Translations under genes and position numbers: made by a program | From: Pelagibacteraceae bacterium | GTDB lineage: Bacteria > Pseudomonadota > Alphaproteobacteria > Pelagibacterales > Pelagibacteraceae | Reading direction: 5' to 3' | DNA length: 64,000 bases | NCBI GenBank assembly: GCA_009693705.1 | Contig: SHWS01000003.1 | Span: 1 to 64,000, forward strand | Part shown: positions 1 to 64,000 of the stretch, in pieces | How positions within the stretch are numbered: the stretch's first letter is position 1 | Layout: every line of letters starts with the position of its first letter | The notes under the pieces: model-generated | Seen by the model: the letters and a program-made list of their open reading frames with translations, nothing else | Told to the model about the DNA's origin: nothing | The model's database searches: none

Positions 1-450
1 TCTAATTCAAAAATCCAACTTCATTTAATTGGCAAATTACAGACCAACAAAGTAAAATTTGCAGTTAAGTTATTTGATTTTATTCATTCAGTTGATAATG
101 AAAAATTAGCAAAAAAAATTTCTGAGGAACAAACCAAACAAACTAAAAAAGTTAAAATATTTATCCAAGTTAATATTGGTGACGAACCACAAAAATCAGG
201 TATTAGTAAAAGCGAGCTACAAAATTTTTACTTTTATTGTAAAAATTTAAATTTGAATGTTGTTGGCTTAATGTGCATTCCTCCTGCTGAAAAAAATTCA
301 AATATTTATTTTAGTGAAATGAATTTATTAAATAAAAAATTAAATTTATCAGAGTTAAGTATGGGCATGTCGGCTGATTATCTAGAGGCAATCAATAATC
401 AAGCTACTTATGTAAGGATAGGTTCTGATATTTTCGGACGGAGAGATTAA
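1..450 (+). CDS. YggS/PLPBP-family pyridoxal phosphate homeostasis protein (5' truncated by window edge)
   Basis: Open frame from base 1: SNSKIQLHLIGKLQTNKVK...FIQVNIGDEPQKSGI...GLMCIPP...LSMGMSADYLEAI...YVRIGSDIFGRR, characteristic YggS motifs. Confidence 0.95.
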   Translation, partial: SNSKIQLHLIGKLQTNKVKFAVKLFDFIHSVDNEKLAKKISEEQTKQTKKVKIFIQVNIGDEPQKSGISKSELQNFYFYCKNLNLNVVGLMCIPPAEKNSNIYFSEMNLLNKKLNLSELSMGMSADYLEAINNQATYVRIGSDIFGRRD

Positions 451-941
451 TTAATTTTTATTTTTATTTTTTTATTAATTAACTTTAGTAATATCAAAAA
501 GTCTCGTTTTTTTAATGCAATACATCCTGCGGTTGGTTTATAATTCTTAGTAAGATGTATGAAAATACAACTACCTAAACCTACTTTAGGATTTTTAAAA
601 TTATATTTTATTGGAATTAAAAGATCATATTTATGATCTTTTCTGAATAGTTTTTCATGTTTAATTGATTTATTAATTTTAATGAGTTTATTATATTTTT
701 TGCTATTTTTTATATCATCACACCACCCCATATTTTTTTTTATTACTAGGCATTTGAGTTTTGTTTCAGGCTTTTTTAATCGATCTTTTCTGTAATAAAG
801 ATTTTCTAATCCAAATATTCCTCTGGGTGTTTTTTTATCACCCTCTATTTTGTTATTGGTTAGACCATTTGTTCCAATGCTACATTTAAATATAAAGTCA
901 TCAAAGATAAGTGTTTGTTTATTTTTTAAAAAAATTGTCAT
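447..941 (-). CDS. L,D-transpeptidase (YkuD) family protein
   Basis: C-terminal GSCIFIHL...PTAGCIALKKRDFL matches the catalytic His/Cys region of YkuD domains. Confidence 0.85.
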   Translation of the reverse strand: MTIFLKNKQTLIFDDFIFKCSIGTNGLTNNKIEGDKKTPRGIFGLENLYYRKDRLKKPETKLKCLVIKKNMGWCDDIKNSKKYNKLIKINKSIKHEKLFRKDHKYDLLIPIKYNFKNPKVGLGSCIFIHLTKNYKPTAGCIALKKRDFLILLKLINKKIKIKIN

Positions 942-954
942 ATGTTTATTATAT

Positions 955-1518
955 ATGAATAACCAAAAATTAATTATTTATGATTTTGACATAATCTATA
1001 AAATATTCAATGAACTAAGTGACAATTTAAATTTCAAAATTTTATGTATTTCTAAAAGTGAATTTATTAAAAAAAACTTTTATGAATTAAATAATTGTTT
1101 AATTATAACAAAAAAAAATATCCCAACATTAAAAAATCAAATTATTTTAGACCATTTCCCAATAAAAATTTTAAAATTAATTGAGCGAATTAATATAGAA
1201 TTTCTTAAATTAAAATTTAGCGATCAATCTGAAATTGATGTAGGGAATTATAAAATTAATCTTAATTCAAGAGAAATGTTTTCTGAAAAAGGCAAGATTA
1301 AATTGACCGAAAAAGAGAGTAAACTGATAGTTTATTTATCAAAGTCAAAAAATCCAATCAGGATTCAAAAATTACAATCTGATGTTTGGGATTATCAACC
1401 TCAATTAGAAACTCATACAGTTGAAACGCATATTTATCGTTTAAGAAAAAAAATAATAAAAAAATTTTCTGATGATAATTTTATAGTAAGTAATAAAAAT
1501 GGTTATCAAATTAAATAA
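955..1518 (+). CDS. Winged-helix (OmpR/PhoB-type) transcriptional regulator with degenerate receiver-like N-terminus
   Basis: C-terminus KLTEKESKLIVYLS...VWDYQPQLETHTVETHIYRLRKKI...NGYQI is a Trans_reg_C domain; internal ATG at 955 preferred over the 850 ORF start. Confidence 0.8.
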   Translation: MNNQKLIIYDFDIIYKIFNELSDNLNFKILCISKSEFIKKNFYELNNCLIITKKNIPTLKNQIILDHFPIKILKLIERINIEFLKLKFSDQSEIDVGNYKINLNSREMFSEKGKIKLTEKESKLIVYLSKSKNPIRIQKLQSDVWDYQPQLETHTVETHIYRLRKKIIKKFSDDNFIVSNKNGYQIK

Positions 1519-1621
1519 AAAAAACTTATATGCTAAAGATTTATTTTCCAAAAAATATAAACCAAAAATAACTAAACCAAAAAAAGGTAAAGGAAGTTTT
1601 AAAAGACTTAAAAAAGTTTAA
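1499..1621 (+). CDS. ArfA-like alternative ribosome-rescue factor (40 aa)
   Basis: MVIKLNKKNLYAKDLFSKKYKPKITKPKKGKGSFKRLKKV; KKGKGS(F/Y)xR preceded by LFxxxxxxx resembles ArfA (E. coli [21 protein letters not shown]). Starts inside the upstream gene's 3' end. Confidence 0.65.
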   Translation: MVIKLNKKNLYAKDLFSKKYKPKITKPKKGKGSFKRLKKV

Positions 1622-2544
1622 AATCTAGCTCCAATTTTTTGGATTATTTTTGAAGATAGATCAGTACCCTTTTGCAGACATTGTTTATTTGATAATTTAT
1701 TAATATAGCCATGTAGATATCCGGCGGCAAACAAATCCCCTGCCCCAGTTAAATCAACTATTTTTGAAACTTTCTTAGCTTTGCATTCTATCACTTCATT
1801 ATTGTTAATTGACATTGAACCTTTCGCGCCTCTTGTAATAACTATATTTTTTTTAATTTGTTTTGAAAAAGAAATTACCTCCTCTAAAGATTTACTATCC
1901 GTTAAAGATAAAATTTCTTGCTCGTTAGCAAAAATCAGATCTAGTTTATTTTTAGCCAATTCCAAAAAGCTTTTCTTATGTCTTTCAACGCAAAATAAAT
2001 CAGATAATGACATTGCAACTTTATTGGAATTACTAATTGCTTTGCTAAAAGCTTTTTTGGGTTCTCCTTCATCCCACAAATATCCCTCTAAAAAAACTAT
2101 TTCACTATTTTTAATTATTTTAGGATCAATATCATTCTCATTGATTTTACCCGATATTCCCAAAAAAGTGCACATAGTTCTCTCTGAGTCCGGCGTAATC
2201 AAAATTAAACAAGTACCTGTAGCAATATTTTCTTTTCTTTTGGTATATAAGTAGTTTACTTTTTCTTTTTTAAGTCCTTGTTCGTATTTTTTACCAAAAA
2301 TATCATTATTTATCTTTCCAATAAATCCAGCTGCTGTTCCTAGTTGAGATAACCCAACAATTGAGTTAGCAACAGATCCTCCAGAAATAGTTTTTTCTAT
2401 AGCGACTAAAGAGAGTAAATTTTTTAATTTTTTCTCATTTATTAATTTCATCGTACTTTTGATTAATGAATTTTTTTTAAGAAATTCGTCATTTACTTTG
2501 CAAAAGATATCAACAATTGCATTACCAATTCCAAGGATTTTCAT
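1618..2544 (-). CDS. PfkB-family carbohydrate/adenosine kinase
   Basis: GGSVANSIVGLSQLG and VDLTGAGDLFAAGYLHGY signatures. Confidence 0.92.
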   Translation of the reverse strand: MKILGIGNAIVDIFCKVNDEFLKKNSLIKSTMKLINEKKLKNLLSLVAIEKTISGGSVANSIVGLSQLGTAAGFIGKINNDIFGKKYEQGLKKEKVNYLYTKRKENIATGTCLILITPDSERTMCTFLGISGKINENDIDPKIIKNSEIVFLEGYLWDEGEPKKAFSKAISNSNKVAMSLSDLFCVERHKKSFLELAKNKLDLIFANEQEILSLTDSKSLEEVISFSKQIKKNIVITRGAKGSMSINNNEVIECKAKKVSKIVDLTGAGDLFAAGYLHGYINKLSNKQCLQKGTDLSSKIIQKIGARF

Positions 2545-2545
2545 A

Positions 2546-3199
2546 CTAAGCTTTAATTGTAATTAAGGGTTTTTTTCTTTTAGGATAACAACTAGTACAT
2601 ATTTTACAAGTTAAACCATAACAATTGCGTGCTTTGCAATATTCTCTACCGTAATAAATTATTTGTAAATGTAACTTGTTCCAACTTTTTTTGGGAAATA
2701 GTTTTTTTAAGTCCGCTTCAGTTTGTAAAACATTTTTACCATTAGTTAATCCCCATCTTTGTGCTAAGCGATGAATATGTGTATCAACTGGAAAAGCAGG
2801 GTGGCCAAATCCTTGAGACATTACAACACTTGCTGTTTTATGTCCAACTCCAGGTAATTTTTCAAGCTCTTCAAAACTTTCAGGAACTCTACTATTATGT
2901 TTTTCAACTAATATTTTTGATAAATTATAAATACTTTTAGCCTTAATTCTAAAAATGCCAATTCTTTGTATTAGTTTTTCAATTTTTTTTCTTCCTAATT
3001 TTATGAAATGTTTGGGCTTATAATATTTAGGATAAATATTCTTTGTTACATTATTAACATTAACATCAGTACATTGAGCCGATAGTAAAACAGAAATTAA
3101 AAGTGTAAATATATTTTTATGATTTAGAGGAATGTTTGTTTTTGGATAAATTTTGTTTAATAACTTTGATATTATTTTAGCTTTTTGTGCTTCCCCCAT
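2546..3199 (-). CDS. nth: Endonuclease III
   Basis: HhH LPGVGHKTASVV, VDTHIHRLAQRWGL, C-terminal Cys cluster CKARNCYGLTCKICTSCYP. Confidence 0.96.
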   Translation of the reverse strand: MGEAQKAKIISKLLNKIYPKTNIPLNHKNIFTLLISVLLSAQCTDVNVNNVTKNIYPKYYKPKHFIKLGRKKIEKLIQRIGIFRIKAKSIYNLSKILVEKHNSRVPESFEELEKLPGVGHKTASVVMSQGFGHPAFPVDTHIHRLAQRWGLTNGKNVLQTEADLKKLFPKKSWNKLHLQIIYYGREYCKARNCYGLTCKICTSCYPKRKKPLITIKA

Positions 3200-3975
3200 T
3201 ATTTAAAATTCAAAAGATCTCTCATTGAATATAATCCTGGCTTCTTAGTCATCAACCATTTAGCTGCAGCAAGCGCACCTTCCGAATACAAAGATCTATC
3301 AAATGCTTCATGATTAAGGGTTATGGTTTCTTTATTATCTGAAAATTTTACTTCATGTTCGCCAATAATTTCACCTTTTCTAATCGAGTTAAAATTTATC
3401 TTATTACCGTAAGAAAAGTTTTTTTTATTTAAATATTTTTTTCCAATTAATTGATTAAAATTTTTATTTTTTCCATTAGCAATACCTTTTCCTAGCATTA
3501 AAGCAGTACCTGATGGATAATCTTTTTTATGTTTATGATGTACTTCATAAATTTTGCTTAAATATTTTTCATTTAAGGAAGCCGAAGCTATTTCAGTTAA
3601 ATACATTAAAAGATTGATACCTAAACTCATATTTCCCGCTTTTAAAATTGGAATTTTTTTTGAGAATTTTTTAATTAAAAGTTCTTCTTTATTATTAAAA
3701 CCTGTTGTTCCTATAACTACTTTTTTTTTTAATTTGTATGCAATATTTAAAATTTCAAAAGTACAATTGGGTGTTGTGAAGTCGATAATAACATTAGTTT
3801 TTTTAAATGCATTTTCAGAGTTAAATTCAGGTTTAATACCAATAAATGTTTTATTTATAACTCTATTTTCGGTCAGACTTACCAGTTTAAAATTTTTGTT
3901 TAAGTTAGCTGATTTTATGAGCTGTTGACCCATTCTCCCCATGCAGCCAGAAATTGTCAAATTAATTTTACTCAT
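3199..3975 (-). CDS. dapB: 4-hydroxy-tetrahydrodipicolinate reductase
   Basis: ISGCMGRMGQQL N-terminus, EVHHKHKKDYPSGTAL motif. Confidence 0.97.
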   Translation of the reverse strand: MSKINLTISGCMGRMGQQLIKSANLNKNFKLVSLTENRVINKTFIGIKPEFNSENAFKKTNVIIDFTTPNCTFEILNIAYKLKKKVVIGTTGFNNKEELLIKKFSKKIPILKAGNMSLGINLLMYLTEIASASLNEKYLSKIYEVHHKHKKDYPSGTALMLGKGIANGKNKNFNQLIGKKYLNKKNFSYGNKINFNSIRKGEIIGEHEVKFSDNKETITLNHEAFDRSLYSEGALAAAKWLMTKKPGLYSMRDLLNFK

Positions 3976-4005
3976 AACTTAATTGGCTTAACTTAACACT
4001 ATAGA

Positions 4006-5139
4006 TTAATTTTTCCAGAAACTTCTAGCTTTTTGAAAGAATTTTTTAATACTTGGGTTAGATTTTTCATTTTCAATTTGTCTAAATTTTTCAAGCAATT
4101 CTTTTTGCTCTTTGTTCAAAGAAACTGGTACTTCAGTATTAATCTGCACATATAAGTCACCATCTCCACTGCCTCTCATATAGGGCATACCTTTACCCTT
4201 AAGTCTAAATTGTTTACCACTTTGTGTACCTTCTGGAATTTTAATTTTTGCTTTACCGCCATCAATAGTTGGTATTTCAATAGTTGTTCCAAGTGCTGCA
4301 TCCGCAATAGAAATAGGAAATTCAAAAAATAAATTTTCATCAGATCTTTTAAACAACTCATGAGATTTAACATTAATGAATAAATATAAATCTCCATTTG
4401 CTCCACCTCTGGATCCTGCTTCACCTTTGTCTGCTAACCTAATTCTAGTTCCATCATCAACTCCTTTTGGAATAGTAACTGTTATTTTTTTTGAGGCTTG
4501 TTTAATTCCTTGACCATTACAGTCGTTGCAAGGATTTGTTATTTCCTTGCCACTTCCCGCACACTGAGGGCATGTTTGTTGAACTGTAAAAAAACCTTGA
4601 TTAGACCTAACTTTACCACTTCCGGCGCAATAACCACATTTTTCAGGGGAATAACCAGGTTTTGAACCGTTACCTTTACAAGTGGTACATTTTTCGGAAG
4701 TTGAAAATTGTATATTTTGTTTTTTTCCAAGGTATGCTTCTTCAAGAGTTATAGATAGGTCGTATCTTAAATCTGAACCTCTACTACTTGAGCTTCTTTT
4801 GTTTCTACTTCTTCCACCAGACCCAAAATCACCAAAAAAATCTTCAAAAATATCTGAAAAATCCGCTCCACTAAAACCACCGAAACCACCGCTCTGACCT
4901 CCACCACCATTTTCAAAGGCAGCATGGCCAAAATTGTCATAATTTTCTTTTTTTGTTTTATCAGAAAGAATGCTGTAAGCTTCACTTGCTTCTTTAAATT
5001 TATCCTCTGCAGTTTTATCTCCAGGATTTTTATCGGGGTGATATTTTATTGCTTGCTTTCTATAAGCTGATTTTAATTCTTCAGGATTCGCATTTTTATT
5101 TATGCCGAGGACATCGTAATAGTCTCTTTTAGCCATCAA
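4006..5139 (-). CDS. dnaJ: Chaperone DnaJ
   Basis: J domain with HPD, Gly/Phe region, four CxxCxGxG repeats. Confidence 0.98.
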
Positions 5140-5165
5140 GTTTACCCAAGACGATTAAATATTAG

Positions 5166-7091
5166 TTAAGCGCTTTTTTCTTTATTTTCATCGTTTACTT
5201 CTTCAAAATCCGCGTCAACGACATTATCATCTTTTTTACCTTTGTTGTCTCCATCATCATTTTTATCAGAATTTGGTTTAGTATTTTGTTGTGACTTATA
5301 AATTGCTTCACCAAGCTTCATAGAAGCTTGTACTAAAGTTTCTATTTTTTTTTTTATATCTTCAATATTTTCGCTTTTAAGCGTCTCTTTTAAAGCTAGA
5401 GAAGAATCTTCAATTGCTTTTTTTTCTATGTCAGAAATTCTTACACCATGCTCTTTAAGATTTTTTTCTGTAGAATGAATTAAAGTATCTGCTTGATTTC
5501 TAATATCAACAGACTCTCTCTTTTTTTTATCAGCTTCTTTGTTTGCTTCGGCATCTTTAACCATTTTTTCTATCTCTTCATCACTTAAACCACCTGAAGC
5601 TTGAATTTGAATTTTTTGTTCTTTACCTGTCCCTTTATCTTTTGCCGATACATTAACTATTCCATTTGCATCGATATCAAAAGTTACTTCAATTTGGGGC
5701 ATTCCTCTTGGCGCTGGAGCAATTCCAAGTAACTCAAAATTACCTAGAAGCTTATTGTCTACTGCCATTTCTCTTTCACCTTGAAGCACTCTAATTGATA
5801 CTGCGGGCTGGCTATCTTCTGCGGTTGAAAAAACTTGGCTTTTCTTAGTTGGTATTGTTGTATTTTTTTCAATTAATTTTGTAGATACTCCACCTAAGGT
5901 TTCAATACCCAAAGAAAGAGGCGTTACATCTAAAAGAAGTACGTCTTTTACATCTCCTTGAAGAACTCCAGCCTGAATTGCAGCTCCCATAGCAACAACC
6001 TCATCTGGGTTTACACTTTTGTTTGGTTCTTTACCAAAAAAATTTTTAACTTCTTGAACAATTTTTGGCATTCTGGTCATGCCGCCAACCAATATAATCT
6101 CGTCTATTTCATTAGTTGTTAATCCCGCATCTTTTAAAGCTATTTTACAAGGCGGTAAAGTTTTAGCTATTAAGTCTTCAACTAAAGCTTCAAGTTTAGC
6201 TCTAGTCATTTTAATATTAATGTGCTTTGGACCAGTTTTATCAGCTGTTATAAACGGTAGATTAATATCGGTCTGTTCAGCAGACGAAAGCTCAATTTTT
6301 GCCTTTTCGGCAGCCTCCTTAAGTCTTTGAAGGGCAAGTTTATCAGTCTTTAAATTAATGCCATTGTCTTTTTTGAACTCAGAAATTAAATAGTTAACAA
6401 TTGTATTGTCAAAATCTTCTCCACCTAAAAATGTATCTCCATTTGTAGATTTTACTTCAAATATACCATCGCCAAGCTCAAGTATTGAAACATCAAATGT
6501 TCCTCCACCTAAGTCATAAACTGCTATTGTTTTATTTGCCTTTTTATCTAAACCATACGCCAATGATGCTGCAGTTGGCTCATTAATAATTCTCAAAACT
6601 TCAAGTCCAGCTATTTTGCCAGCATCTTTAGTCGCTTGTCTTTGAGCGTCATTAAAATATGCTGGAACTGTTATTACAGCTTTAGTAACTTCTTGACCCA
6701 AATATTTTTCAGCGGTCTCTTTCATTTTTTGAAGAATGAAAGCTGAGATTTGTGATGGCGAATATTTTTCACCTTTAGCCTCTATCCATGCATCACCTTT
6801 TTCAGAATTTACAATTTTAAATGGTGCAGCTTCAATATCTTTTTTTACTGTTGGATCTTGAAAATTTCTTCCAATTAACCTTTTTACAGCAAAAATTGTA
6901 TTTTGAGGATTTGTTACAGCCTGCCTTTTAGCAGGTTGACCAACTAATTTTTCATTTTCGTCTGTAAAAGCTACAACCGAAGGAGTTGTTCTTGCTCCTT
7001 CCGCATTTTCTAAAACTTTTGGTTGACTACCCTCCATAATAGCAACACAAGAATTTGTAGTTCCCAAGTCTATACCGATAATTTTGCTCAT
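5166..7091 (-). CDS. dnaK: Chaperone DnaK (Hsp70)
   Basis: [18 protein letters not shown]...; full-length Hsp70. Confidence 0.99.
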
Positions 7092-7146
7092 AAGTTAATT
7101 TCTTACTTTCTTCATATAGGGGTTAAATCCGATTCTACAAGTTTGA

Positions 7147-7791
7147 TCAGTCATCATTTTTTTCTGAATTTTCATTATTTTTATAGACTTTCTCCTCTTT
7201 TTTTTCAGTTTTCTTTGAAACCGCAACTAAAGACGGTCTTAATAATCGATCTTTAATCATAAATCCTTTTTGAATTTCTTGTAATATTGTTCCAGGCTCT
7301 TTTTGATCATTCTCTATTTCCATCATTGCTTGATGAAAATTTGGATTTAGTTTTTTATTAAGACTTTCGATTAAAGTAATATTATTTTTAGCAAATATAG
7401 AAATTATATCTTTATTAATTATAGCAAAATGTTCTAAAGTTTTTTTTAAAGCTTCAGTATTTTTTAGATTTTCATCATTTATTAAAACTTGATAAGATCT
7501 TTCTAGATTATCAATTAAATTTAACGCCTCTTTAGCAAACACAAACCCTCCGTAATCAAAAGCATCTTCTTTTTCTTTTTCAAATCTTCTTCTTTGATTT
7601 TCCATCTCAGCTAAATTTCTAATTATTTTGTCTTCTAATTCGGTAATTTTTTCTTCAAGAGAAATTTCTTTTATATTTTCAGATGTAGATTTAGCTTCAA
7701 TACTATTATCGTCGTCATTTTTTTCGAAAGAAGCGTCACTTTTATTTTCCAAGTCTTTATTGTTTTTTTCTTGGCTTTTATCTTTTTCCAT
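7147..7791 (-). CDS. grpE: Nucleotide exchange factor GrpE
   Basis: ENQRRRFEKEKEDAFDYG... and NPNFHQAMMEIENDQKEPGTILQEIQKGFMIKDRLLRPSLVAVSK. Confidence 0.95.
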   Translation of the reverse strand: MEKDKSQEKNNKDLENKSDASFEKNDDDNSIEAKSTSENIKEISLEEKITELEDKIIRNLAEMENQRRRFEKEKEDAFDYGGFVFAKEALNLIDNLERSYQVLINDENLKNTEALKKTLEHFAIINKDIISIFAKNNITLIESLNKKLNPNFHQAMMEIENDQKEPGTILQEIQKGFMIKDRLLRPSLVAVSKKTEKKEEKVYKNNENSEKNDD

Positions 7792-7827
7792 GAGGGGTTA
7801 TATGGTAAGAAATTTAAAAATTGCTAG

Positions 7828-8430
7828 ATGTTAAAAAAAAAAATTAAAAAATTACTTATAGGAACAAATAACCTCGGAAAATTAAGAGAAATTCAAGATT
7901 TACTTCCAAAATATATTAAAATTTATTCCACATCTGATTTTAACTTAAATAGCCCAAAAGAAGATGGCCTAACTTTTGAAGAGAATTCTTTAATTAAATC
8001 AAAATATTTTTCAAAGAAATCAAACTTACCATGTTTAGCCGACGACTCTGGAATTGAAATAGATATTTTGGACAAAAAACCTGGTATTTATTCCGCAAGA
8101 TGGGCGGGTACAAAAAAAAATTTTAAAAACGCTATTAAAAAAGTTTTTAAAGAATTATCTAAAAAAGATAAAAACTGGAAAAAAAAAAAAATTAAAGCAA
8201 GATTTGTTTGTTCTTTATCTATATATAATGTTAATCAAAAAATTGCATCAGTAACAGCTAAAGTTGAAGGATTCATTTCAAATAAACCAAAAGGTTTTAA
8301 TGGTTTTGGATATGATCCTATTTTTATTCCAATTAATAAAAAAAAAACATTTGGTGAAATGAGACCTTTCCAAAAATATCGAATAGATCACAGATTTAAA
8401 GCTTATCAAAAAATTAAAAAATTTCTATAA
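7828..8430 (+). CDS. rdgB: RdgB/HAM1 non-canonical purine NTP pyrophosphatase
   Basis: GTNNLGKLREIQ, ADDSGIEID, PGIYSARWAG, GFGYDPIFIP. Confidence 0.95.
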   Translation: MLKKKIKKLLIGTNNLGKLREIQDLLPKYIKIYSTSDFNLNSPKEDGLTFEENSLIKSKYFSKKSNLPCLADDSGIEIDILDKKPGIYSARWAGTKKNFKNAIKKVFKELSKKDKNWKKKKIKARFVCSLSIYNVNQKIASVTAKVEGFISNKPKGFNGFGYDPIFIPINKKKTFGEMRPFQKYRIDHRFKAYQKIKKFL

Positions 8431-9568
8431 GTTGGTTATCTTGAATCTTATAAAAGTTTAGTTGATGGTAAATTTTATTATCCTTGATGTTAAAAATGCC
8501 AGTTTTACCTCTAAAGCTGTTTTTTTTTTTAAAAATTCTATCTAGTTTAGAAAGTTTGTTTTTTGAGGATAAATAATAAACAAGCCCTACAAGATCATAA
8601 CTTAACAAAGATAAATGATTTGGATTTTCATTAAATTTTTTAAAAAATCTATCTTTAAAATCGTCAAAATTTTTTTTATTGATCGAAGGATAGTAAATTG
8701 GTTGAAAATCTTTCTCTCTCAGCAAACTTTCATCAAACCATTGGTTTAAAGTAATGAAATATTTATCTGTCGGAAGTATGTCTGTGTACAACAGAGAAGT
8801 AGCAACACTTTTTAAATTTTCATCAAAGTCACTAATAATTACAGCATCAAAATTTACATTTCCAATTGTATATTTTTTTTCTAAATCTTTGATTTTTTGC
8901 TCTTTATTGATATCGTTTGATTTTTCAATTTTATAAATTTCATTTTTAAGATTTTGTTTTCTTACATTGTAATTTGTAATTTCTTCTATTTGTCTTGTTA
9001 ATTTTGTAGGCTCTGGATCATAGATATGCTCTTTAAAGATTATAATATTTGACTCTTCAATTCCTTTTTTTATTTCAGCTTCATAGTTTAATATTGGTGT
9101 TAAAAAAATTGTTTTTTTAATATTATTAAGATCTAAGAATTTTTTAATAGTAAGCAATTGGGATGTGGAATTTACCCCAGCACTAATAGTATTTTCTGGA
9201 AGATCAATAGTTTTATTAGTTAAAGATAAAAATTTTACATCTTTTACTTGGTTGAGATAGATCAAACTTTGGTGAAATACAGGCCCAATAATCACTTGAA
9301 CACCCATTTCTTTTAGTTCAATAGCAGATTTCAAAGTTTTATTTGCATCAGAATTAGTATCCTTAATAACTATTTCAATTAAATCGTTATCAATATCTGA
9401 TACAGCTAAGATAACCGCTTTAATAATTGATTGTCCAAGTTCTTTATTGGATCCAGTTGTAGGCACCAATAATCCAATTTTTATTTTTTCCTTAGCGCCT
9501 AAAGTTTGTGATGATAAAAAAAAATAATTTAATATTAAAAATAAAAGAATTTTATAAAGTTTTGACAT
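8414..9568 (-). CDS. Periplasmic ligand-binding fold protein (penicillin-binding protein activator/LpoA-like)
   Basis: Signal peptide then KIKIGLLVPTTGSNKELGQSIIKAVILAVSDI, type I periplasmic binding fold. Confidence 0.75.
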   Translation of the reverse strand: MSKLYKILLFLILNYFFLSSQTLGAKEKIKIGLLVPTTGSNKELGQSIIKAVILAVSDIDNDLIEIVIKDTNSDANKTLKSAIELKEMGVQVIIGPVFHQSLIYLNQVKDVKFLSLTNKTIDLPENTISAGVNSTSQLLTIKKFLDLNNIKKTIFLTPILNYEAEIKKGIEESNIIIFKEHIYDPEPTKLTRQIEEITNYNVRKQNLKNEIYKIEKSNDINKEQKIKDLEKKYTIGNVNFDAVIISDFDENLKSVATSLLYTDILPTDKYFITLNQWFDESLLREKDFQPIYYPSINKKNFDDFKDRFFKKFNENPNHLSLLSYDLVGLVYYLSSKNKLSKLDRIFKKKNSFRGKTGIFNIKDNKIYHQLNFYKIQDNQLIEIF

Positions 9569-9604
9569 ATTAATGATATTATATAATATTTTTTAAGCTT
9601 AATT

Positions 9605-10459
9605 ATGATAATAAAATCAGAATCTAAAGTTAAAAATGGCCTTTATTTAGTCTCAACTCCCATAGGAAATTTAAAGGATATTACTTTTAGAGCAATAGAA
9701 GTACTTAAGTTGTCTGATTTTATTTTGTGTGAAGACACAAGAGTGTCAAAAAATTTACTGAATAAATATGAGATTAAATCAAAATTAATCTCCAATTATA
9801 AATTTAATGAGAAAAAAAATGTAAGTATGATAATTGATATTTTAAAATCAGGAAAAATTATTTCTCTTATTTCAGACGCAGGTACACCAAACATATCCGA
9901 TCCTGGGGCAGTTCTTGTTAACGAGTGTATTCAACACAATATCGACATTATCCCTATCCCAGGTGCATCTGCAGTTACTACCGCAGTTTCGATTAGTGGA
10001 TTCTCAGAAAAATTTTTTTTTTATGGGTTTTTTCCAGAAAAAAATAAAATTTTAGAAAGTGATTTAGGTAAACTTTCTGAACTTGAAAGTACAATTGTTT
10101 TTTTTATTTCATCAAAAAAAATAAATAAAATTATACCTTTTTTAAAAAAATACTTTATTGATAGAAAGATTGTTTTATGCAGAGAGATTTCAAAAATATA
10201 TGAAGAATTTATTAGAAATGATGTAAAAAATTTAGAATTGTTTAAGACCAATCCTAGAGGTGAACTCACTATTGTAATATCTGAAAAAAAAAAAGATAAA
10301 AAGTTCTTACGCAAATTAAGTGAATCAGATAAAATGACTATCAAAAAAATGATAAATAAAATTAGTATTAAAGAAATTGTCAATGTTATAAATCAATCTA
10401 ATCCTATATCAAAAAAAGAAATTTATAATTATTGTTTAAAACTTAAAAATGAAATTTAG
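9605..10459 (+). CDS. rsmI: 16S rRNA (cytidine1402-2'-O)-methyltransferase
   Basis: GLYLVSTPIGNLKDITFRAIEVL, CEDTRVSKNLL, ISDAGTPNISDPG, IPGASAVTTA. Confidence 0.97.
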   Translation: MIIKSESKVKNGLYLVSTPIGNLKDITFRAIEVLKLSDFILCEDTRVSKNLLNKYEIKSKLISNYKFNEKKNVSMIIDILKSGKIISLISDAGTPNISDPGAVLVNECIQHNIDIIPIPGASAVTTAVSISGFSEKFFFYGFFPEKNKILESDLGKLSELESTIVFFISSKKINKIIPFLKKYFIDRKIVLCREISKIYEEFIRNDVKNLELFKTNPRGELTIVISEKKKDKKFLRKLSESDKMTIKKMINKISIKEIVNVINQSNPISKKEIYNYCLKLKNEI

Positions 10460-11042
10460 ATTTATTTTAATTATCTTGGCTGTATTAACTTTAATTGGGT
10501 GTGTGGGTGTTTCATCTAAAGGTCTTCTAGGTACAGGCGTTAGTATAGCATTTGATCCAAGATCTGTAGGTACGCAGATTGACGACTCCATCATGCAAAA
10601 AAACCTTATTGCAAGAAACATTTTAAAAGATCCAAAATATTTTTTATCTATAAGAATTAAAGTATTAGATGGAAGAATTTTTTTAAAAGGTAAAGTTGAT
10701 GGGCTTGAAGAGAAATTAATTCTGACAAAATTGGCCTGGGAAACAGATGGTGTTCGTTCAGTTAGAAATGATATTAAAATTAAAGAAGATTTTAAGTTTA
10801 AACAATCTTCAAAAGATTTTTTAATTAGTACAAAATTTAGAGCTGCTTTATTGACAAATAAAGATATTAATTCAACAAATTATCAAATTGAAGTTTATAA
10901 ACAAAAAATTTACCTCTATGGTATTGCTTTAACAGTGAAAGAAAAAAAACTAGTGCTAGAAGAGGCAAATAAAATATCAGATATAGAAGATGTGATTGAA
11001 AGCATAATATTAGTTGAAGATTTGAGAATTCAAAAAAACTAA
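10449..11042 (+). CDS. BON-domain lipoprotein
   Basis: Lipobox LTLIGC, two BON-like repeats (IRIKVLDGRIFLKGKVDG..., YQIEVYKQKIYLYGIA...). Confidence 0.85.
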   Translation: MKFRFILIILAVLTLIGCVGVSSKGLLGTGVSIAFDPRSVGTQIDDSIMQKNLIARNILKDPKYFLSIRIKVLDGRIFLKGKVDGLEEKLILTKLAWETDGVRSVRNDIKIKEDFKFKQSSKDFLISTKFRAALLTNKDINSTNYQIEVYKQKIYLYGIALTVKEKKLVLEEANKISDIEDVIESIILVEDLRIQKN

Positions 11043-11203
11043 TTTTATTTTTACAATTAATTATATCCAACAAATAAGCAAAATTAATGGGAATATTTAT
11101 AATATTGATCTTTGGTAATCTTAATGGAGCAATTTAAATCTTTTATTATTTTATGAAAATCTAATGTTTTTTCTCGGTATAATGATCAATTTTAGTTTTT
11201 CAT

Positions 11204-11233
11204 TTGACGGTGATTAAACTCTACAATTAAGAT
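11204..11233 (+). promoter_or_regulatory. Putative promoter upstream of murJ
   Basis: TTGACG, 18-nt spacer, TAAGAT, about 20 nt before the murJ start. Confidence 0.4.
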
Positions 11234-11254
11234 AAAATAAGCCTAATCAGATTT

Positions 11255-12784
11255 ATGAATTTAATTAAGTCAACCAGCACATTTAGTTTTTTTACTTTAA
11301 TTAGCCGTTTACTTGGTTATTTAAGAGATATATTAATCGCAATATTCCTTGGTACAGGATTTATTGCAGATATTTTTTTTGTAGCATTTAGAATTCCAAA
11401 TACATTTAGAGGACTTTTTTCTGAGGGAACTTTTAATGCAGCATTTGTTCCGTCTTATGCTTCAGAGTTAGTTAAAAATAAATCACAGTCTAACAAATTT
11501 GCTAACGATATTTTTAATTTATTATTTCTTATTTTGTTTTGCATAATTTTTTTAGCTCAATTATTAATGCCAATATTTGTATCATTCTTAGCACCAGGCT
11601 TTATTGAAGATACAGAGAAAATGGATTTAGCAATTCATTTAACACGAATAACTTTTCCATTTTTATTTTTTATTTGTTTAGCATCTTTTTTTTCTGCAAT
11701 TTTAAATTCACACAATAAATTTGCAGTTGCTTCTGCAGCTCCGATAATTTTAAATATAGTATTAGTTCTAGTATTAATTTTTTCAAAATTATTAGATGAT
11801 AATCTTGTTTATTATCTTGCTTATGGAGTTTCTCTGGCAGGTTTTTTACAATTATTTTTTTTATATTTCTTTGTAAAAGAATTCTATTCTGTAAAATTTA
11901 ACTTTAAAATAATATTTAATGAAAAAATAAAAATTTTTTTTAAAAGATTATTACCAAGTATTTTTTCTTCTGGTGTAACACAAATAAATATTTTAGTTGG
12001 AACTATTATTGCTTCTTTTCAAGCAAGTGCTGTTTCTTATCTTTATTATGCTGATAGAATATATCAAATAAATTTAGCAATTGCTGGAATTGCTATCGGT
12101 GTTGTTATACTTCCTCAGCTTTCAAGATATATTCAATTAAAAAAAAAAGATAAAATTTTACTGATTCAAAATAAAGCATTAGAATTAAGTTTTTTCTTAA
12201 GCTTACCAGCTTCTGTTGCTTTAATGATTGGCTCTAATCAAATTATCTCAGCATTATTCGGATATGGATTGTTTGATCAAAATTCAGTTATTAATTGCGC
12301 CAATGTTCTCTATTTTTTTAGTTTTGGTCTTCCAGCTTTCGTAATGATAAAGATTTTTGCAACTTTTTTCTTTGCAAATCAAGATACTAAAACTCCATTT
12401 TATATCTCTTTATTATCAGTTTTAATAAATATCTCTATTAGTCTTTATTATTTTAATACCATTGGATTTATTATTATCCCGATTGCAACAACAATTTCTT
12501 CATGGTTTAATGCAATTTTACTATTCATCTTTTTAAAAAATAAAAATCTTTTCTATTTTAATAAAATTTTTTTAGTCAGATTTTTAAAAATAATAGCTTC
12601 ATCACTTTTAATGGGATTGTTTTTTAATTATTTAATTTTTTTATTTGAGCATCAATTAGCTTTTGATAGTAATTTAAAGTCACTTTTTTTAATTCTTAGT
12701 GTATTTTTAGCGATGTGCTTTTACTTAATTGTTTGTTATTTTATGAAAGCTTTTAAAATAAGTGATATTCAATTAAAGTATTAA
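11255..12784 (+). CDS. murJ: Lipid II flippase MurJ (MviN)
   Basis: Polytopic protein; TLISRLLGYLRDILIAIFLGTGFIADIFFVAFRIPNTFRGLFSEGTFNAAFVP. Confidence 0.96.
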   Translation: MNLIKSTSTFSFFTLISRLLGYLRDILIAIFLGTGFIADIFFVAFRIPNTFRGLFSEGTFNAAFVPSYASELVKNKSQSNKFANDIFNLLFLILFCIIFLAQLLMPIFVSFLAPGFIEDTEKMDLAIHLTRITFPFLFFICLASFFSAILNSHNKFAVASAAPIILNIVLVLVLIFSKLLDDNLVYYLAYGVSLAGFLQLFFLYFFVKEFYSVKFNFKIIFNEKIKIFFKRLLPSIFSSGVTQINILVGTIIASFQASAVSYLYYADRIYQINLAIAGIAIGVVILPQLSRYIQLKKKDKILLIQNKALELSFFLSLPASVALMIGSNQIISALFGYGLFDQNSVINCANVLYFFSFGLPAFVMIKIFATFFFANQDTKTPFYISLLSVLINISISLYYFNTIGFIIIPIATTISSWFNAILLFIFLKNKNLFYFNKIFLVRFLKIIASSLLMGLFFNYLIFLFEHQLAFDSNLKSLFLILSVFLAMCFYLIVCYFMKAFKISDIQLKY

Positions 12785-12788
12785 TTTT

Positions 12789-13793
12789 ATGAATAAAAAA
12801 ATTTTTTCAGGAGTTCAGCCTACTGGTAATCTTCATTTAGGAAATTATTTAGGAGCAATTAAAAATTTTGTAGAGTTACATAATGACCATCACAATAATT
12901 GTGTTTTTTGTGTAGTGGATTTGCATGCTATAACAGTAAAACAAGATCCTAAAGAATTAAGAAATAATATTAGAGAAACAGTAGCAACTTTTATTGCATG
13001 TGGAATTAATCCAAATAAAAGTATTATTTTTAACCAGTCGGCAGTTGGCGCTCATGCAGAGGCAGCATGGATTCTAAGTTGTGTAGCTAGGATGGGGTGG
13101 TTAAATAGGATGACTCAATTTAAGGAAAAAGCAGGAAAAGATAAAGAAAAAGCCAGTATTGGTCTTTACTCTTACCCAGTTTTAATGGCTGCAGATATTT
13201 TATTGTATGACACAACTCATGTTCCCGTTGGTGATGATCAAAAACAACATTTGGAATTATGTAGAGATATTGCAAAAAAATTTAATACTGATTTTGAGGT
13301 AGAAAACTTTCTACAGATTCCTGAGCCTTTAATTCAGAAAGAATTTTCAAGAATAATGAGTCTTAAAGATGCCTCAAAAAAAATGAGCAAATCAGAATTA
13401 TCAGACCTAAGCAGAATCAATTTAACTGATAATAAAGATCAAATAATTAATAAAATAAAAAAAGCAAAAACAGATACTTTGCCTATGCCATCTAATATTA
13501 GTGAACTTAGCACTAGAATTGAGGCTAAGAATTTAATGTGTATATTTTCAAGTTTAACAAACTCTAGCTTAGAAAAAACTTTAGAAATGTTTTCCGGAAA
13601 AAATTTTTCAGAATTTAAAGATAATTTATCTGAAGTTTTGATAAATAAGATTTATCCTATTTCTTTAGAAATTAAAAAATTAATAGACGATAAGTCATAT
13701 TTGGATAAAATTCTTCAAGAAGGAAGCGAAAAAGCCAATTTAACTGCATCAAAAAAAATCAATAAAATTAGAGAAATTGTTGGGTTTTTATAG
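12789..13793 (+). CDS. trpS: Tryptophanyl-tRNA synthetase
   Basis: SGVQPTGNLHLGNYLGA; KMSKSELSD (KMSKS). Confidence 0.98.
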   Translation: MNKKIFSGVQPTGNLHLGNYLGAIKNFVELHNDHHNNCVFCVVDLHAITVKQDPKELRNNIRETVATFIACGINPNKSIIFNQSAVGAHAEAAWILSCVARMGWLNRMTQFKEKAGKDKEKASIGLYSYPVLMAADILLYDTTHVPVGDDQKQHLELCRDIAKKFNTDFEVENFLQIPEPLIQKEFSRIMSLKDASKKMSKSELSDLSRINLTDNKDQIINKIKKAKTDTLPMPSNISELSTRIEAKNLMCIFSSLTNSSLEKTLEMFSGKNFSEFKDNLSEVLINKIYPISLEIKKLIDDKSYLDKILQEGSEKANLTASKKINKIREIVGFL

Positions 13794-13841
13794 TATTTAT
13801 TAAATAGTTTAAATTTTTTAATTATAAACTATAAACAAATC

Positions 13842-14384
13842 ATGTTCATTCAAACTGAAATAACACCTAACCCTAATTCTTTGAAATTTTTACCAGGGAA
13901 AAAAGTTTCAAATAGCGGTCCTTATGAAATTACTAAAAAAAATGATTTAAATAATGATTTAGTTAGAAATATAATGTCTGTTAATGGTGTAAAAGGTGTT
14001 TTCTTGGCTGAAGATTTTATTTCAGTAAATAAAATACCATCAAGTAATTGGGATGAAATTAAGCATATAGTGATCTCGTTAATTAATGAATTTTATTCTG
14101 ATGGAAAAGAGTTTGTAATAGACGAAAATTTGACAGAAAAAAATGAGGATTTAAAAGAAATAGAACAGAGGATTATAAAAATTTTAGACCAAAAAATTAG
14201 ACCAGCAGTTGCACGAGATGGAGGGGATATTAAATTTAAAAGCTTTAAAGATGGAGTGGTCAGTGTTCAATTGCAAGGAAGTTGTTCAGGATGCCCTAGT
14301 TCTACTTTGACCTTAAAACAAGGAGTACAGAATTTATTATGTCACTACCTGCCTGAAGTTAAAGAAGTTATTGCCGTTGAATAA
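13842..14384 (+). CDS. Nfu/NifU-type Fe-S scaffold protein
   Basis: N-terminal Nfu domain (FIQTEITPNPNSLKFLPG) and C-terminal GSCSGCPSSTLTLKQGV. Confidence 0.95.
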   Translation: MFIQTEITPNPNSLKFLPGKKVSNSGPYEITKKNDLNNDLVRNIMSVNGVKGVFLAEDFISVNKIPSSNWDEIKHIVISLINEFYSDGKEFVIDENLTEKNEDLKEIEQRIIKILDQKIRPAVARDGGDIKFKSFKDGVVSVQLQGSCSGCPSSTLTLKQGVQNLLCHYLPEVKEVIAVE

Positions 14385-14387
14385 AAT

Positions 14388-15449
14388 ATGAACATTAAAA
14401 ATTTAAAGCATCAAAAAAATATAGATTTTGGTTCTCTTATAAAAACAATTTTAAGCAGCTTTATAATTCTTGGTTTTTTTTACTTATTACCAGTATTTAT
14501 AAAATTTTCTGGTGAAAGCATTGTAAATAAAAAAGTATTCAAAAACGATTCTCAACAAATTTTAACCTACACACTTAATAATAACTTTGATGAAACGATT
14601 GACAGTGAGTTTTTTGATGAGAAAGATCTTTTAGATGATATTTTAAGCTTAAATAATTTAGAAGAAGACTCGGTAAGATTAAAATTTTCGGATATTATAA
14701 AATTGTTTGAGGATGTTAATTATAAATTAAGTGATGTTAGAAAAAATAAACTTGTTAAACCTGTTGCTTTATCGTGGCTTCCCAACGAAATAAAGTTGAT
14801 TGATAATGTTAAAAAAAAGAAAGAGTTATTTATTCAAATAATATTACCATTAATTTTGGAAGAAAATAATAATATTAGACAAGATAGAAAAAAACTTTTT
14901 ACTATAATTAATAAAAGTAAAAATTCAGATCTTGAACTTAAATGGCTAGAAAAAAAATATAAACAATATGGAATTCCATCAAAAGATTTATCTACCTTAA
15001 AGATAAGAATGGATGAAATTCCAGTTTCTTTGGCAATCGCACAATCTGCCAAAGAAACAGGCTGGGGATCTTCGCGATTTGCTTTGGAGGGTAATGCATT
15101 ATTCGGTCAATGGACTTGGTCTGGCAAGGGTTTAAAACCAGAATACAGAGAAGCAAATAAAGATCATGAAGTTATGAAATTCAATGTACTACAGGCCTCA
15201 GTTCGAGCATATCATAGAAATCTAAATACCCACCCTAGTTATCATGATTTTAGACTATCTAGAGCTGAATTAAGGGATCAAGGAAAACCTTTAGATAGCT
15301 TGATACTTTCACACGATTTAAAAGATTACGCAGAAACTGGAGAAGAGTATGTTGAAAAAATAAAAATAATTATAATTCAAAACAACTTAAAAGATTTTGA
15401 TGACGTCCAGTTAATGCCTTCAAGCAATAATTTAGAAAGCTTGATTTAG
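14388..15449 (+). CDS. Bax-like glucosaminidase-domain protein
   Basis: IPVSLAIAQSAKETGWGSSRFALEGNALFGQWTW. Confidence 0.85.
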   Translation: MNIKNLKHQKNIDFGSLIKTILSSFIILGFFYLLPVFIKFSGESIVNKKVFKNDSQQILTYTLNNNFDETIDSEFFDEKDLLDDILSLNNLEEDSVRLKFSDIIKLFEDVNYKLSDVRKNKLVKPVALSWLPNEIKLIDNVKKKKELFIQIILPLILEENNNIRQDRKKLFTIINKSKNSDLELKWLEKKYKQYGIPSKDLSTLKIRMDEIPVSLAIAQSAKETGWGSSRFALEGNALFGQWTWSGKGLKPEYREANKDHEVMKFNVLQASVRAYHRNLNTHPSYHDFRLSRAELRDQGKPLDSLILSHDLKDYAETGEEYVEKIKIIIIQNNLKDFDDVQLMPSSNNLESLI

Positions 15450-16507
15450 TTTTCTAAAATTATAAATTGTGTTCCAAACCATTTCAATTTATCGTCTTCA
15501 TTAAGTGTACAATTTATCCTTCCTGTTCTTAGAATAAAAGGTTTTGTAAATTTTATATTTAGAGTATTTGAAGAAATTTCAATCTTAGATTTTTCCCAGT
15601 TACCACCTTCATTTGAGTAGCAATTTATATTTTTTATATTTTTTTGTTCTTTAAAGAATTCGACTTTAAATTCAGGTGGGTTATTAAGCTTGGTTAATTT
15701 TTTTTCTTCAGGAAATAAACTTTTATATTGAAGAGGATAAGAATTTATAATTGAAACAAATCTTTCAATTTGACCATAATTTTCATTAATTGGGAACCTC
15801 GGCAGTTCAAATTTATCTTTAGTTATATCTATAACCCCAGAATGTTGACCAAATGCAAAATCAAAATTTTTACTTATGTGGTCTTTCATAAATTTTGAAT
15901 ACTCTCCAAAAGTGTAGGAATATAAACTTGGTATATAGTTAAGTTTCTCTAGAAAAATTTTATTTGCTTTTTCAACATCAGATATAAAATCATTATTAGT
16001 TTTATCAATCAAGTATTGATGTGTGTGCGAATGATGTCCAATAAATGAAAATGGTTCAGCGTCAATTTCTTTAATTTGTTCCCATGTCATGTATCCATTT
16101 TTACCAACAGGTTCAGTAGAAACAAATAAGATAAAGGGTATTTTATTTTTTTTTAGATAAGGCCAGGCTTCCTTATAAAAAGATAGGAAAGCATCATCTA
16201 TTGTTAATAAAATTTTTTTCTTTTTTTGTGGGGTGTTAAATATATTTTTAATTGTAATAGGATTATAGAAATCATAATTTGATTTTTTGATTATTTCCAT
16301 ATGCTTCTTAAACTCCTCCATTTGTATATTGGTTGAAGGATATTCTGGTTGATTAAATCTATGATACATAATTGATAAAATACCCTCCTCCTCAGAATGA
16401 TATTTTATATTATTTTCAATTGAATTAGATTTTGTGGTAAAACTAAAATTAAAAATGACTAAAATTATAATAGATGCCGCAAATGAAAAAATATTTTTAA
16501 TGATCAT
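15446..16507 (-). CDS. Polysaccharide deacetylase family protein
   Basis: ILLTIDDAFLSFY..., FIGHHSHTH, YTFGEYS: NodB-like motifs. Confidence 0.85.
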   Translation of the reverse strand: MIIKNIFSFAASIIILVIFNFSFTTKSNSIENNIKYHSEEEGILSIMYHRFNQPEYPSTNIQMEEFKKHMEIIKKSNYDFYNPITIKNIFNTPQKKKKILLTIDDAFLSFYKEAWPYLKKNKIPFILFVSTEPVGKNGYMTWEQIKEIDAEPFSFIGHHSHTHQYLIDKTNNDFISDVEKANKIFLEKLNYIPSLYSYTFGEYSKFMKDHISKNFDFAFGQHSGVIDITKDKFELPRFPINENYGQIERFVSIINSYPLQYKSLFPEEKKLTKLNNPPEFKVEFFKEQKNIKNINCYSNEGGNWEKSKIEISSNTLNIKFTKPFILRTGRINCTLNEDDKLKWFGTQFIILEN

Positions 16508-16841
16508 TAATAATAATAATAATTATAGTATTACGCATGAAAATAGTAAAATTAATTATGAAAAATTAGTGATCTTAATATCTGATTTTCTTAATTTAAA
16601 AAAATTAAAAAAATCAGACATTAAAACCTTTTATGTAAATTGTGGCCCTGGAAGTTTTGCTGGCATAAGAAATTCTATTTCAGTTGTTAAAGCATTTTTT
16701 CTATCAAAAAAAGTAAATTATTATTGTTATAGTTTTCAAGATTTTAAAAATGAAAAAGATATAAAATACGAAAATATCCCATATTTGTGTGACAAATTTA
16801 AAATAAAAAAAAATTTGATTAATCCTATTTATATAAGTTAA
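16455..16841 (+). CDS. tsaB: TsaB-like tRNA t6A biosynthesis protein (short, N-terminal lobe only)
   Basis: FYVNCGPGSFAGIRNSISVVKAF is the TsaB signature; ATG at 16455 preferred over GTG at 16434. Confidence 0.8.
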   Translation: MTKIIIDAANEKIFLMIINNNNNYSITHENSKINYEKLVILISDFLNLKKLKKSDIKTFYVNCGPGSFAGIRNSISVVKAFFLSKKVNYYCYSFQDFKNEKDIKYENIPYLCDKFKIKKNLINPIYIS

Positions 16842-16850
16842 TATCAAAAT

Positions 16851-17264
16851 ATGTCAGAGACAATTGAAGAAAAATGTTTAGCTAAAGGAGTTAAATTAAC
16901 CGATCAAAGAAAAATAATTGCTAAAGTAATGACCGAAGCTAATGATCATCCAGATGTAGATGAGTTACACAGTAGAGTGTTAAAAATAGATCCTAAAATA
17001 AGCATAGCCACAGTTTATAGAACCGTTAAATTATTCGAAGAGATAGGAATATTAGCTAAGCATGAGTTCAAAGGGGGTAAGGCTAGATATGAACAACTTA
17101 ACGAGGGTCATCATGATCATTTAATTGATATTAAATCTGGAGAAATAATCGAGTTTGTAGATGAGGAAATAGAAAAACTTCAAAAAAAAGTAGCAGAAAA
17201 ATATGGCTATACATTAGTAGACCATAAGTTGGAATTGTATGGGGTTAAAAAAAAAACTCAATAA
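16851..17264 (+). CDS. fur: Fur-family transcriptional regulator
   Basis: LTDQRKIIAKVMTEANDHPDVDELHSRV...ISIATVYRTVKLFEE, EGHHDHLI. Confidence 0.92.
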   Translation: MSETIEEKCLAKGVKLTDQRKIIAKVMTEANDHPDVDELHSRVLKIDPKISIATVYRTVKLFEEIGILAKHEFKGGKARYEQLNEGHHDHLIDIKSGEIIEFVDEEIEKLQKKVAEKYGYTLVDHKLELYGVKKKTQ

Positions 17265-17265
17265 T

Positions 17266-18594
17266 ATGAATCAAAAAATATTTATCAAAACTTTTGGTTG
17301 TCAAATGAATGAGTACGACTCAAATCGAATTTATGATTCTGTCAAAAAAATAGGTTATCAAAAAACTGATAATTATGAAGAAGCAAATTGTTATTTGCTC
17401 AATACTTGTCATATTAGAGATAAAGCAAAAGAAAAAGTTTACCATGAAATTGGTAGGTTAAAAAAAGTTTTTAGATCAAAACAAAAGCCACTAGTTATTG
17501 TTGTTGGCTGCGTAGCTCAGGCAGAAAATCACGAAATGTTAAAAAGAGAACCTTATATAGATTTAATTATAGGCCCTCAGGCCTATCATAAAATTAACAA
17601 TACAATTTTAGCTTATAATCAAGATAAAAAAAAATTAGAAGAAACGGAATTTGACGCTATAGCAAAGTTTGAATATCTAAGTAAAATTAAAAATAACAAC
17701 AGTAAAGTATCCTCATTTTTAACAATTCAAGAAGGATGTGATAAATTTTGTCATTTTTGTGTAGTGCCATTTACGAGAGGACCTGAATACTCTAGGCCTT
17801 ATAAACAAGTTATTGATGAAGCTAAAAGTCTTGCAGATAACGGAGTAAAAGAAATTATTTTATTAGGTCAAAATGTAAATGCTTATAATAACGATGGATT
17901 TAAATTATCTAATTTAATTAAAGAAATCCAAAAAATAAATGAGATTAAGCGAATTAGATATACCACATCTCATCCAAAAGATATGAGTGACGATTTAATA
18001 GAAGTTTATAAGTATTCAAAGAAATTAATGCCACTTGTACATTTGCCTGTTCAAAGTGGATCAGATAAAATATTGGATTCAATGAATAGAAATCATAATA
18101 TTAAAGAATATTTAGATATTTTTTATAAATTAAAAAAAATTAATTCCAATATTGAATTTTCAAGTGATTTTATTGTTGCTTATCCAGGAGAGGAAGAAAA
18201 AGATTTTAAAAATACTTTAGAACTTATAGATAATATTAAATTTATTCATTCTTATTCATTTATATTCAGTCCGAGGCCGGGAACAGTTGCTTCCAAATTA
18301 AAACTTATAGATAAAGCAATATCAATGAAAAGATTAGAAAGAATCCAAAATAAATTATTTGATAATCAAATTATTAAAAACAAATTATTAGAAAATAAGA
18401 CTATAAATGTTTTAGTTGAAAATCAAAAAGCTGATAAAACTGGATTTTTTGGTCGATCAGAATACATGACACCAGTTATTTTTAATGGTACAGAGCAAGA
18501 TATTGGAAAAATTGTATCAGTTAAGATTATCAAAAGTAACCAAAATACATTATTTGGAGAGGCCGTTATGAGTGTTAATCAAAAAGTAGCTTAA
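17266..18594 (+). CDS. miaB: tRNA-2-methylthio-N6-dimethylallyladenosine synthase
   Basis: KTFGCQMNEYDS, radical SAM EGCDKFCHFCVVPFTRG; ATG at 17266. Confidence 0.97.
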   Translation: MNQKIFIKTFGCQMNEYDSNRIYDSVKKIGYQKTDNYEEANCYLLNTCHIRDKAKEKVYHEIGRLKKVFRSKQKPLVIVVGCVAQAENHEMLKREPYIDLIIGPQAYHKINNTILAYNQDKKKLEETEFDAIAKFEYLSKIKNNNSKVSSFLTIQEGCDKFCHFCVVPFTRGPEYSRPYKQVIDEAKSLADNGVKEIILLGQNVNAYNNDGFKLSNLIKEIQKINEIKRIRYTTSHPKDMSDDLIEVYKYSKKLMPLVHLPVQSGSDKILDSMNRNHNIKEYLDIFYKLKKINSNIEFSSDFIVAYPGEEEKDFKNTLELIDNIKFIHSYSFIFSPRPGTVASKLKLIDKAISMKRLERIQNKLFDNQIIKNKLLENKTINVLVENQKADKTGFFGRSEYMTPVIFNGTEQDIGKIVSVKIIKSNQNTLFGEAVMSVNQKVA

Positions 18595-18597
18595 TAA

Positions 18598-19593
18598 TTG
18601 AGTAATTCTATAAAAAAAAAAAACGATACTTTACTAAAGTTTGTTTATTCAGATAATAATTCATTAAGTGTTATTTTCCAGGACAATAATTTATTAATGG
18701 GAGTTGTGGGTGAATTTAATAAAAATTTAAAAGAATTAGAAAAAATTACACAATCAAATTTATATTCTAGAGGTAATTCAATTTTAATTAAGTCAAATCC
18801 TAAGAAAAACGAAACTGTTAAAAATGCAATTCAGTTTTTGGTTAATCAATTTATAAATAATGGAAATATTGAAAATAAGGATATACTTTCCTCAGTAGAT
18901 AAATTTATGATTAATGAAAAAGTAAAAAATAATAATGTTACGGATATTATTAAAACGCCAAAAAAATCCATTATTCCAAGATCAGAAAAACAAAAAGAAT
19001 ATGTTAGAGCTTTGCGTCAAAGCGATATTATAATTTCAGCTGGTCCTGCCGGAACCGGCAAGACATTTTTAGCTGTAGCGGTGGGATTAACAATGTTACT
19101 AGAAAAAAAAATTGATAGAATTATATTATCAAGACCAGCTGTAGAAGCGGGTGAGAGACTGGGATTTTTACCTGGGGATATGAAGGAAAAAGTAGATCCT
19201 TATCTAAGACCATTGTACGATTCGCTTTATGATTTGTTTGATTTTGAAAAAATACAAAGGATGATTGAAATTGGTGATATTGAAATAGCTCCCTTAGCTT
19301 TTATGAGAGGTAGAACTTTAAAAAATTCTTTTGCCATTCTTGATGAAGCTCAAAATGCAACAGATACTCAGATAAAAATGTTTCTAACACGAATTGGAGA
19401 AAATTCTAAAATAGTTGTAAATGGTGATCCGACTCAAATAGATCTTTTAAATAAAAATACGTCTGGTTTGGTGAGAGCAAAAAAATTATTAGGTCATTTA
19501 GATGAAATATCAGTGGTAGACTTTGATCATTCAGATGTAGTTAGACATCCTTTGGTATCAAAGATTGTAAAAGCTTATTCCACTAATGATTAA
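18598..19593 (+). CDS. PhoH-like ATPase (YbeZ type)
   Basis: Walker A GPAGTGKTFLAVAVG, SRPAVEAGERLGFLPGD; TTG start. Confidence 0.95.
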   Translation: MSNSIKKKNDTLLKFVYSDNNSLSVIFQDNNLLMGVVGEFNKNLKELEKITQSNLYSRGNSILIKSNPKKNETVKNAIQFLVNQFINNGNIENKDILSSVDKFMINEKVKNNNVTDIIKTPKKSIIPRSEKQKEYVRALRQSDIIISAGPAGTGKTFLAVAVGLTMLLEKKIDRIILSRPAVEAGERLGFLPGDMKEKVDPYLRPLYDSLYDLFDFEKIQRMIEIGDIEIAPLAFMRGRTLKNSFAILDEAQNATDTQIKMFLTRIGENSKIVVNGDPTQIDLLNKNTSGLVRAKKLLGHLDEISVVDFDHSDVVRHPLVSKIVKAYSTND

Positions 19594-20047
19594 TGTAAAT
19601 GTTATTTCTGAAGAAAAAGCATGGTTTAAAAAAATAAAAAAAAAAAACTTTTTTTTTAAAAATATCTGCAAATTTTTTCCTAAAAAATATAAATTTTTAA
19701 ATAAAAAAATTAATATAACATTACTGTTATCTAATAACAAAAAAATAAAAAAATTAAATAAAAAATTTAGAAACAAAAATAAGCCAACAGATATTTTGTC
19801 TTTCCCCTTAAGTAAGAAAATTAAATTATCCAAAGAAAATTATATGGGAGATCTTATAATTAGTTATAATTTTATGGATAAACCAAAAAAGCAATCAATA
19901 AAAAATTTTCATCAAAAAGTAATTAAGACTTTTATACATGGTTTTCTCCACTTATTAGGATTTGATCATAGTAAGCTGAAAGATTACAAAAAAATGCTAA
20001 AAGAAGAAGAAAAAATTTATCAATCAGTAATATTAAAATTAAATTAA
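19586..20047 (+). CDS. ybeY: Endoribonuclease YbeY
   Basis: FIHGFLHLLGFDH (HxxxHxxGxDH) and TDILSFPL. Confidence 0.95.
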   Translation: MINVNVISEEKAWFKKIKKKNFFFKNICKFFPKKYKFLNKKINITLLLSNNKKIKKLNKKFRNKNKPTDILSFPLSKKIKLSKENYMGDLIISYNFMDKPKKQSIKNFHQKVIKTFIHGFLHLLGFDHSKLKDYKKMLKEEEKIYQSVILKLN

Positions 20048-20048
20048 T

Positions 20049-21593
20049 TTGAGTAAAAAATTATACATAGAGTTCATTTTTTTAACTTTAATGGGTATGG
20101 CAACTTCATTAAGCTTACCTCCATTTAATTTTTTTTTAATTAATTTTTTAACATTCAGTTATTTTTTTATTTTTCTAGTAAAAAAATCTCGATCACAATT
20201 TAATAAATTATTATTTTTTTTTTATGGATGGTTTTTTGGTTTTGGATTTTTTGTTACAAATCTCTATTGGGTTTCTATATCTTTAACTTTTGATGAAAGC
20301 TTTAAATTTTTAATCCCTTTATCATTAATTTTTTTACCAGCTTTTTTAGCAATATTTTATGGTATAATTACTTACTTGTTTTTAATTTTTAAAACAAAAA
20401 AAATAATAAGTTCATTTTTAATCTTTTCAGCAATATATGGTATTTTTGAATTTGTTAGAGGATTTGTTTTAACTGGGTTTCCATGGAATTTAATAGTTTT
20501 TAGTCTCTCTAAAAATTTAGAAATACTATCAATACTATCTGTTGTTGGAACATATGGACTTAATTTATTGTGTATATCTATTTTTACTAGCGGAGGATTA
20601 TTTATATTAAGAGAGACCAAAAAAGATGTAGTTATAAGTATTTTTTTTATTTTAACTCCACTTTTTTTTTATAGCTATGGATTATTTTATAAAAATGAAT
20701 TTTTTAATTCAAAAGTAATTACTTATGATTATAAAATTAGATCAATAGGCTCAAATATTAGCCTTGATCGATTTTATGAAAACATTAATATCATCTCTGT
20801 TATCGATGATTTAATCAATATAAGTGATCCACAAATTAACGAAAAAACTATTTTTTTATGGCCAGAAGGAATTCTTCCAGGAATTTTTCAAGAACAGCTA
20901 ATAGATTATAAAAGTTTCTTTAAAAACAGATTAAGTGAAAATCATTTTTTAGGTCTAGGAATTAACAGTCAACAGAATGAGCAAGGATCTCAAAAGTTTT
21001 ATAACTCTTTCTCTTTGTATGATAATGAATTTAACCTTTTAGATTCTTATAATAAAATAAATCTAGTACCATTTGGTGAGTTTTTACCATTTGAAAGTAT
21101 CTTAAAAAAAATTGGGTTTAAATCAATTACAAATAATTATGAGTCTTTCTCAACTGGTAGTAAAAGAAATATTATTCCTATAGTAAAAGATAATTTTTCT
21201 TTAAAAATTTTACCTTTAATATGTTATGAAATTATTTATTCAGGAAAATTATATACTAATCAAGAATTTGATGTTTTGGTTAATATATCTGAAGATGGAT
21301 GGTTTGGCAAATCAATAGGACCAAAGCAGCATTTTACTCATAGTATTTTTAGAGCAATAGAAAGTGGCAAATATGTAATTCGCTCGTCTAACAATGGTAG
21401 TGCAGCAATCATAAATCCATTAGGAATTGTTGAAAAAAAAGTTGATTTTGGTAAATCTGGCTATGTTGACTTTGAAGAGAGACGAGAAATTCAATCAACT
21501 ATTTTTTCTAATTATGGAAATAAAATATTTGGTATAATAATTTTATTGTATATTTTTTTTATATTTATATTTAATAAAGTTAGACATGACTAA
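20049..21593 (+). CDS. lnt: Apolipoprotein N-acyltransferase
   Basis: [45 protein letters not shown]. Confidence 0.95.
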
Positions 21594-22752
21594 TTTAAAA
21601 AATTATCTATTTACAAGCGAGTCTGTGTCCGAAGGTCATCCCGACAAAGTTTCTGATAGAATTTCAGATATGGTAGTAGACACCTATCTATCCAATGATC
21701 CTTTCTCAAGAGTAGCATGTGAGACATTAACCACTACCAATAAAGTTATTTTGGCAGGAGAGGTTCGTGGTCCTGAAATTAAAAAAGATTATTTAATTGA
21801 AAAAGTGAGAAATTGTATCAAAGATATTGGCTATGACCAAGAAGGCTTTACCTGGAAAGAGTCAACTAAAATTGAAATCTATTTACATTCTCAGTCAGTT
21901 GATATTGCACGAGGAATAGACTCAACTACAAATAAAGATGAAGGAGCAGGTGACCAAGGTATAATGTTTGGGTTTGCATGTGATGAAACCGAGGTTTTAA
22001 TGCCAGCTCCAATACATTATTCACACAAAATACTTAAATTAATGGCAGAAGATAGAAAATCTGGTAAATTAAAAAGTATTGAACCAGACTCCAAAAGCCA
22101 GATAACTTTTGAGTATATAAATGGCAAACCCACGAAAGTAAAATCAGTAGTAATATCTTCACAACATTCACCTGACATTAATCAAAAGCAAGTTAGAGAC
22201 CTTCTAAGACCATATGTATTTAAATCAATTCCTAAAAACTTTTTAGATGGTTTTAATGAAGATGAACTTTATGTTAACCCAACTGGAAATTTTGTTATTG
22301 GTGGCCCCGATGGAGATTGCGGATTAACTGGTAGAAAAATTATAGTTGATACTTATGGGGGTGCAGCACCTCATGGAGGAGGAGCATTTTCTGGAAAAGA
22401 TCCAACTAAAGTAGATAGATCCGCAGCCTATGCCGCAAGATATATAGCAAAAAACATAGTTGCATCAAAAATTTCCAATAAATGTTTAATTCAAATTGCT
22501 TATGCAATTGGTGTTTCAAAACCTTTATCTATATATGTAGATCTATTTGATGAAGATTTTAAAAAAAATCAATTTGTCATAGAAAAAATTAAAAAAAATT
22601 TTGATTTAAGTCCAAGAGGAATTAGAGAAATGTTAAATTTAAATAAACCTATTTATCAAAAAACCTCAGCCTATGGTCATTTTGGAAGAATACCTGAAAA
22701 TAATGGATCATTTTCATGGGAAAAAACTGATAAAATAGGTGTTTTTTCCTAA
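21586..22752 (+). CDS. metK: S-adenosylmethionine synthetase
   Basis: [51 protein letters not shown]. Confidence 0.99.
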
Positions 22753-22761
22753 TAGTTTTTA

Positions 22762-22789
22762 TTGAATTAAAAAAAAACTTTAATATATT
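22762..22789 (+). promoter_or_regulatory. Putative promoter for nusA
   Basis: TTGAAT - 16 nt - TATATT, just downstream of the metK stop. Confidence 0.45.
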
Positions 22790-22810
22790 GCAGTTAAATT
22801 ACTGAATTAC

Positions 22811-22837
22811 AAAATGGGCATTTGCCCATTTTTTTTT
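22811..22837 (+). terminator. Intrinsic terminator/attenuator-like hairpin before nusA
   Basis: AAAATGGGC-ATTT-GCCCATTTT followed by a T run. Confidence 0.8.
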
Positions 22838-22852
22838 GGTGCAAAAAAATAA

Positions 22853-24406
22853 ATGTTAAATAGAAGAGCTGATAAATTAGAATTATTGAGAATTGTAGAG
22901 TCCGTTGCTTTAGAAAAATCCATCGATAAAGAATTAATTATTAGTTCAATGGAAATAGGCATTGCAAAAGCGGCTAAATCAAAGTTTGGTCAAGAAAATG
23001 AGATTAAAGTTTTAATCAATAGAGACAATGGAGATATAGGAATTTTTAGAAAATTAATTGTTGCAGAAAACCCTCAAAACACAAATTTAGAAATTAAGTT
23101 AGAAGATGCTGTAATTCTTGATGAAAATAATAAAGATAAGGCAATTGGTGATGAAGTTCTTCAACCTCTACCCTCTTTTGATTTTGGAAGAATAGCCGCA
23201 CAAACAGCTAAACAAGTTATTAGTTTTAACGTTCGAGAAGCTGAAAGAGAAAGACAATATAATGATTTTATTGATAAAAAAGATTTAATTTTAAGTGGCA
23301 TTGTAAAGAGATTAGAATTTGGAAATGTTATTGTTGATCTTGGAAGAACTGAGGCAATTATTCAAAAAAATGAATTAATACCTAGAGAAAATATTAAAGC
23401 TGGGGACAGAATTAAAGCTTATTGTTATGACGTAAGAAGAGAACTAAGAGGTCAACAAATTTTTTTATCTAGAGCACATACTAAATTTATGGAAAAACTT
23501 TTTGCTCAAGAAGTTCCAGAAATTTATGATGGATTAATAGAAATTAAATCTTCTTCAAGAGATCCTGGAAGTAGAGCAAAAATTTGCGTAAAAGCAGTTG
23601 ATACTTCATTAGACCCAGTTGGTGCCTGCGTGGGCATGAGAGGCTCAAGAGTTCAAGCAGTAGTTAACGAACTGCAAGGCGAAAAAATAGATATTGTAAA
23701 TTGGTCTGAAGATATTGCAATTTTGGCTTCAAGCGCATTATCACCTGCGGAAGTTCAAAGAGTAAATGTATATCCAGAAAGAAAAAAACTTGATGTAATC
23801 CTTACTGAAGAAAATTTAAGTAAAGCAATCGGACGAAGGGGTCAAAATGTAAGACTTGCGACAAAGTTATTAAATTATGAAATAAATATAATGACAGATG
23901 CCGAAGATTCAGAAAGAAGACAATTAGAATTTAAAGAAAAAACTGAAAATTTTGTAAAAAATTTAGAATTAGATGAAACACTTGGTCAATTATTAGTTGC
24001 AGAAGGTTTTTCATCAATTGACGATATCAAAGATAGTACAGTAGTGGACTTAGTCAAAATTGAAGGTATTGAAGAAGATACTGCGAAAGCATTAATTGAA
24101 AGAGCAAAAGAATTTCATGAAAAAGATCAAGAAGATATATCACAACGTATAAAAGATTTGGGACTTGAAGATGCTTTAATTAATTTAAAAGGATTAACTC
24201 CTGGCATGTTAGTAACTCTTGGAGAACAAAAAATTTTAAAATTGGAAGATTTTGCTGATCTTGCATCTGATGAATTAACAGGGGGATATGATATTGTAAA
24301 GGGCGAGAGAGTAAAAATTCAAGGATATTTCGAGGATTTTGCTTTATCAAAAGAAGAAGCGGACGGATTAATTATGTCTGCAAGAAATATAGTTTATAAA
24401 GATTGA
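22853..24406 (+). CDS. nusA: Transcription termination/antitermination factor NusA
   Basis: S1/KH architecture; DPVGACVGMRGSRVQAVVNELQGEKIDIV. Confidence 0.98.
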   Translation: MLNRRADKLELLRIVESVALEKSIDKELIISSMEIGIAKAAKSKFGQENEIKVLINRDNGDIGIFRKLIVAENPQNTNLEIKLEDAVILDENNKDKAIGDEVLQPLPSFDFGRIAAQTAKQVISFNVREAERERQYNDFIDKKDLILSGIVKRLEFGNVIVDLGRTEAIIQKNELIPRENIKAGDRIKAYCYDVRRELRGQQIFLSRAHTKFMEKLFAQEVPEIYDGLIEIKSSSRDPGSRAKICVKAVDTSLDPVGACVGMRGSRVQAVVNELQGEKIDIVNWSEDIAILASSALSPAEVQRVNVYPERKKLDVILTEENLSKAIGRRGQNVRLATKLLNYEINIMTDAEDSERRQLEFKEKTENFVKNLELDETLGQLLVAEGFSSIDDIKDSTVVDLVKIEGIEEDTAKALIERAKEFHEKDQEDISQRIKDLGLEDALINLKGLTPGMLVTLGEQKILKLEDFADLASDELTGGYDIVKGERVKIQGYFEDFALSKEEADGLIMSARNIVYKD

Positions 24407-24416
24407 GTGATGATTT

Positions 24417-26636
24417 ATGGAAAACAAAAAAACAAAATTAACAATTTCTGGTATAGCCAATAAATCCATACAAAATATTGAGATTGTCAAAACTCAAGGA
24501 AAAAATTCTGTAGTTATAGAAAAACAACCAAATAAATTTCCAAGCAGAAGTGGGTCTTTCAAATCAACGGGATTTAAGCCAACTTCTTCATCTTCTTTTA
24601 GCAAAGGAACTTTTGTTAAACCGCTATTAATTTCCAAAGATCCTCCAATTACAAATGATTTTGAAAGACGTAAATTAGCAGAACAAAGAGCTACTAAGAG
24701 ATTGAAAGGAGAAAGTGAAGATAAAGACAAAAAATTTAAAATAGGAACAAAAAAAAGAGAGTTAAAATTAACCGTTTCCAGAGCCTTGAGTGATGAAATA
24801 GAAGCAAGAGAGAGAAGTTTAGCCTCTGTTAGAAGAGCAAGACTGAAAGAAAATAAAAACCTTACAAAAGATGAGATAAAAGAAAATTTAAAACCAATTA
24901 AAAGAGACGTTAATATTCCTGAGGCAATTACTGTAAGAGAACTTGCTAACAGAATGGCAGAACAATCAAGTAATGTAATAAAATATTTATTTGGCATGGG
25001 TGTTACTGTTACAATTAATCAAAATTTAGCAGCAGATACAGCAGAGTTTTTGGTTAAAGAATTTGGGCATAATCCAATTAGAGAAGAAAAAGCTGATGAA
25101 ATTATTCAAAAAATAAAAGACTCAAGAGCAGCAAATTTAAAAAATAGACCCCCAATAGTTACAGTTATGGGGCATGTTGATCATGGAAAAACTTCAGTAC
25201 TTGATGCTCTAAGAAGTACAAATGTTGTATTAGGTGAGTTTGGTGGAATAACACAGCATATCGGAGCTTATCAAATTGAAAGTCAATTAAATAAAATAAC
25301 ATTTATAGACACCCCAGGTCACGCTGCTTTTACAGAAATGAGAGCAAGAGGATCAAAATTAACAGATATTGTTGTGTTGGTAGTTGCGGCAGACGATGGT
25401 GTAAAACCTCAAACAGTAGAGTCCATTAAACATGCAAAAGCAGCAAATGTTCCAATTGTAGTAGCAATTAATAAATGTGATCTTCCAGACGCCAATCCAC
25501 AAAAAATTAAAAATCAATTACTTGAGTATGAATTAATAGCGGAAGAATTATCAGGAGAGACTTTGATAGTTGAAATTTCAGCTAAAACAAAAATGAATTT
25601 AGATAAGTTAGTTGAGTCAATAATTCTTCAGGCTGAAATTTTGGATTTGAAAACAAATTTCGAATCAAAAGCAAATGGCGTAGTTTTAGAGTCTAAAATT
25701 GACACTGGTAGAGGACCAGTGGTCACAATCATAGTAACCTCAGGAACTCTCAAAAAAGGCGATTTCTTTGTTAGTGGTTCAAGGTGGGGAAAAGTTAGAG
25801 CAATTATTAATGATAAAGGTGAAAATATTAACGAAGCACTTCCATCAACTCCAGTTGAAGTCTTGGGAATTAATGGTGCGGCAAAAGCAGGTGATGATTT
25901 TATCGTTTTAAACGATGAAAAAGAAGCAAAAAATTTAAGTGATAATAGAGTCCAGGAAAATAAACAGGGAACAAATCCTTTAACATTTGCTACTCAAGAG
26001 TCGGCATTTTCAAACAAATCTATAACTGAATTAAATTTGATAATTAAATCAGATGTTCATGGATCTTCAGAAGCCATTAAAAGTGCAATTGGCCAAATTA
26101 AGCACGATGAAGTTAAACCAAAAATTATTTTATCAGATATTGGAATGATAACAGAAACAGATGTAACGTTGGCAAAAGCATCTAATGCGGTTTTAATAGC
26201 TTTTAACGTTAAACCAAGTAAAGAAGCAAAAAAACTTGCAGAAATTGAAAAAATACAAATATTTTCATATAATATTATTTATGAAGTTTTAGATTATGTT
26301 AAAAAAAGAATGTCAGGATTACTAACACCTGATATTCAAGAAAAAATTATCGGTACAGCTCAGATTTTAGAAATATTTAAAGTTTCAGGTGCCGGTAAAG
26401 TTGCTGGATTAAAAATAAATGAAGGAGAAATAGTAAGTAATTCTAATGTCAGAATTATTAGAGATGGAGCTATTATATTTACAGGTAAAGTTGGAACTTT
26501 ATTTCGAGAAAAAAACCAAGTAAAGCAAGTCGTTAATGGCCAAGAATGCGGGATTACAGTTAAAGACTATATGGATTTTCAAAAAAATGACATAATAGAA
26601 GCGTTTAATGTAGTTTCAAAAGAGAGAACAATTTAA
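24417..26636 (+). CDS. infB: Translation initiation factor IF-2
   Basis: RPPIVTVMGHVDHGKTSVLDALR, FIDTPGHAAFTEMRARG, NKCDLP. Confidence 0.98.
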   Translation: MENKKTKLTISGIANKSIQNIEIVKTQGKNSVVIEKQPNKFPSRSGSFKSTGFKPTSSSSFSKGTFVKPLLISKDPPITNDFERRKLAEQRATKRLKGESEDKDKKFKIGTKKRELKLTVSRALSDEIEARERSLASVRRARLKENKNLTKDEIKENLKPIKRDVNIPEAITVRELANRMAEQSSNVIKYLFGMGVTVTINQNLAADTAEFLVKEFGHNPIREEKADEIIQKIKDSRAANLKNRPPIVTVMGHVDHGKTSVLDALRSTNVVLGEFGGITQHIGAYQIESQLNKITFIDTPGHAAFTEMRARGSKLTDIVVLVVAADDGVKPQTVESIKHAKAANVPIVVAINKCDLPDANPQKIKNQLLEYELIAEELSGETLIVEISAKTKMNLDKLVESIILQAEILDLKTNFESKANGVVLESKIDTGRGPVVTIIVTSGTLKKGDFFVSGSRWGKVRAIINDKGENINEALPSTPVEVLGINGAAKAGDDFIVLNDEKEAKNLSDNRVQENKQGTNPLTFATQESAFSNKSITELNLIIKSDVHGSSEAIKSAIGQIKHDEVKPKIILSDIGMITETDVTLAKASNAVLIAFNVKPSKEAKKLAEIEKIQIFSYNIIYEVLDYVKKRMSGLLTPDIQEKIIGTAQILEIFKVSGAGKVAGLKINEGEIVSNSNVRIIRDGAIIFTGKVGTLFREKNQVKQVVNGQECGITVKDYMDFQKNDIIEAFNVVSKERTI

Positions 26637-27004
26637 TGACAGATAGAATTGGAAAACCAATGACCCAGAGACAGCTTAGAGTTGGAGAGATGATTAAACA
26701 ATCTTTAAGTATGATCTTTATGAGAAATGAAGCTAAGGTACCAAATTTAGAAACAAATACTATTACCGTTACTGAGGTTAAAATGAGCCAAGATTTAAAA
26801 ATTGCCAAAGCATATGTTTTACCTTTAGGTGGAAAAGATGCCGATCAAGCAATTAAAACTTTAAAAGAATATTCTTTTATAATTAGAAAGATTTTATCAA
26901 AAAAAGTAATTATGAAATTTTTACCAAAACTTCTTTTTAGAAAAGACGAGTCCTTTGAATATGCAGAAAAAATAGAAAACTTGATAAAACAAACACATAA
27001 ATAG
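26636..27004 (+). CDS. rbfA: Ribosome-binding factor A
   Basis: RQLRVGEMIKQSLSMIF..., VTEVKMSQDLKIAKAYVLPLGG, LRFRKDES-like LLFRKDESFE; position between infB and rpsO. Confidence 0.93.
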   Translation: MTDRIGKPMTQRQLRVGEMIKQSLSMIFMRNEAKVPNLETNTITVTEVKMSQDLKIAKAYVLPLGGKDADQAIKTLKEYSFIIRKILSKKVIMKFLPKLLFRKDESFEYAEKIENLIKQTHK

Positions 27005-27016
27005 GAAAAACGAGGT

Positions 27017-27265
27017 ATGAATAAAAAAATACAAGAAGTAGCAATGCACGATAAAGATACCGGATCTTCAGAGATTCAAATAGCTTTACTAACAGAAAAA
27101 ATTGAAACTCTTTCAAAACACATTAAACAATTCAAAAAAGATAAACACTCTTCAATTGGTTTGTTAAGAGCGGTAAATAGAAGAAAGAAATTGTTAGAAT
27201 ACTTAAAAAACAACAAGATGGATTCTTACAAAAATATAATAACAAAGTTGGATCTGAGAAAATAG
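27017..27265 (+). CDS. rpsO: 30S ribosomal protein S15
   Basis: DTGSSEIQIALLTEKIETLSKHIKQFKKDKHSSIGLLRAVNRRKKLLEYLK. Confidence 0.98.
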   Translation: MNKKIQEVAMHDKDTGSSEIQIALLTEKIETLSKHIKQFKKDKHSSIGLLRAVNRRKKLLEYLKNNKMDSYKNIITKLDLRK

Positions 27266-27286
27266 ATAGAATGAAATGGAAATTAA

Positions 27287-29359
27287 ATGTTCAAAATATA
27301 TAAAAAAGAAATAGAAGTAGCGGGAAAGAAAATAAGTATAGAAACAGGTAAAATAGCAAGACAAGCAGACGGAGCAATAATTGCCACATGCGGTGAAACG
27401 ATTGTTTTAGCAACTGTAGTGGGTGCAAAAAAAATTAATCCAGACATGGATTATTTTCCATTATCAGTTAACTACCAAGAAAAATATTATGCAGGTGGAA
27501 AAATTCCAGGGGGATACTTTAAAAGAGAAGCAAGACCTACAGAGAGTGAAACATTAATTTCGAGATTAATTGATAGGCCAATCCGACCCCTGTTCCCTGA
27601 TCAGTTTAAAAATGAGGTTCAGTTATTACCAACGGTAATTTCCTATGATAAAGAAAATCAGCCAGACATTTTAGCAATTACAGCCTCATCTGCAGCTTTA
27701 GCAATTTCAGGTTTGCCTTTCATGGGTCCTGTGGGAGCTTCAAGAGTAGGGTTTGTTGATGGTAAATACATATTAAATCCCTCTAAATCTGAATTAGAAA
27801 AATCTAGTCTAGACCTAGTTGTAGCGGGCACTAAAGATGCTGTTCTCATGGTTGAATCTGAAGCAAATGGCTTAACCGAGGAAGAAATGTTAAATGCAGT
27901 TAAATTTGGTCATAAAGGCTTTGTTCCAGTAATTGAAATGATTGAGGAACTTGCCAAGGAGTGCAAAAAGCCTAATTGGGTAGTTGAAAATAAAGATTTA
28001 TCTGAAGTTAAAAAAATACTTGAAAAAGAGTTTAATGAAGATCTAGTCAAAGCTTTTGCAACCAAAAATAAACAAGACAGATCTAATCAAATTTCAGAAA
28101 TTACCAGTAAAGCACAAAAACTTTTTGAAAATAATAAAAATTATTCTGCTCTAGATATTAATCATGAATTAAAAAATCTTGAAAAATCTATTGTTAGAAC
28201 TGATATTATAAAAAATAAAAATAGAATTGATGGAAGAGGCTTATCAGATGTAAGGCCTATTTCTTGTGAGGTTGGAGTTTTACCAAGAACACATGGTTCA
28301 GCATTATTTACAAGAGGAGAAACACAAGCAATTGTAGTAGTCACTTTAGGAACTTCTGATGATGAACAAAGAATAGAAAATTTAGATGGCTTACAAAGAG
28401 AGCGATTTATGCTCCACTATAATTTTCCACCTTTTTCAGTTGGTGAAACTGGAAGAATTGGAACTGGCAGAAGAGAAATAGGTCATGGCAAATTGGCCTG
28501 GAGAGCAATTAATTCTTCTCTTCCTTCTAAAGAATTATTTCCATATACTTTTAGAATAGTATCTGAAATTACAGAATCTAATGGTTCATCTTCAATGGCA
28601 ACTGTTTGTGGTAGTTCACTTGCATTAATGGACGCGGGTGTTCCAATAAAAGAGCCAGTTGCAGGTATTGCAATGGGATTAATTAAAGAAGGTGACGAAT
28701 TTAGTGTTCTGTCAGATATTTTAGGTGATGAAGATCATTTAGGTGATATGGATTTTAAAGTTGCTGGTACTAAAAATGGTATTACCTCATTACAAATGGA
28801 TATTAAAATTACTGGTATTACATTTGAAATTATGGAGCAGGCATTAAAGCAAGCTAGAGAAGGTAGAATTCATATCTTGGCAGAAATGAATAAAGTTTTA
28901 TCACTATCAAGAGCTGATGTTGGTCAATACACCCCAAAAATGGAACAAATTAATGTTGATAAAAAAGATATTGCAGCGGTCATTGGCAAAGGTGGCGCAA
29001 CAATAAGAGAGATTGTTGAAAAATCAGGCGCTAAAGTTGATATAAATGATGAGGGCATAGTAACAGTTGCTGCGCCAGATGAAGAGTCTAGAAATATAGC
29101 CATGCAAATGATTAAAGATATCACCGCAAAAGCCGAAATGAACAAAATCTACAATGGTAAGGTAATGAAGATTATGGAATTTGGTGCATTTGTAAATTTT
29201 TTAGGAAAACAAGATGGATTGGTACATATCTCAGAACTCTCTGAAAAAAGAGTTGCTAAGGTTACCGACGTTGTCAAAGAAGGCGATGAAGTAAAAGTTA
29301 AAGTGATTGGTTTTGATAGAGGCAAAGTTAAGCTTTCAATTAAACAAGCATTAGCGTAA
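27287..29359 (+). CDS. pnp: Polyribonucleotide nucleotidyltransferase
   Basis: Two RNase PH domains plus KH ([15 protein letters not shown]) and S1 domains. Confidence 0.98.
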
Positions 29360-29366
29360 GTAAGAT

Positions 29367-29410
29367 AAAAGTAATTCCATGGCTGCTCGATAACAGAGTA
29401 GCCTACTTTT
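29367..29410. other. Two-part hairpin downstream of pnp
   Basis: AAAAGTA attccat GGCTGCTC gataaca GAGTAGCC TACTTTT; nested stems of 7 and 8 bp (one G.U). Confidence 0.6.
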
Positions 29411-29461
29411 AAAAACTATTAATATTTAAATATTAATAAAAATAAATTATTTTATTCTAAA

Positions 29462-30253
29462 TTAGTTTTGTTTAATATTTTTAGGATCTGGCATTCCAAC
29501 TTTGTTATAACCAGCATCTACGTAGTGAATTTCACCAGTGACACCCCCAGCAAGGTTACTTAATAAGTACAATGCTGAGTTTCCAATATCATTAATATCA
29601 ACATTTCTTTTTAAAAAAGAATGGTCCTCATTCCATTTGTATAAAAATTTTGCATCACCGATAGCAGAAGCTGCTAATGTTTTAATAGGTCCTGCGCTAA
29701 TAGCATTTACTCTTAAACCTCTTGTGCCCAAATCTCTTGCAAGATATTTAACACTTGCCTCAAGAGCCGATTTACAGACACCCATAACATTATAATTTGG
29801 AATAGCTCTAGCAGATTCATAACTTAAAGTTAACAGACTTCCATTACTTTTCATTATTTTCGAGGCTTCTTTTGCAACTTCTGTGAATGAAAAGCATGAG
29901 ATTAACATACTTCTTAAAAAGTTTTCTCTAGTTGTATTTAAATATTCACCAGATAATTCTGATTTATCTGAAAATGCTATAGCATGAACTACGAAATCAA
30001 TTTGATCCCAATGTAATTTGATATCTTCAAAAAGTTTAATAATTTCATCTTTTTTTTCAACATCGCAACTGAATGTTAGTTTTGAATTTAATTTTTCAGC
30101 GAGTGGAATTACTCTTTTTTTTAATGCATCACCAAGATAAGTAAATGCAAGTTCAGCTCCAGCTTCGAAAAGTTTTTGTGAAATTCCCCAGGCAATAGAT
30201 CTTTCATTGGCAACTCCCATGATTAATCCTTTTTTACCTTTCATTAAACTCAT
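29462..30253 (-). CDS. fabI: Enoyl-[acyl-carrier-protein] reductase (NADH)
   Basis: GKKGLIMGVANERSIAWGI; SDR fold; YNVMGVCKSALEASVKYLARDLG. Confidence 0.96.
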   Translation of the reverse strand: MSLMKGKKGLIMGVANERSIAWGISQKLFEAGAELAFTYLGDALKKRVIPLAEKLNSKLTFSCDVEKKDEIIKLFEDIKLHWDQIDFVVHAIAFSDKSELSGEYLNTTRENFLRSMLISCFSFTEVAKEASKIMKSNGSLLTLSYESARAIPNYNVMGVCKSALEASVKYLARDLGTRGLRVNAISAGPIKTLAASAIGDAKFLYKWNEDHSFLKRNVDINDIGNSALYLLSNLAGGVTGEIHYVDAGYNKVGMPDPKNIKQN

Positions 30254-30255
30254 AA

Positions 30256-31467
30256 TTATACTTTTTCAAAAATTAATGTTGCATTTGTTCCACCAAAACC
30301 AAAACTATTAGACATAACGGCATTTAGAGTAATCCCTGTTTCTATTTTAGTTATAATTGGATATTTTTTAGCTTCATCATCCATTTCATTAATATTAGCG
30401 GATCTTGCGATAAAATTATTTTTCATCATTATTAAACAATATATAGCTTCGTGAACTGAGGCAGCCCCCAACGGATGACCTGATAAAGATTTTGTTGAAC
30501 TTATCTTTGGAACTTGATTTTTAAAAACTTCTCCAATCGCTTTTAGTTCAGTAATATCTCCTATTGGTGTTGATGTTCCATGAGTATTGATATAGTCAAT
30601 TTTTTTTTTAGTAGTAGCTAAAGCCATCTTCATACATCTTTCGGCACCTTCACCAGATGGAGCTACCATATCATGCCCGTCTGAAGTTGCTCCATATCCT
30701 GTTAATTCAGCGTATATTTTAGCACCCCTTGCCATTGCATGTTCATATTCCTCAAGTACCAAAACACCACCACCACCAGCAATTACAAAGCCATCTCGAG
30801 TTTTATCATATGCTCTTGAAGCTTTTTCTGGAGTGCTGTTATATTTTGAGGATAATGCCGTCATGGCATCGAACATTGCGGTCATTGCCCAGTGAAGCTC
30901 CTCACTTCCACCTGCAAAAACAATATCTTGTTTTTCCATTTGAATCAGTTCCATTGAGTGACCAATGCAGTGACCACTAGTTGCACATGCTGAACTCATG
31001 GTATAACTTATACCTTTAATTTTAAAAGGCACTGCTAAAGTAGCAGAAGAAGTGCTTGCCATAGTTCTTGGAACAATAAAGGGTCCCATAAGTTTTGGAG
31101 TTTTAGCTCTGGTTTTATCAACTGATGTAACAACGTTTTCAATTGACGGACCACCTGAACCCATAACAATTCCAGTTTTAAAATTACTTACTTCTTTATC
31201 CTCTAGACCGGAGTCTTTGATGGCTTCTTTCATCGCGATATAATTATAGGCAGAGCCAGAACCCATAAATCTAATAGTTTTTCTATCTATGTGATCCTCG
31301 AGTTTGATATTTGGTTTACCATGAATGTTACTTTTTAAGTTAAGTTCTTTATACTCCTCAGAAAAAGATATGCCTGATTTAGAATTAATAAGTGATTGAT
31401 AAACTTCTTGTTGATTATTTCCTAAACAAGATACGATTCCAATACCTGTAATAACTACTCTTCTCAT
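30256..31467 (-). CDS. fabB: 3-oxoacyl-ACP synthase (FabB type)
   Basis: [13 protein letters not shown] active site; [25 protein letters not shown]; adjacent to fabA. Confidence 0.95.
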
Positions 31468-31967
31468 TATTTAAATAAACCTACTTTTAAACTATCAGCT
31501 GAATATATTTTTTTGTTGTCTGCCATAACAACTCCGTTTGCAAGACCTACGGTAGTTCCACCTGGTGAGATTATTTTTTTCATATTAATTTCATATTTAA
31601 TTTTTTTAACATTTCTTAAAACTTCTCCTATAAATTTTACAGTTCCAACTCCAAGAGCTCTTCCTTTTCCAGGATTTCCAAGCCATCCCAGATAAAATCC
31701 AACTAACTGCCACATCGCATCAAGCCCCAAACATCCTGGCATAACCGGGTCATCTTTAAAGTGACAATTAAAGAACCAAAGATCTGTTTTAATGTCCAAC
31801 TCTGCTTTTATAAATCCTTTATTAAAAGCTCCATTATTATCCGTAATTTCAATTATTCTATCAAACATTAGCATAGGAGGTAGGGGTAATTTGGCATTGC
31901 CTGGGCCAAAAAGTTCACCATTTCCACAACTTATAAGCTCATCATATGAATATGAGTTTTTTTTCAT
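31467..31967 (-). CDS. fabA: 3-hydroxydecanoyl-ACP dehydratase
   Basis: [29 protein letters not shown]. Confidence 0.97.
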
Positions 31968-32020
31968 AAAATTTGAGTAATCTTAATACTTGATTTGAAA
32001 TAAATATAATATAGAAATAG

Positions 32021-32037
32021 TTTAGAACCGTTATAAA
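32021..32037. promoter_or_regulatory. Candidate Irr/ICE-type operator in the fabA-irr divergent region
   Basis: TTTAGAA CCG TTATAAA; one mismatch to the rhizobial ICE motif TTTAGAA-N3-TTCTAAA; same half-sites recur before katG. Confidence 0.6.
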
Positions 32038-32050
32038 ATAAGGATATAAA

Positions 32051-32455
32051 GTGGATTTTGCAGACAAATTAAGAGCTTCTGGATTGAGGCCTACCAAACA
32101 AAGACTTAGAATTTGTAAAACTTTGTTTGACAGAGATAAGACTTTTCACTTTTTAGTCAAAGATTTAGTCGAAACATTAAATGAAAAAACTGAAGATCAA
32201 AAAATATCAGTAGCGACAGTTTATAATACTGTTCATGCATTTAAAAAATCTGGTTATTTAAAACAATTAAATATCGATCCAAATCATAATTATTTTGATA
32301 CTAACATTTCCCATCATCATCATTTTTTTGATGAGTCTACAAAAGAGCTTATCGATCTAAACAATGATCAAGTTGAAAAAATTGAAATAAAAAAAACTTT
32401 ACCAGGAAAGACCATTAGCTCTGTTGAAATTCTAGTAAAAGTTGAAAATAAGTAA
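32051..32455 (+). CDS. irr: Fur-family iron response regulator Irr
   Basis: LRASGLRPTKQRLRICKTLFD...ISVATVYNTVHAFKKSGYLKQL...YFDTNISHHHHFFDE; GTG start; next to fabA-fabB-fabI as in many alphaproteobacteria. Confidence 0.88.
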   Translation: MDFADKLRASGLRPTKQRLRICKTLFDRDKTFHFLVKDLVETLNEKTEDQKISVATVYNTVHAFKKSGYLKQLNIDPNHNYFDTNISHHHHFFDESTKELIDLNNDQVEKIEIKKTLPGKTISSVEILVKVENK

Positions 32456-32485
32456 TTCTTATATCAATATTAAAAATTTTTATTC

Positions 32486-32513
32486 TTGACTTTCTTTTTA
32501 GAATGATTATAAA
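32486..32513 (+). promoter_or_regulatory. katG promoter overlapped by candidate Irr/ICE operator
   Basis: TTGACT(32486-32491) - 16 nt - TATAAA(32508-32513); operator TTTAGAA TGA TTATAAA at 32497-32513. Confidence 0.55.
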
Positions 32514-32526
32514 CTATATATTATAA

Positions 32527-34746
<2,220 letters not shown>

Positions 34747-34760
34747 AATATAATTAAGTT

Positions 34761-35354
34761 ATGGCTCAAATTTCTTTTGATGATTTTTATCAAGTACCAA
34801 ATCTTAAGTTTGACATTAAAAGACTAAGATCTGACTTAGAAATAATATTAAAAAAAAAAAAATTTAATTCTCCAGGCATAACACATTTTGGTGCCATACC
34901 TTTAAATCAAATACCTAATGATGAAGAATCTATAAAGGGTCATAATATTAGAGGAAAATATTGGACAATTCCTGATGAAACTGGAAAAGAAGTATCTAGG
35001 GATTTTGATATAGATGAGTCTAAATATACTCAATTAATACCTGAATTTCACGATACTTATTTCAAAGAAGTATATGATACTTTAAGGAAGAAATTTAAAC
35101 TTGGTAGAGTAAGATTGTTGTTAAAGGAACCAAGATCGACTCTAAGCTGGCATAAAGACCCGGAACCAAGATTGCATATCCCAATTATAACTAATTTAGG
35201 ATGTTCTATGGTGATTGAAAATATCGCTAAACACATGCCAGCAGATGGAACTGTGACCATTACTAATAATACTAAATATCATAATTTTTTTAATGGTGGT
35301 GAGCAGGATAGAATACATTTAGTAGCCTGTGTGTTAGAAAATCCATTTAATTAA
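34761..35354 (+). CDS. Aspartyl/asparaginyl beta-hydroxylase-like 2OG-Fe(II) oxygenase
   Basis: HxD-like LSWHKDPEPRLHIPI and distal HNFFNGGEQDRIHLVA. Confidence 0.75.
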   Translation: MAQISFDDFYQVPNLKFDIKRLRSDLEIILKKKKFNSPGITHFGAIPLNQIPNDEESIKGHNIRGKYWTIPDETGKEVSRDFDIDESKYTQLIPEFHDTYFKEVYDTLRKKFKLGRVRLLLKEPRSTLSWHKDPEPRLHIPIITNLGCSMVIENIAKHMPADGTVTITNNTKYHNFFNGGEQDRIHLVACVLENPFN

Positions 35355-35357
35355 AAG

Positions 35358-35819
35358 TTAATTATTAACTGAACCCCAAATGTCGGTGGTATTAACCCAT
35401 CCATCAAAATCTTCAGATTTAATTTTGCACCAATTATTTTCACATTTTTGAACTATTAATAAGCGTCCTTTTTTAATTTGAGCAATTGGTTTTGAAAATT
35501 TAGAAGGTTTTTTAAATAAAATTTTATCTTGAGTTGCGATGATGGAGTTTGATCGCTGTAATTGCGATGAATGTATCCATCCACTGTTATTTTTTAAATC
35601 AATTATTCTTCTAAAATTTTCTTTTTTATCTATTTCTTTTACGGGAAGATTTTTTTTATTGTAAACATATTTAACTTCAAATTCAAAACCTGGGCCGTAC
35701 CGGACATTAACTTTATTTTTTTTTAAAGAGTAAAAAATTTCTTCACAAAAACTATTAGAGGAAAAACATAAGGAGAAAAAAATTATAAATATACTTTTTA
35801 GGATTAGTTGCATAAACAT
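35358..35819 (-). CDS. Secreted bacterial SH3-domain protein
   Basis: Signal peptide; KNKVNVRYGPGFEFEVKYVY, NNSGWIHSSQL, CKIKSEDFDGWV repeats. Confidence 0.85.
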   Translation of the reverse strand: MFMQLILKSIFIIFFSLCFSSNSFCEEIFYSLKKNKVNVRYGPGFEFEVKYVYNKKNLPVKEIDKKENFRRIIDLKNNSGWIHSSQLQRSNSIIATQDKILFKKPSKFSKPIAQIKKGRLLIVQKCENNWCKIKSEDFDGWVNTTDIWGSVNN

Positions 35820-36559
35820 TTTTTTCTCTTAATTAATCTTATTTTCCTAAAGTTTAGATTTAGTAAATCTAAAATTAAAATAAAACCATTAAGATTTTGA
35901 CCTATTTTTAATATTTGTTTTAATACTTCATTGGCTTGCATGGTTCCAACTATTCCAGCTACCGTTCCTAATACTCCTTCAAACTCACAATTTAAAATAT
36001 CATTCGAAATTTTTTCTTCTTGATAAAAACATCTCAAACATGGACTGCTTTTCTTCAGAAAATTAAATGAAAAAATCTGTCCATCAAATTTGCTAATTGC
36101 ACCTATTATAAGAATTTTTTTAAATTTTAAACTAAAATCATTAATTAAAAATTTTGTTTCAAAGTTATCAGATCCATCCACTATGTATTCGTAGTTTTTA
36201 ATAATTTTACTAAAGTTTTTATTATTTATCTTATGCTTATAAATATTAATTTTTGTTTTTGAATTTATTAATTTTAATTTTTCTTGAGCAGCTTTGACTT
36301 TAAATTTTTTTAAATCTTTTTCATCATAGAGACTTTGTCTATGAATGTTAGATAGGTTTACTAAATCATAATCAATAATACCTATTGTGCCAACACCTGC
36401 TCTAGTTAAAAATTCTGCCACAGAACAACCTAATCCACCAGCACCTATAATTAATACTTTTGAGTTTAAAATTTTTTTTTGACCAATTGTTCCAATATTT
36501 TTTAAAATTATTTGTCTTGAAAATCTCTCAATTAAAACCTTATTTAGTCCTAAACTCAT
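35804..36559 (-). CDS. MoeB/ThiF/HesA-family adenylyltransferase
   Basis: RFSRQIILKNIGTIGQKKI, VLIIGAGGLGCSVAEFLTRAGVG, DGSDNFETKFLIND. Confidence 0.93.
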   Translation of the reverse strand: MSLGLNKVLIERFSRQIILKNIGTIGQKKILNSKVLIIGAGGLGCSVAEFLTRAGVGTIGIIDYDLVNLSNIHRQSLYDEKDLKKFKVKAAQEKLKLINSKTKINIYKHKINNKNFSKIIKNYEYIVDGSDNFETKFLINDFSLKFKKILIIGAISKFDGQIFSFNFLKKSSPCLRCFYQEEKISNDILNCEFEGVLGTVAGIVGTMQANEVLKQILKIGQNLNGFILILDLLNLNFRKIRLIKRKKCLCN

Positions 36560-36993
36560 TTTCCTGTTGAACCAAAACCACCCTCTCCTCTTATCGTTTC
36601 AGGTAGATTTTCAACTTCCTCAAATTGCATTTTAACCACAGGTACTAAAATCATTTGAGCAATTCGATCTTTATTTTGGATTAAAAATATTTCACTTCCA
36701 TGATTATAAAGTATTACTTTAATTTCTCCTCTAAAATCACTGTCTATTGTTCCAGGCGAATTTAAAACGCTAATATTATTTTTTGCCGCCAGTCCAGATC
36801 TAGGTCTAATTTGTATTTCGTAATCTTCAGAAAAAGCTACAGAAATCCCAGTTGGCACCAAGTAAGATGAATTAGGTTTTAATCTTATAGGTTCTTTAAC
36901 ATAAGCCATTAAATCTACTCCTGAAGCTCCATTAGTTTTATAAGCAGGTAATTCGACAGAAGGATTTAATTTTTTTATAAGCACCTTTGTCAT
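36556..36993 (-). CDS. dut: dUTPase
   Basis: ASGVDLMAY, RPRSGLA, NSPGTIDSDFRGEI, RGEGGFGSTG. Confidence 0.98.
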   Translation of the reverse strand: MTKVLIKKLNPSVELPAYKTNGASGVDLMAYVKEPIRLKPNSSYLVPTGISVAFSEDYEIQIRPRSGLAAKNNISVLNSPGTIDSDFRGEIKVILYNHGSEIFLIQNKDRIAQMILVPVVKMQFEEVENLPETIRGEGGFGSTGK

Positions 36994-38198
36994 TAATTTA
37001 ATTGATTGATTATTCTATCAACTATTTCTTCTGATATTTCAGATTTTTTTTTATATGTTAGGTTTTCTTTTTTTATTTTTTGATCTTTATAAAAGATTGT
37101 AACCTCATTAAAATCTGAATCAAATCCAATTGCATTATTTGAAACATCATTAGCAACAATCCAATCACAATTTTTATCAGCTAATTTTTTTTCAGCGTTT
37201 TTTTCCAGGTCATTTGTTTCAGCTGCAAATCCAATAGTGAGTTTTGGTCTCATGGAATTATGATTTGATATATACTTCAAGATATCAATATTTTTTTCTA
37301 GTTTTAAGTCAAACCCATCTTGTTTTTTAATTTTATTTTTATACTTTTGAGTAATTTTAAAATCACCAACAGCAGCTGAAAAAATTGCAACATCAACTGG
37401 CAAATTTTTTTGTGTCTCAATAAACATTTCATTTGCGGTTTCAACTTTAATAAAATTAATATCATCATCAACATTTAGAATTGATGGACCAGAAATAAGA
37501 GTTGTTTGAAAACCCTTCTTAGAAAGAGACTTTGCTATTTCATAACCTTGTTTGCCACTTGATTTATTGGTTATAAATCTTACAGGATCAATATACTCAT
37601 ATGTTGGACCAGCAGTAACTAACGCTTTAAATTTTTTATTTTTATTTTGTTCAAAAAAATAACTGTTAATTTCATTTACAATTGTTGTCGGATCCGACAT
37701 TTTACCTTGACCGTATTCTCCACATGCCATTTCACCTATTTCTGGTCCAATAATTTTATATCCATAATTTTTTAATTTATCTATATTTTGCCTTGTGGAT
37801 GGATGCTCCCACATTCTTACATTCATAGCTGGCACTAAATATACCTGCTTATTTGATGCGAGAATTACCGTAGTCGCTAAGTCATCAGATGATCCTTGGG
37901 CTAATTTTGACATAGTATTTGCAGTTGCAGGGGCAATAATAATTACATCTGCCCATCTTGAAAGAGCGATATGATTCATTTCTGTTTCATTTTCTAAATT
38001 AAAGAGATCATCATATACTTTTCCCTGTGATAAAGACGCTACAGAAAGGGGCGTAATAAATTCTTTAGAGCTTTTAGTTAAAATAGTTTTTATTTCATTA
38101 TCATTTTTTTTAAGTAATCTTATTGTTTCAAGTGATTTATATGCAGAGATACCACCACATATTATAAATAGTATCTTTTTATTTAAAAAATTTTTCAT
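36993..38198 (-). CDS. coaBC: Bifunctional phosphopantothenoylcysteine decarboxylase/synthase
   Basis: CGGISAYKSLE..., VPAMNVRMWEHP, TAGPTYEYIDPVRFITNKSSGKQG. Confidence 0.97.
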   Translation of the reverse strand: MKNFLNKKILFIICGGISAYKSLETIRLLKKNDNEIKTILTKSSKEFITPLSVASLSQGKVYDDLFNLENETEMNHIALSRWADVIIIAPATANTMSKLAQGSSDDLATTVILASNKQVYLVPAMNVRMWEHPSTRQNIDKLKNYGYKIIGPEIGEMACGEYGQGKMSDPTTIVNEINSYFFEQNKNKKFKALVTAGPTYEYIDPVRFITNKSSGKQGYEIAKSLSKKGFQTTLISGPSILNVDDDINFIKVETANEMFIETQKNLPVDVAIFSAAVGDFKITQKYKNKIKKQDGFDLKLEKNIDILKYISNHNSMRPKLTIGFAAETNDLEKNAEKKLADKNCDWIVANDVSNNAIGFDSDFNEVTIFYKDQKIKKENLTYKKKSEISEEIVDRIINQLN

Positions 38199-38206
38199 TT
38201 TGAGAA

Positions 38207-39787
38207 TTAAAATACTAATAGTCCGAAAATTACAAGAATTAATAAACCAATAATAGATTGATTTCTAAAAGCAATTATTTCAGATTTTTTATTATTTAGA
38301 GCGTTATAAGAGTTAGAATTTTGAGAAATTTGTCCACTTGCTAAAAATGTTAATGCTTGATTTGCTTTATCCATAATTTCAGGAAATTCTGGCAGCCTTT
38401 TAATAACTTCAGTAGTTTTATAGATTGTTTCGTTTAATGTATTGATTGGATCTTTGCTTTCTCTTAACCAATTTTCAAGCACAGGTTTTGATGTGATCCA
38501 GATGTTTGTATTGGGATTTAATTTTCTTGCTACTCCTTCAACTACTACCATTGTTTTTTGCAACATTAAAAGCTGAGGCTGTGTTTGCATGTTAAATTTT
38601 TCAGTAACATCAAACAATTGTTTTAATAATTTTCCCCCAGATATATCTTTAACTGCTTGACCAAAAATTGGCTCTCCAATTGATCTCAAGGCTTGTGCAA
38701 GATCATCGATTGAGACCTCTTTCGGCACTAAACCCGCAAGTAGATGTACCTCAGCTACTTTTTTATAATCTCTTTGGATAAATCCAAATAATATCTCTGC
38801 TAAAAATTTTTTACTTATTTTATCGAGACGTCCCATTATACCAAAGTCTATTGGCACAATTTGACCATTGGTATCAATAAAAATATTACCTTGGTGCATA
38901 TCAGCATGAAAAAACCCATCTCTTACAGCATGTCTTAAAAAATGTTGAATTATATCTTCCGCAATGACATTGGTGTCTAAATTTCTTTTTTTTAATTCTT
39001 CAGTTTCTCTAATTGAAACACCATCAATCCAATCAAGTGTCATCACACTTTCGCTAGTAAAATTCCAATAAATTTTAGGCACTCTAAAACCTGCGTCATT
39101 CTTAGTATTTTCAGCGTATTCATTAGCAGCCGCAGCTTCAAATCTTAAATCCATTTCAAGATTAGTTATTTCTTTTAATAAAAAAACAACTTCAATTAAT
39201 TTTAATCTTTTTGTTTTTTTGACAAGTGACTCGACAAAATAAGCAAATAACATCAAAGCATCTATCTCTTCATTAAATATTTTTTTAATATTTGGTCTTA
39301 AAATTTTAATCGCAACATCTTTAATTGTGCCGTTATCCTTAATTTGAGCTTTATGAACCTGAGCTATTGACGCAGCAGCTATAGGTTCGCTTAAATTAAT
39401 TATAGAATTATAAGAATCTTGACCAAGATCTTTTTTAATAATTTCTTTTGCTTCATAAATTGAAAATGGAGGTAAACGATCTTGTAAATTTTCTAAGTTT
39501 TTCGATAACGATTCACCAATTATATCGGGTCGTGTAGCCAAAAACTGCCCAAGTTTTATAAATGTTGTTCCCATGGACTCCAGTGAGCTTGAAAGTTTTT
39601 CACCTTCAGTTTTGTTTAAATCTACTTCTTTTTTTTCAAAAAAAGAAATTGATAACAATTTAAATAAAATAGTTATTGAGATTGGTGGTTTTTGAAACTT
39701 TGATACAATATTTATAATATCTGATTTTCCAATTTTTCTTCCCAATTTAAATAATATATATAATTTTTTAAACACTAGAACTTCCAT
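38207..39787 (-). CDS. ubiB: UbiB-family ubiquinone biosynthesis kinase-like protein
   Basis: LGQFLATRPDIIG, AAASIAQVHKA, FFHADMHQGNIFID, PIDFGIMGRL. Confidence 0.95.
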   Translation of the reverse strand: MEVLVFKKLYILFKLGRKIGKSDIINIVSKFQKPPISITILFKLLSISFFEKKEVDLNKTEGEKLSSSLESMGTTFIKLGQFLATRPDIIGESLSKNLENLQDRLPPFSIYEAKEIIKKDLGQDSYNSIINLSEPIAAASIAQVHKAQIKDNGTIKDVAIKILRPNIKKIFNEEIDALMLFAYFVESLVKKTKRLKLIEVVFLLKEITNLEMDLRFEAAAANEYAENTKNDAGFRVPKIYWNFTSESVMTLDWIDGVSIRETEELKKRNLDTNVIAEDIIQHFLRHAVRDGFFHADMHQGNIFIDTNGQIVPIDFGIMGRLDKISKKFLAEILFGFIQRDYKKVAEVHLLAGLVPKEVSIDDLAQALRSIGEPIFGQAVKDISGGKLLKQLFDVTEKFNMQTQPQLLMLQKTMVVVEGVARKLNPNTNIWITSKPVLENWLRESKDPINTLNETIYKTTEVIKRLPEFPEIMDKANQALTFLASGQISQNSNSYNALNNKKSEIIAFRNQSIIGLLILVIFGLLVF

Positions 39788-40479
39788 CCACTATGGATAG
39801 AAACCAATCCACCAGTTAAGTTTCTAAATAAACACTTTTTAAAATTGTTTTTTTTCATTAATATGATTAATTCTTCTTGGTTAATAAAATCTTCAATACT
39901 ATGAATCAAGTACTTATAAGGTTCATTTTCACCAACTAAAAATTTTCCGATTATAGGAATAAGTTTAGAGTAATTCTTATAAATAAAATTTAAATTAGGA
40001 TTTTGTATTTTTGAAAATTCTAAACACAAATATCTTCCTCCAGGTTTTAAAACTCGATATGCTTCTGTCAGTGCTTTATTTAAATTTTTAGTATTCCTCA
40101 GTCCAAAGCTAATAGTGTAGTAATCAAACGAATTATCTGCAAAGGGTAGTTTTTCAGCAGAAGAAATTTTCCAGCGAACGTTTTTGTAATCAGATAATTT
40201 TTGTTTTGCTTTATTTATCATATTTCGGTTTGGGTCTACACACGTAACTAGAGAAGTTCCTTTAGTATTGTCTAAAAAAAGTTTTCCAATATCTCCCGTA
40301 CCACATGCAACATCAATTAATTTTTTATTTAGTGAGGGGTTCATCATATTTACGAGAGTCTTTTTCCAGATTTTATGAACTCCCAATGAAATAAAATCAT
40401 TCATCAGATCATATTTATTATAAACTTGGTTAAATACATCTTGTACTAAACCTTTTTTATTTTGAAGATATTGTTGCAT
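39775..40479 (-). CDS. ubiE: Ubiquinone/menaquinone methyltransferase UbiE
   Basis: YDLMNDFISLGVHKIWKK, VACGTGDIG, YTISFGLRN. Confidence 0.96.
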   Translation of the reverse strand: MQQYLQNKKGLVQDVFNQVYNKYDLMNDFISLGVHKIWKKTLVNMMNPSLNKKLIDVACGTGDIGKLFLDNTKGTSLVTCVDPNRNMINKAKQKLSDYKNVRWKISSAEKLPFADNSFDYYTISFGLRNTKNLNKALTEAYRVLKPGGRYLCLEFSKIQNPNLNFIYKNYSKLIPIIGKFLVGENEPYKYLIHSIEDFINQEELIILMKKNNFKKCLFRNLTGGLVSIHSGWKF

Positions 40480-40510
40480 AAATTTTTTTTTATTATCAAT
40501 ATAGTGCTAA

Positions 40511-41374
40511 ATGCCAGAATTACCAGAAGTAGAAATTATAAGACAATCTCTTAATAAAAAAATAAAACAAAAAAAGGTTTTAAAAGTAATTATTAGAAAT
40601 AGAAATTTAAGATTTAAAATACCATTAAATTTTGAGAGCCATCTTAAAGAAAAAAAAATAACCAAGGTAGAGAGATTTTCAAAATACTTAATTTTAAATA
40701 TTTCAGATAACAGCTTTTGTATGATTCATTTAGGAATGTCAGGAACTATTCATATATTGGATAATAAAAAATTACTGAAACTTACAAATACTAGTTTTTA
40801 TAACTCCCCATTTTTACCTAAAAAGCATAATCATGTAGAAATAATATTTAATAATTTTAAGATAATTTATAACGATCCAAGACGATTTGGGTTTATTCAA
40901 ATTATTAAAAATAAAGAAGAATTAAAAGAAAGATTTAGACATTTAGGCCCAGAACCCTTTGATGTTAAATTCGACATAGATTATGTTTATAATTATTTTA
41001 AAAAAAGAAAAAAAAATATTAAAAATTTTTTAATTGACCAAAATTTTGTTTCAGGAATAGGAAACATTTATGCAAGTGAAATTTTATTTTTAAGCAAAAT
41101 AAATCCTTCAACAAATGCAAATTTATTAAATAAATTAGAATGTCAGAAAATTATTTTTTATGCTAAAAAAGTTTTATTAAAAGCTATTGAAAAAGGTGGA
41201 TCAAGCATACAAAATTTTACAAATACATCTGGTGTAGAGGGAAACTTTCAAAAAAATTTTAATGTCTATCAAAGAGAAGGATTAGCTTGTAAAACTATTG
41301 GATGTACTGATTTAATTACAAAAAATATTATTTCAAAAAGATCAACTTTTTTTTGTAATACTTGTCAAAAATAA
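40511..41374 (+). CDS. mutM: Formamidopyrimidine-DNA glycosylase
   Basis: PELPEVEIIRQ; GIGNIYASEILF; C-terminal zinc finger. Confidence 0.97.
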   Translation: MPELPEVEIIRQSLNKKIKQKKVLKVIIRNRNLRFKIPLNFESHLKEKKITKVERFSKYLILNISDNSFCMIHLGMSGTIHILDNKKLLKLTNTSFYNSPFLPKKHNHVEIIFNNFKIIYNDPRRFGFIQIIKNKEELKERFRHLGPEPFDVKFDIDYVYNYFKKRKKNIKNFLIDQNFVSGIGNIYASEILFLSKINPSTNANLLNKLECQKIIFYAKKVLLKAIEKGGSSIQNFTNTSGVEGNFQKNFNVYQREGLACKTIGCTDLITKNIISKRSTFFCNTCQK

Positions 41375-41424
41375 TCAATTATTTGATTGACCGATATAAA
41401 TTCTCAAGTTATACCCCTGCCATT

Positions 41425-41685
41425 ATGGCGAATACTAAATCAGCAATTAAAAGAATTAGAAAAATAGCTAAACAGACAATTGTTAATAAAGCTAGAAAAA
41501 GCAGATATAAAAATGCTTTAAAAAAAATGAATGTTTTAATTGAATCCAAAAAAAAAGATGAAGCTTTAAAATTCTTACCAACCTTTAATTCAGAGCTCAT
41601 GAAGATAGCAAAAACAGGTATTATTAAAAAAAAAAACGCTTCTAGAAATATTTCCAGAATTACAAAAAGAATTTCTACAATATAA
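41425..41685 (+). CDS. rpsT: 30S ribosomal protein S20
   Basis: MANTKSAIKRIRKIAKQTIVNKARKSRYKNALKK; ATG at 41425. Confidence 0.96.
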   Translation: MANTKSAIKRIRKIAKQTIVNKARKSRYKNALKKMNVLIESKKKDEALKFLPTFNSELMKIAKTGIIKKKNASRNISRITKRISTI

Positions 41686-41962
41686 TTTTTTAAGCTGAGC
41701 CACTTATTAAAATACAACTAATAAAGGTACGAAGATTCAACTTTAAAATGCACTTTATCTATAACTTATTTTTAATTAACCACAATATATGGACTTGGTA
41801 AATAAAAAAAAAATTAAATTCAATTGTTAATTTTATTTTTAAATTTTTACCTAACATCCGAGTAAAGAAATTACAATCTATGATTTTATTTATTTAATTT
41901 TATTTATATAATTTCTTGCAAAATTTATTAATTAAGTCTAACTAACATTTCTCAAAAAAGTT
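41686..41962. other. Candidate replication origin region (rpsT-dnaA intergenic)
   Basis: 277-bp very AT-rich gap upstream of dnaA-dnaN; one near-consensus DnaA box TTAACCACA at 41776-41784. Confidence 0.35.
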
Positions 41963-43381
41963 ATGAATAGCTCAATAAATAATAATTTAAATTCACTCAA
42001 AGTACCGAATTTTGATTGGAATATTATTCAATCAGATTTAAGAAATAAACTAGGAACAGATATTTATGAAAGTTGGCTTAAAAAGATTAGTTTTTTAGAT
42101 GAATTTAATAATTATGTTCTTTTATCAGTTCCAACAAGATTCATTCGTGACTGGATTACCTCAAGATATTTAGATCAAATTTTACAAATAATAAAAAAAT
42201 ATAAAAAAGATATTATAAGAGTCGAGTTTAAAATATCCGAACAAAATTCCACTGCCAATAATTTTGAAAAAATTAATTTAAAACCTTTAGATAACAGTGA
42301 AAATATTGCTTTCATTAAAGATTCCTATTTACAATACAATAGAATTGACCCCAATAAGAGATTTGATAATTTTATTACTGGATCTAGTAATAAACTAGCG
42401 TATGAGGCATCATTGAAAGTTTTAGAAGGCAATTCTCATTATAATCCTCTTTACATCTATGGAGGTGTTGGGATGGGCAAGACTCATCTTTTAAATGCTA
42501 TTGGCCTTGAATTAAAAAAGAATAGCAAAGTAATGTTTATTTCAGCAGAACGTTTTATGTATCAATTTGTTAAGTCAATAAAATCAAATGATATGGTTAA
42601 GTTCAAGGAGTATTTTAGAAATACTGATGTTTTGTTAATAGATGATATTCAGTTTATTAGTGGTAAAGAAGCAATGCAGGAGGAGTTTTTTCACACATTT
42701 AATGCTTTGTTAGACAAAGGTTCACAAATAATTGTGTCAGCTGATCGGGCGCCTAATAAATTATCAAGAATTCAAGATCGAATTAAATCAAGATTTTCAG
42801 GGGGCTTAGTGGTTGATATTCAAATGCCCGATTATGATCTAAGAAAAAAAATAGTCGAAAGTAAAACCAATGAGTTAAACAGTTTATATTCTGATCAATT
42901 AAAAATTTCTAAAGAAATTCAGGATTTTATTAGTAATGAGATAAAGACAAGTATAAGGGAATTAGTTGGAGCAATAAACCGAATAGTCTCATTTTCAAGG
43001 ATTTACAACAAGGTACCAAATTTATCTGAAATTAAAATTATACTTAAAGATTTATTAAATTTAGGAGAAAACAAAGTGACAATTGATTTGATCCAAACTG
43101 TAGTTTGTAAATATTTTAAAATTAGTAAGAATGAAATGTTATCTTCAAGAAGATCGAGATATCTTGTCAGACCAAGACAAATAGCAATATATTTAACAAA
43201 AATTTTGACTTCTAAATCTTTGCCAGAAATAGGTCGAGAATTTTCTAATAGAGATCATACTACCATAATACATTCAGTAAAAACAGTTGAAAAGTTAAAA
43301 GAAAAAAATCCAGATATGGTTGATAGTATTAATAATTTAAAAAATCAAATACTCTATAACAACAAAGAAAATGAAATTTAA
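41963..43381 (+). CDS. dnaA: Chromosomal replication initiator DnaA
   Basis: YIYGGVGMGKTHLLNAIG; DVLLIDDIQFISGKEAMQEEFFHTFN; FSNRDHTTIIHSVKT. Confidence 0.99.
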   Translation: MNSSINNNLNSLKVPNFDWNIIQSDLRNKLGTDIYESWLKKISFLDEFNNYVLLSVPTRFIRDWITSRYLDQILQIIKKYKKDIIRVEFKISEQNSTANNFEKINLKPLDNSENIAFIKDSYLQYNRIDPNKRFDNFITGSSNKLAYEASLKVLEGNSHYNPLYIYGGVGMGKTHLLNAIGLELKKNSKVMFISAERFMYQFVKSIKSNDMVKFKEYFRNTDVLLIDDIQFISGKEAMQEEFFHTFNALLDKGSQIIVSADRAPNKLSRIQDRIKSRFSGGLVVDIQMPDYDLRKKIVESKTNELNSLYSDQLKISKEIQDFISNEIKTSIRELVGAINRIVSFSRIYNKVPNLSEIKIILKDLLNLGENKVTIDLIQTVVCKYFKISKNEMLSSRRSRYLVRPRQIAIYLTKILTSKSLPEIGREFSNRDHTTIIHSVKTVEKLKEKNPDMVDSINNLKNQILYNNKENEI

Positions 43382-44483
43382 CGTTAATCAGCAAGATCTT
43401 CAACAAGCATTAAATTATTGTCAAGGAGTTATAGAAAAAAGAAGCACTCTACCTATTTTGTCTAATGTATTATTAGATGCAAATAATTCTAAGTTAACAA
43501 TAACAGCGACAGATTTAGATTTAATTTTTATTCATCAATTACATAATGTAGAAATTTTTGAAGAAGGAAAAACTACAACCACTTCTTCTATTATGTATGA
43601 TATTATAAGAAAATTTACATTAGGTAAAAAAATTAATTTATCGCTTACAGATGTTAACAAGCTACAGGTCGAGTCAGAAAAATCTATTTTTAATTTAAAT
43701 TGTATAAGTTCATCAGAATTTCCTTTAACAGATGAAAATTTTAATGATAATGAATTTTCAATAAAATCCAAACAATTTTTAAAACTTCTTAATAAATGTA
43801 AATTTTCTATTGCAAATGACGAAACAAGGCATTATTTGAGTGGAATTTATTTTCATCAAACTGAAGTAGAGGATAAAAATTATTTAACCGCAGTTGCAAC
43901 AGATAGCCACAGAATGTCCATCTCGAAAATTAGATTGGATAAAAAAATTGATTTTGAGCCAGTAATTTTACCAAAGAAAACTATTTTTCAACTTTGTTCT
44001 CTTTTAGATACCTATGATGGGGATGTTAAAATTTTCAATAAGAAATCTAAAATTAAATTTGAATTAAATAACAGTATTCTTATTTCTAAACTTATTGACG
44101 GAAAATTTCCAAATTATATACAAGTAATACCCAAAAATAATCAAAAAAAACTGGAAGTAAATTTAAAATTATTTTTAAATTCTGTAGATAGAGTTGCATC
44201 TGTATCGCTTGATAAAAAAGATGGTGTTAAATTTAATTTATCAAAAGACATTTTAAACCTTTCAGTAAATAATGCTAATAGTGGTGATGGTAAAGAAACC
44301 TTAAATGTAAATTTTGATAATGATTTAGAGATTAGTTTTAATTCTAGATATCTTATTGATATTGCCTCTCAATTAAATGGAGATCGAATAGAGATTTTTT
44401 TTAACGACTCAGGTTCGCCAGCACTCGTAAGAGATCCAGCTGATTTTGATAGTATTTTTGTTATTATGCCGATGAAGGGTTAA
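43371..44483 (+). CDS. dnaN: DNA polymerase III beta subunit
   Basis: Sliding clamp; C-terminal FIVMPMKG; follows dnaA. Confidence 0.97.
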   Translation: MKFNVNQQDLQQALNYCQGVIEKRSTLPILSNVLLDANNSKLTITATDLDLIFIHQLHNVEIFEEGKTTTTSSIMYDIIRKFTLGKKINLSLTDVNKLQVESEKSIFNLNCISSSEFPLTDENFNDNEFSIKSKQFLKLLNKCKFSIANDETRHYLSGIYFHQTEVEDKNYLTAVATDSHRMSISKIRLDKKIDFEPVILPKKTIFQLCSLLDTYDGDVKIFNKKSKIKFELNNSILISKLIDGKFPNYIQVIPKNNQKKLEVNLKLFLNSVDRVASVSLDKKDGVKFNLSKDILNLSVNNANSGDGKETLNVNFDNDLEISFNSRYLIDIASQLNGDRIEIFFNDSGSPALVRDPADFDSIFVIMPMKG

Positions 44484-45190
44484 TTAATTAAATTTAATTC
44501 GTAATAAATATTTTTTTCAATAGTTTTAGTAAAATCATCTTTAGTTAACCCAGAAACTATAGGTTTTAATATAGATATTGTTATTGATTTATTTGCTTGC
44601 ATAGATCCATTTTTAGGCCAAACATAACCAGAGTTAATCGCAACTGGCTGGCAAGAAATATTTAATTCCAGATAAATTCGTCCAACACCTTTTTTAAAGT
44701 TTGGTCTTGATTCTGGTAGTGTTCTTGTACCTTGAGGAAAAATTATTAAGGGTCTATTTGAGTTTTTTACTGCTTTTGAAATATCTTCAAAAAAACCTAA
44801 ATTATCTTTTGTCACTTTATTTCGTTTAATAGAAATAGATCCTATTTTTTTTAAGTACCAGCCAAAAATGGGAATGAATAATAGTTCATTTTTTAAAATA
44901 AAAACTGGAGAATTAAAAATTGTCTGCAAATAAAATGTTTCAAACATTGATTGATGAGAAGCGGCTATAAAAAATTTTTCATTTTTAATAATATTTTCTT
45001 TTCCTTTAAGGATAATTTTAGTTGAAAGAAATATTTTTAAACATATTCCTGTCCAGTGGCCCATTAATTTTCCCCCTAGTAAAACAATTTTTTGGGGCAT
45101 AAAAAAAGAGGGAAGAAAAAATATTGAAATAATAATTATTCCAGTAAAAAAAAATATTGAAAATATTGTACTTCTTGTCATTTTAATCAA
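44480..45190 (-). CDS. plsC: 1-acyl-sn-glycerol-3-phosphate acyltransferase
   Basis: ASHQSMFETF (HX4D-like HQSMFE), FPQGTRT. Confidence 0.9.
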   Translation of the reverse strand: MIKMTRSTIFSIFFFTGIIIISIFFLPSFFMPQKIVLLGGKLMGHWTGICLKIFLSTKIILKGKENIIKNEKFFIAASHQSMFETFYLQTIFNSPVFILKNELLFIPIFGWYLKKIGSISIKRNKVTKDNLGFFEDISKAVKNSNRPLIIFPQGTRTLPESRPNFKKGVGRIYLELNISCQPVAINSGYVWPKNGSMQANKSITISILKPIVSGLTKDDFTKTIEKNIYYELNLIN

Positions 45191-45193
45191 AAG

Positions 45194-46408
45194 TTACATT
45201 AAATCTGAAAGCTTTTGTCTTTTACTGAGAATTTTAATTTTAGAGTTTTTGATTAATATTTCAAAAGGCTTTGGCCTCATGTTGTAGTTTGAACTTAATG
45301 ACATTCCATAAGCTCCGACATCACATATAATTATTAAATCTTTTTCATCTAATTTTTGAAAGTTTTTTACTGTTAAAAATTTGTCAGTACTTTCGCAAAT
45401 CGGCCCTACAAATTCATAATCTTTATTTGATAATTTCGAATTTATTTTAACCGGAATTATTCTATGTATAGAATTATATAATGCAGGTCTAATCAAATCA
45501 TTCATCCCAGCATCGAGGATTACAAAATTTTTTTTATAACCTTCTTTAATGTAGATTATTTGTGTAATCAGAACTGCAATATTTCCAACAATATATCTTC
45601 CAGGTTCAAATATAATTTTTGATTTATAATTTTTTAAAAATTTTTCAATATTTGTTGAGTATTTTTTTAAATTAGGAGTTTTATTATTATTTTTATAATC
45701 AATTCCTATTCCACCTCCTAAATCAATATATTCAAACAAATGTTTTGTTTTTTTGATGACTTTGTCTAAAATATCTAGCATTTGACCATAAGGCTTGTCA
45801 TCGAGAATTTGACTGCCAATATGTACGCTTAAACATTTTAAATTAAGATTTTTTGATCTTTTTGCATATTTCACCAGTTCTAAAAATTTTTTTTCGTCAA
45901 CACCAAATTTATTTTCTTTTTTTCCAGTTGAAATTTGACTTAAAGTTTTTGCATCAATATTTGGATTTAATCTAATACCAATACTAACTTTTTTTTTTTT
46001 AATTTTCGCAATTCTTTCAATCTCTAAAATTTCACTTTTAGACTCTGTATTAATTAATAATATTTTTTTATTTATTGCAAAATCAAGTTCTTTTGTAGTT
46101 TTGCCAACTCCAGAAAAAACAATTTTATCAGGTTTTATTCCAGCCAAAAGAGCTTTCATTAGCTCTCCTGCCGATACAACATCTGCACCTAATCCAAACT
46201 TACTTATTTCATGTAGCAATTTTGTATTAGAATTTGATTTTACAGAAAAACAAATCAATGGATTGATTGATTTAAAATTATTTTTGAAGTTTTGAATATT
46301 TTGTTTTAGTTTATCGAAGGAATAGCAATAAATTGGAGTAGTAAATTTTTTTGCTAAGTTTTTAACTCTAAAATTTTCGATAAATAATTCTTTACTAATA
46401 TATTTCAT
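45194..46408 (-). CDS. lysA: Diaminopimelate decarboxylase
   Basis: PIYCYSFDKLKQNI, CFSVKSNSN, SVHIGSQI, LDLGGGIGI-type YIDLGGGIGIDY, FEPGRYIVGN. Confidence 0.97.
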   Translation of the reverse strand: MKYISKELFIENFRVKNLAKKFTTPIYCYSFDKLKQNIQNFKNNFKSINPLICFSVKSNSNTKLLHEISKFGLGADVVSAGELMKALLAGIKPDKIVFSGVGKTTKELDFAINKKILLINTESKSEILEIERIAKIKKKKVSIGIRLNPNIDAKTLSQISTGKKENKFGVDEKKFLELVKYAKRSKNLNLKCLSVHIGSQILDDKPYGQMLDILDKVIKKTKHLFEYIDLGGGIGIDYKNNNKTPNLKKYSTNIEKFLKNYKSKIIFEPGRYIVGNIAVLITQIIYIKEGYKKNFVILDAGMNDLIRPALYNSIHRIIPVKINSKLSNKDYEFVGPICESTDKFLTVKNFQKLDEKDLIIICDVGAYGMSLSSNYNMRPKPFEILIKNSKIKILSKRQKLSDLM

Positions 46409-46409
46409 A

Positions 46410-46541
46410 TTATACCAAATTTATTTTGGTATTTAATTTCTCAACTTTTTTTTCAGCATCATTGTAAATCGGGTCTCCTTTTTTACCACAAGAAATTAGA
46501 ATTATTGAAAGTAGAATAATTAGAAAAATTTTTTTAATCAT
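46410..46541 (-). CDS. Small LptM/YifL-like lipoprotein (43 aa)
   Basis: MIKKIFLIILLSIILISCGKKGDPIYNDAEKKVEKLNTKINLV; lipobox then CGKKGDP; ATGA overlap with argH stop, 1-nt gap to lysA. Confidence 0.8.
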   Translation of the reverse strand: MIKKIFLIILLSIILISCGKKGDPIYNDAEKKVEKLNTKINLV

Positions 46542-47929
46542 AACTTATTTTTATATTTTATTATCATTTTTTTGATATTATCAAAAGCTGTTCCTCCATA
46601 TGATTTTTTAGAATTTATAGAATTTTTCAAATTAAATATCTTTAAAACATCGTTTGATAATATGGGTTCAATTTTTTGAAGGTCTTCGATTGAGAGCTCA
46701 TCTAATCTTTTTTTTCTTTTTTCTGCAAAATTAACAATTTCAGCAGTTTTTTGATAAGCTCTTCTAAAAGACATAGAATGATTTTTAACTAAATAATCCG
46801 CCAAATCTGTGGCCGTTATATAGCCATGGTTTGCAAGCTCTAACATTTTTTTTTTATTAGGGCTAAAATTATTAAGAACTTCATGAAAAATTTTTAAGCA
46901 ATTTATTAAAGTGTCAAAAGACTTAAATATTATTTCTTTGTCGTCTTGTAAATCTTTAAAATAGGATAGTGGGAGTCCTTTAAGAATAGTTAACATAGAA
47001 AATAAATTACCATACATTAAACCAGACTTACCTCTTAGATATTCTAATAAATCAGGATTCTTTTTTTGTGGCATTATAGATGAACCAGTTACGATTTTAT
47101 CTGACAAGTTTATTATATTAAAACCATCTGAACTCCATATTATAAGTTCTTCAGATATTCTAGATATGTGCATCGAGCAAACTGCAGAACTGTATAAAAA
47201 ATCTAAAACAAAATCTCTATCAGATACTGTATCAATTGAATTGTTAGTAGGAGTTTTAAAACCTAATTTCTTGCTTGTATAGTTTCTGTCGATATTAAAT
47301 GAAGTTCCACTTAAAGCAGCTACGCCGAGCGGATTTTCATTTAAATTGTCTAAATTATTTGAAAATCTTTTTTTATCTCTATTAAACATTTCAACATAAG
47401 CCATTAAATAATGAGCAAATGAAATTGCCTGAGCATTTTTCAAATGTGTAAATCCAGGCATGATTGTTTCAATATTTTTTTCTGAAACTTTAAGTGTAGT
47501 TTTAATTATTTTGTCTAATTCTTTATTGATCTCATTTGTCGCCGATTTCATCCATATTTTAAAATCAGTAATTACTTGATCATTTCTTGATCTGGCAGTA
47601 TGAACATATCCTGCATCTTCACCTATAATTTGATAAAGTCTATTCTCGACATTCATATGAATATCCTCATATTTTTTGTCAAATTCAAATTTTTTTTTTA
47701 AAATTTCTTTTTTAATTTTATTAAGTCCATAAATAATTTTGTTCTTTATTTTAAATGAGATAATTTTTTGTTTAAAAAGCATTTCAACATGAGCAATAGA
47801 TCCCTGAATATCTTCCTTGTAAAGTCTCTTATCTACGTCAATAGAATTACCAATTTTTTTAAATAGTTGGGAAGTTTTTTTTTTAATCCGCGTATTCCAT
47901 ATTGTCTGGTTGTTTTCTTTTTTTATCAT
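46538..47929 (-). CDS. argH: Argininosuccinate lyase
   Basis: HTARSRNDQVITDFKIWM; GSSIMPQKKNPD. Confidence 0.97.
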   Translation of the reverse strand: MIKKENNQTIWNTRIKKKTSQLFKKIGNSIDVDKRLYKEDIQGSIAHVEMLFKQKIISFKIKNKIIYGLNKIKKEILKKKFEFDKKYEDIHMNVENRLYQIIGEDAGYVHTARSRNDQVITDFKIWMKSATNEINKELDKIIKTTLKVSEKNIETIMPGFTHLKNAQAISFAHYLMAYVEMFNRDKKRFSNNLDNLNENPLGVAALSGTSFNIDRNYTSKKLGFKTPTNNSIDTVSDRDFVLDFLYSSAVCSMHISRISEELIIWSSDGFNIINLSDKIVTGSSIMPQKKNPDLLEYLRGKSGLMYGNLFSMLTILKGLPLSYFKDLQDDKEIIFKSFDTLINCLKIFHEVLNNFSPNKKKMLELANHGYITATDLADYLVKNHSMSFRRAYQKTAEIVNFAEKRKKRLDELSIEDLQKIEPILSNDVLKIFNLKNSINSKKSYGGTAFDNIKKMIIKYKNKL

Positions 47930-47953
47930 GCTATTTACTTATATCTATTTAAT

Positions 47954-48463
47954 ATGAGATTTTTAATATTATTAACTTTATTGATAAGCAACCTTTCAGC
48001 AAATGAAATAATTCACTTAAAAAATATTGTCATACATAAAGAACCAAAAACCTACAATAATATAATCTTTTTAGATAAAACAGATCAAAAAACTACTTTA
48101 AATGATTTTAATAAAAATCTAATCATATTAAATTTTTGGGCAACTTGGTGTGAGCCATGTAAAGAGGAATTACCATCATTAGATCGATTACAAATTAATC
48201 CAAAACTTAATAATTTAAAAGTTTTACCAATCAACATTGCTCAAGAAAAGCAAGAAGTGGTAGATAATTTCTTTAAAAATTTAAATGTTAAAAATTTAAC
48301 TTCTTACTTTGATCCAAACACCTCTTTAGCAAAAGAATTTTCTTTAAGAGGAGTTCCAACTTCTGTTTTGTTTAATAAAGAAGGAAAAGAATTTGCAAGA
48401 ATAATTGGTTCAATTAATTTTGATGATGAAAAGTTTATAAACTGGTTAAGTAATTATAATTAG
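47954..48463 (+). CDS. TlpA/ResA-like thioredoxin-fold protein
   Basis: NFWATWCEPCKEELPSL; FSLRGVPTSVLFNKEG; ATG at 47954 followed by signal peptide. Confidence 0.92.
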   Translation: MRFLILLTLLISNLSANEIIHLKNIVIHKEPKTYNNIIFLDKTDQKTTLNDFNKNLIILNFWATWCEPCKEELPSLDRLQINPKLNNLKVLPINIAQEKQEVVDNFFKNLNVKNLTSYFDPNTSLAKEFSLRGVPTSVLFNKEGKEFARIIGSINFDDEKFINWLSNYN

Positions 48464-48663
48464 TTTTTAAAAAAATATGCAAATCCAACTAAAGCAATTA
48501 TTGCAATAAATTGTAATAATACTCTCAACTGCATTAATTTATTAGAATATCTTTTGCTTACTTCTCCACCTTTAAATAAAGTCCCAATACCCAATATTAA
48601 TATTATACCGACCACCATTAAAAGAATTATTGATATAATTTTGACTATTGTTCCTGAAATCAT
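48460..48663 (-). CDS. Twin-transmembrane HIG1-domain-like protein
   Basis: Two TM segments around GGEVSKRYSNKLMQLRVLLQF; internal ATG at 48663. Confidence 0.75.
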   Translation of the reverse strand: MISGTIVKIISIILLMVVGIILILGIGTLFKGGEVSKRYSNKLMQLRVLLQFIAIIALVGFAYFFKN

Positions 48664-48712
48664 ATTTATATTGTAAGATATTTTAGAAAATAAAAAACAT
48701 AATTTATCTAAT

Positions 48713-49363
48713 ATGACATTTTGTCTAAAGCATATAGCTATTAAACCTAAAGATGGAATTTCCATTAAAAGTGCTATTATTTTACTTCATGGATATGGAG
48801 GAGATGGTAATGACATAAGTATCCTTTCAGCATATTGGAAAAGATATTTGCCCAATACAGTATTTATTTGTCCTAATGGACATGAAACAAATTTGATTAA
48901 TCCAAATGGATATCAATGGTTTGATTTAACTCAAGATGATCCAGAATATATATTAGAACAATCAAAAAAAGCTGAGCAAAAACTTAATCAATTTATAGCG
49001 GAAATTAAAAAAGAATATAATTTAGAAAATAATAAAATTTGTTTATCAGGTTTTAGTCAAGGTTGCATGATGTCAATAAATTTAGGTTTAACTTCAGAAA
49101 AAGAATATGCTTGTGTTGTTGGATTTTCAGGTAAAATTATCAACAAGGAGGATCTTCAAAAAAGAATAAAATGTTCAACAAATATTCTTTTGATACATGG
49201 AGACAGGGATCAAACTGTACCACCATCGTTTTTATTTGAGTCAAAAGATTTTTTAATTAGAAATGAGATTAATATAGAAACAAAGTTAATAAAAAACTGT
49301 GATCACCATATTCCTATAGAAGCATCAAGTACAGCTTTAAATTATATTATAAAAAAAATTTAA
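48713..49363 (+). CDS. Phospholipase/carboxylesterase family alpha/beta hydrolase
   Basis: AIILLHGYGGDGNDI; LSGFSQGCMMSI; LLIHGDRDQTVP. Confidence 0.92.
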   Translation: MTFCLKHIAIKPKDGISIKSAIILLHGYGGDGNDISILSAYWKRYLPNTVFICPNGHETNLINPNGYQWFDLTQDDPEYILEQSKKAEQKLNQFIAEIKKEYNLENNKICLSGFSQGCMMSINLGLTSEKEYACVVGFSGKIINKEDLQKRIKCSTNILLIHGDRDQTVPPSFLFESKDFLIRNEINIETKLIKNCDHHIPIEASSTALNYIIKKI

Positions 49364-49411
49364 TATTTACATGTTGTTGATATAACTATTTTATTAAGAT
49401 AAAAGGGTTTA

Positions 49412-49981
49412 ATGATTAACTTTTTTGAACAAAATGTTTCATTAGAAAAATGTCCTGCATTAGTTTTGAATGCAGATTATAGACCATTAAGTTATTATCC
49501 TTTATCACTTTGGTCATGGCAAGATACTGTAAAATCTGTGTTTTTAGATAGAGTCACTATAGTTTGCAATTATGATAGAGAAATTAGAAGTCCATCTTTT
49601 AAAATGCAGTTACCAAGTGTTATCGCTTTAAAAGATTATATAATACCTCAATCAAAGCCTAGTTTTACAAGATTTAACGTTTTTTTAAGAGATAAGTTTT
49701 CTTGTCAATATTGTGGAAGTTCCAAAGAATTAACTTTTGATCATTTGCTACCAAGATCTAAAGGTGGAGAAACTAATTGGGAAAATGTTGTAACCGCCTG
49801 TTCAGCTTGTAATGTTAAAAAAGGTGGAAAATTATTAAAATTTTCTGAAATGAGACTTAATAAACATCCCTATAGACCATCGATAGAAGACCTTCACAAA
49901 AATGGCAAACATTTCCCCCCAAACTTTTTACACAAAAGTTGGATGGATTATTTATATTGGGATGTTGAGCTGGAGTCATAA
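49412..49981 (+). CDS. HNH endonuclease
   Basis: CQYCGSSKELTFDHLLPRSKGGETNWENVVTACSACNVKKGGK. Confidence 0.92.
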   Translation: MINFFEQNVSLEKCPALVLNADYRPLSYYPLSLWSWQDTVKSVFLDRVTIVCNYDREIRSPSFKMQLPSVIALKDYIIPQSKPSFTRFNVFLRDKFSCQYCGSSKELTFDHLLPRSKGGETNWENVVTACSACNVKKGGKLLKFSEMRLNKHPYRPSIEDLHKNGKHFPPNFLHKSWMDYLYWDVELES

Positions 49982-49984
49982 ACT

Positions 49985-50524
49985 TTAAATTTTTTCAGAT
50001 ATATTTATTGCAATTTTTGATCCAGTTTTAATAATTTTATCAATTATAAAATAAAATCCTTTTTTTGTAGCTCCGTTTTCATAAGCAATATTTTTATGAT
50101 TAATTTCATCCTCTCTAAATTTAATAATTCTATTTTTTAGTTTGATCTCACCAGAATCAAGTTGTTTTATTTGATTGAGATAATGCTCGTCTATTATTTC
50201 TTCAACAGAAGCTGTACAGAGCATAGCAGCTTTTTTTCCTAGTAAAACCGAACTAAAACCAAGACCAACTCCTAACAAATCCCATAGGGGTAAAAATTTA
50301 GTTGGTTTAATATTTCTTCTTTTAATCTCTTTTTCGAAAAAATCACAATGTACTTTTTCATGTACTTTCATATCTTCGATAGTTTTTTTTAGACTTTCAT
50401 CTTTTATTATTGTATTGAGCGCTAAAAGCTGACCTTCATAAATTTTTACAGCCCCTCTTTCACCTGCGTGATCTACTCTAATAAATTCTTCAACTTTATT
50501 TTTGTTTATTTTTTTCATAACCAA
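49985..50524 (-). CDS. Coq7-type demethoxyubiquinone hydroxylase
   Basis: VDHAGERGAVKIYEGQL; MKVHEKVHCDFF; EDEINHKNIA diiron motifs. Confidence 0.93.
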   Translation of the reverse strand: MVMKKINKNKVEEFIRVDHAGERGAVKIYEGQLLALNTIIKDESLKKTIEDMKVHEKVHCDFFEKEIKRRNIKPTKFLPLWDLLGVGLGFSSVLLGKKAAMLCTASVEEIIDEHYLNQIKQLDSGEIKLKNRIIKFREDEINHKNIAYENGATKKGFYFIIDKIIKTGSKIAINISEKI

Positions 50525-50987
50525 AGTATATTTTTGTTAATATAATTGTGATAATTATTGATAATACAATATTTAAAGTAGTAAGTGATAATCCAAAAAT
50601 TGCAAATGTAACATCTTTGCAGTTTACCGTTTTTTTTTGAAAATCTTTTAAAATCTCTTCTTTTGAAAGAATTTCAGAGGCATTTTTTAGGTCACAAAGC
50701 ATTGATTCTTTTACTAAACCTTGTTCAATTCCAAAATGATAGATAGAAATTACAGTAGAAAATATAAATATAAATATTAATATAATTAAAAAAAATTTTT
50801 CTAGATAATAAATTTTAAAGTTTAATAATAATATTATTATACATAGAGCAAAAGGTATTCGCTCAATTTTGCATAAATTACATGGTTGATAGCCTAATAT
50901 ATATTCAATAAAAAATGCTGAAAAAAGCGCAACTGAGCTAATTAGAAAAATGAATATAAGATAAAAATTTTTATTAAAATAAAACAT
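50496..50987 (-). CDS. DsbB-family disulfide bond formation protein
   Basis: ILGYQPCNLCKIERIPFAL; four TM segments. Confidence 0.85.
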   Translation of the reverse strand: MFYFNKNFYLIFIFLISSVALFSAFFIEYILGYQPCNLCKIERIPFALCIIILLLNFKIYYLEKFFLIILIFIFIFSTVISIYHFGIEQGLVKESMLCDLKNASEILSKEEILKDFQKKTVNCKDVTFAIFGLSLTTLNIVLSIIITIILTKIYFGYEKNKQK

Positions 50988-51585
50988 TATTTTTAGAAAT
51001 AAAAATTATAATTATAAAAATTATAACTATTAAGATACCCAAAATTGTAAGCCATTTAGAACCATGATTTTTCATAAATTTAGTAAAAAGATCTCCAAAT
51101 TTATATGATAAATATGCGACAATAAAAAAACGTAGACCTCTAGAAATCAAACTTACAAAAATAAACACAGGTAAACTAAAATTAATAATACCACTTGCTA
51201 TAGTAAAAACTTTATATGGCAAAGGGGTAAATCCAGCTAAAAATATAATACCAAACCAAGCATAAAATCCATTTCCCTCTTTTAGCCTTAATTTCAAATT
51301 TGAAATTTTTTCGTCATAACCATAGAATTCAATCACATTCATAGCGAGATCAATAAAAATCGCTCCTAATATATAGCCAAATATTCCTCCTAAAACTGAA
51401 AAAATTGTAGCAATTAAGAAAATTTTTAGATATTTTTTTTTGTTTGCAATGACCATTGGAATAATCATTACATCTGGGGGTATTGGAAAAAATGAACTTT
51501 CTATGAACGCAACAAAAGCTAAATAAAATTTAGAACTTTTATGCTCAGCCAATCTTAAACATTTAATATAAAGAGTGTTAAACAT
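50974..51585 (-). CDS. YqaA/DedA-family (VTT domain) membrane protein
   Basis: FVAFIESSFFPIPPDVMIIPMV; GFTPLPYKVFTIASG. Confidence 0.88.
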   Translation of the reverse strand: MFNTLYIKCLRLAEHKSSKFYLAFVAFIESSFFPIPPDVMIIPMVIANKKKYLKIFLIATIFSVLGGIFGYILGAIFIDLAMNVIEFYGYDEKISNLKLRLKEGNGFYAWFGIIFLAGFTPLPYKVFTIASGIINFSLPVFIFVSLISRGLRFFIVAYLSYKFGDLFTKFMKNHGSKWLTILGILIVIIFIIIIFISKNNVLF

Positions 51586-51648
51586 TTTTTAGTTTTAATA
51601 TAAATTTACTTCTTATACTATTGAAATTGTAATTATTATAGCTTTAAG

Positions 51649-51733
51649 GGGCGAATGGCGGAATTGGTAGACGCGCACGACTCAAAATCGTGTTTCGTAA
51701 GAAGTGAGAGTTCGATTCTCTCTTTGCCCACCA
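51649..51733 (+). tRNA. tRNA-Leu(CAA), CCA encoded
   Basis: GGGCGAA/TTTGCCC acceptor stem, anticodon loop CTCAAAA, long variable arm, GTTCGATTC T-loop, ACCA end. Confidence 0.95.
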
Positions 51734-51739
51734 AAAATT

Positions 51740-53440
51740 ATGAAAACTGAAAACTATAACAATCTTTTAGAATTATTTTATCATCAATATAAAAATCAAA
51801 ATTTAAATGAAATTTTTTTACAATCATTAAAAAATTCTAAAAAATATTTTACATGGCACGATACTTATCAAAATATTATAAAATTAGCTCAAGAGTTATC
51901 ATTAATAATAAAAAAGCAAGATAGATGTTTATTGATCTCAGAAAATAGACCTGAATGGTTAATCTCAGATTTAGCTATAATGTTTGCAAATGGTATAACA
52001 GTACCCGCATATACTACTTATGTAGAAAGAGATTATGAATATTTAATTAACGATTGTGAACCATCAGTAATTATTGTCTCTGATCTAATTCAATATAACA
52101 AAATTAAAAAAATAGTAAAAAAAAAGTCGTTTATAAAAGCTGTTATTACTTTTGAGGATATAAAAGATCTTGATATCAAACTAATTAATATTCAAAAAAT
52201 CTTTGATGAAAAAAAATTTATAGAAAAAAGTTTTAAAAATTTAGACATTAAAAGAACAGATATAGCTTGTATAATTTATACATCAGGCACACAGGGAAAT
52301 CCAAAAGGAGTTATGTTAAGTCATGGAGGAATATTAAACAATTGTGAAGGCTCTATTTTATTACTTAAGGAAATAATTTTAAATAAAGCAAAATTTTTAA
52401 CCTGGTTACCTTTATCACATTCTTATGAACATACTATTCAATTTATTCAAATAGCTGTTGGAGCTAAAGTTTTTTATGCAGAAAGTATTAATAAATTGAT
52501 TAAAAACATGAACGACTGCAACCCTGATATTATGACTGCAGTACCTAGATTTTATCAAAATTTATATCAGAAAATCAATTCAAATTTTGATAAAATTAAA
52601 GGTCTAAAGAAAATTTTAATTAACAGAACAATAATTTTAGGAAAAAAAAAATTGTTTAAAGAAAAAATTTCTTTTTTTGAGGTTATACAAAATTTTATTT
52701 GTGAATACTTAGTTAGGAAGAAAATTAAAAATCAATTTGGAGGATCATTAAAAGCCTTTATATCTGGTGGCGGTGCATTAGATAAAGAGATTGCTATATT
52801 TTTAAATGCTATAGGCTTACCGACACTTCAGGGTTACGGCCTTACCGAAGCTTCACCTGTTGTAAGTTGTAATCCCATACACGATATAAGAATTGATACA
52901 GTGGGACCTCCATTCAAAGGCAGCCATGTCAAAATTACAGATGATGGTGAAATAATTGTTAAAGGTGAAAATGTTATGCTTGGTTATTGGAATAAAAAGG
53001 AAGAAACGAATCAAGTATTAAAAGAAGGGTGGTTATATACAGGTGACATTGGTCATTTCGAAAATAATTATCTTAAAATTACTGACCGAAAAAAGGATAT
53101 TATAATAACTCCAGGAGGAGAGAATATTTCTCCTGTAAAAATAGAAAATGACCTAATGAAAATTGATTTTGTAGAACAAGCTCTTGTTTATGGTGATAGT
53201 AAACCCTATCTAGTTTGTTTATTGGTTATGTCAAAAGAATATAAAAATATTTCTAATGAATTAATTTTAAAAGAAATAGAAAAAATAAATAATAATTTAT
53301 CAAAAATTGAAAAAATAAAAAAATTTATAGTAATTGAAGATCAATTTACAATTGAAAATGGGATGATTACGCCAACACTAAAATTAAAAAAATATAAAAT
53401 AATTCAAAAATATAAAAATCAACTTGATAGTCTTTATTAA
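51740..53440 (+). CDS. AMP-dependent long-chain acyl-CoA synthetase
   Basis: IIYTSGTQGNPKGVMLSHGG; GYGLTEASPVVS; YTGDIG; ATG at 51740 (the upstream ORF start lies inside the tRNA). Confidence 0.95.
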   Translation: MKTENYNNLLELFYHQYKNQNLNEIFLQSLKNSKKYFTWHDTYQNIIKLAQELSLIIKKQDRCLLISENRPEWLISDLAIMFANGITVPAYTTYVERDYEYLINDCEPSVIIVSDLIQYNKIKKIVKKKSFIKAVITFEDIKDLDIKLINIQKIFDEKKFIEKSFKNLDIKRTDIACIIYTSGTQGNPKGVMLSHGGILNNCEGSILLLKEIILNKAKFLTWLPLSHSYEHTIQFIQIAVGAKVFYAESINKLIKNMNDCNPDIMTAVPRFYQNLYQKINSNFDKIKGLKKILINRTIILGKKKLFKEKISFFEVIQNFICEYLVRKKIKNQFGGSLKAFISGGGALDKEIAIFLNAIGLPTLQGYGLTEASPVVSCNPIHDIRIDTVGPPFKGSHVKITDDGEIIVKGENVMLGYWNKKEETNQVLKEGWLYTGDIGHFENNYLKITDRKKDIIITPGGENISPVKIENDLMKIDFVEQALVYGDSKPYLVCLLVMSKEYKNISNELILKEIEKINNNLSKIEKIKKFIVIEDQFTIENGMITPTLKLKKYKIIQKYKNQLDSLY

Positions 53441-53548
53441 TCTTTTATAAATTTTCTTTATAATTCGCATAAACATTAACTATTTTGTTAATTCAAATTA
53501 AGATGCTGAAAAAAAACTTTTTTAAAATTTAAGTTTCTAATTTAAGAT

Positions 53549-53577
53549 TTGACATCCTTGGTATAAAAAAATAAAAA
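53549..53577 (+). promoter_or_regulatory. Putative promoter for the small basic peptide gene
   Basis: Perfect -35 TTGACA; A/T-rich -10 about 17 nt downstream (TAAAAA). Confidence 0.5.
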
Positions 53578-53578
53578 T

Positions 53579-53613
53579 AAGTTAATAACGAATCAGTCTG
53601 ATTCGTTTAACTT
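53579..53613. other. 5'-UTR inverted repeat (about 15 bp stem, 2-nt bulge)
   Basis: AAGTTA-at-AACGAATCA-gtc-TGATTCGTT-TAACTT. Confidence 0.7.
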
Positions 53614-53628
53614 AAAAGGGAGCTAAAG

Positions 53629-53691
53629 ATGGCCGCAAAAAGAAAAGCTGCAAAGAAGAGTAAGAAAAAAGCTAAAAAAAGAAGTAGATAG
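53629..53691 (+). CDS. Very short Lys/Arg-rich peptide (20 aa), histone-tail-like
   Basis: MAAKRKAAKKSKKKAKKRSR*; AAAGGGAG Shine-Dalgarno 5' of the ATG; flanked by promoter/hairpin and terminator. Confidence 0.7.
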   Translation: MAAKRKAAKKSKKKAKKRSR

Positions 53692-53711
53692 TAACTTCCT
53701 ATTCTTTAATT

Positions 53712-53752
53712 AAAAACGCTTCTCATCACATTTTGTGTGAGAGGCGTTTTTT
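53712..53752. terminator. Strong bidirectional intrinsic terminator
   Basis: AAAAACGCtTCTCAtCACA-TTTT-TGTGTGAGAgGCGTTTTTT, between the small peptide gene and convergent carD. Confidence 0.9.
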
Positions 53753-54593
53753 ATTCCTCTAAAGGCTCTTCTTCAGTTTCGGCAATTGGCTCTTCTTCTG
53801 GGGCCTCACTAATAGTTGTTTTTGGTATATTATCTATAGACTTTGCTTGGTTTTCTAAATTTCTTTTTAATATTTTGTCTAATTTTTTTCGGGTATCTTC
53901 TAATGATAAATTCAAAACAATTTGAAATTCTGCTAATATTCTTTCATAGGCTTTTTCAAACAGCTGTCTTTCACTATAAGATTGATCAACCATAAGATCG
54001 TCACCTTTGTTAAGGTCTCTAACCACTTCAGCAAGGTCATATATTTTTCCTGATGAAATCTTAGCTTCATATTCCTGTGCACGTCTACTCCACATCGACC
54101 TCTTTATTTTTGGTTTACTCTTTAAAATTAAAATACATTTGTTGACTTGATTGATTGTTGCTAATGGTCTTAGATGCGATTGTTTATTAACTGGTACCAT
54201 TCCGTTAGCTTTATCTTTTTCGAACCTAATCGTATAAGTTTCAACATCTATACCGCCTATAGTTATTTTTTTGAACTCTGTTATTTGACCCACTCCATGT
54301 TTTGGATAAACAACATAATCTTTAATTTTATATTCTTTTTTTTCAGTATCCTGTTTTTTTACCTTTTTAATTTCAGGTTTAACTTCATTACTTTTAGGAA
54401 TTCTTAAATTATCTATTTTATTATTATCAAAAGTTTTTACTGGTGCAGAAGTTTTTTCAGTTTTTAATTTTTTAGTTTGTTTAGTTTTTTTTGTTTTAAT
54501 TACTTTTGTTGAAGTAATTTTTTTTTTTGCTTTTTTTTCAGGTTTACTTTTAAAGATTTTCTTTAAAATATTTTTCGTACTTATTTTGTTCAT
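53751..54593 (-). CDS. CarD-family transcriptional regulator with Lys-rich N-terminal extension
   Basis: [37 protein letters not shown]...[14 protein letters not shown]-terminal ~95 aa Lys-rich, C-terminus acidic. Confidence 0.92.
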
Positions 54594-54876
54594 TTTTAAA
54601 TTTTTCGTGATCCGAAGGAGGATCTTTTTTTTTATTTATATTTGGCCAGATTTCTGAATATTTTTTATTAATTTCTAACCACTGTTCATTTCCAGGCATA
54701 GTATCCGATTTTATTGCGTCCACTGGACATTCTGGTTCACAAACGCCACAATCTATACACTCATCGGGTTTAATTACAAGCATATTTTTTCCCTCATAAA
54801 AGCAATCTACTGGGCAAACTTCTACGCAATCCATTAGTTTACATTTAATACAACTTTCATTTACAATATAAGTCAT
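54550..54876 (-). CDS. fdxA: FdxA-type ferredoxin
   Basis: [26 protein letters not shown]...[16 protein letters not shown]. Confidence 0.96.
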
Positions 54877-55280
54877 TATAGATTTTGTTTTTTAATTTTG
54901 TCTTTAATATCTCCCATGGTTTTATTATCAATATATAATAATCCCGCAAGTCTTCTCATTAGGTTAGTTTCATAAATATCTGCATTTTTATTTGAATAAA
55001 CAACCTTCCAGAGAGATTCAACAATGTTAATTTTTTCTTTCACAGATAAGCTTTTTATTTCTCTTGTAAAATCTAAAATTTGATTTGAATTTTCTTCAAG
55101 AATTTTTGATTTTTCAATAATTTGATTTAATTTATTTTCATTTGCACCTAGTTTTAATAAGGTTTTTTCAATAATCAATTGTTCGTCTTTCGTGAAATTT
55201 TGATCAATTTTTGCTGCATGAACTAATAAAGCTGAAATTTTAATTAAAAACATATCCTCAATTTTTTCTTTAAAAAACAT
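54876..55280 (-). CDS. TerB-like family protein
   Basis: [28 protein letters not shown]..., [15 protein letters not shown]. Confidence 0.75.
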
Positions 55281-55284
55281 AAAT

Positions 55285-57756
55285 TTATCGGAGATTTAAA
55301 TTTTTAAGAATTTTGAAAGGATTTTCATTAAGTGTATTTTTTGGTAAATTTTTTTTTAATGATTTGATAGGGCTGTATTTAAAGAATATCCCATTTTCCT
55401 TTTCTGTGATTTTGTACCCCATTTTGGGTAAAATTTTTTTGAAGTTCTCTTTACTACAACCAAGCAAATTTAACATTTCTGGTATTACTTTAACTTCTTT
55501 TGTATTTGATTTCATTATCAACAAAAATAATCTTTCTAAAATATCAATTCTAACAAAAAAATTATCAAATTTTTCAAACCCACAAAGTAGCATAAAATTT
55601 TTGTCAGTAGAATTTTTATCATCTAAAAAATTTAGCCCAAATACTGGTGGTCTAAGATTCAAATATTTTTGATGAAAATTTTTCCATAATAATGTTCTCA
55701 ATGAGACAGCTTCTGGTTTTATTAGTTGAAACAAGAATATATGATATCTTCCAAATTTTAAACCTAAATTTCTTAAAATTTTTCTATCTTCTTGACTAAG
55801 TGTCTTTAGATAATTAGATACTTGTTCTCTTTTTAAGACACCATTATTTTCATATAATTGATAGGCAAGAGCTTTAATTGATGAATTTTTTTCATTAAGA
55901 TTTTTTAAATCCACAAGGCTTTTTAAAACCGTATTTATTTTGTTTTCCATCCATTTATTTAAAAAGTTATTTAGTTTTTGTTTTTGAATTTGATCTAAAG
56001 TTTCATCAACAATTAATTCAAAATTTGGTTTTAAATAATCTTTGCCAGATGTTAATTTAGCAACATCAAACTCACGCCAATATATTTTACCATCATCTTT
56101 TAGTTCTATTGAACTAGTATCAACAATTGTTTGAATTCTTTTTTCAAGCTCAGGCCCTATTGTTTGTCTAGCTGCTTTCTTTAATGATTTTATATCAGTT
56201 TCTAATGAACCTTGTTTTAGATCTATCTGAAGTTTCAAACCATTTATTCGACCAATGAATTGATTGTCAATTATGACATTGTTATTTTCTAAAATCTCAG
56301 TTTTAAATTCCATATCTTGTTTTAAACCTCTTGCGAGAATACTAGCTCTTTTATCAATAAACGTTTTTGTAAGTTCTTCATGGAGCCTATCGGAAAGTCG
56401 GTCTTCTAAAAGTTTTGTTTTTTCAATCCAATATTGTGGATTTTCTACCCAATTATTTTTATTTGAAACATATGACCAAGTTCTAACATTTGCAATTCTA
56501 TTTGATAAAGAATCTACATTTCCCTCTAATTTGTCAAGTTTCATTAACTGTATTCTCATAAAATCGTCAGTAATTTTTGATTTTTTACTAATTAAAAACC
56601 TAAATACATTTTCAATTACCTCATAATGATTTCCATATGTCTTTTTTGCAAAATCAGGAATTTGGCAACATTCCCAAAGCAAACTAAGAGTTTTTTTATC
56701 AAATTCTAAATTAATAAAATTCTTATCTTTTAAAAAATATTTTAGTGCTTTTTCATCTTCACGTTCATGAATTTTTCTTAGCCATGTAATTTGAGGTTTA
56801 TCTTCTAACGATCTGAGTAAAGTCGCTGGATTGTTAAAATTAAGATTCGAATTTCGCCAGAATAAAGTTCTAATCTCTTCAAATTTATGGTTTTCTAATA
56901 GTTTAATATCTTCTGCGTTTATTTCGTTACAATCACCAGTGATGCCAAAATTTCCATCGTTTAAATACCTACCAGCTCGACCCGCGATTTGTCCTATTTC
57001 AGATAAACTTAATTTTCTTAATTTTTTTCCATCGAATTTTTTAAGACTAGAGAAATAAACAAAATCTAAATCCATATTAATACCCATACCGATAGCATCA
57101 GTAGCAACTAAAAAATCTACATCGCCTGATTGATATAAATTTACTTGTGCATTTCTAGTTTTTGGACTGAGAGATCCCATCACGATTGCTGCTCCACCTT
57201 TTTGTCTTCTAAGCAATTCTGCAATTGCATAAACTTCTTCAGCAGAAAAAGCAATTATCGCGGTTTTTCTACTTATTCTTGAAACTTTTTTATGTCCTAT
57301 GTAAGTTAGTTTTGATAGCCGATTTCTATTTATAAACTCAATATCACCATCTAATTTAGAGATAATATTTTTAATAGTATTTGATCCCATAAACATCGTT
57401 AATTTTTTTCCTCGCATATTTAAAAGTCTATCAGTAAAAATATGCCCCCTTTCATGATCTGCGCACATTTGTATTTCATCAATACCTACAAATTCTAAAT
57501 ATTTATCAATAGGCATAGATTCAACTGTACATAAAAAATACTTAGCATCTGAGGGAATTATTTTTTCTTCTCCAGTAATTAAAGCAACTTTATTAATGTT
57601 GATTTTTTTAATTATTTTTTCATAAACTTCACGGGCCAATAGTCTTAAGGGAAAACCTATCATTCCACTGTTAAAATCAAGCATGGTCTCGATTGCTAGG
57701 TGGGTCTTACCAGTATTTGTAGGACCCAGAACAGCTATAATTTTATCTTTATACAT
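55285..57756 (-). CDS. Suv3/MgpS-like DEAD/DEAH-family helicase
   Basis: AVLGPTNTGKTHLAIETML; DEIQMCADHERGHIFTDRLL; IGQIAGRAGRY. Confidence 0.93.
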   Translation of the reverse strand: MYKDKIIAVLGPTNTGKTHLAIETMLDFNSGMIGFPLRLLAREVYEKIIKKININKVALITGEEKIIPSDAKYFLCTVESMPIDKYLEFVGIDEIQMCADHERGHIFTDRLLNMRGKKLTMFMGSNTIKNIISKLDGDIEFINRNRLSKLTYIGHKKVSRISRKTAIIAFSAEEVYAIAELLRRQKGGAAIVMGSLSPKTRNAQVNLYQSGDVDFLVATDAIGMGINMDLDFVYFSSLKKFDGKKLRKLSLSEIGQIAGRAGRYLNDGNFGITGDCNEINAEDIKLLENHKFEEIRTLFWRNSNLNFNNPATLLRSLEDKPQITWLRKIHEREDEKALKYFLKDKNFINLEFDKKTLSLLWECCQIPDFAKKTYGNHYEVIENVFRFLISKKSKITDDFMRIQLMKLDKLEGNVDSLSNRIANVRTWSYVSNKNNWVENPQYWIEKTKLLEDRLSDRLHEELTKTFIDKRASILARGLKQDMEFKTEILENNNVIIDNQFIGRINGLKLQIDLKQGSLETDIKSLKKAARQTIGPELEKRIQTIVDTSSIELKDDGKIYWREFDVAKLTSGKDYLKPNFELIVDETLDQIQKQKLNNFLNKWMENKINTVLKSLVDLKNLNEKNSSIKALAYQLYENNGVLKREQVSNYLKTLSQEDRKILRNLGLKFGRYHIFLFQLIKPEAVSLRTLLWKNFHQKYLNLRPPVFGLNFLDDKNSTDKNFMLLCGFEKFDNFFVRIDILERLFLLIMKSNTKEVKVIPEMLNLLGCSKENFKKILPKMGYKITEKENGIFFKYSPIKSLKKNLPKNTLNENPFKILKNLNLR

Positions 57757-57981
57757 TTCTATCTTTGGTATATTTTTTTTTTAACCTACCATATGTTGTT
57801 ACTGTTAAAGAACAAAAATAGACTAAAACATGACCGAATCAGAGGATATTAAGTTCTCATTTCTCATAAATTTTTTTAGATTAACACAAATATAATCACT
57901 TACATGTCATTAATTAAAAATTGATTATAATTTTTTATAAAGATTTAATAAAATTAGTTATTTTAATTCTTGAGAAAATAT

Positions 57982-58407
57982 TTAATTAGATCGACTATAA
58001 GTGGACGTTTTTATTTTTAAAATTTTCCATATACCTGTTGCGGAAGCAATAATTCTATTTTTACATTTTAATTCACAGATTAAAAATATTAGAGTATTTG
58101 TTTTTTTTAAAATTCTTGTAATTCCAATAATTTTATCTCCAGCTTTAGAGGTATCAATAAATTTTATATCTAGTGAAATAGTTACACAGACAAAATTATT
58201 TGCAACTCTATGGGCCGCAGTACCAGATCCAGAATCCATTAAAGCCGCCAAATAACCTCCATGTGTTATCTTAGCTTCATTTAAGTGATTTTTATTTATA
58301 ACAGTTTTAAATTCATATTTCGTTTTAGATATAGTTCTGAATAATAAGCCCCCATTATGTTTAACAAAACCAGGTTTAATACTTATCTGTTCAAACTTAT
58401 GATTCAT
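57982..58407 (-). CDS. PaaI-like hotdog thioesterase
   Basis: NHLNEAKITHGGYLAALMDSGSGTAAHR. Confidence 0.85.
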   Translation of the reverse strand: MNHKFEQISIKPGFVKHNGGLLFRTISKTKYEFKTVINKNHLNEAKITHGGYLAALMDSGSGTAAHRVANNFVCVTISLDIKFIDTSKAGDKIIGITRILKKTNTLIFLICELKCKNRIIASATGIWKILKIKTSTYSRSN

Positions 58408-58527
58408 AATTTTTGTTATAATATAAAAGTTAAAATTAATAAAATTATTAAAATAGTTATGAAAAAATATATAACTGACTTCTGTAGTGATAATTTAAAT
58501 ATCCAATCTAACATTAAACCTTTCTTT

Positions 58528-58604
58528 TGGTGGACCGCCCAGAACTCGAATCTGGAATTTCCCGGTTCGTAGCCGAGTGCCTTATCCAATTTGGCCAGCG
58601 GTCC
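58528..58604 (-). tRNA. tRNA-Arg(ACG), CCA encoded
   Basis: Reverse complement GGACCGC...CTCGG CTACGAA CCGGG...GGTTCGAG-type TTCGAGTTC...GCGGTCC ACCA. Confidence 0.95.
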
Positions 58605-58803
58605 ATTAATTAATACCTTAATATATCAAATTTTTATTTTATTTAACTTATAAAAATTTATTTAAAATTTTTATTTATAAACAAACAGTTTATATAAAAA
58701 CCGTTGTATCTAAATTTTGCTTCTTAAAAATTAATTATTTTTTGATAAAAATGTTAATATTTTGCCAAGCGACATATAAGATTGTCAAAAAAAGCCTTTA
58801 AAT

Positions 58804-58854
58804 ATGCTAAAATATATAAAACTTAATAATTATGTTAAGATATATAAAATTTAA
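58804..58854 (+). repeat. Tandem promoter-like direct repeat (period 28 bp) upstream of aceE
   Basis: ATGCTAAAATATATAAAACTTAA and ATGTTAAGATATATAAAATTTAA; each contains a TGnTAARAT extended -10-like motif. Confidence 0.65.
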
Positions 58855-58884
58855 CGGTCTTTAATTGTATAAAGCTATTTTAAA

Positions 58885-61800
58885 ATGATTGAAAAATTTA
58901 TTGTTCCAGATATTGGAGATTTTGAAAATGTAGAGATAGTCGAAATTTTAGTAAATAAAGGAGATTTAATAAAAATAAATGATCCTGTCGTTACAATAGA
59001 AAGTGATAAATCTAGCATTGAAATCCCTTCAACAGTCAATGGCAAAATAGAAACTATAAAAGTTAAAGTTGGAGATAAAGTTTCTAAGGGTGACTTATTG
59101 TTAACAATTGTCTCATCAAATAATGGATTTAATGATAAGACAATTCCAAAAGAAACTGAAACTATAATAAAACAAGCTGAAGCTGCTTTAGAAAAAAACA
59201 AAATTCAAGAACAAATTTCATTAAATTTTACTAAAGAAAAAAAAAATTCTATAATTCAAGTCGCCAATATTTATGATACTGATCCTTTGGAAACTCAAGA
59301 TTGGCTTGATTCTTTAACTGCGGTAATTCAAAAAAATGGTAATCAACGAGCAAATTTTTTAATTAAAGAATTGATAAATCAAGCATATTTAAAAGGAGCA
59401 AATATTCCCTATACGCAAAATACACCTTATTTAAATTCAATTCCTCCTGAAGCGGAAATAAAATCAACTGGAGATCAAAATATAGAAAGAAGGATAAGAT
59501 CTTTAATTAGATGGAATGCGGCAGCTATGGTAGTTAGAGCAAATAAAAAATTTCCAGAACTTGGTGGTCACATAGGAACTTTTGCTTCAGCGGCAACATT
59601 GTATGATGTGGGTATGAATCATTTTTGGAGAGCTAAAAATAATAAATTTGGAGGAGACCTAATTTATTTTCAAGGTCATAGTGCTCCAGGAATATATGCT
59701 AGAGCATTTTTAGAGGGCAGATTAAATGAAAAACAATTAGATAGTTTTAGGCAAGAAGTTAAACCAGGTGGCTTGTCATCATATCCACATCCCTGGTTAA
59801 TGCCTAATTTTTGGCAATTTCCAACTGTATCAATGGGTTTAGGTCCAATGCTTGCAATTTATCAAGCAAGATACATGAAATATTTAATAAACCGAAAATT
59901 GATTAAAGAAGAAGGTAGAAAAGTCTGGGCTTTTCTTGGTGACGGAGAAATGGATGAGCCTGAGTCAATGGGTGCAATTGGTTTAGCCGCAAGAGAGAAT
60001 TTAAATAATTTAATATTTGTTATAAATTGCAATCTTCAAAGACTCGATGGACCAGTTAGAGGAAATGGAAAAATTATTCAAGAATTAGAAGGAAGTTTTA
60101 GAGGTGCGGGCTGGAATGTAATAAAAGTTATTTGGGGTTCTTACTGGGATCCTTTGATTGCCAACGATAAAACAGGTCATCTGGTTAAGGTTATGAATGA
60201 AACAGTTGATGGAGAATATCAAGCAATGAAAGCTAGAGATGGTGCTTATGTTAGAGAAAAGTTTTTTGGCAAATACCCAGAGACAAGAGCGCTAGTTTCT
60301 AGTTTGCAAGATACAGATATTTGGAGATTAAATAGAGGTGGACATGATCCTCATAAAGTTTATGCAGCATATGACCAAGCATCAAAAAATCAAAATGGTC
60401 CAACAGTTATATTAGCAAAAACTATTAAAGGTTATGGTATGGGTAAAACTGGTGAAAGCGTTAATACTTCACACCAAACTAAAAAATTAGATGTAGACGA
60501 TTTATTATACTACCGAGACCGGTTTGATGTTCCTTTAACTGATGAGCAAGTAAAAAATATTCAATATTTCAAACCTGATGAAAACTCTCCTGAAATAAAG
60601 TATATTAAAGAAAGAAGAATAAGACTTGGAGGTTTTATACCTGAAAGAAGTATTTATTCAAAACCTATAAAAGCACCTCCAAAAGATATCTTTGATTTTA
60701 TGAAGGTAGCAACAGGTGAAAAAGAAATGTCTACTACAATGGCACTTGTAAGAATTCTAACTAGTTTATTAAGAGATAAAAATATTTCGCCAAGATTGGT
60801 TCCAATTATTCCAGATGAAGCAAGAACTTTTGGAATGGAAGGTTTTTTTCAAAAAATAGGAATATATGCACACGAAGGTCAAAAATATGAGCCTGAGGAT
60901 TTTGCTCAATTAACATCTTACAGAGAGGAAAAAAGTGGACAAGTTTTAGAAGAAGGGATTAATGAAGCAGGAGCTATGTCATCATGGATTGCAGCCGCTA
61001 CTTCATATACTAATCACGATATTGAAATAATACCTATTTATATCTTTTACTCAATGTTTGGCTTTCAAAGAATTGGAGATCTAGCTTATGCAGCTGGAGA
61101 CAGTCAAGCTAGAGGTTTTTTAATTGGCGCTACTTCGGGCAGAACTACTTTAGCTGGTGAGGGTTTACAACATCAAGATGGACATAGCCATTTATTAGCC
61201 TCAACAATTCCAAACAGTGTAACTTATGATCCGACTTTTCATTATGAACTAGCAGTAATTTTCAGAGAAGGTCTCGTAAGAATGCATGAAAAAAATGAAA
61301 ATGTTTTTTATTATATAACAACAATGAATGAAAATTATTCCCATCCTGAAATGCCCAAGGACAAAAACTGTGAGGAAGGAATTTTAAAAGGAATGTATAA
61401 AATTAAAGAATATAACAAGTACAAAAAAACTAAAATTCAACTTTTGGGCTCAGGTACTATTTTAAGAGAAATGATGGCTGCTGCATATATACTTCAAAAT
61501 GATTATCAAATAGATAGTGAAATTTGGAGTGTTACCAGCTTTAATGAGTTGAGAAAAGATGGAATGGAAGTTGAAAGATACAATCTGTTAAATCCCGACA
61601 AACAACAAAAAATATCATTTGTAGAACAATGTTTAGGTCAAACAGAAGGACCAATTATGGCTGCCTCTGATTATATGAGAATCAATTCAGATCAAATTAG
61701 GCCTTATACTAGAAAGAGTTTTTACTCTTTGGGGACAGATGGTTTTGGGAGAAGTGACACAAGGCAAAATTTAAGAAAATTTTTTGAAATCGATAAAGAA

Positions 61801-61923
61801 CATTTAGTTGCCTATGGATTAAGTATACTTGCAAAAGAACAATTAATATCTTCAAAATACGCAAAAGAGGCAATCAAAAAATATAATATAGATAGCAATA
61901 AACCCATGCCAACAAAACTATAA
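58885..61923 (+). CDS. aceE: Pyruvate dehydrogenase E1 (homodimeric) with N-terminal lipoyl domain
   Basis: N-terminal VTIESDKSSIEIPS lipoyl motif; then YDTDPLETQDWLDSL...GDGEMDEPESMGAI...NLQRLDGPVRGNGKIIQELEG, classic AceE. Confidence 0.96.
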   Translation: MIEKFIVPDIGDFENVEIVEILVNKGDLIKINDPVVTIESDKSSIEIPSTVNGKIETIKVKVGDKVSKGDLLLTIVSSNNGFNDKTIPKETETIIKQAEAALEKNKIQEQISLNFTKEKKNSIIQVANIYDTDPLETQDWLDSLTAVIQKNGNQRANFLIKELINQAYLKGANIPYTQNTPYLNSIPPEAEIKSTGDQNIERRIRSLIRWNAAAMVVRANKKFPELGGHIGTFASAATLYDVGMNHFWRAKNNKFGGDLIYFQGHSAPGIYARAFLEGRLNEKQLDSFRQEVKPGGLSSYPHPWLMPNFWQFPTVSMGLGPMLAIYQARYMKYLINRKLIKEEGRKVWAFLGDGEMDEPESMGAIGLAARENLNNLIFVINCNLQRLDGPVRGNGKIIQELEGSFRGAGWNVIKVIWGSYWDPLIANDKTGHLVKVMNETVDGEYQAMKARDGAYVREKFFGKYPETRALVSSLQDTDIWRLNRGGHDPHKVYAAYDQASKNQNGPTVILAKTIKGYGMGKTGESVNTSHQTKKLDVDDLLYYRDRFDVPLTDEQVKNIQYFKPDENSPEIKYIKERRIRLGGFIPERSIYSKPIKAPPKDIFDFMKVATGEKEMSTTMALVRILTSLLRDKNISPRLVPIIPDEARTFGMEGFFQKIGIYAHEGQKYEPEDFAQLTSYREEKSGQVLEEGINEAGAMSSWIAAATSYTNHDIEIIPIYIFYSMFGFQRIGDLAYAAGDSQARGFLIGATSGRTTLAGEGLQHQDGHSHLLASTIPNSVTYDPTFHYELAVIFREGLVRMHEKNENVFYYITTMNENYSHPEMPKDKNCEEGILKGMYKIKEYNKYKKTKIQLLGSGTILREMMAAAYILQNDYQIDSEIWSVTSFNELRKDGMEVERYNLLNPDKQQKISFVEQCLGQTEGPIMAASDYMRINSDQIRPYTRKSFYSLGTDGFGRSDTRQNLRKFFEIDKEHLVAYGLSILAKEQLISSKYAKEAIKKYNIDSNKPMPTKL

Positions 61924-61924
61924 G

Positions 61925-63178
61925 ATGTCAGATCAAGAAATAAAGGTTCCTAATTTAGGTGATTTTAAAAATGTTGAGGTGATTGAAGTATTGGTTTCAA
62001 ACGGTCAATTAATAAAAAAAAACGATTCCTTAATAACTATAGAAAGCGATAAATCTAGTGTTGAAATTCCGTCATCTTTAGATGGAAAAATTAAGTCGGT
62101 AAATATTAAGGTGGGAGATAAAGTTTCTGAAGGGGATATAATATTGATTTTGGATGTTAGAGAAGAAATTTCAAAAATTTCTCTTGAAAATACAAGTGTT
62201 TTAAATAAAAATTATGAAAAGAAAATAAACGATACCCTAAAAAAATCTACAATTGAAGTAGAGTCCTCAGGCTTCAAATTAGCTAGTCCAAAAGTAAGAA
62301 AATTTGCTCGTGAATTAGGGCTTAATATCAATCAAATTTCTGGAAGTGAGAAACAAGGAAGAATTATAGAAGACGATATAAAAAATTTTATATCATCTAA
62401 AATTAACAAAGTGGGAGAAAATAGAGAAATTGAAAGCAAAAAATTTACAAGTGAATTTTTGCATTCTGATTTTGGTGAAGTGGAAGTTAAAGAAATACCA
62501 AGAGTTAAAAAATTAGCAGCAACTTATTTAACTAATTCCTGGTCCACCATTCCTCATGTAACTAATCATGACGATATAGACATTACAGAAATGGAAAATT
62601 TTAGAAATTCTTTAAAAGATATCTATACTGGTGAAAAAAAAAAAATTACTCCTCTGGCATTTATTATAAAAGCTTTAGTTGCTTCTCTTAAAAAGTTTCC
62701 GAATTTCAATTCATCTATTGATAATATTGAAAGTGGTAAAATGACAATAAAAAAATACTATCATGTAGGTATTGCTGTTGAAACACAAAATGGATTAATG
62801 GTTCCTAAAATCAGAAATGCTGGTAATAAAAATATTTTATTCATTAGTGAAGAACTTAAAAAAATAAGTAATTTATGTAGAAATCTAAAAATTGATAAAA
62901 AAGAATTATTTGGTGGTTCCATGACTATTACCAGCCTTGGTGGAATAGGAGGTTCTTATTTTACTCCCATTATAAATTTCCCCGAAGTAGCAATTTTAGG
63001 GGTTGGCAAGTCTCAAAAAAAATCAATTTATATTGATGGAAAATTTCAAACTAGAACAATGCTACCAATTTCATTATCTTATGATCATCGAATAATAGAT
63101 GGTGCTGAAGCAGCTAGATTTAATAATGATCTGAAAGAAAATCTAGGCAAAAACTTTGCTTACAAGCTTGCGGTATAA
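61925..63178 (+). CDS. aceF: Dihydrolipoamide acetyltransferase (E2)
   Basis: Lipoyl domain ITIESDKSSVEIPS; E3-binding SPKVRKFARELGL; catalytic LSYDHRIIDGAEAARF. Confidence 0.96.
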   Translation: MSDQEIKVPNLGDFKNVEVIEVLVSNGQLIKKNDSLITIESDKSSVEIPSSLDGKIKSVNIKVGDKVSEGDIILILDVREEISKISLENTSVLNKNYEKKINDTLKKSTIEVESSGFKLASPKVRKFARELGLNINQISGSEKQGRIIEDDIKNFISSKINKVGENREIESKKFTSEFLHSDFGEVEVKEIPRVKKLAATYLTNSWSTIPHVTNHDDIDITEMENFRNSLKDIYTGEKKKITPLAFIIKALVASLKKFPNFNSSIDNIESGKMTIKKYYHVGIAVETQNGLMVPKIRNAGNKNILFISEELKKISNLCRNLKIDKKELFGGSMTITSLGGIGGSYFTPIINFPEVAILGVGKSQKKSIYIDGKFQTRTMLPISLSYDHRIIDGAEAARFNNDLKENLGKNFAYKLAV

Positions 63179-63201
63179 TTTATAACGTATAAAGAATATA
63201 T

Positions 63202-64000
63202 GTGAGTAAATCATTTTCAATTATCTCTGCATTAGTAGCCACTTTTATTTGGGGGACAGCTTTTATTGCTCAAGATATCGGAATGGATAATGTCGGTCCT
63301 TTGACATTTAATGCGTCTAGATTTCTTATAGCATTTATATCAGTTTTACCATTTGCTTTATTTTTTGAGAGTAAAAAAATTATTAAAGAAATTAAATTTA
63401 ATAAAAAAAACTTTATTAAACTTCTGGCCATTTTGAGTGGATCACTTTTTTTGGGTACTTACATTCAGACAATGGCCCTCAAATATACAATTATTGCTAA
63501 TGCTGCATTTTTTACAGGATTTTACGTTATTTTTGTTCCTATATTATTATATTTTATTCATTCCAAAAAAGTACATTGGAGCATTTGGCCTTCAATAGGA
63601 ATTTATTTTGTTGGTGCTTATCTTCTAAGTAATATTTCTAAATCAGAAATTATGTTAGGTGATGGTTTGATAATTTTATCCTCTTTTTTTTGGGCTCTTC
63701 ATATTATTTTTGTTGGAAAATTTATGGAAACATTTGATATCCCAATTTTTTTTGCAGTAATGCAAGCTTTGGTTGTTGGAATATTATCAATTTTCTTTGC
63801 ATACTTATTTGAAGACATTAATTTTTCTAAAATTCTTTTAATAAGTTCATCTATAATATATGTCGGGGTATTTTCAGGAGGAATTGCTTTTACGTTACAA
63901 ATGTTTGCCCAAAGAAACATTGAAGAGGCGCCAGCATCAATTATTTATTCTCTAGAGGCTGTGTTTGCTTCAGTAGCAGCGTGGATAATACTTAATCAAA
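63202..64000 (+). CDS. EamA/DMT-superfamily transporter (3' truncated by window edge)
   Basis: GTG start; SALVATFIWGTAFIAQDIGMDNVGPLTFNASRFLIAF..., frame open to the window end. Confidence 0.9.
   Translation, partial: MSKSFSIISALVATFIWGTAFIAQDIGMDNVGPLTFNASRFLIAFISVLPFALFFESKKIIKEIKFNKKNFIKLLAILSGSLFLGTYIQTMALKYTIIANAAFFTGFYVIFVPILLYFIHSKKVHWSIWPSIGIYFVGAYLLSNISKSEIMLGDGLIILSSFFWALHIIFVGKFMETFDIPIFFAVMQALVVGILSIFFAYLFEDINFSKILLISSSIIYVGVFSGGIAFTLQMFAQRNIEEAPASIIYSLEAVFASVAAWIILNQ

Follow-up and report, generated by a model that had tools for sequence, protein, structure and literature searches.

A conserved small gene convergent with carD in Pelagibacteraceae encodes a histone H1-tail-like polycation and carries an invariant GANTC-containing motif at its promoter

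The stretch of DNA analysed here, called the window, comprises 64,000 nt and harbours a very short gene on the forward strand, facing a carD-like gene. The features of the locus are the following:

53549..53554, forward strand: -35 element TTGACA, with TTGAC in 193/193 distinct relatives
53572..53578, forward strand: probable -10 region TAAAAAT, read as TAAAAA (17-nt spacer) or AAAAAT (18-nt spacer)
53579..53613, forward strand: inverted repeat and predicted 5' hairpin, AAGTTAAtAACGAATCA-gtc-TGATTCGTTTAACTT
53589..53595, forward strand: CGAATCA, a GANTC-containing sequence that agrees with the complement of YGAKTCG
53617..53622, forward strand: Shine-Dalgarno (SD) sequence AGGGAG, 6 nt 5' of the ATG
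53629..53691, forward strand: peptide ORF of 20 aa, MAAKRKAAKKSKKKAKKRSR, an H1-tail-like polycation
53712..53752, no strand assigned: bidirectional intrinsic terminator, common to the peptide gene and the convergent carD-like gene
53751..54593, reverse strand: CarD-family gene of 280 aa (PF02559, PF21095), convergent and used as synteny anchor

The perfect TTGACA element described in the sequence-only reading was found at 53549-53554, followed by an AT-rich, non-consensus and poor -10 region. Transcription is predicted to start near 53585, and the inverted repeat (53579-53613), which had been placed at the predicted 5' end of the transcript, forms a stem in RNA folding. It includes a second GANTC at 53600-53604, and the perfect palindrome occurs once in the window's genome. 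The SD had been considered strong in a genome where such sequences are scarce. This was borne out, as a 4-nt SD precedes only 2 of the 62 window ORFs with 100 aa or more, compared with a background of 7.6%; this count, which assumes first-ATG starts, shows no SD enrichment. GGGAG or AGGAG is present in 103/103 relatives of the peptide gene.

RNA folding also revealed the terminator stem (~53716-53747), ~25 nt 3' of the peptide stop codon, in agreement with the terminator expected soon after the stop; a simple consensus scan of the region did not call a terminator. The T-tract shares bases with the stop codon of the carD-like gene, the stem lies in a region that folds with z = -5.4, and comparable structures are present in 99/103 relatives. 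In an Rfam search of the region only a tRNA exceeded its gathering score. The structured RNAs of Ca. P. ubique were surveyed in 2009, and that survey contains no such element and no mention of histone or CarD.

The ORF at 53629-53691 has the length and composition attributed to it before, as Lys and Arg account for 60% of the residues of MAAKRKAAKKSKKKAKKRSR. No other ORF of 18 aa or more in the 64,000-nt window reaches 55% Lys plus Arg. The short relatives consist of ~52% Lys, ~22% Arg and ~17% Ala, with no Asp or Glu and no hydrophobic residue except the start Met. Among relatives of the same length, differences at codon positions 1, 2 and 3 number 204, 330 and 542, and 53% of the codon differences are synonymous, compared with 28% in a null built with the same base changes; the pairs are not independent, so that these figures indicate a strong tendency but do not amount to a formal test. 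Peptides of 20-58 aa are found in the family, and this length variation keeps the reading frame. The ATG, the SD spacing and the frame are conserved as well.

Relatives in which the frame is broken and the RNA structure kept were looked for and failed to appear. The sole disrupted frame seen belongs to genome G106 (L050/L100), where a homopolymer run near the end of the ORF contains one extra A, possibly an assembly error. The proposal of a dedicated monocistronic peptide gene is thus supported by the conserved frame, start, SD, promoter and terminator, together with the synonymous and third-position bias. A transcript that acts mainly as a structured non-coding RNA, composed of the 5' hairpin and the terminator with an incidental peptide, would agree with the strong fold (z = -5.4) and with the conserved hairpin, which is re-paired in some genera. 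We nevertheless regard it as highly improbable, given the conserved ATG, SD spacing and frame, the in-frame length changes and the synonymous bias; moreover, apart from the terminator, the conserved fold lies 5' of the ORF. As far as sequence comparison can tell, the carD-convergent locus is a real protein-coding gene, ancient in Pelagibacterales.

The neighbouring carD-like protein contains the domains CarD_TRCF_RID and CarD_C. In Pelagibacteraceae it possesses a Lys-rich N-terminal extension of ~85 aa, the CarD domain beginning at residue 88, and most CarD matches in other Alphaproteobacteria leave this extension unaligned. The orientation of carD bears on one further reading, in which the short ORF would be a leader peptide whose Lys and Arg codons stall ribosomes and attenuate a downstream gene. 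A short ORF rich in two amino acids and followed by a terminator has this appearance. However, carD converges on the ORF and has its own end at the terminator, both here and in the relatives, so a leader peptide would have no gene to control. With no co-directional gene downstream, attenuation was rejected on gene order and its probability is close to nil.

A DNA search gave matches in 95 of the 101 genomes of the genus, including 17/17 near-complete ones, although some of the weakest of the 95 are short A-rich stretches and not the peptide locus. Family loci were therefore gathered with carD as anchor, and nearly all of them possess a convergent Lys/Arg-rich ORF 3' of carD; the exceptions are L074, where a contig edge cuts the ORF, and the frameshifted L050/L100. 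In a search by composition only, covering all fetched loci, TTGAC and CGAATC were found upstream of 193/193 distinct Lys/Arg/Ala-rich ORFs, the one exception being a peptide of a different alphaproteobacterium, unrelated to the rest. For ~120 of the fetched loci, the search pattern had specified no more than the SD and the right arm of the repeat, so that the left arm is tested without bias in these as well. Named records, among them Ca. Pelagibacter ubique, place the group in SAR11, and the whole arrangement is kept across two families. No comparable Lys-rich ORF was found near ~30 carD loci in other Alphaproteobacteria, and a search of viral contigs did not reveal the element.

In the sister family, the carD-convergent locus encodes an H1-like protein of 40-99 aa with AAPKKK repeats (L148-L163), for example MEELKVIFAKARKKAKKKAAPKKKRKAAKRKPAKKK..., preceded by a matching TTGACA, CGAATCA hairpin and G-rich SD. 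Unlike the 20-aa peptide, this protein starts with an N-terminal segment (MEELKVIFAKA or MEDLKIIFAAA) before the repeats. In genera g5, g9 and g12 of the peptide's own family, the peptides are of intermediate length and contain PAKK or ATKK units. The resemblance to a histone tail, noted from the 20 residues before, is strengthened by this longer protein at the same locus and with the same promoter element, and the 20-aa peptide is best regarded as an H1-like tail protein in its shortest form. Two traits of H1-like proteins are present, namely a low-complexity, basic composition (K 52%, R 22%, A 17%, with the Lys/Ala/Pro-rich AAPKKK unit in the sister family) and the gain or loss of repeats with the frame kept, from 20 to 99 aa.

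No family match was found for the peptide in Pfam, NCBIfam or PHROGs. Its homology to H1-like proteins hence rests on locus, promoter and composition, and the label H1-like refers to its composition and locus, outside any named family; its low complexity prevents a homology test based on sequence. A class-wide search with an 85-aa H1-like protein, run without a positive control, gave 0 hits, and the open-access literature covered contained no report linking SAR11 with H1-like proteins. Hc2 of Chlamydia and BpH1 of Bordetella are Lys/Ala-rich repeat proteins that vary in length without loss of frame (PMC2848022), and in both respects the peptide resembles them. However, Hc2 has ~165-237 aa and BpH1 182-206 aa, compared with 20-58 aa in Pelagibacteraceae, where the peptide consists almost only of K, R, A, T and P and shares no family model with them. 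Similar disordered, H1-tail-like polycations form the C-terminal tails of Pseudomonas AlgP and PhaF; KPAA-repeat peptides bind DNA, and the tail of AlgP is described as H1-like (PMC9239181). In these proteins the tail belongs to a larger protein, whereas in SAR11 the tail-like peptide is the entire protein.

From its composition, and by analogy with Hc2 and BpH1 (PMC2848022) and AlgP (PMC9239181), we infer that the peptide may act as a polycation on DNA, possibly on RNA. The sequence-only reading had proposed a nucleoid, polyanion or ribosome-associated role. An organiser of polyphosphate granules akin to the AlgP tail was considered, since AlgP, with its H1-like tail, localises to such granules (PMC9239181) and the window's genome encodes a polyphosphate kinase. 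PF02503 was detected in the window's genome and in G244. However, it was not found in the other six of eight genomes (G012, G082, G103, G117, G109 and G105, reported as 99-100% complete), and PPK2 was found in 0/8; all eight keep the gene at the carD locus. The likeness to AlgP and PhaF is limited in the same way, the kinase not being found in most SAR11 genomes searched. This part of the earlier proposal is weakened, and a polyphosphate role appears very unlikely.

A ribosome- or RNA-associated basic peptide, such as a small ribosomal protein like bTHX or an RNA chaperone, would be a different function from that of a nucleoid protein. Pure polycations bind both nucleic acids, Hc2 has been reported as an RNA-binding protein that represses translation (PMC2848022), and a strong SD would fit a ribosomal protein. 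Nonetheless, lengths of 20-58 aa (99 aa in the sister family), changing by loss and gain of AKKK- or AAPKKK-like units, are unlike a ribosomal protein bound to one site, and only the charge is fixed, with no residue pattern. We therefore judge this function unlikely. The explanation that we favour, and hold to be reasonably probable on the comparative evidence, is an independent gene that encodes a minimal histone-H1-like polycation; this would coat DNA (or RNA), and its expression may be timed to replication. The peptide would be disordered, would neutralise and condense the nucleoid, and might also bind RNA, like proteins of the Hc2 type. The 5' hairpin would probably stabilise the leader, and the unusually good SD would give strong initiation on a very short ORF.

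A link to replication is suggested by the CGAATC motif, which is invariant in 193/193 loci and lies 38-42 nt after TTGAC in 102/102 loci. This invariant motif at a set distance from the -35 element, matching in sequence the GcrA/CcrM motif, is new with respect to the earlier reading. Its complement, TGATTCG, fits YGAKTCG, the extended GcrA/CcrM motif, which PMC7987155 attributes to Haakonsen et al. 2015. The GANTC lies within ~40 bp of the predicted transcription start, and the window's genome encodes both GcrA (PF07750, E = 1.5e-36) and a CcrM-type methylase (RAMA domain, E = 2.7e-19). CcrM has been reported in SAR11, with GcrA homologs said to share its pattern of conservation (PMC3973325).

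The palindrome around the motif forms a hairpin in 101/103 loci with a variable right arm, which contains G-U pairs or pairs in a shifted register (ATCACTTAA...TTAAGTGAT). In 19/103 loci the second GANTC is missing, so methylation cannot explain the whole palindrome. Loci of the sister family and the outgroup retain the first bases of CGAATC without change, although these bases are unpaired there. Since the left arm is invariant even where unpaired, and the hairpin persists in loci that lack the second GANTC, two constraints are present, one on the sequence and one on the hairpin. The inverted repeat therefore stands as an RNA feature, but the reading of it as RNA only does not, the left arm likely having a second role at the DNA level.

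The likeness to CcrM/GcrA promoters of Caulobacter consists of a GANTC with a YGAKTCG match near the predicted start, and of the presence of GcrA and CcrM-type genes. Unlike those promoters, the SAR11 motif lies inside a conserved hairpin, and its arrangement is unique to the peptide gene in the eight genomes searched. As the combination of -35 element and CGAATC was absent from all other promoters of these genomes, a shared regulon of this form lacks support. In three Pelagibacter genomes (L176, L177, which is the window's genome, and L178), the ccrM promoter region itself contains two conserved GANTC sites, GAATC and GAGTC, 11 nt apart, just after TTGACC. These sites, at the same place as in the peptide promoter, suggest a use of promoter GANTC sites in SAR11. 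In L179 and L181, which are more distant, a GANTC also lies near TTGAC upstream of a ccrM-type gene.

As to GANTC in the window as a whole, 108 sites were counted where dinucleotide composition predicts 169; the depletion concerns GAATC and GATTC but not GACTC and GAGTC. Their density is 2.2 per kb between genes versus 1.65 per kb, a slight difference with too few sites to conclude.

The promoter motif suggests, without proving it, that expression of the peptide gene is coordinated with DNA methylation. According to the mechanism proposed, the TTGACA promoter would be tied to the cell cycle by the invariant GANTC ~5-10 nt past the predicted start; CcrM would methylate this site, GcrA would read it, and the peptide would be made as the DNA replicates. 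An alternative that we take seriously, at somewhat under an even chance, accepts the H1-like peptide as real and treats CGAATCA as a site acting at the RNA level or bound by a factor other than CcrM/GcrA. It concerns regulation only and overlaps with the favoured explanation of the peptide. The hairpin maintained in 101/103 loci despite G-U pairs or a shifted register, the loss of the second GANTC in 19 loci, and the GcrA of Brevundimonas, which has no preference for the extended motif (PMC7987155), agree with it. However, the left arm is invariant even with C and G unpaired, so that pairing is insufficient as an explanation, and the genome encodes both GcrA and a CcrM-type methylase. The complete proposal, in which CcrM methylation at one invariant GANTC, read by GcrA, times a free H1-tail-like peptide that packs a streamlined nucleoid, in parallel to the S-phase expression of histones, is put forward as tentative and rather doubtful.

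Few cells on Earth are as numerous as those of SAR11, and these bacteria have lost many genes. A gene of 20-58 codons is nonetheless kept at every adequately covered carD locus examined, apart from the one cut by a contig edge and the one frameshift. If a role in chromosome packaging is true, the peptide would be about the smallest known H1-like protein, the tail alone. No study of CcrM/GcrA action in SAR11 was found in the open-access literature searched, and CGAATC, invariant and fixed in its position within the promoter, would offer a direct, testable handle on the roles of CcrM and GcrA in these bacteria.
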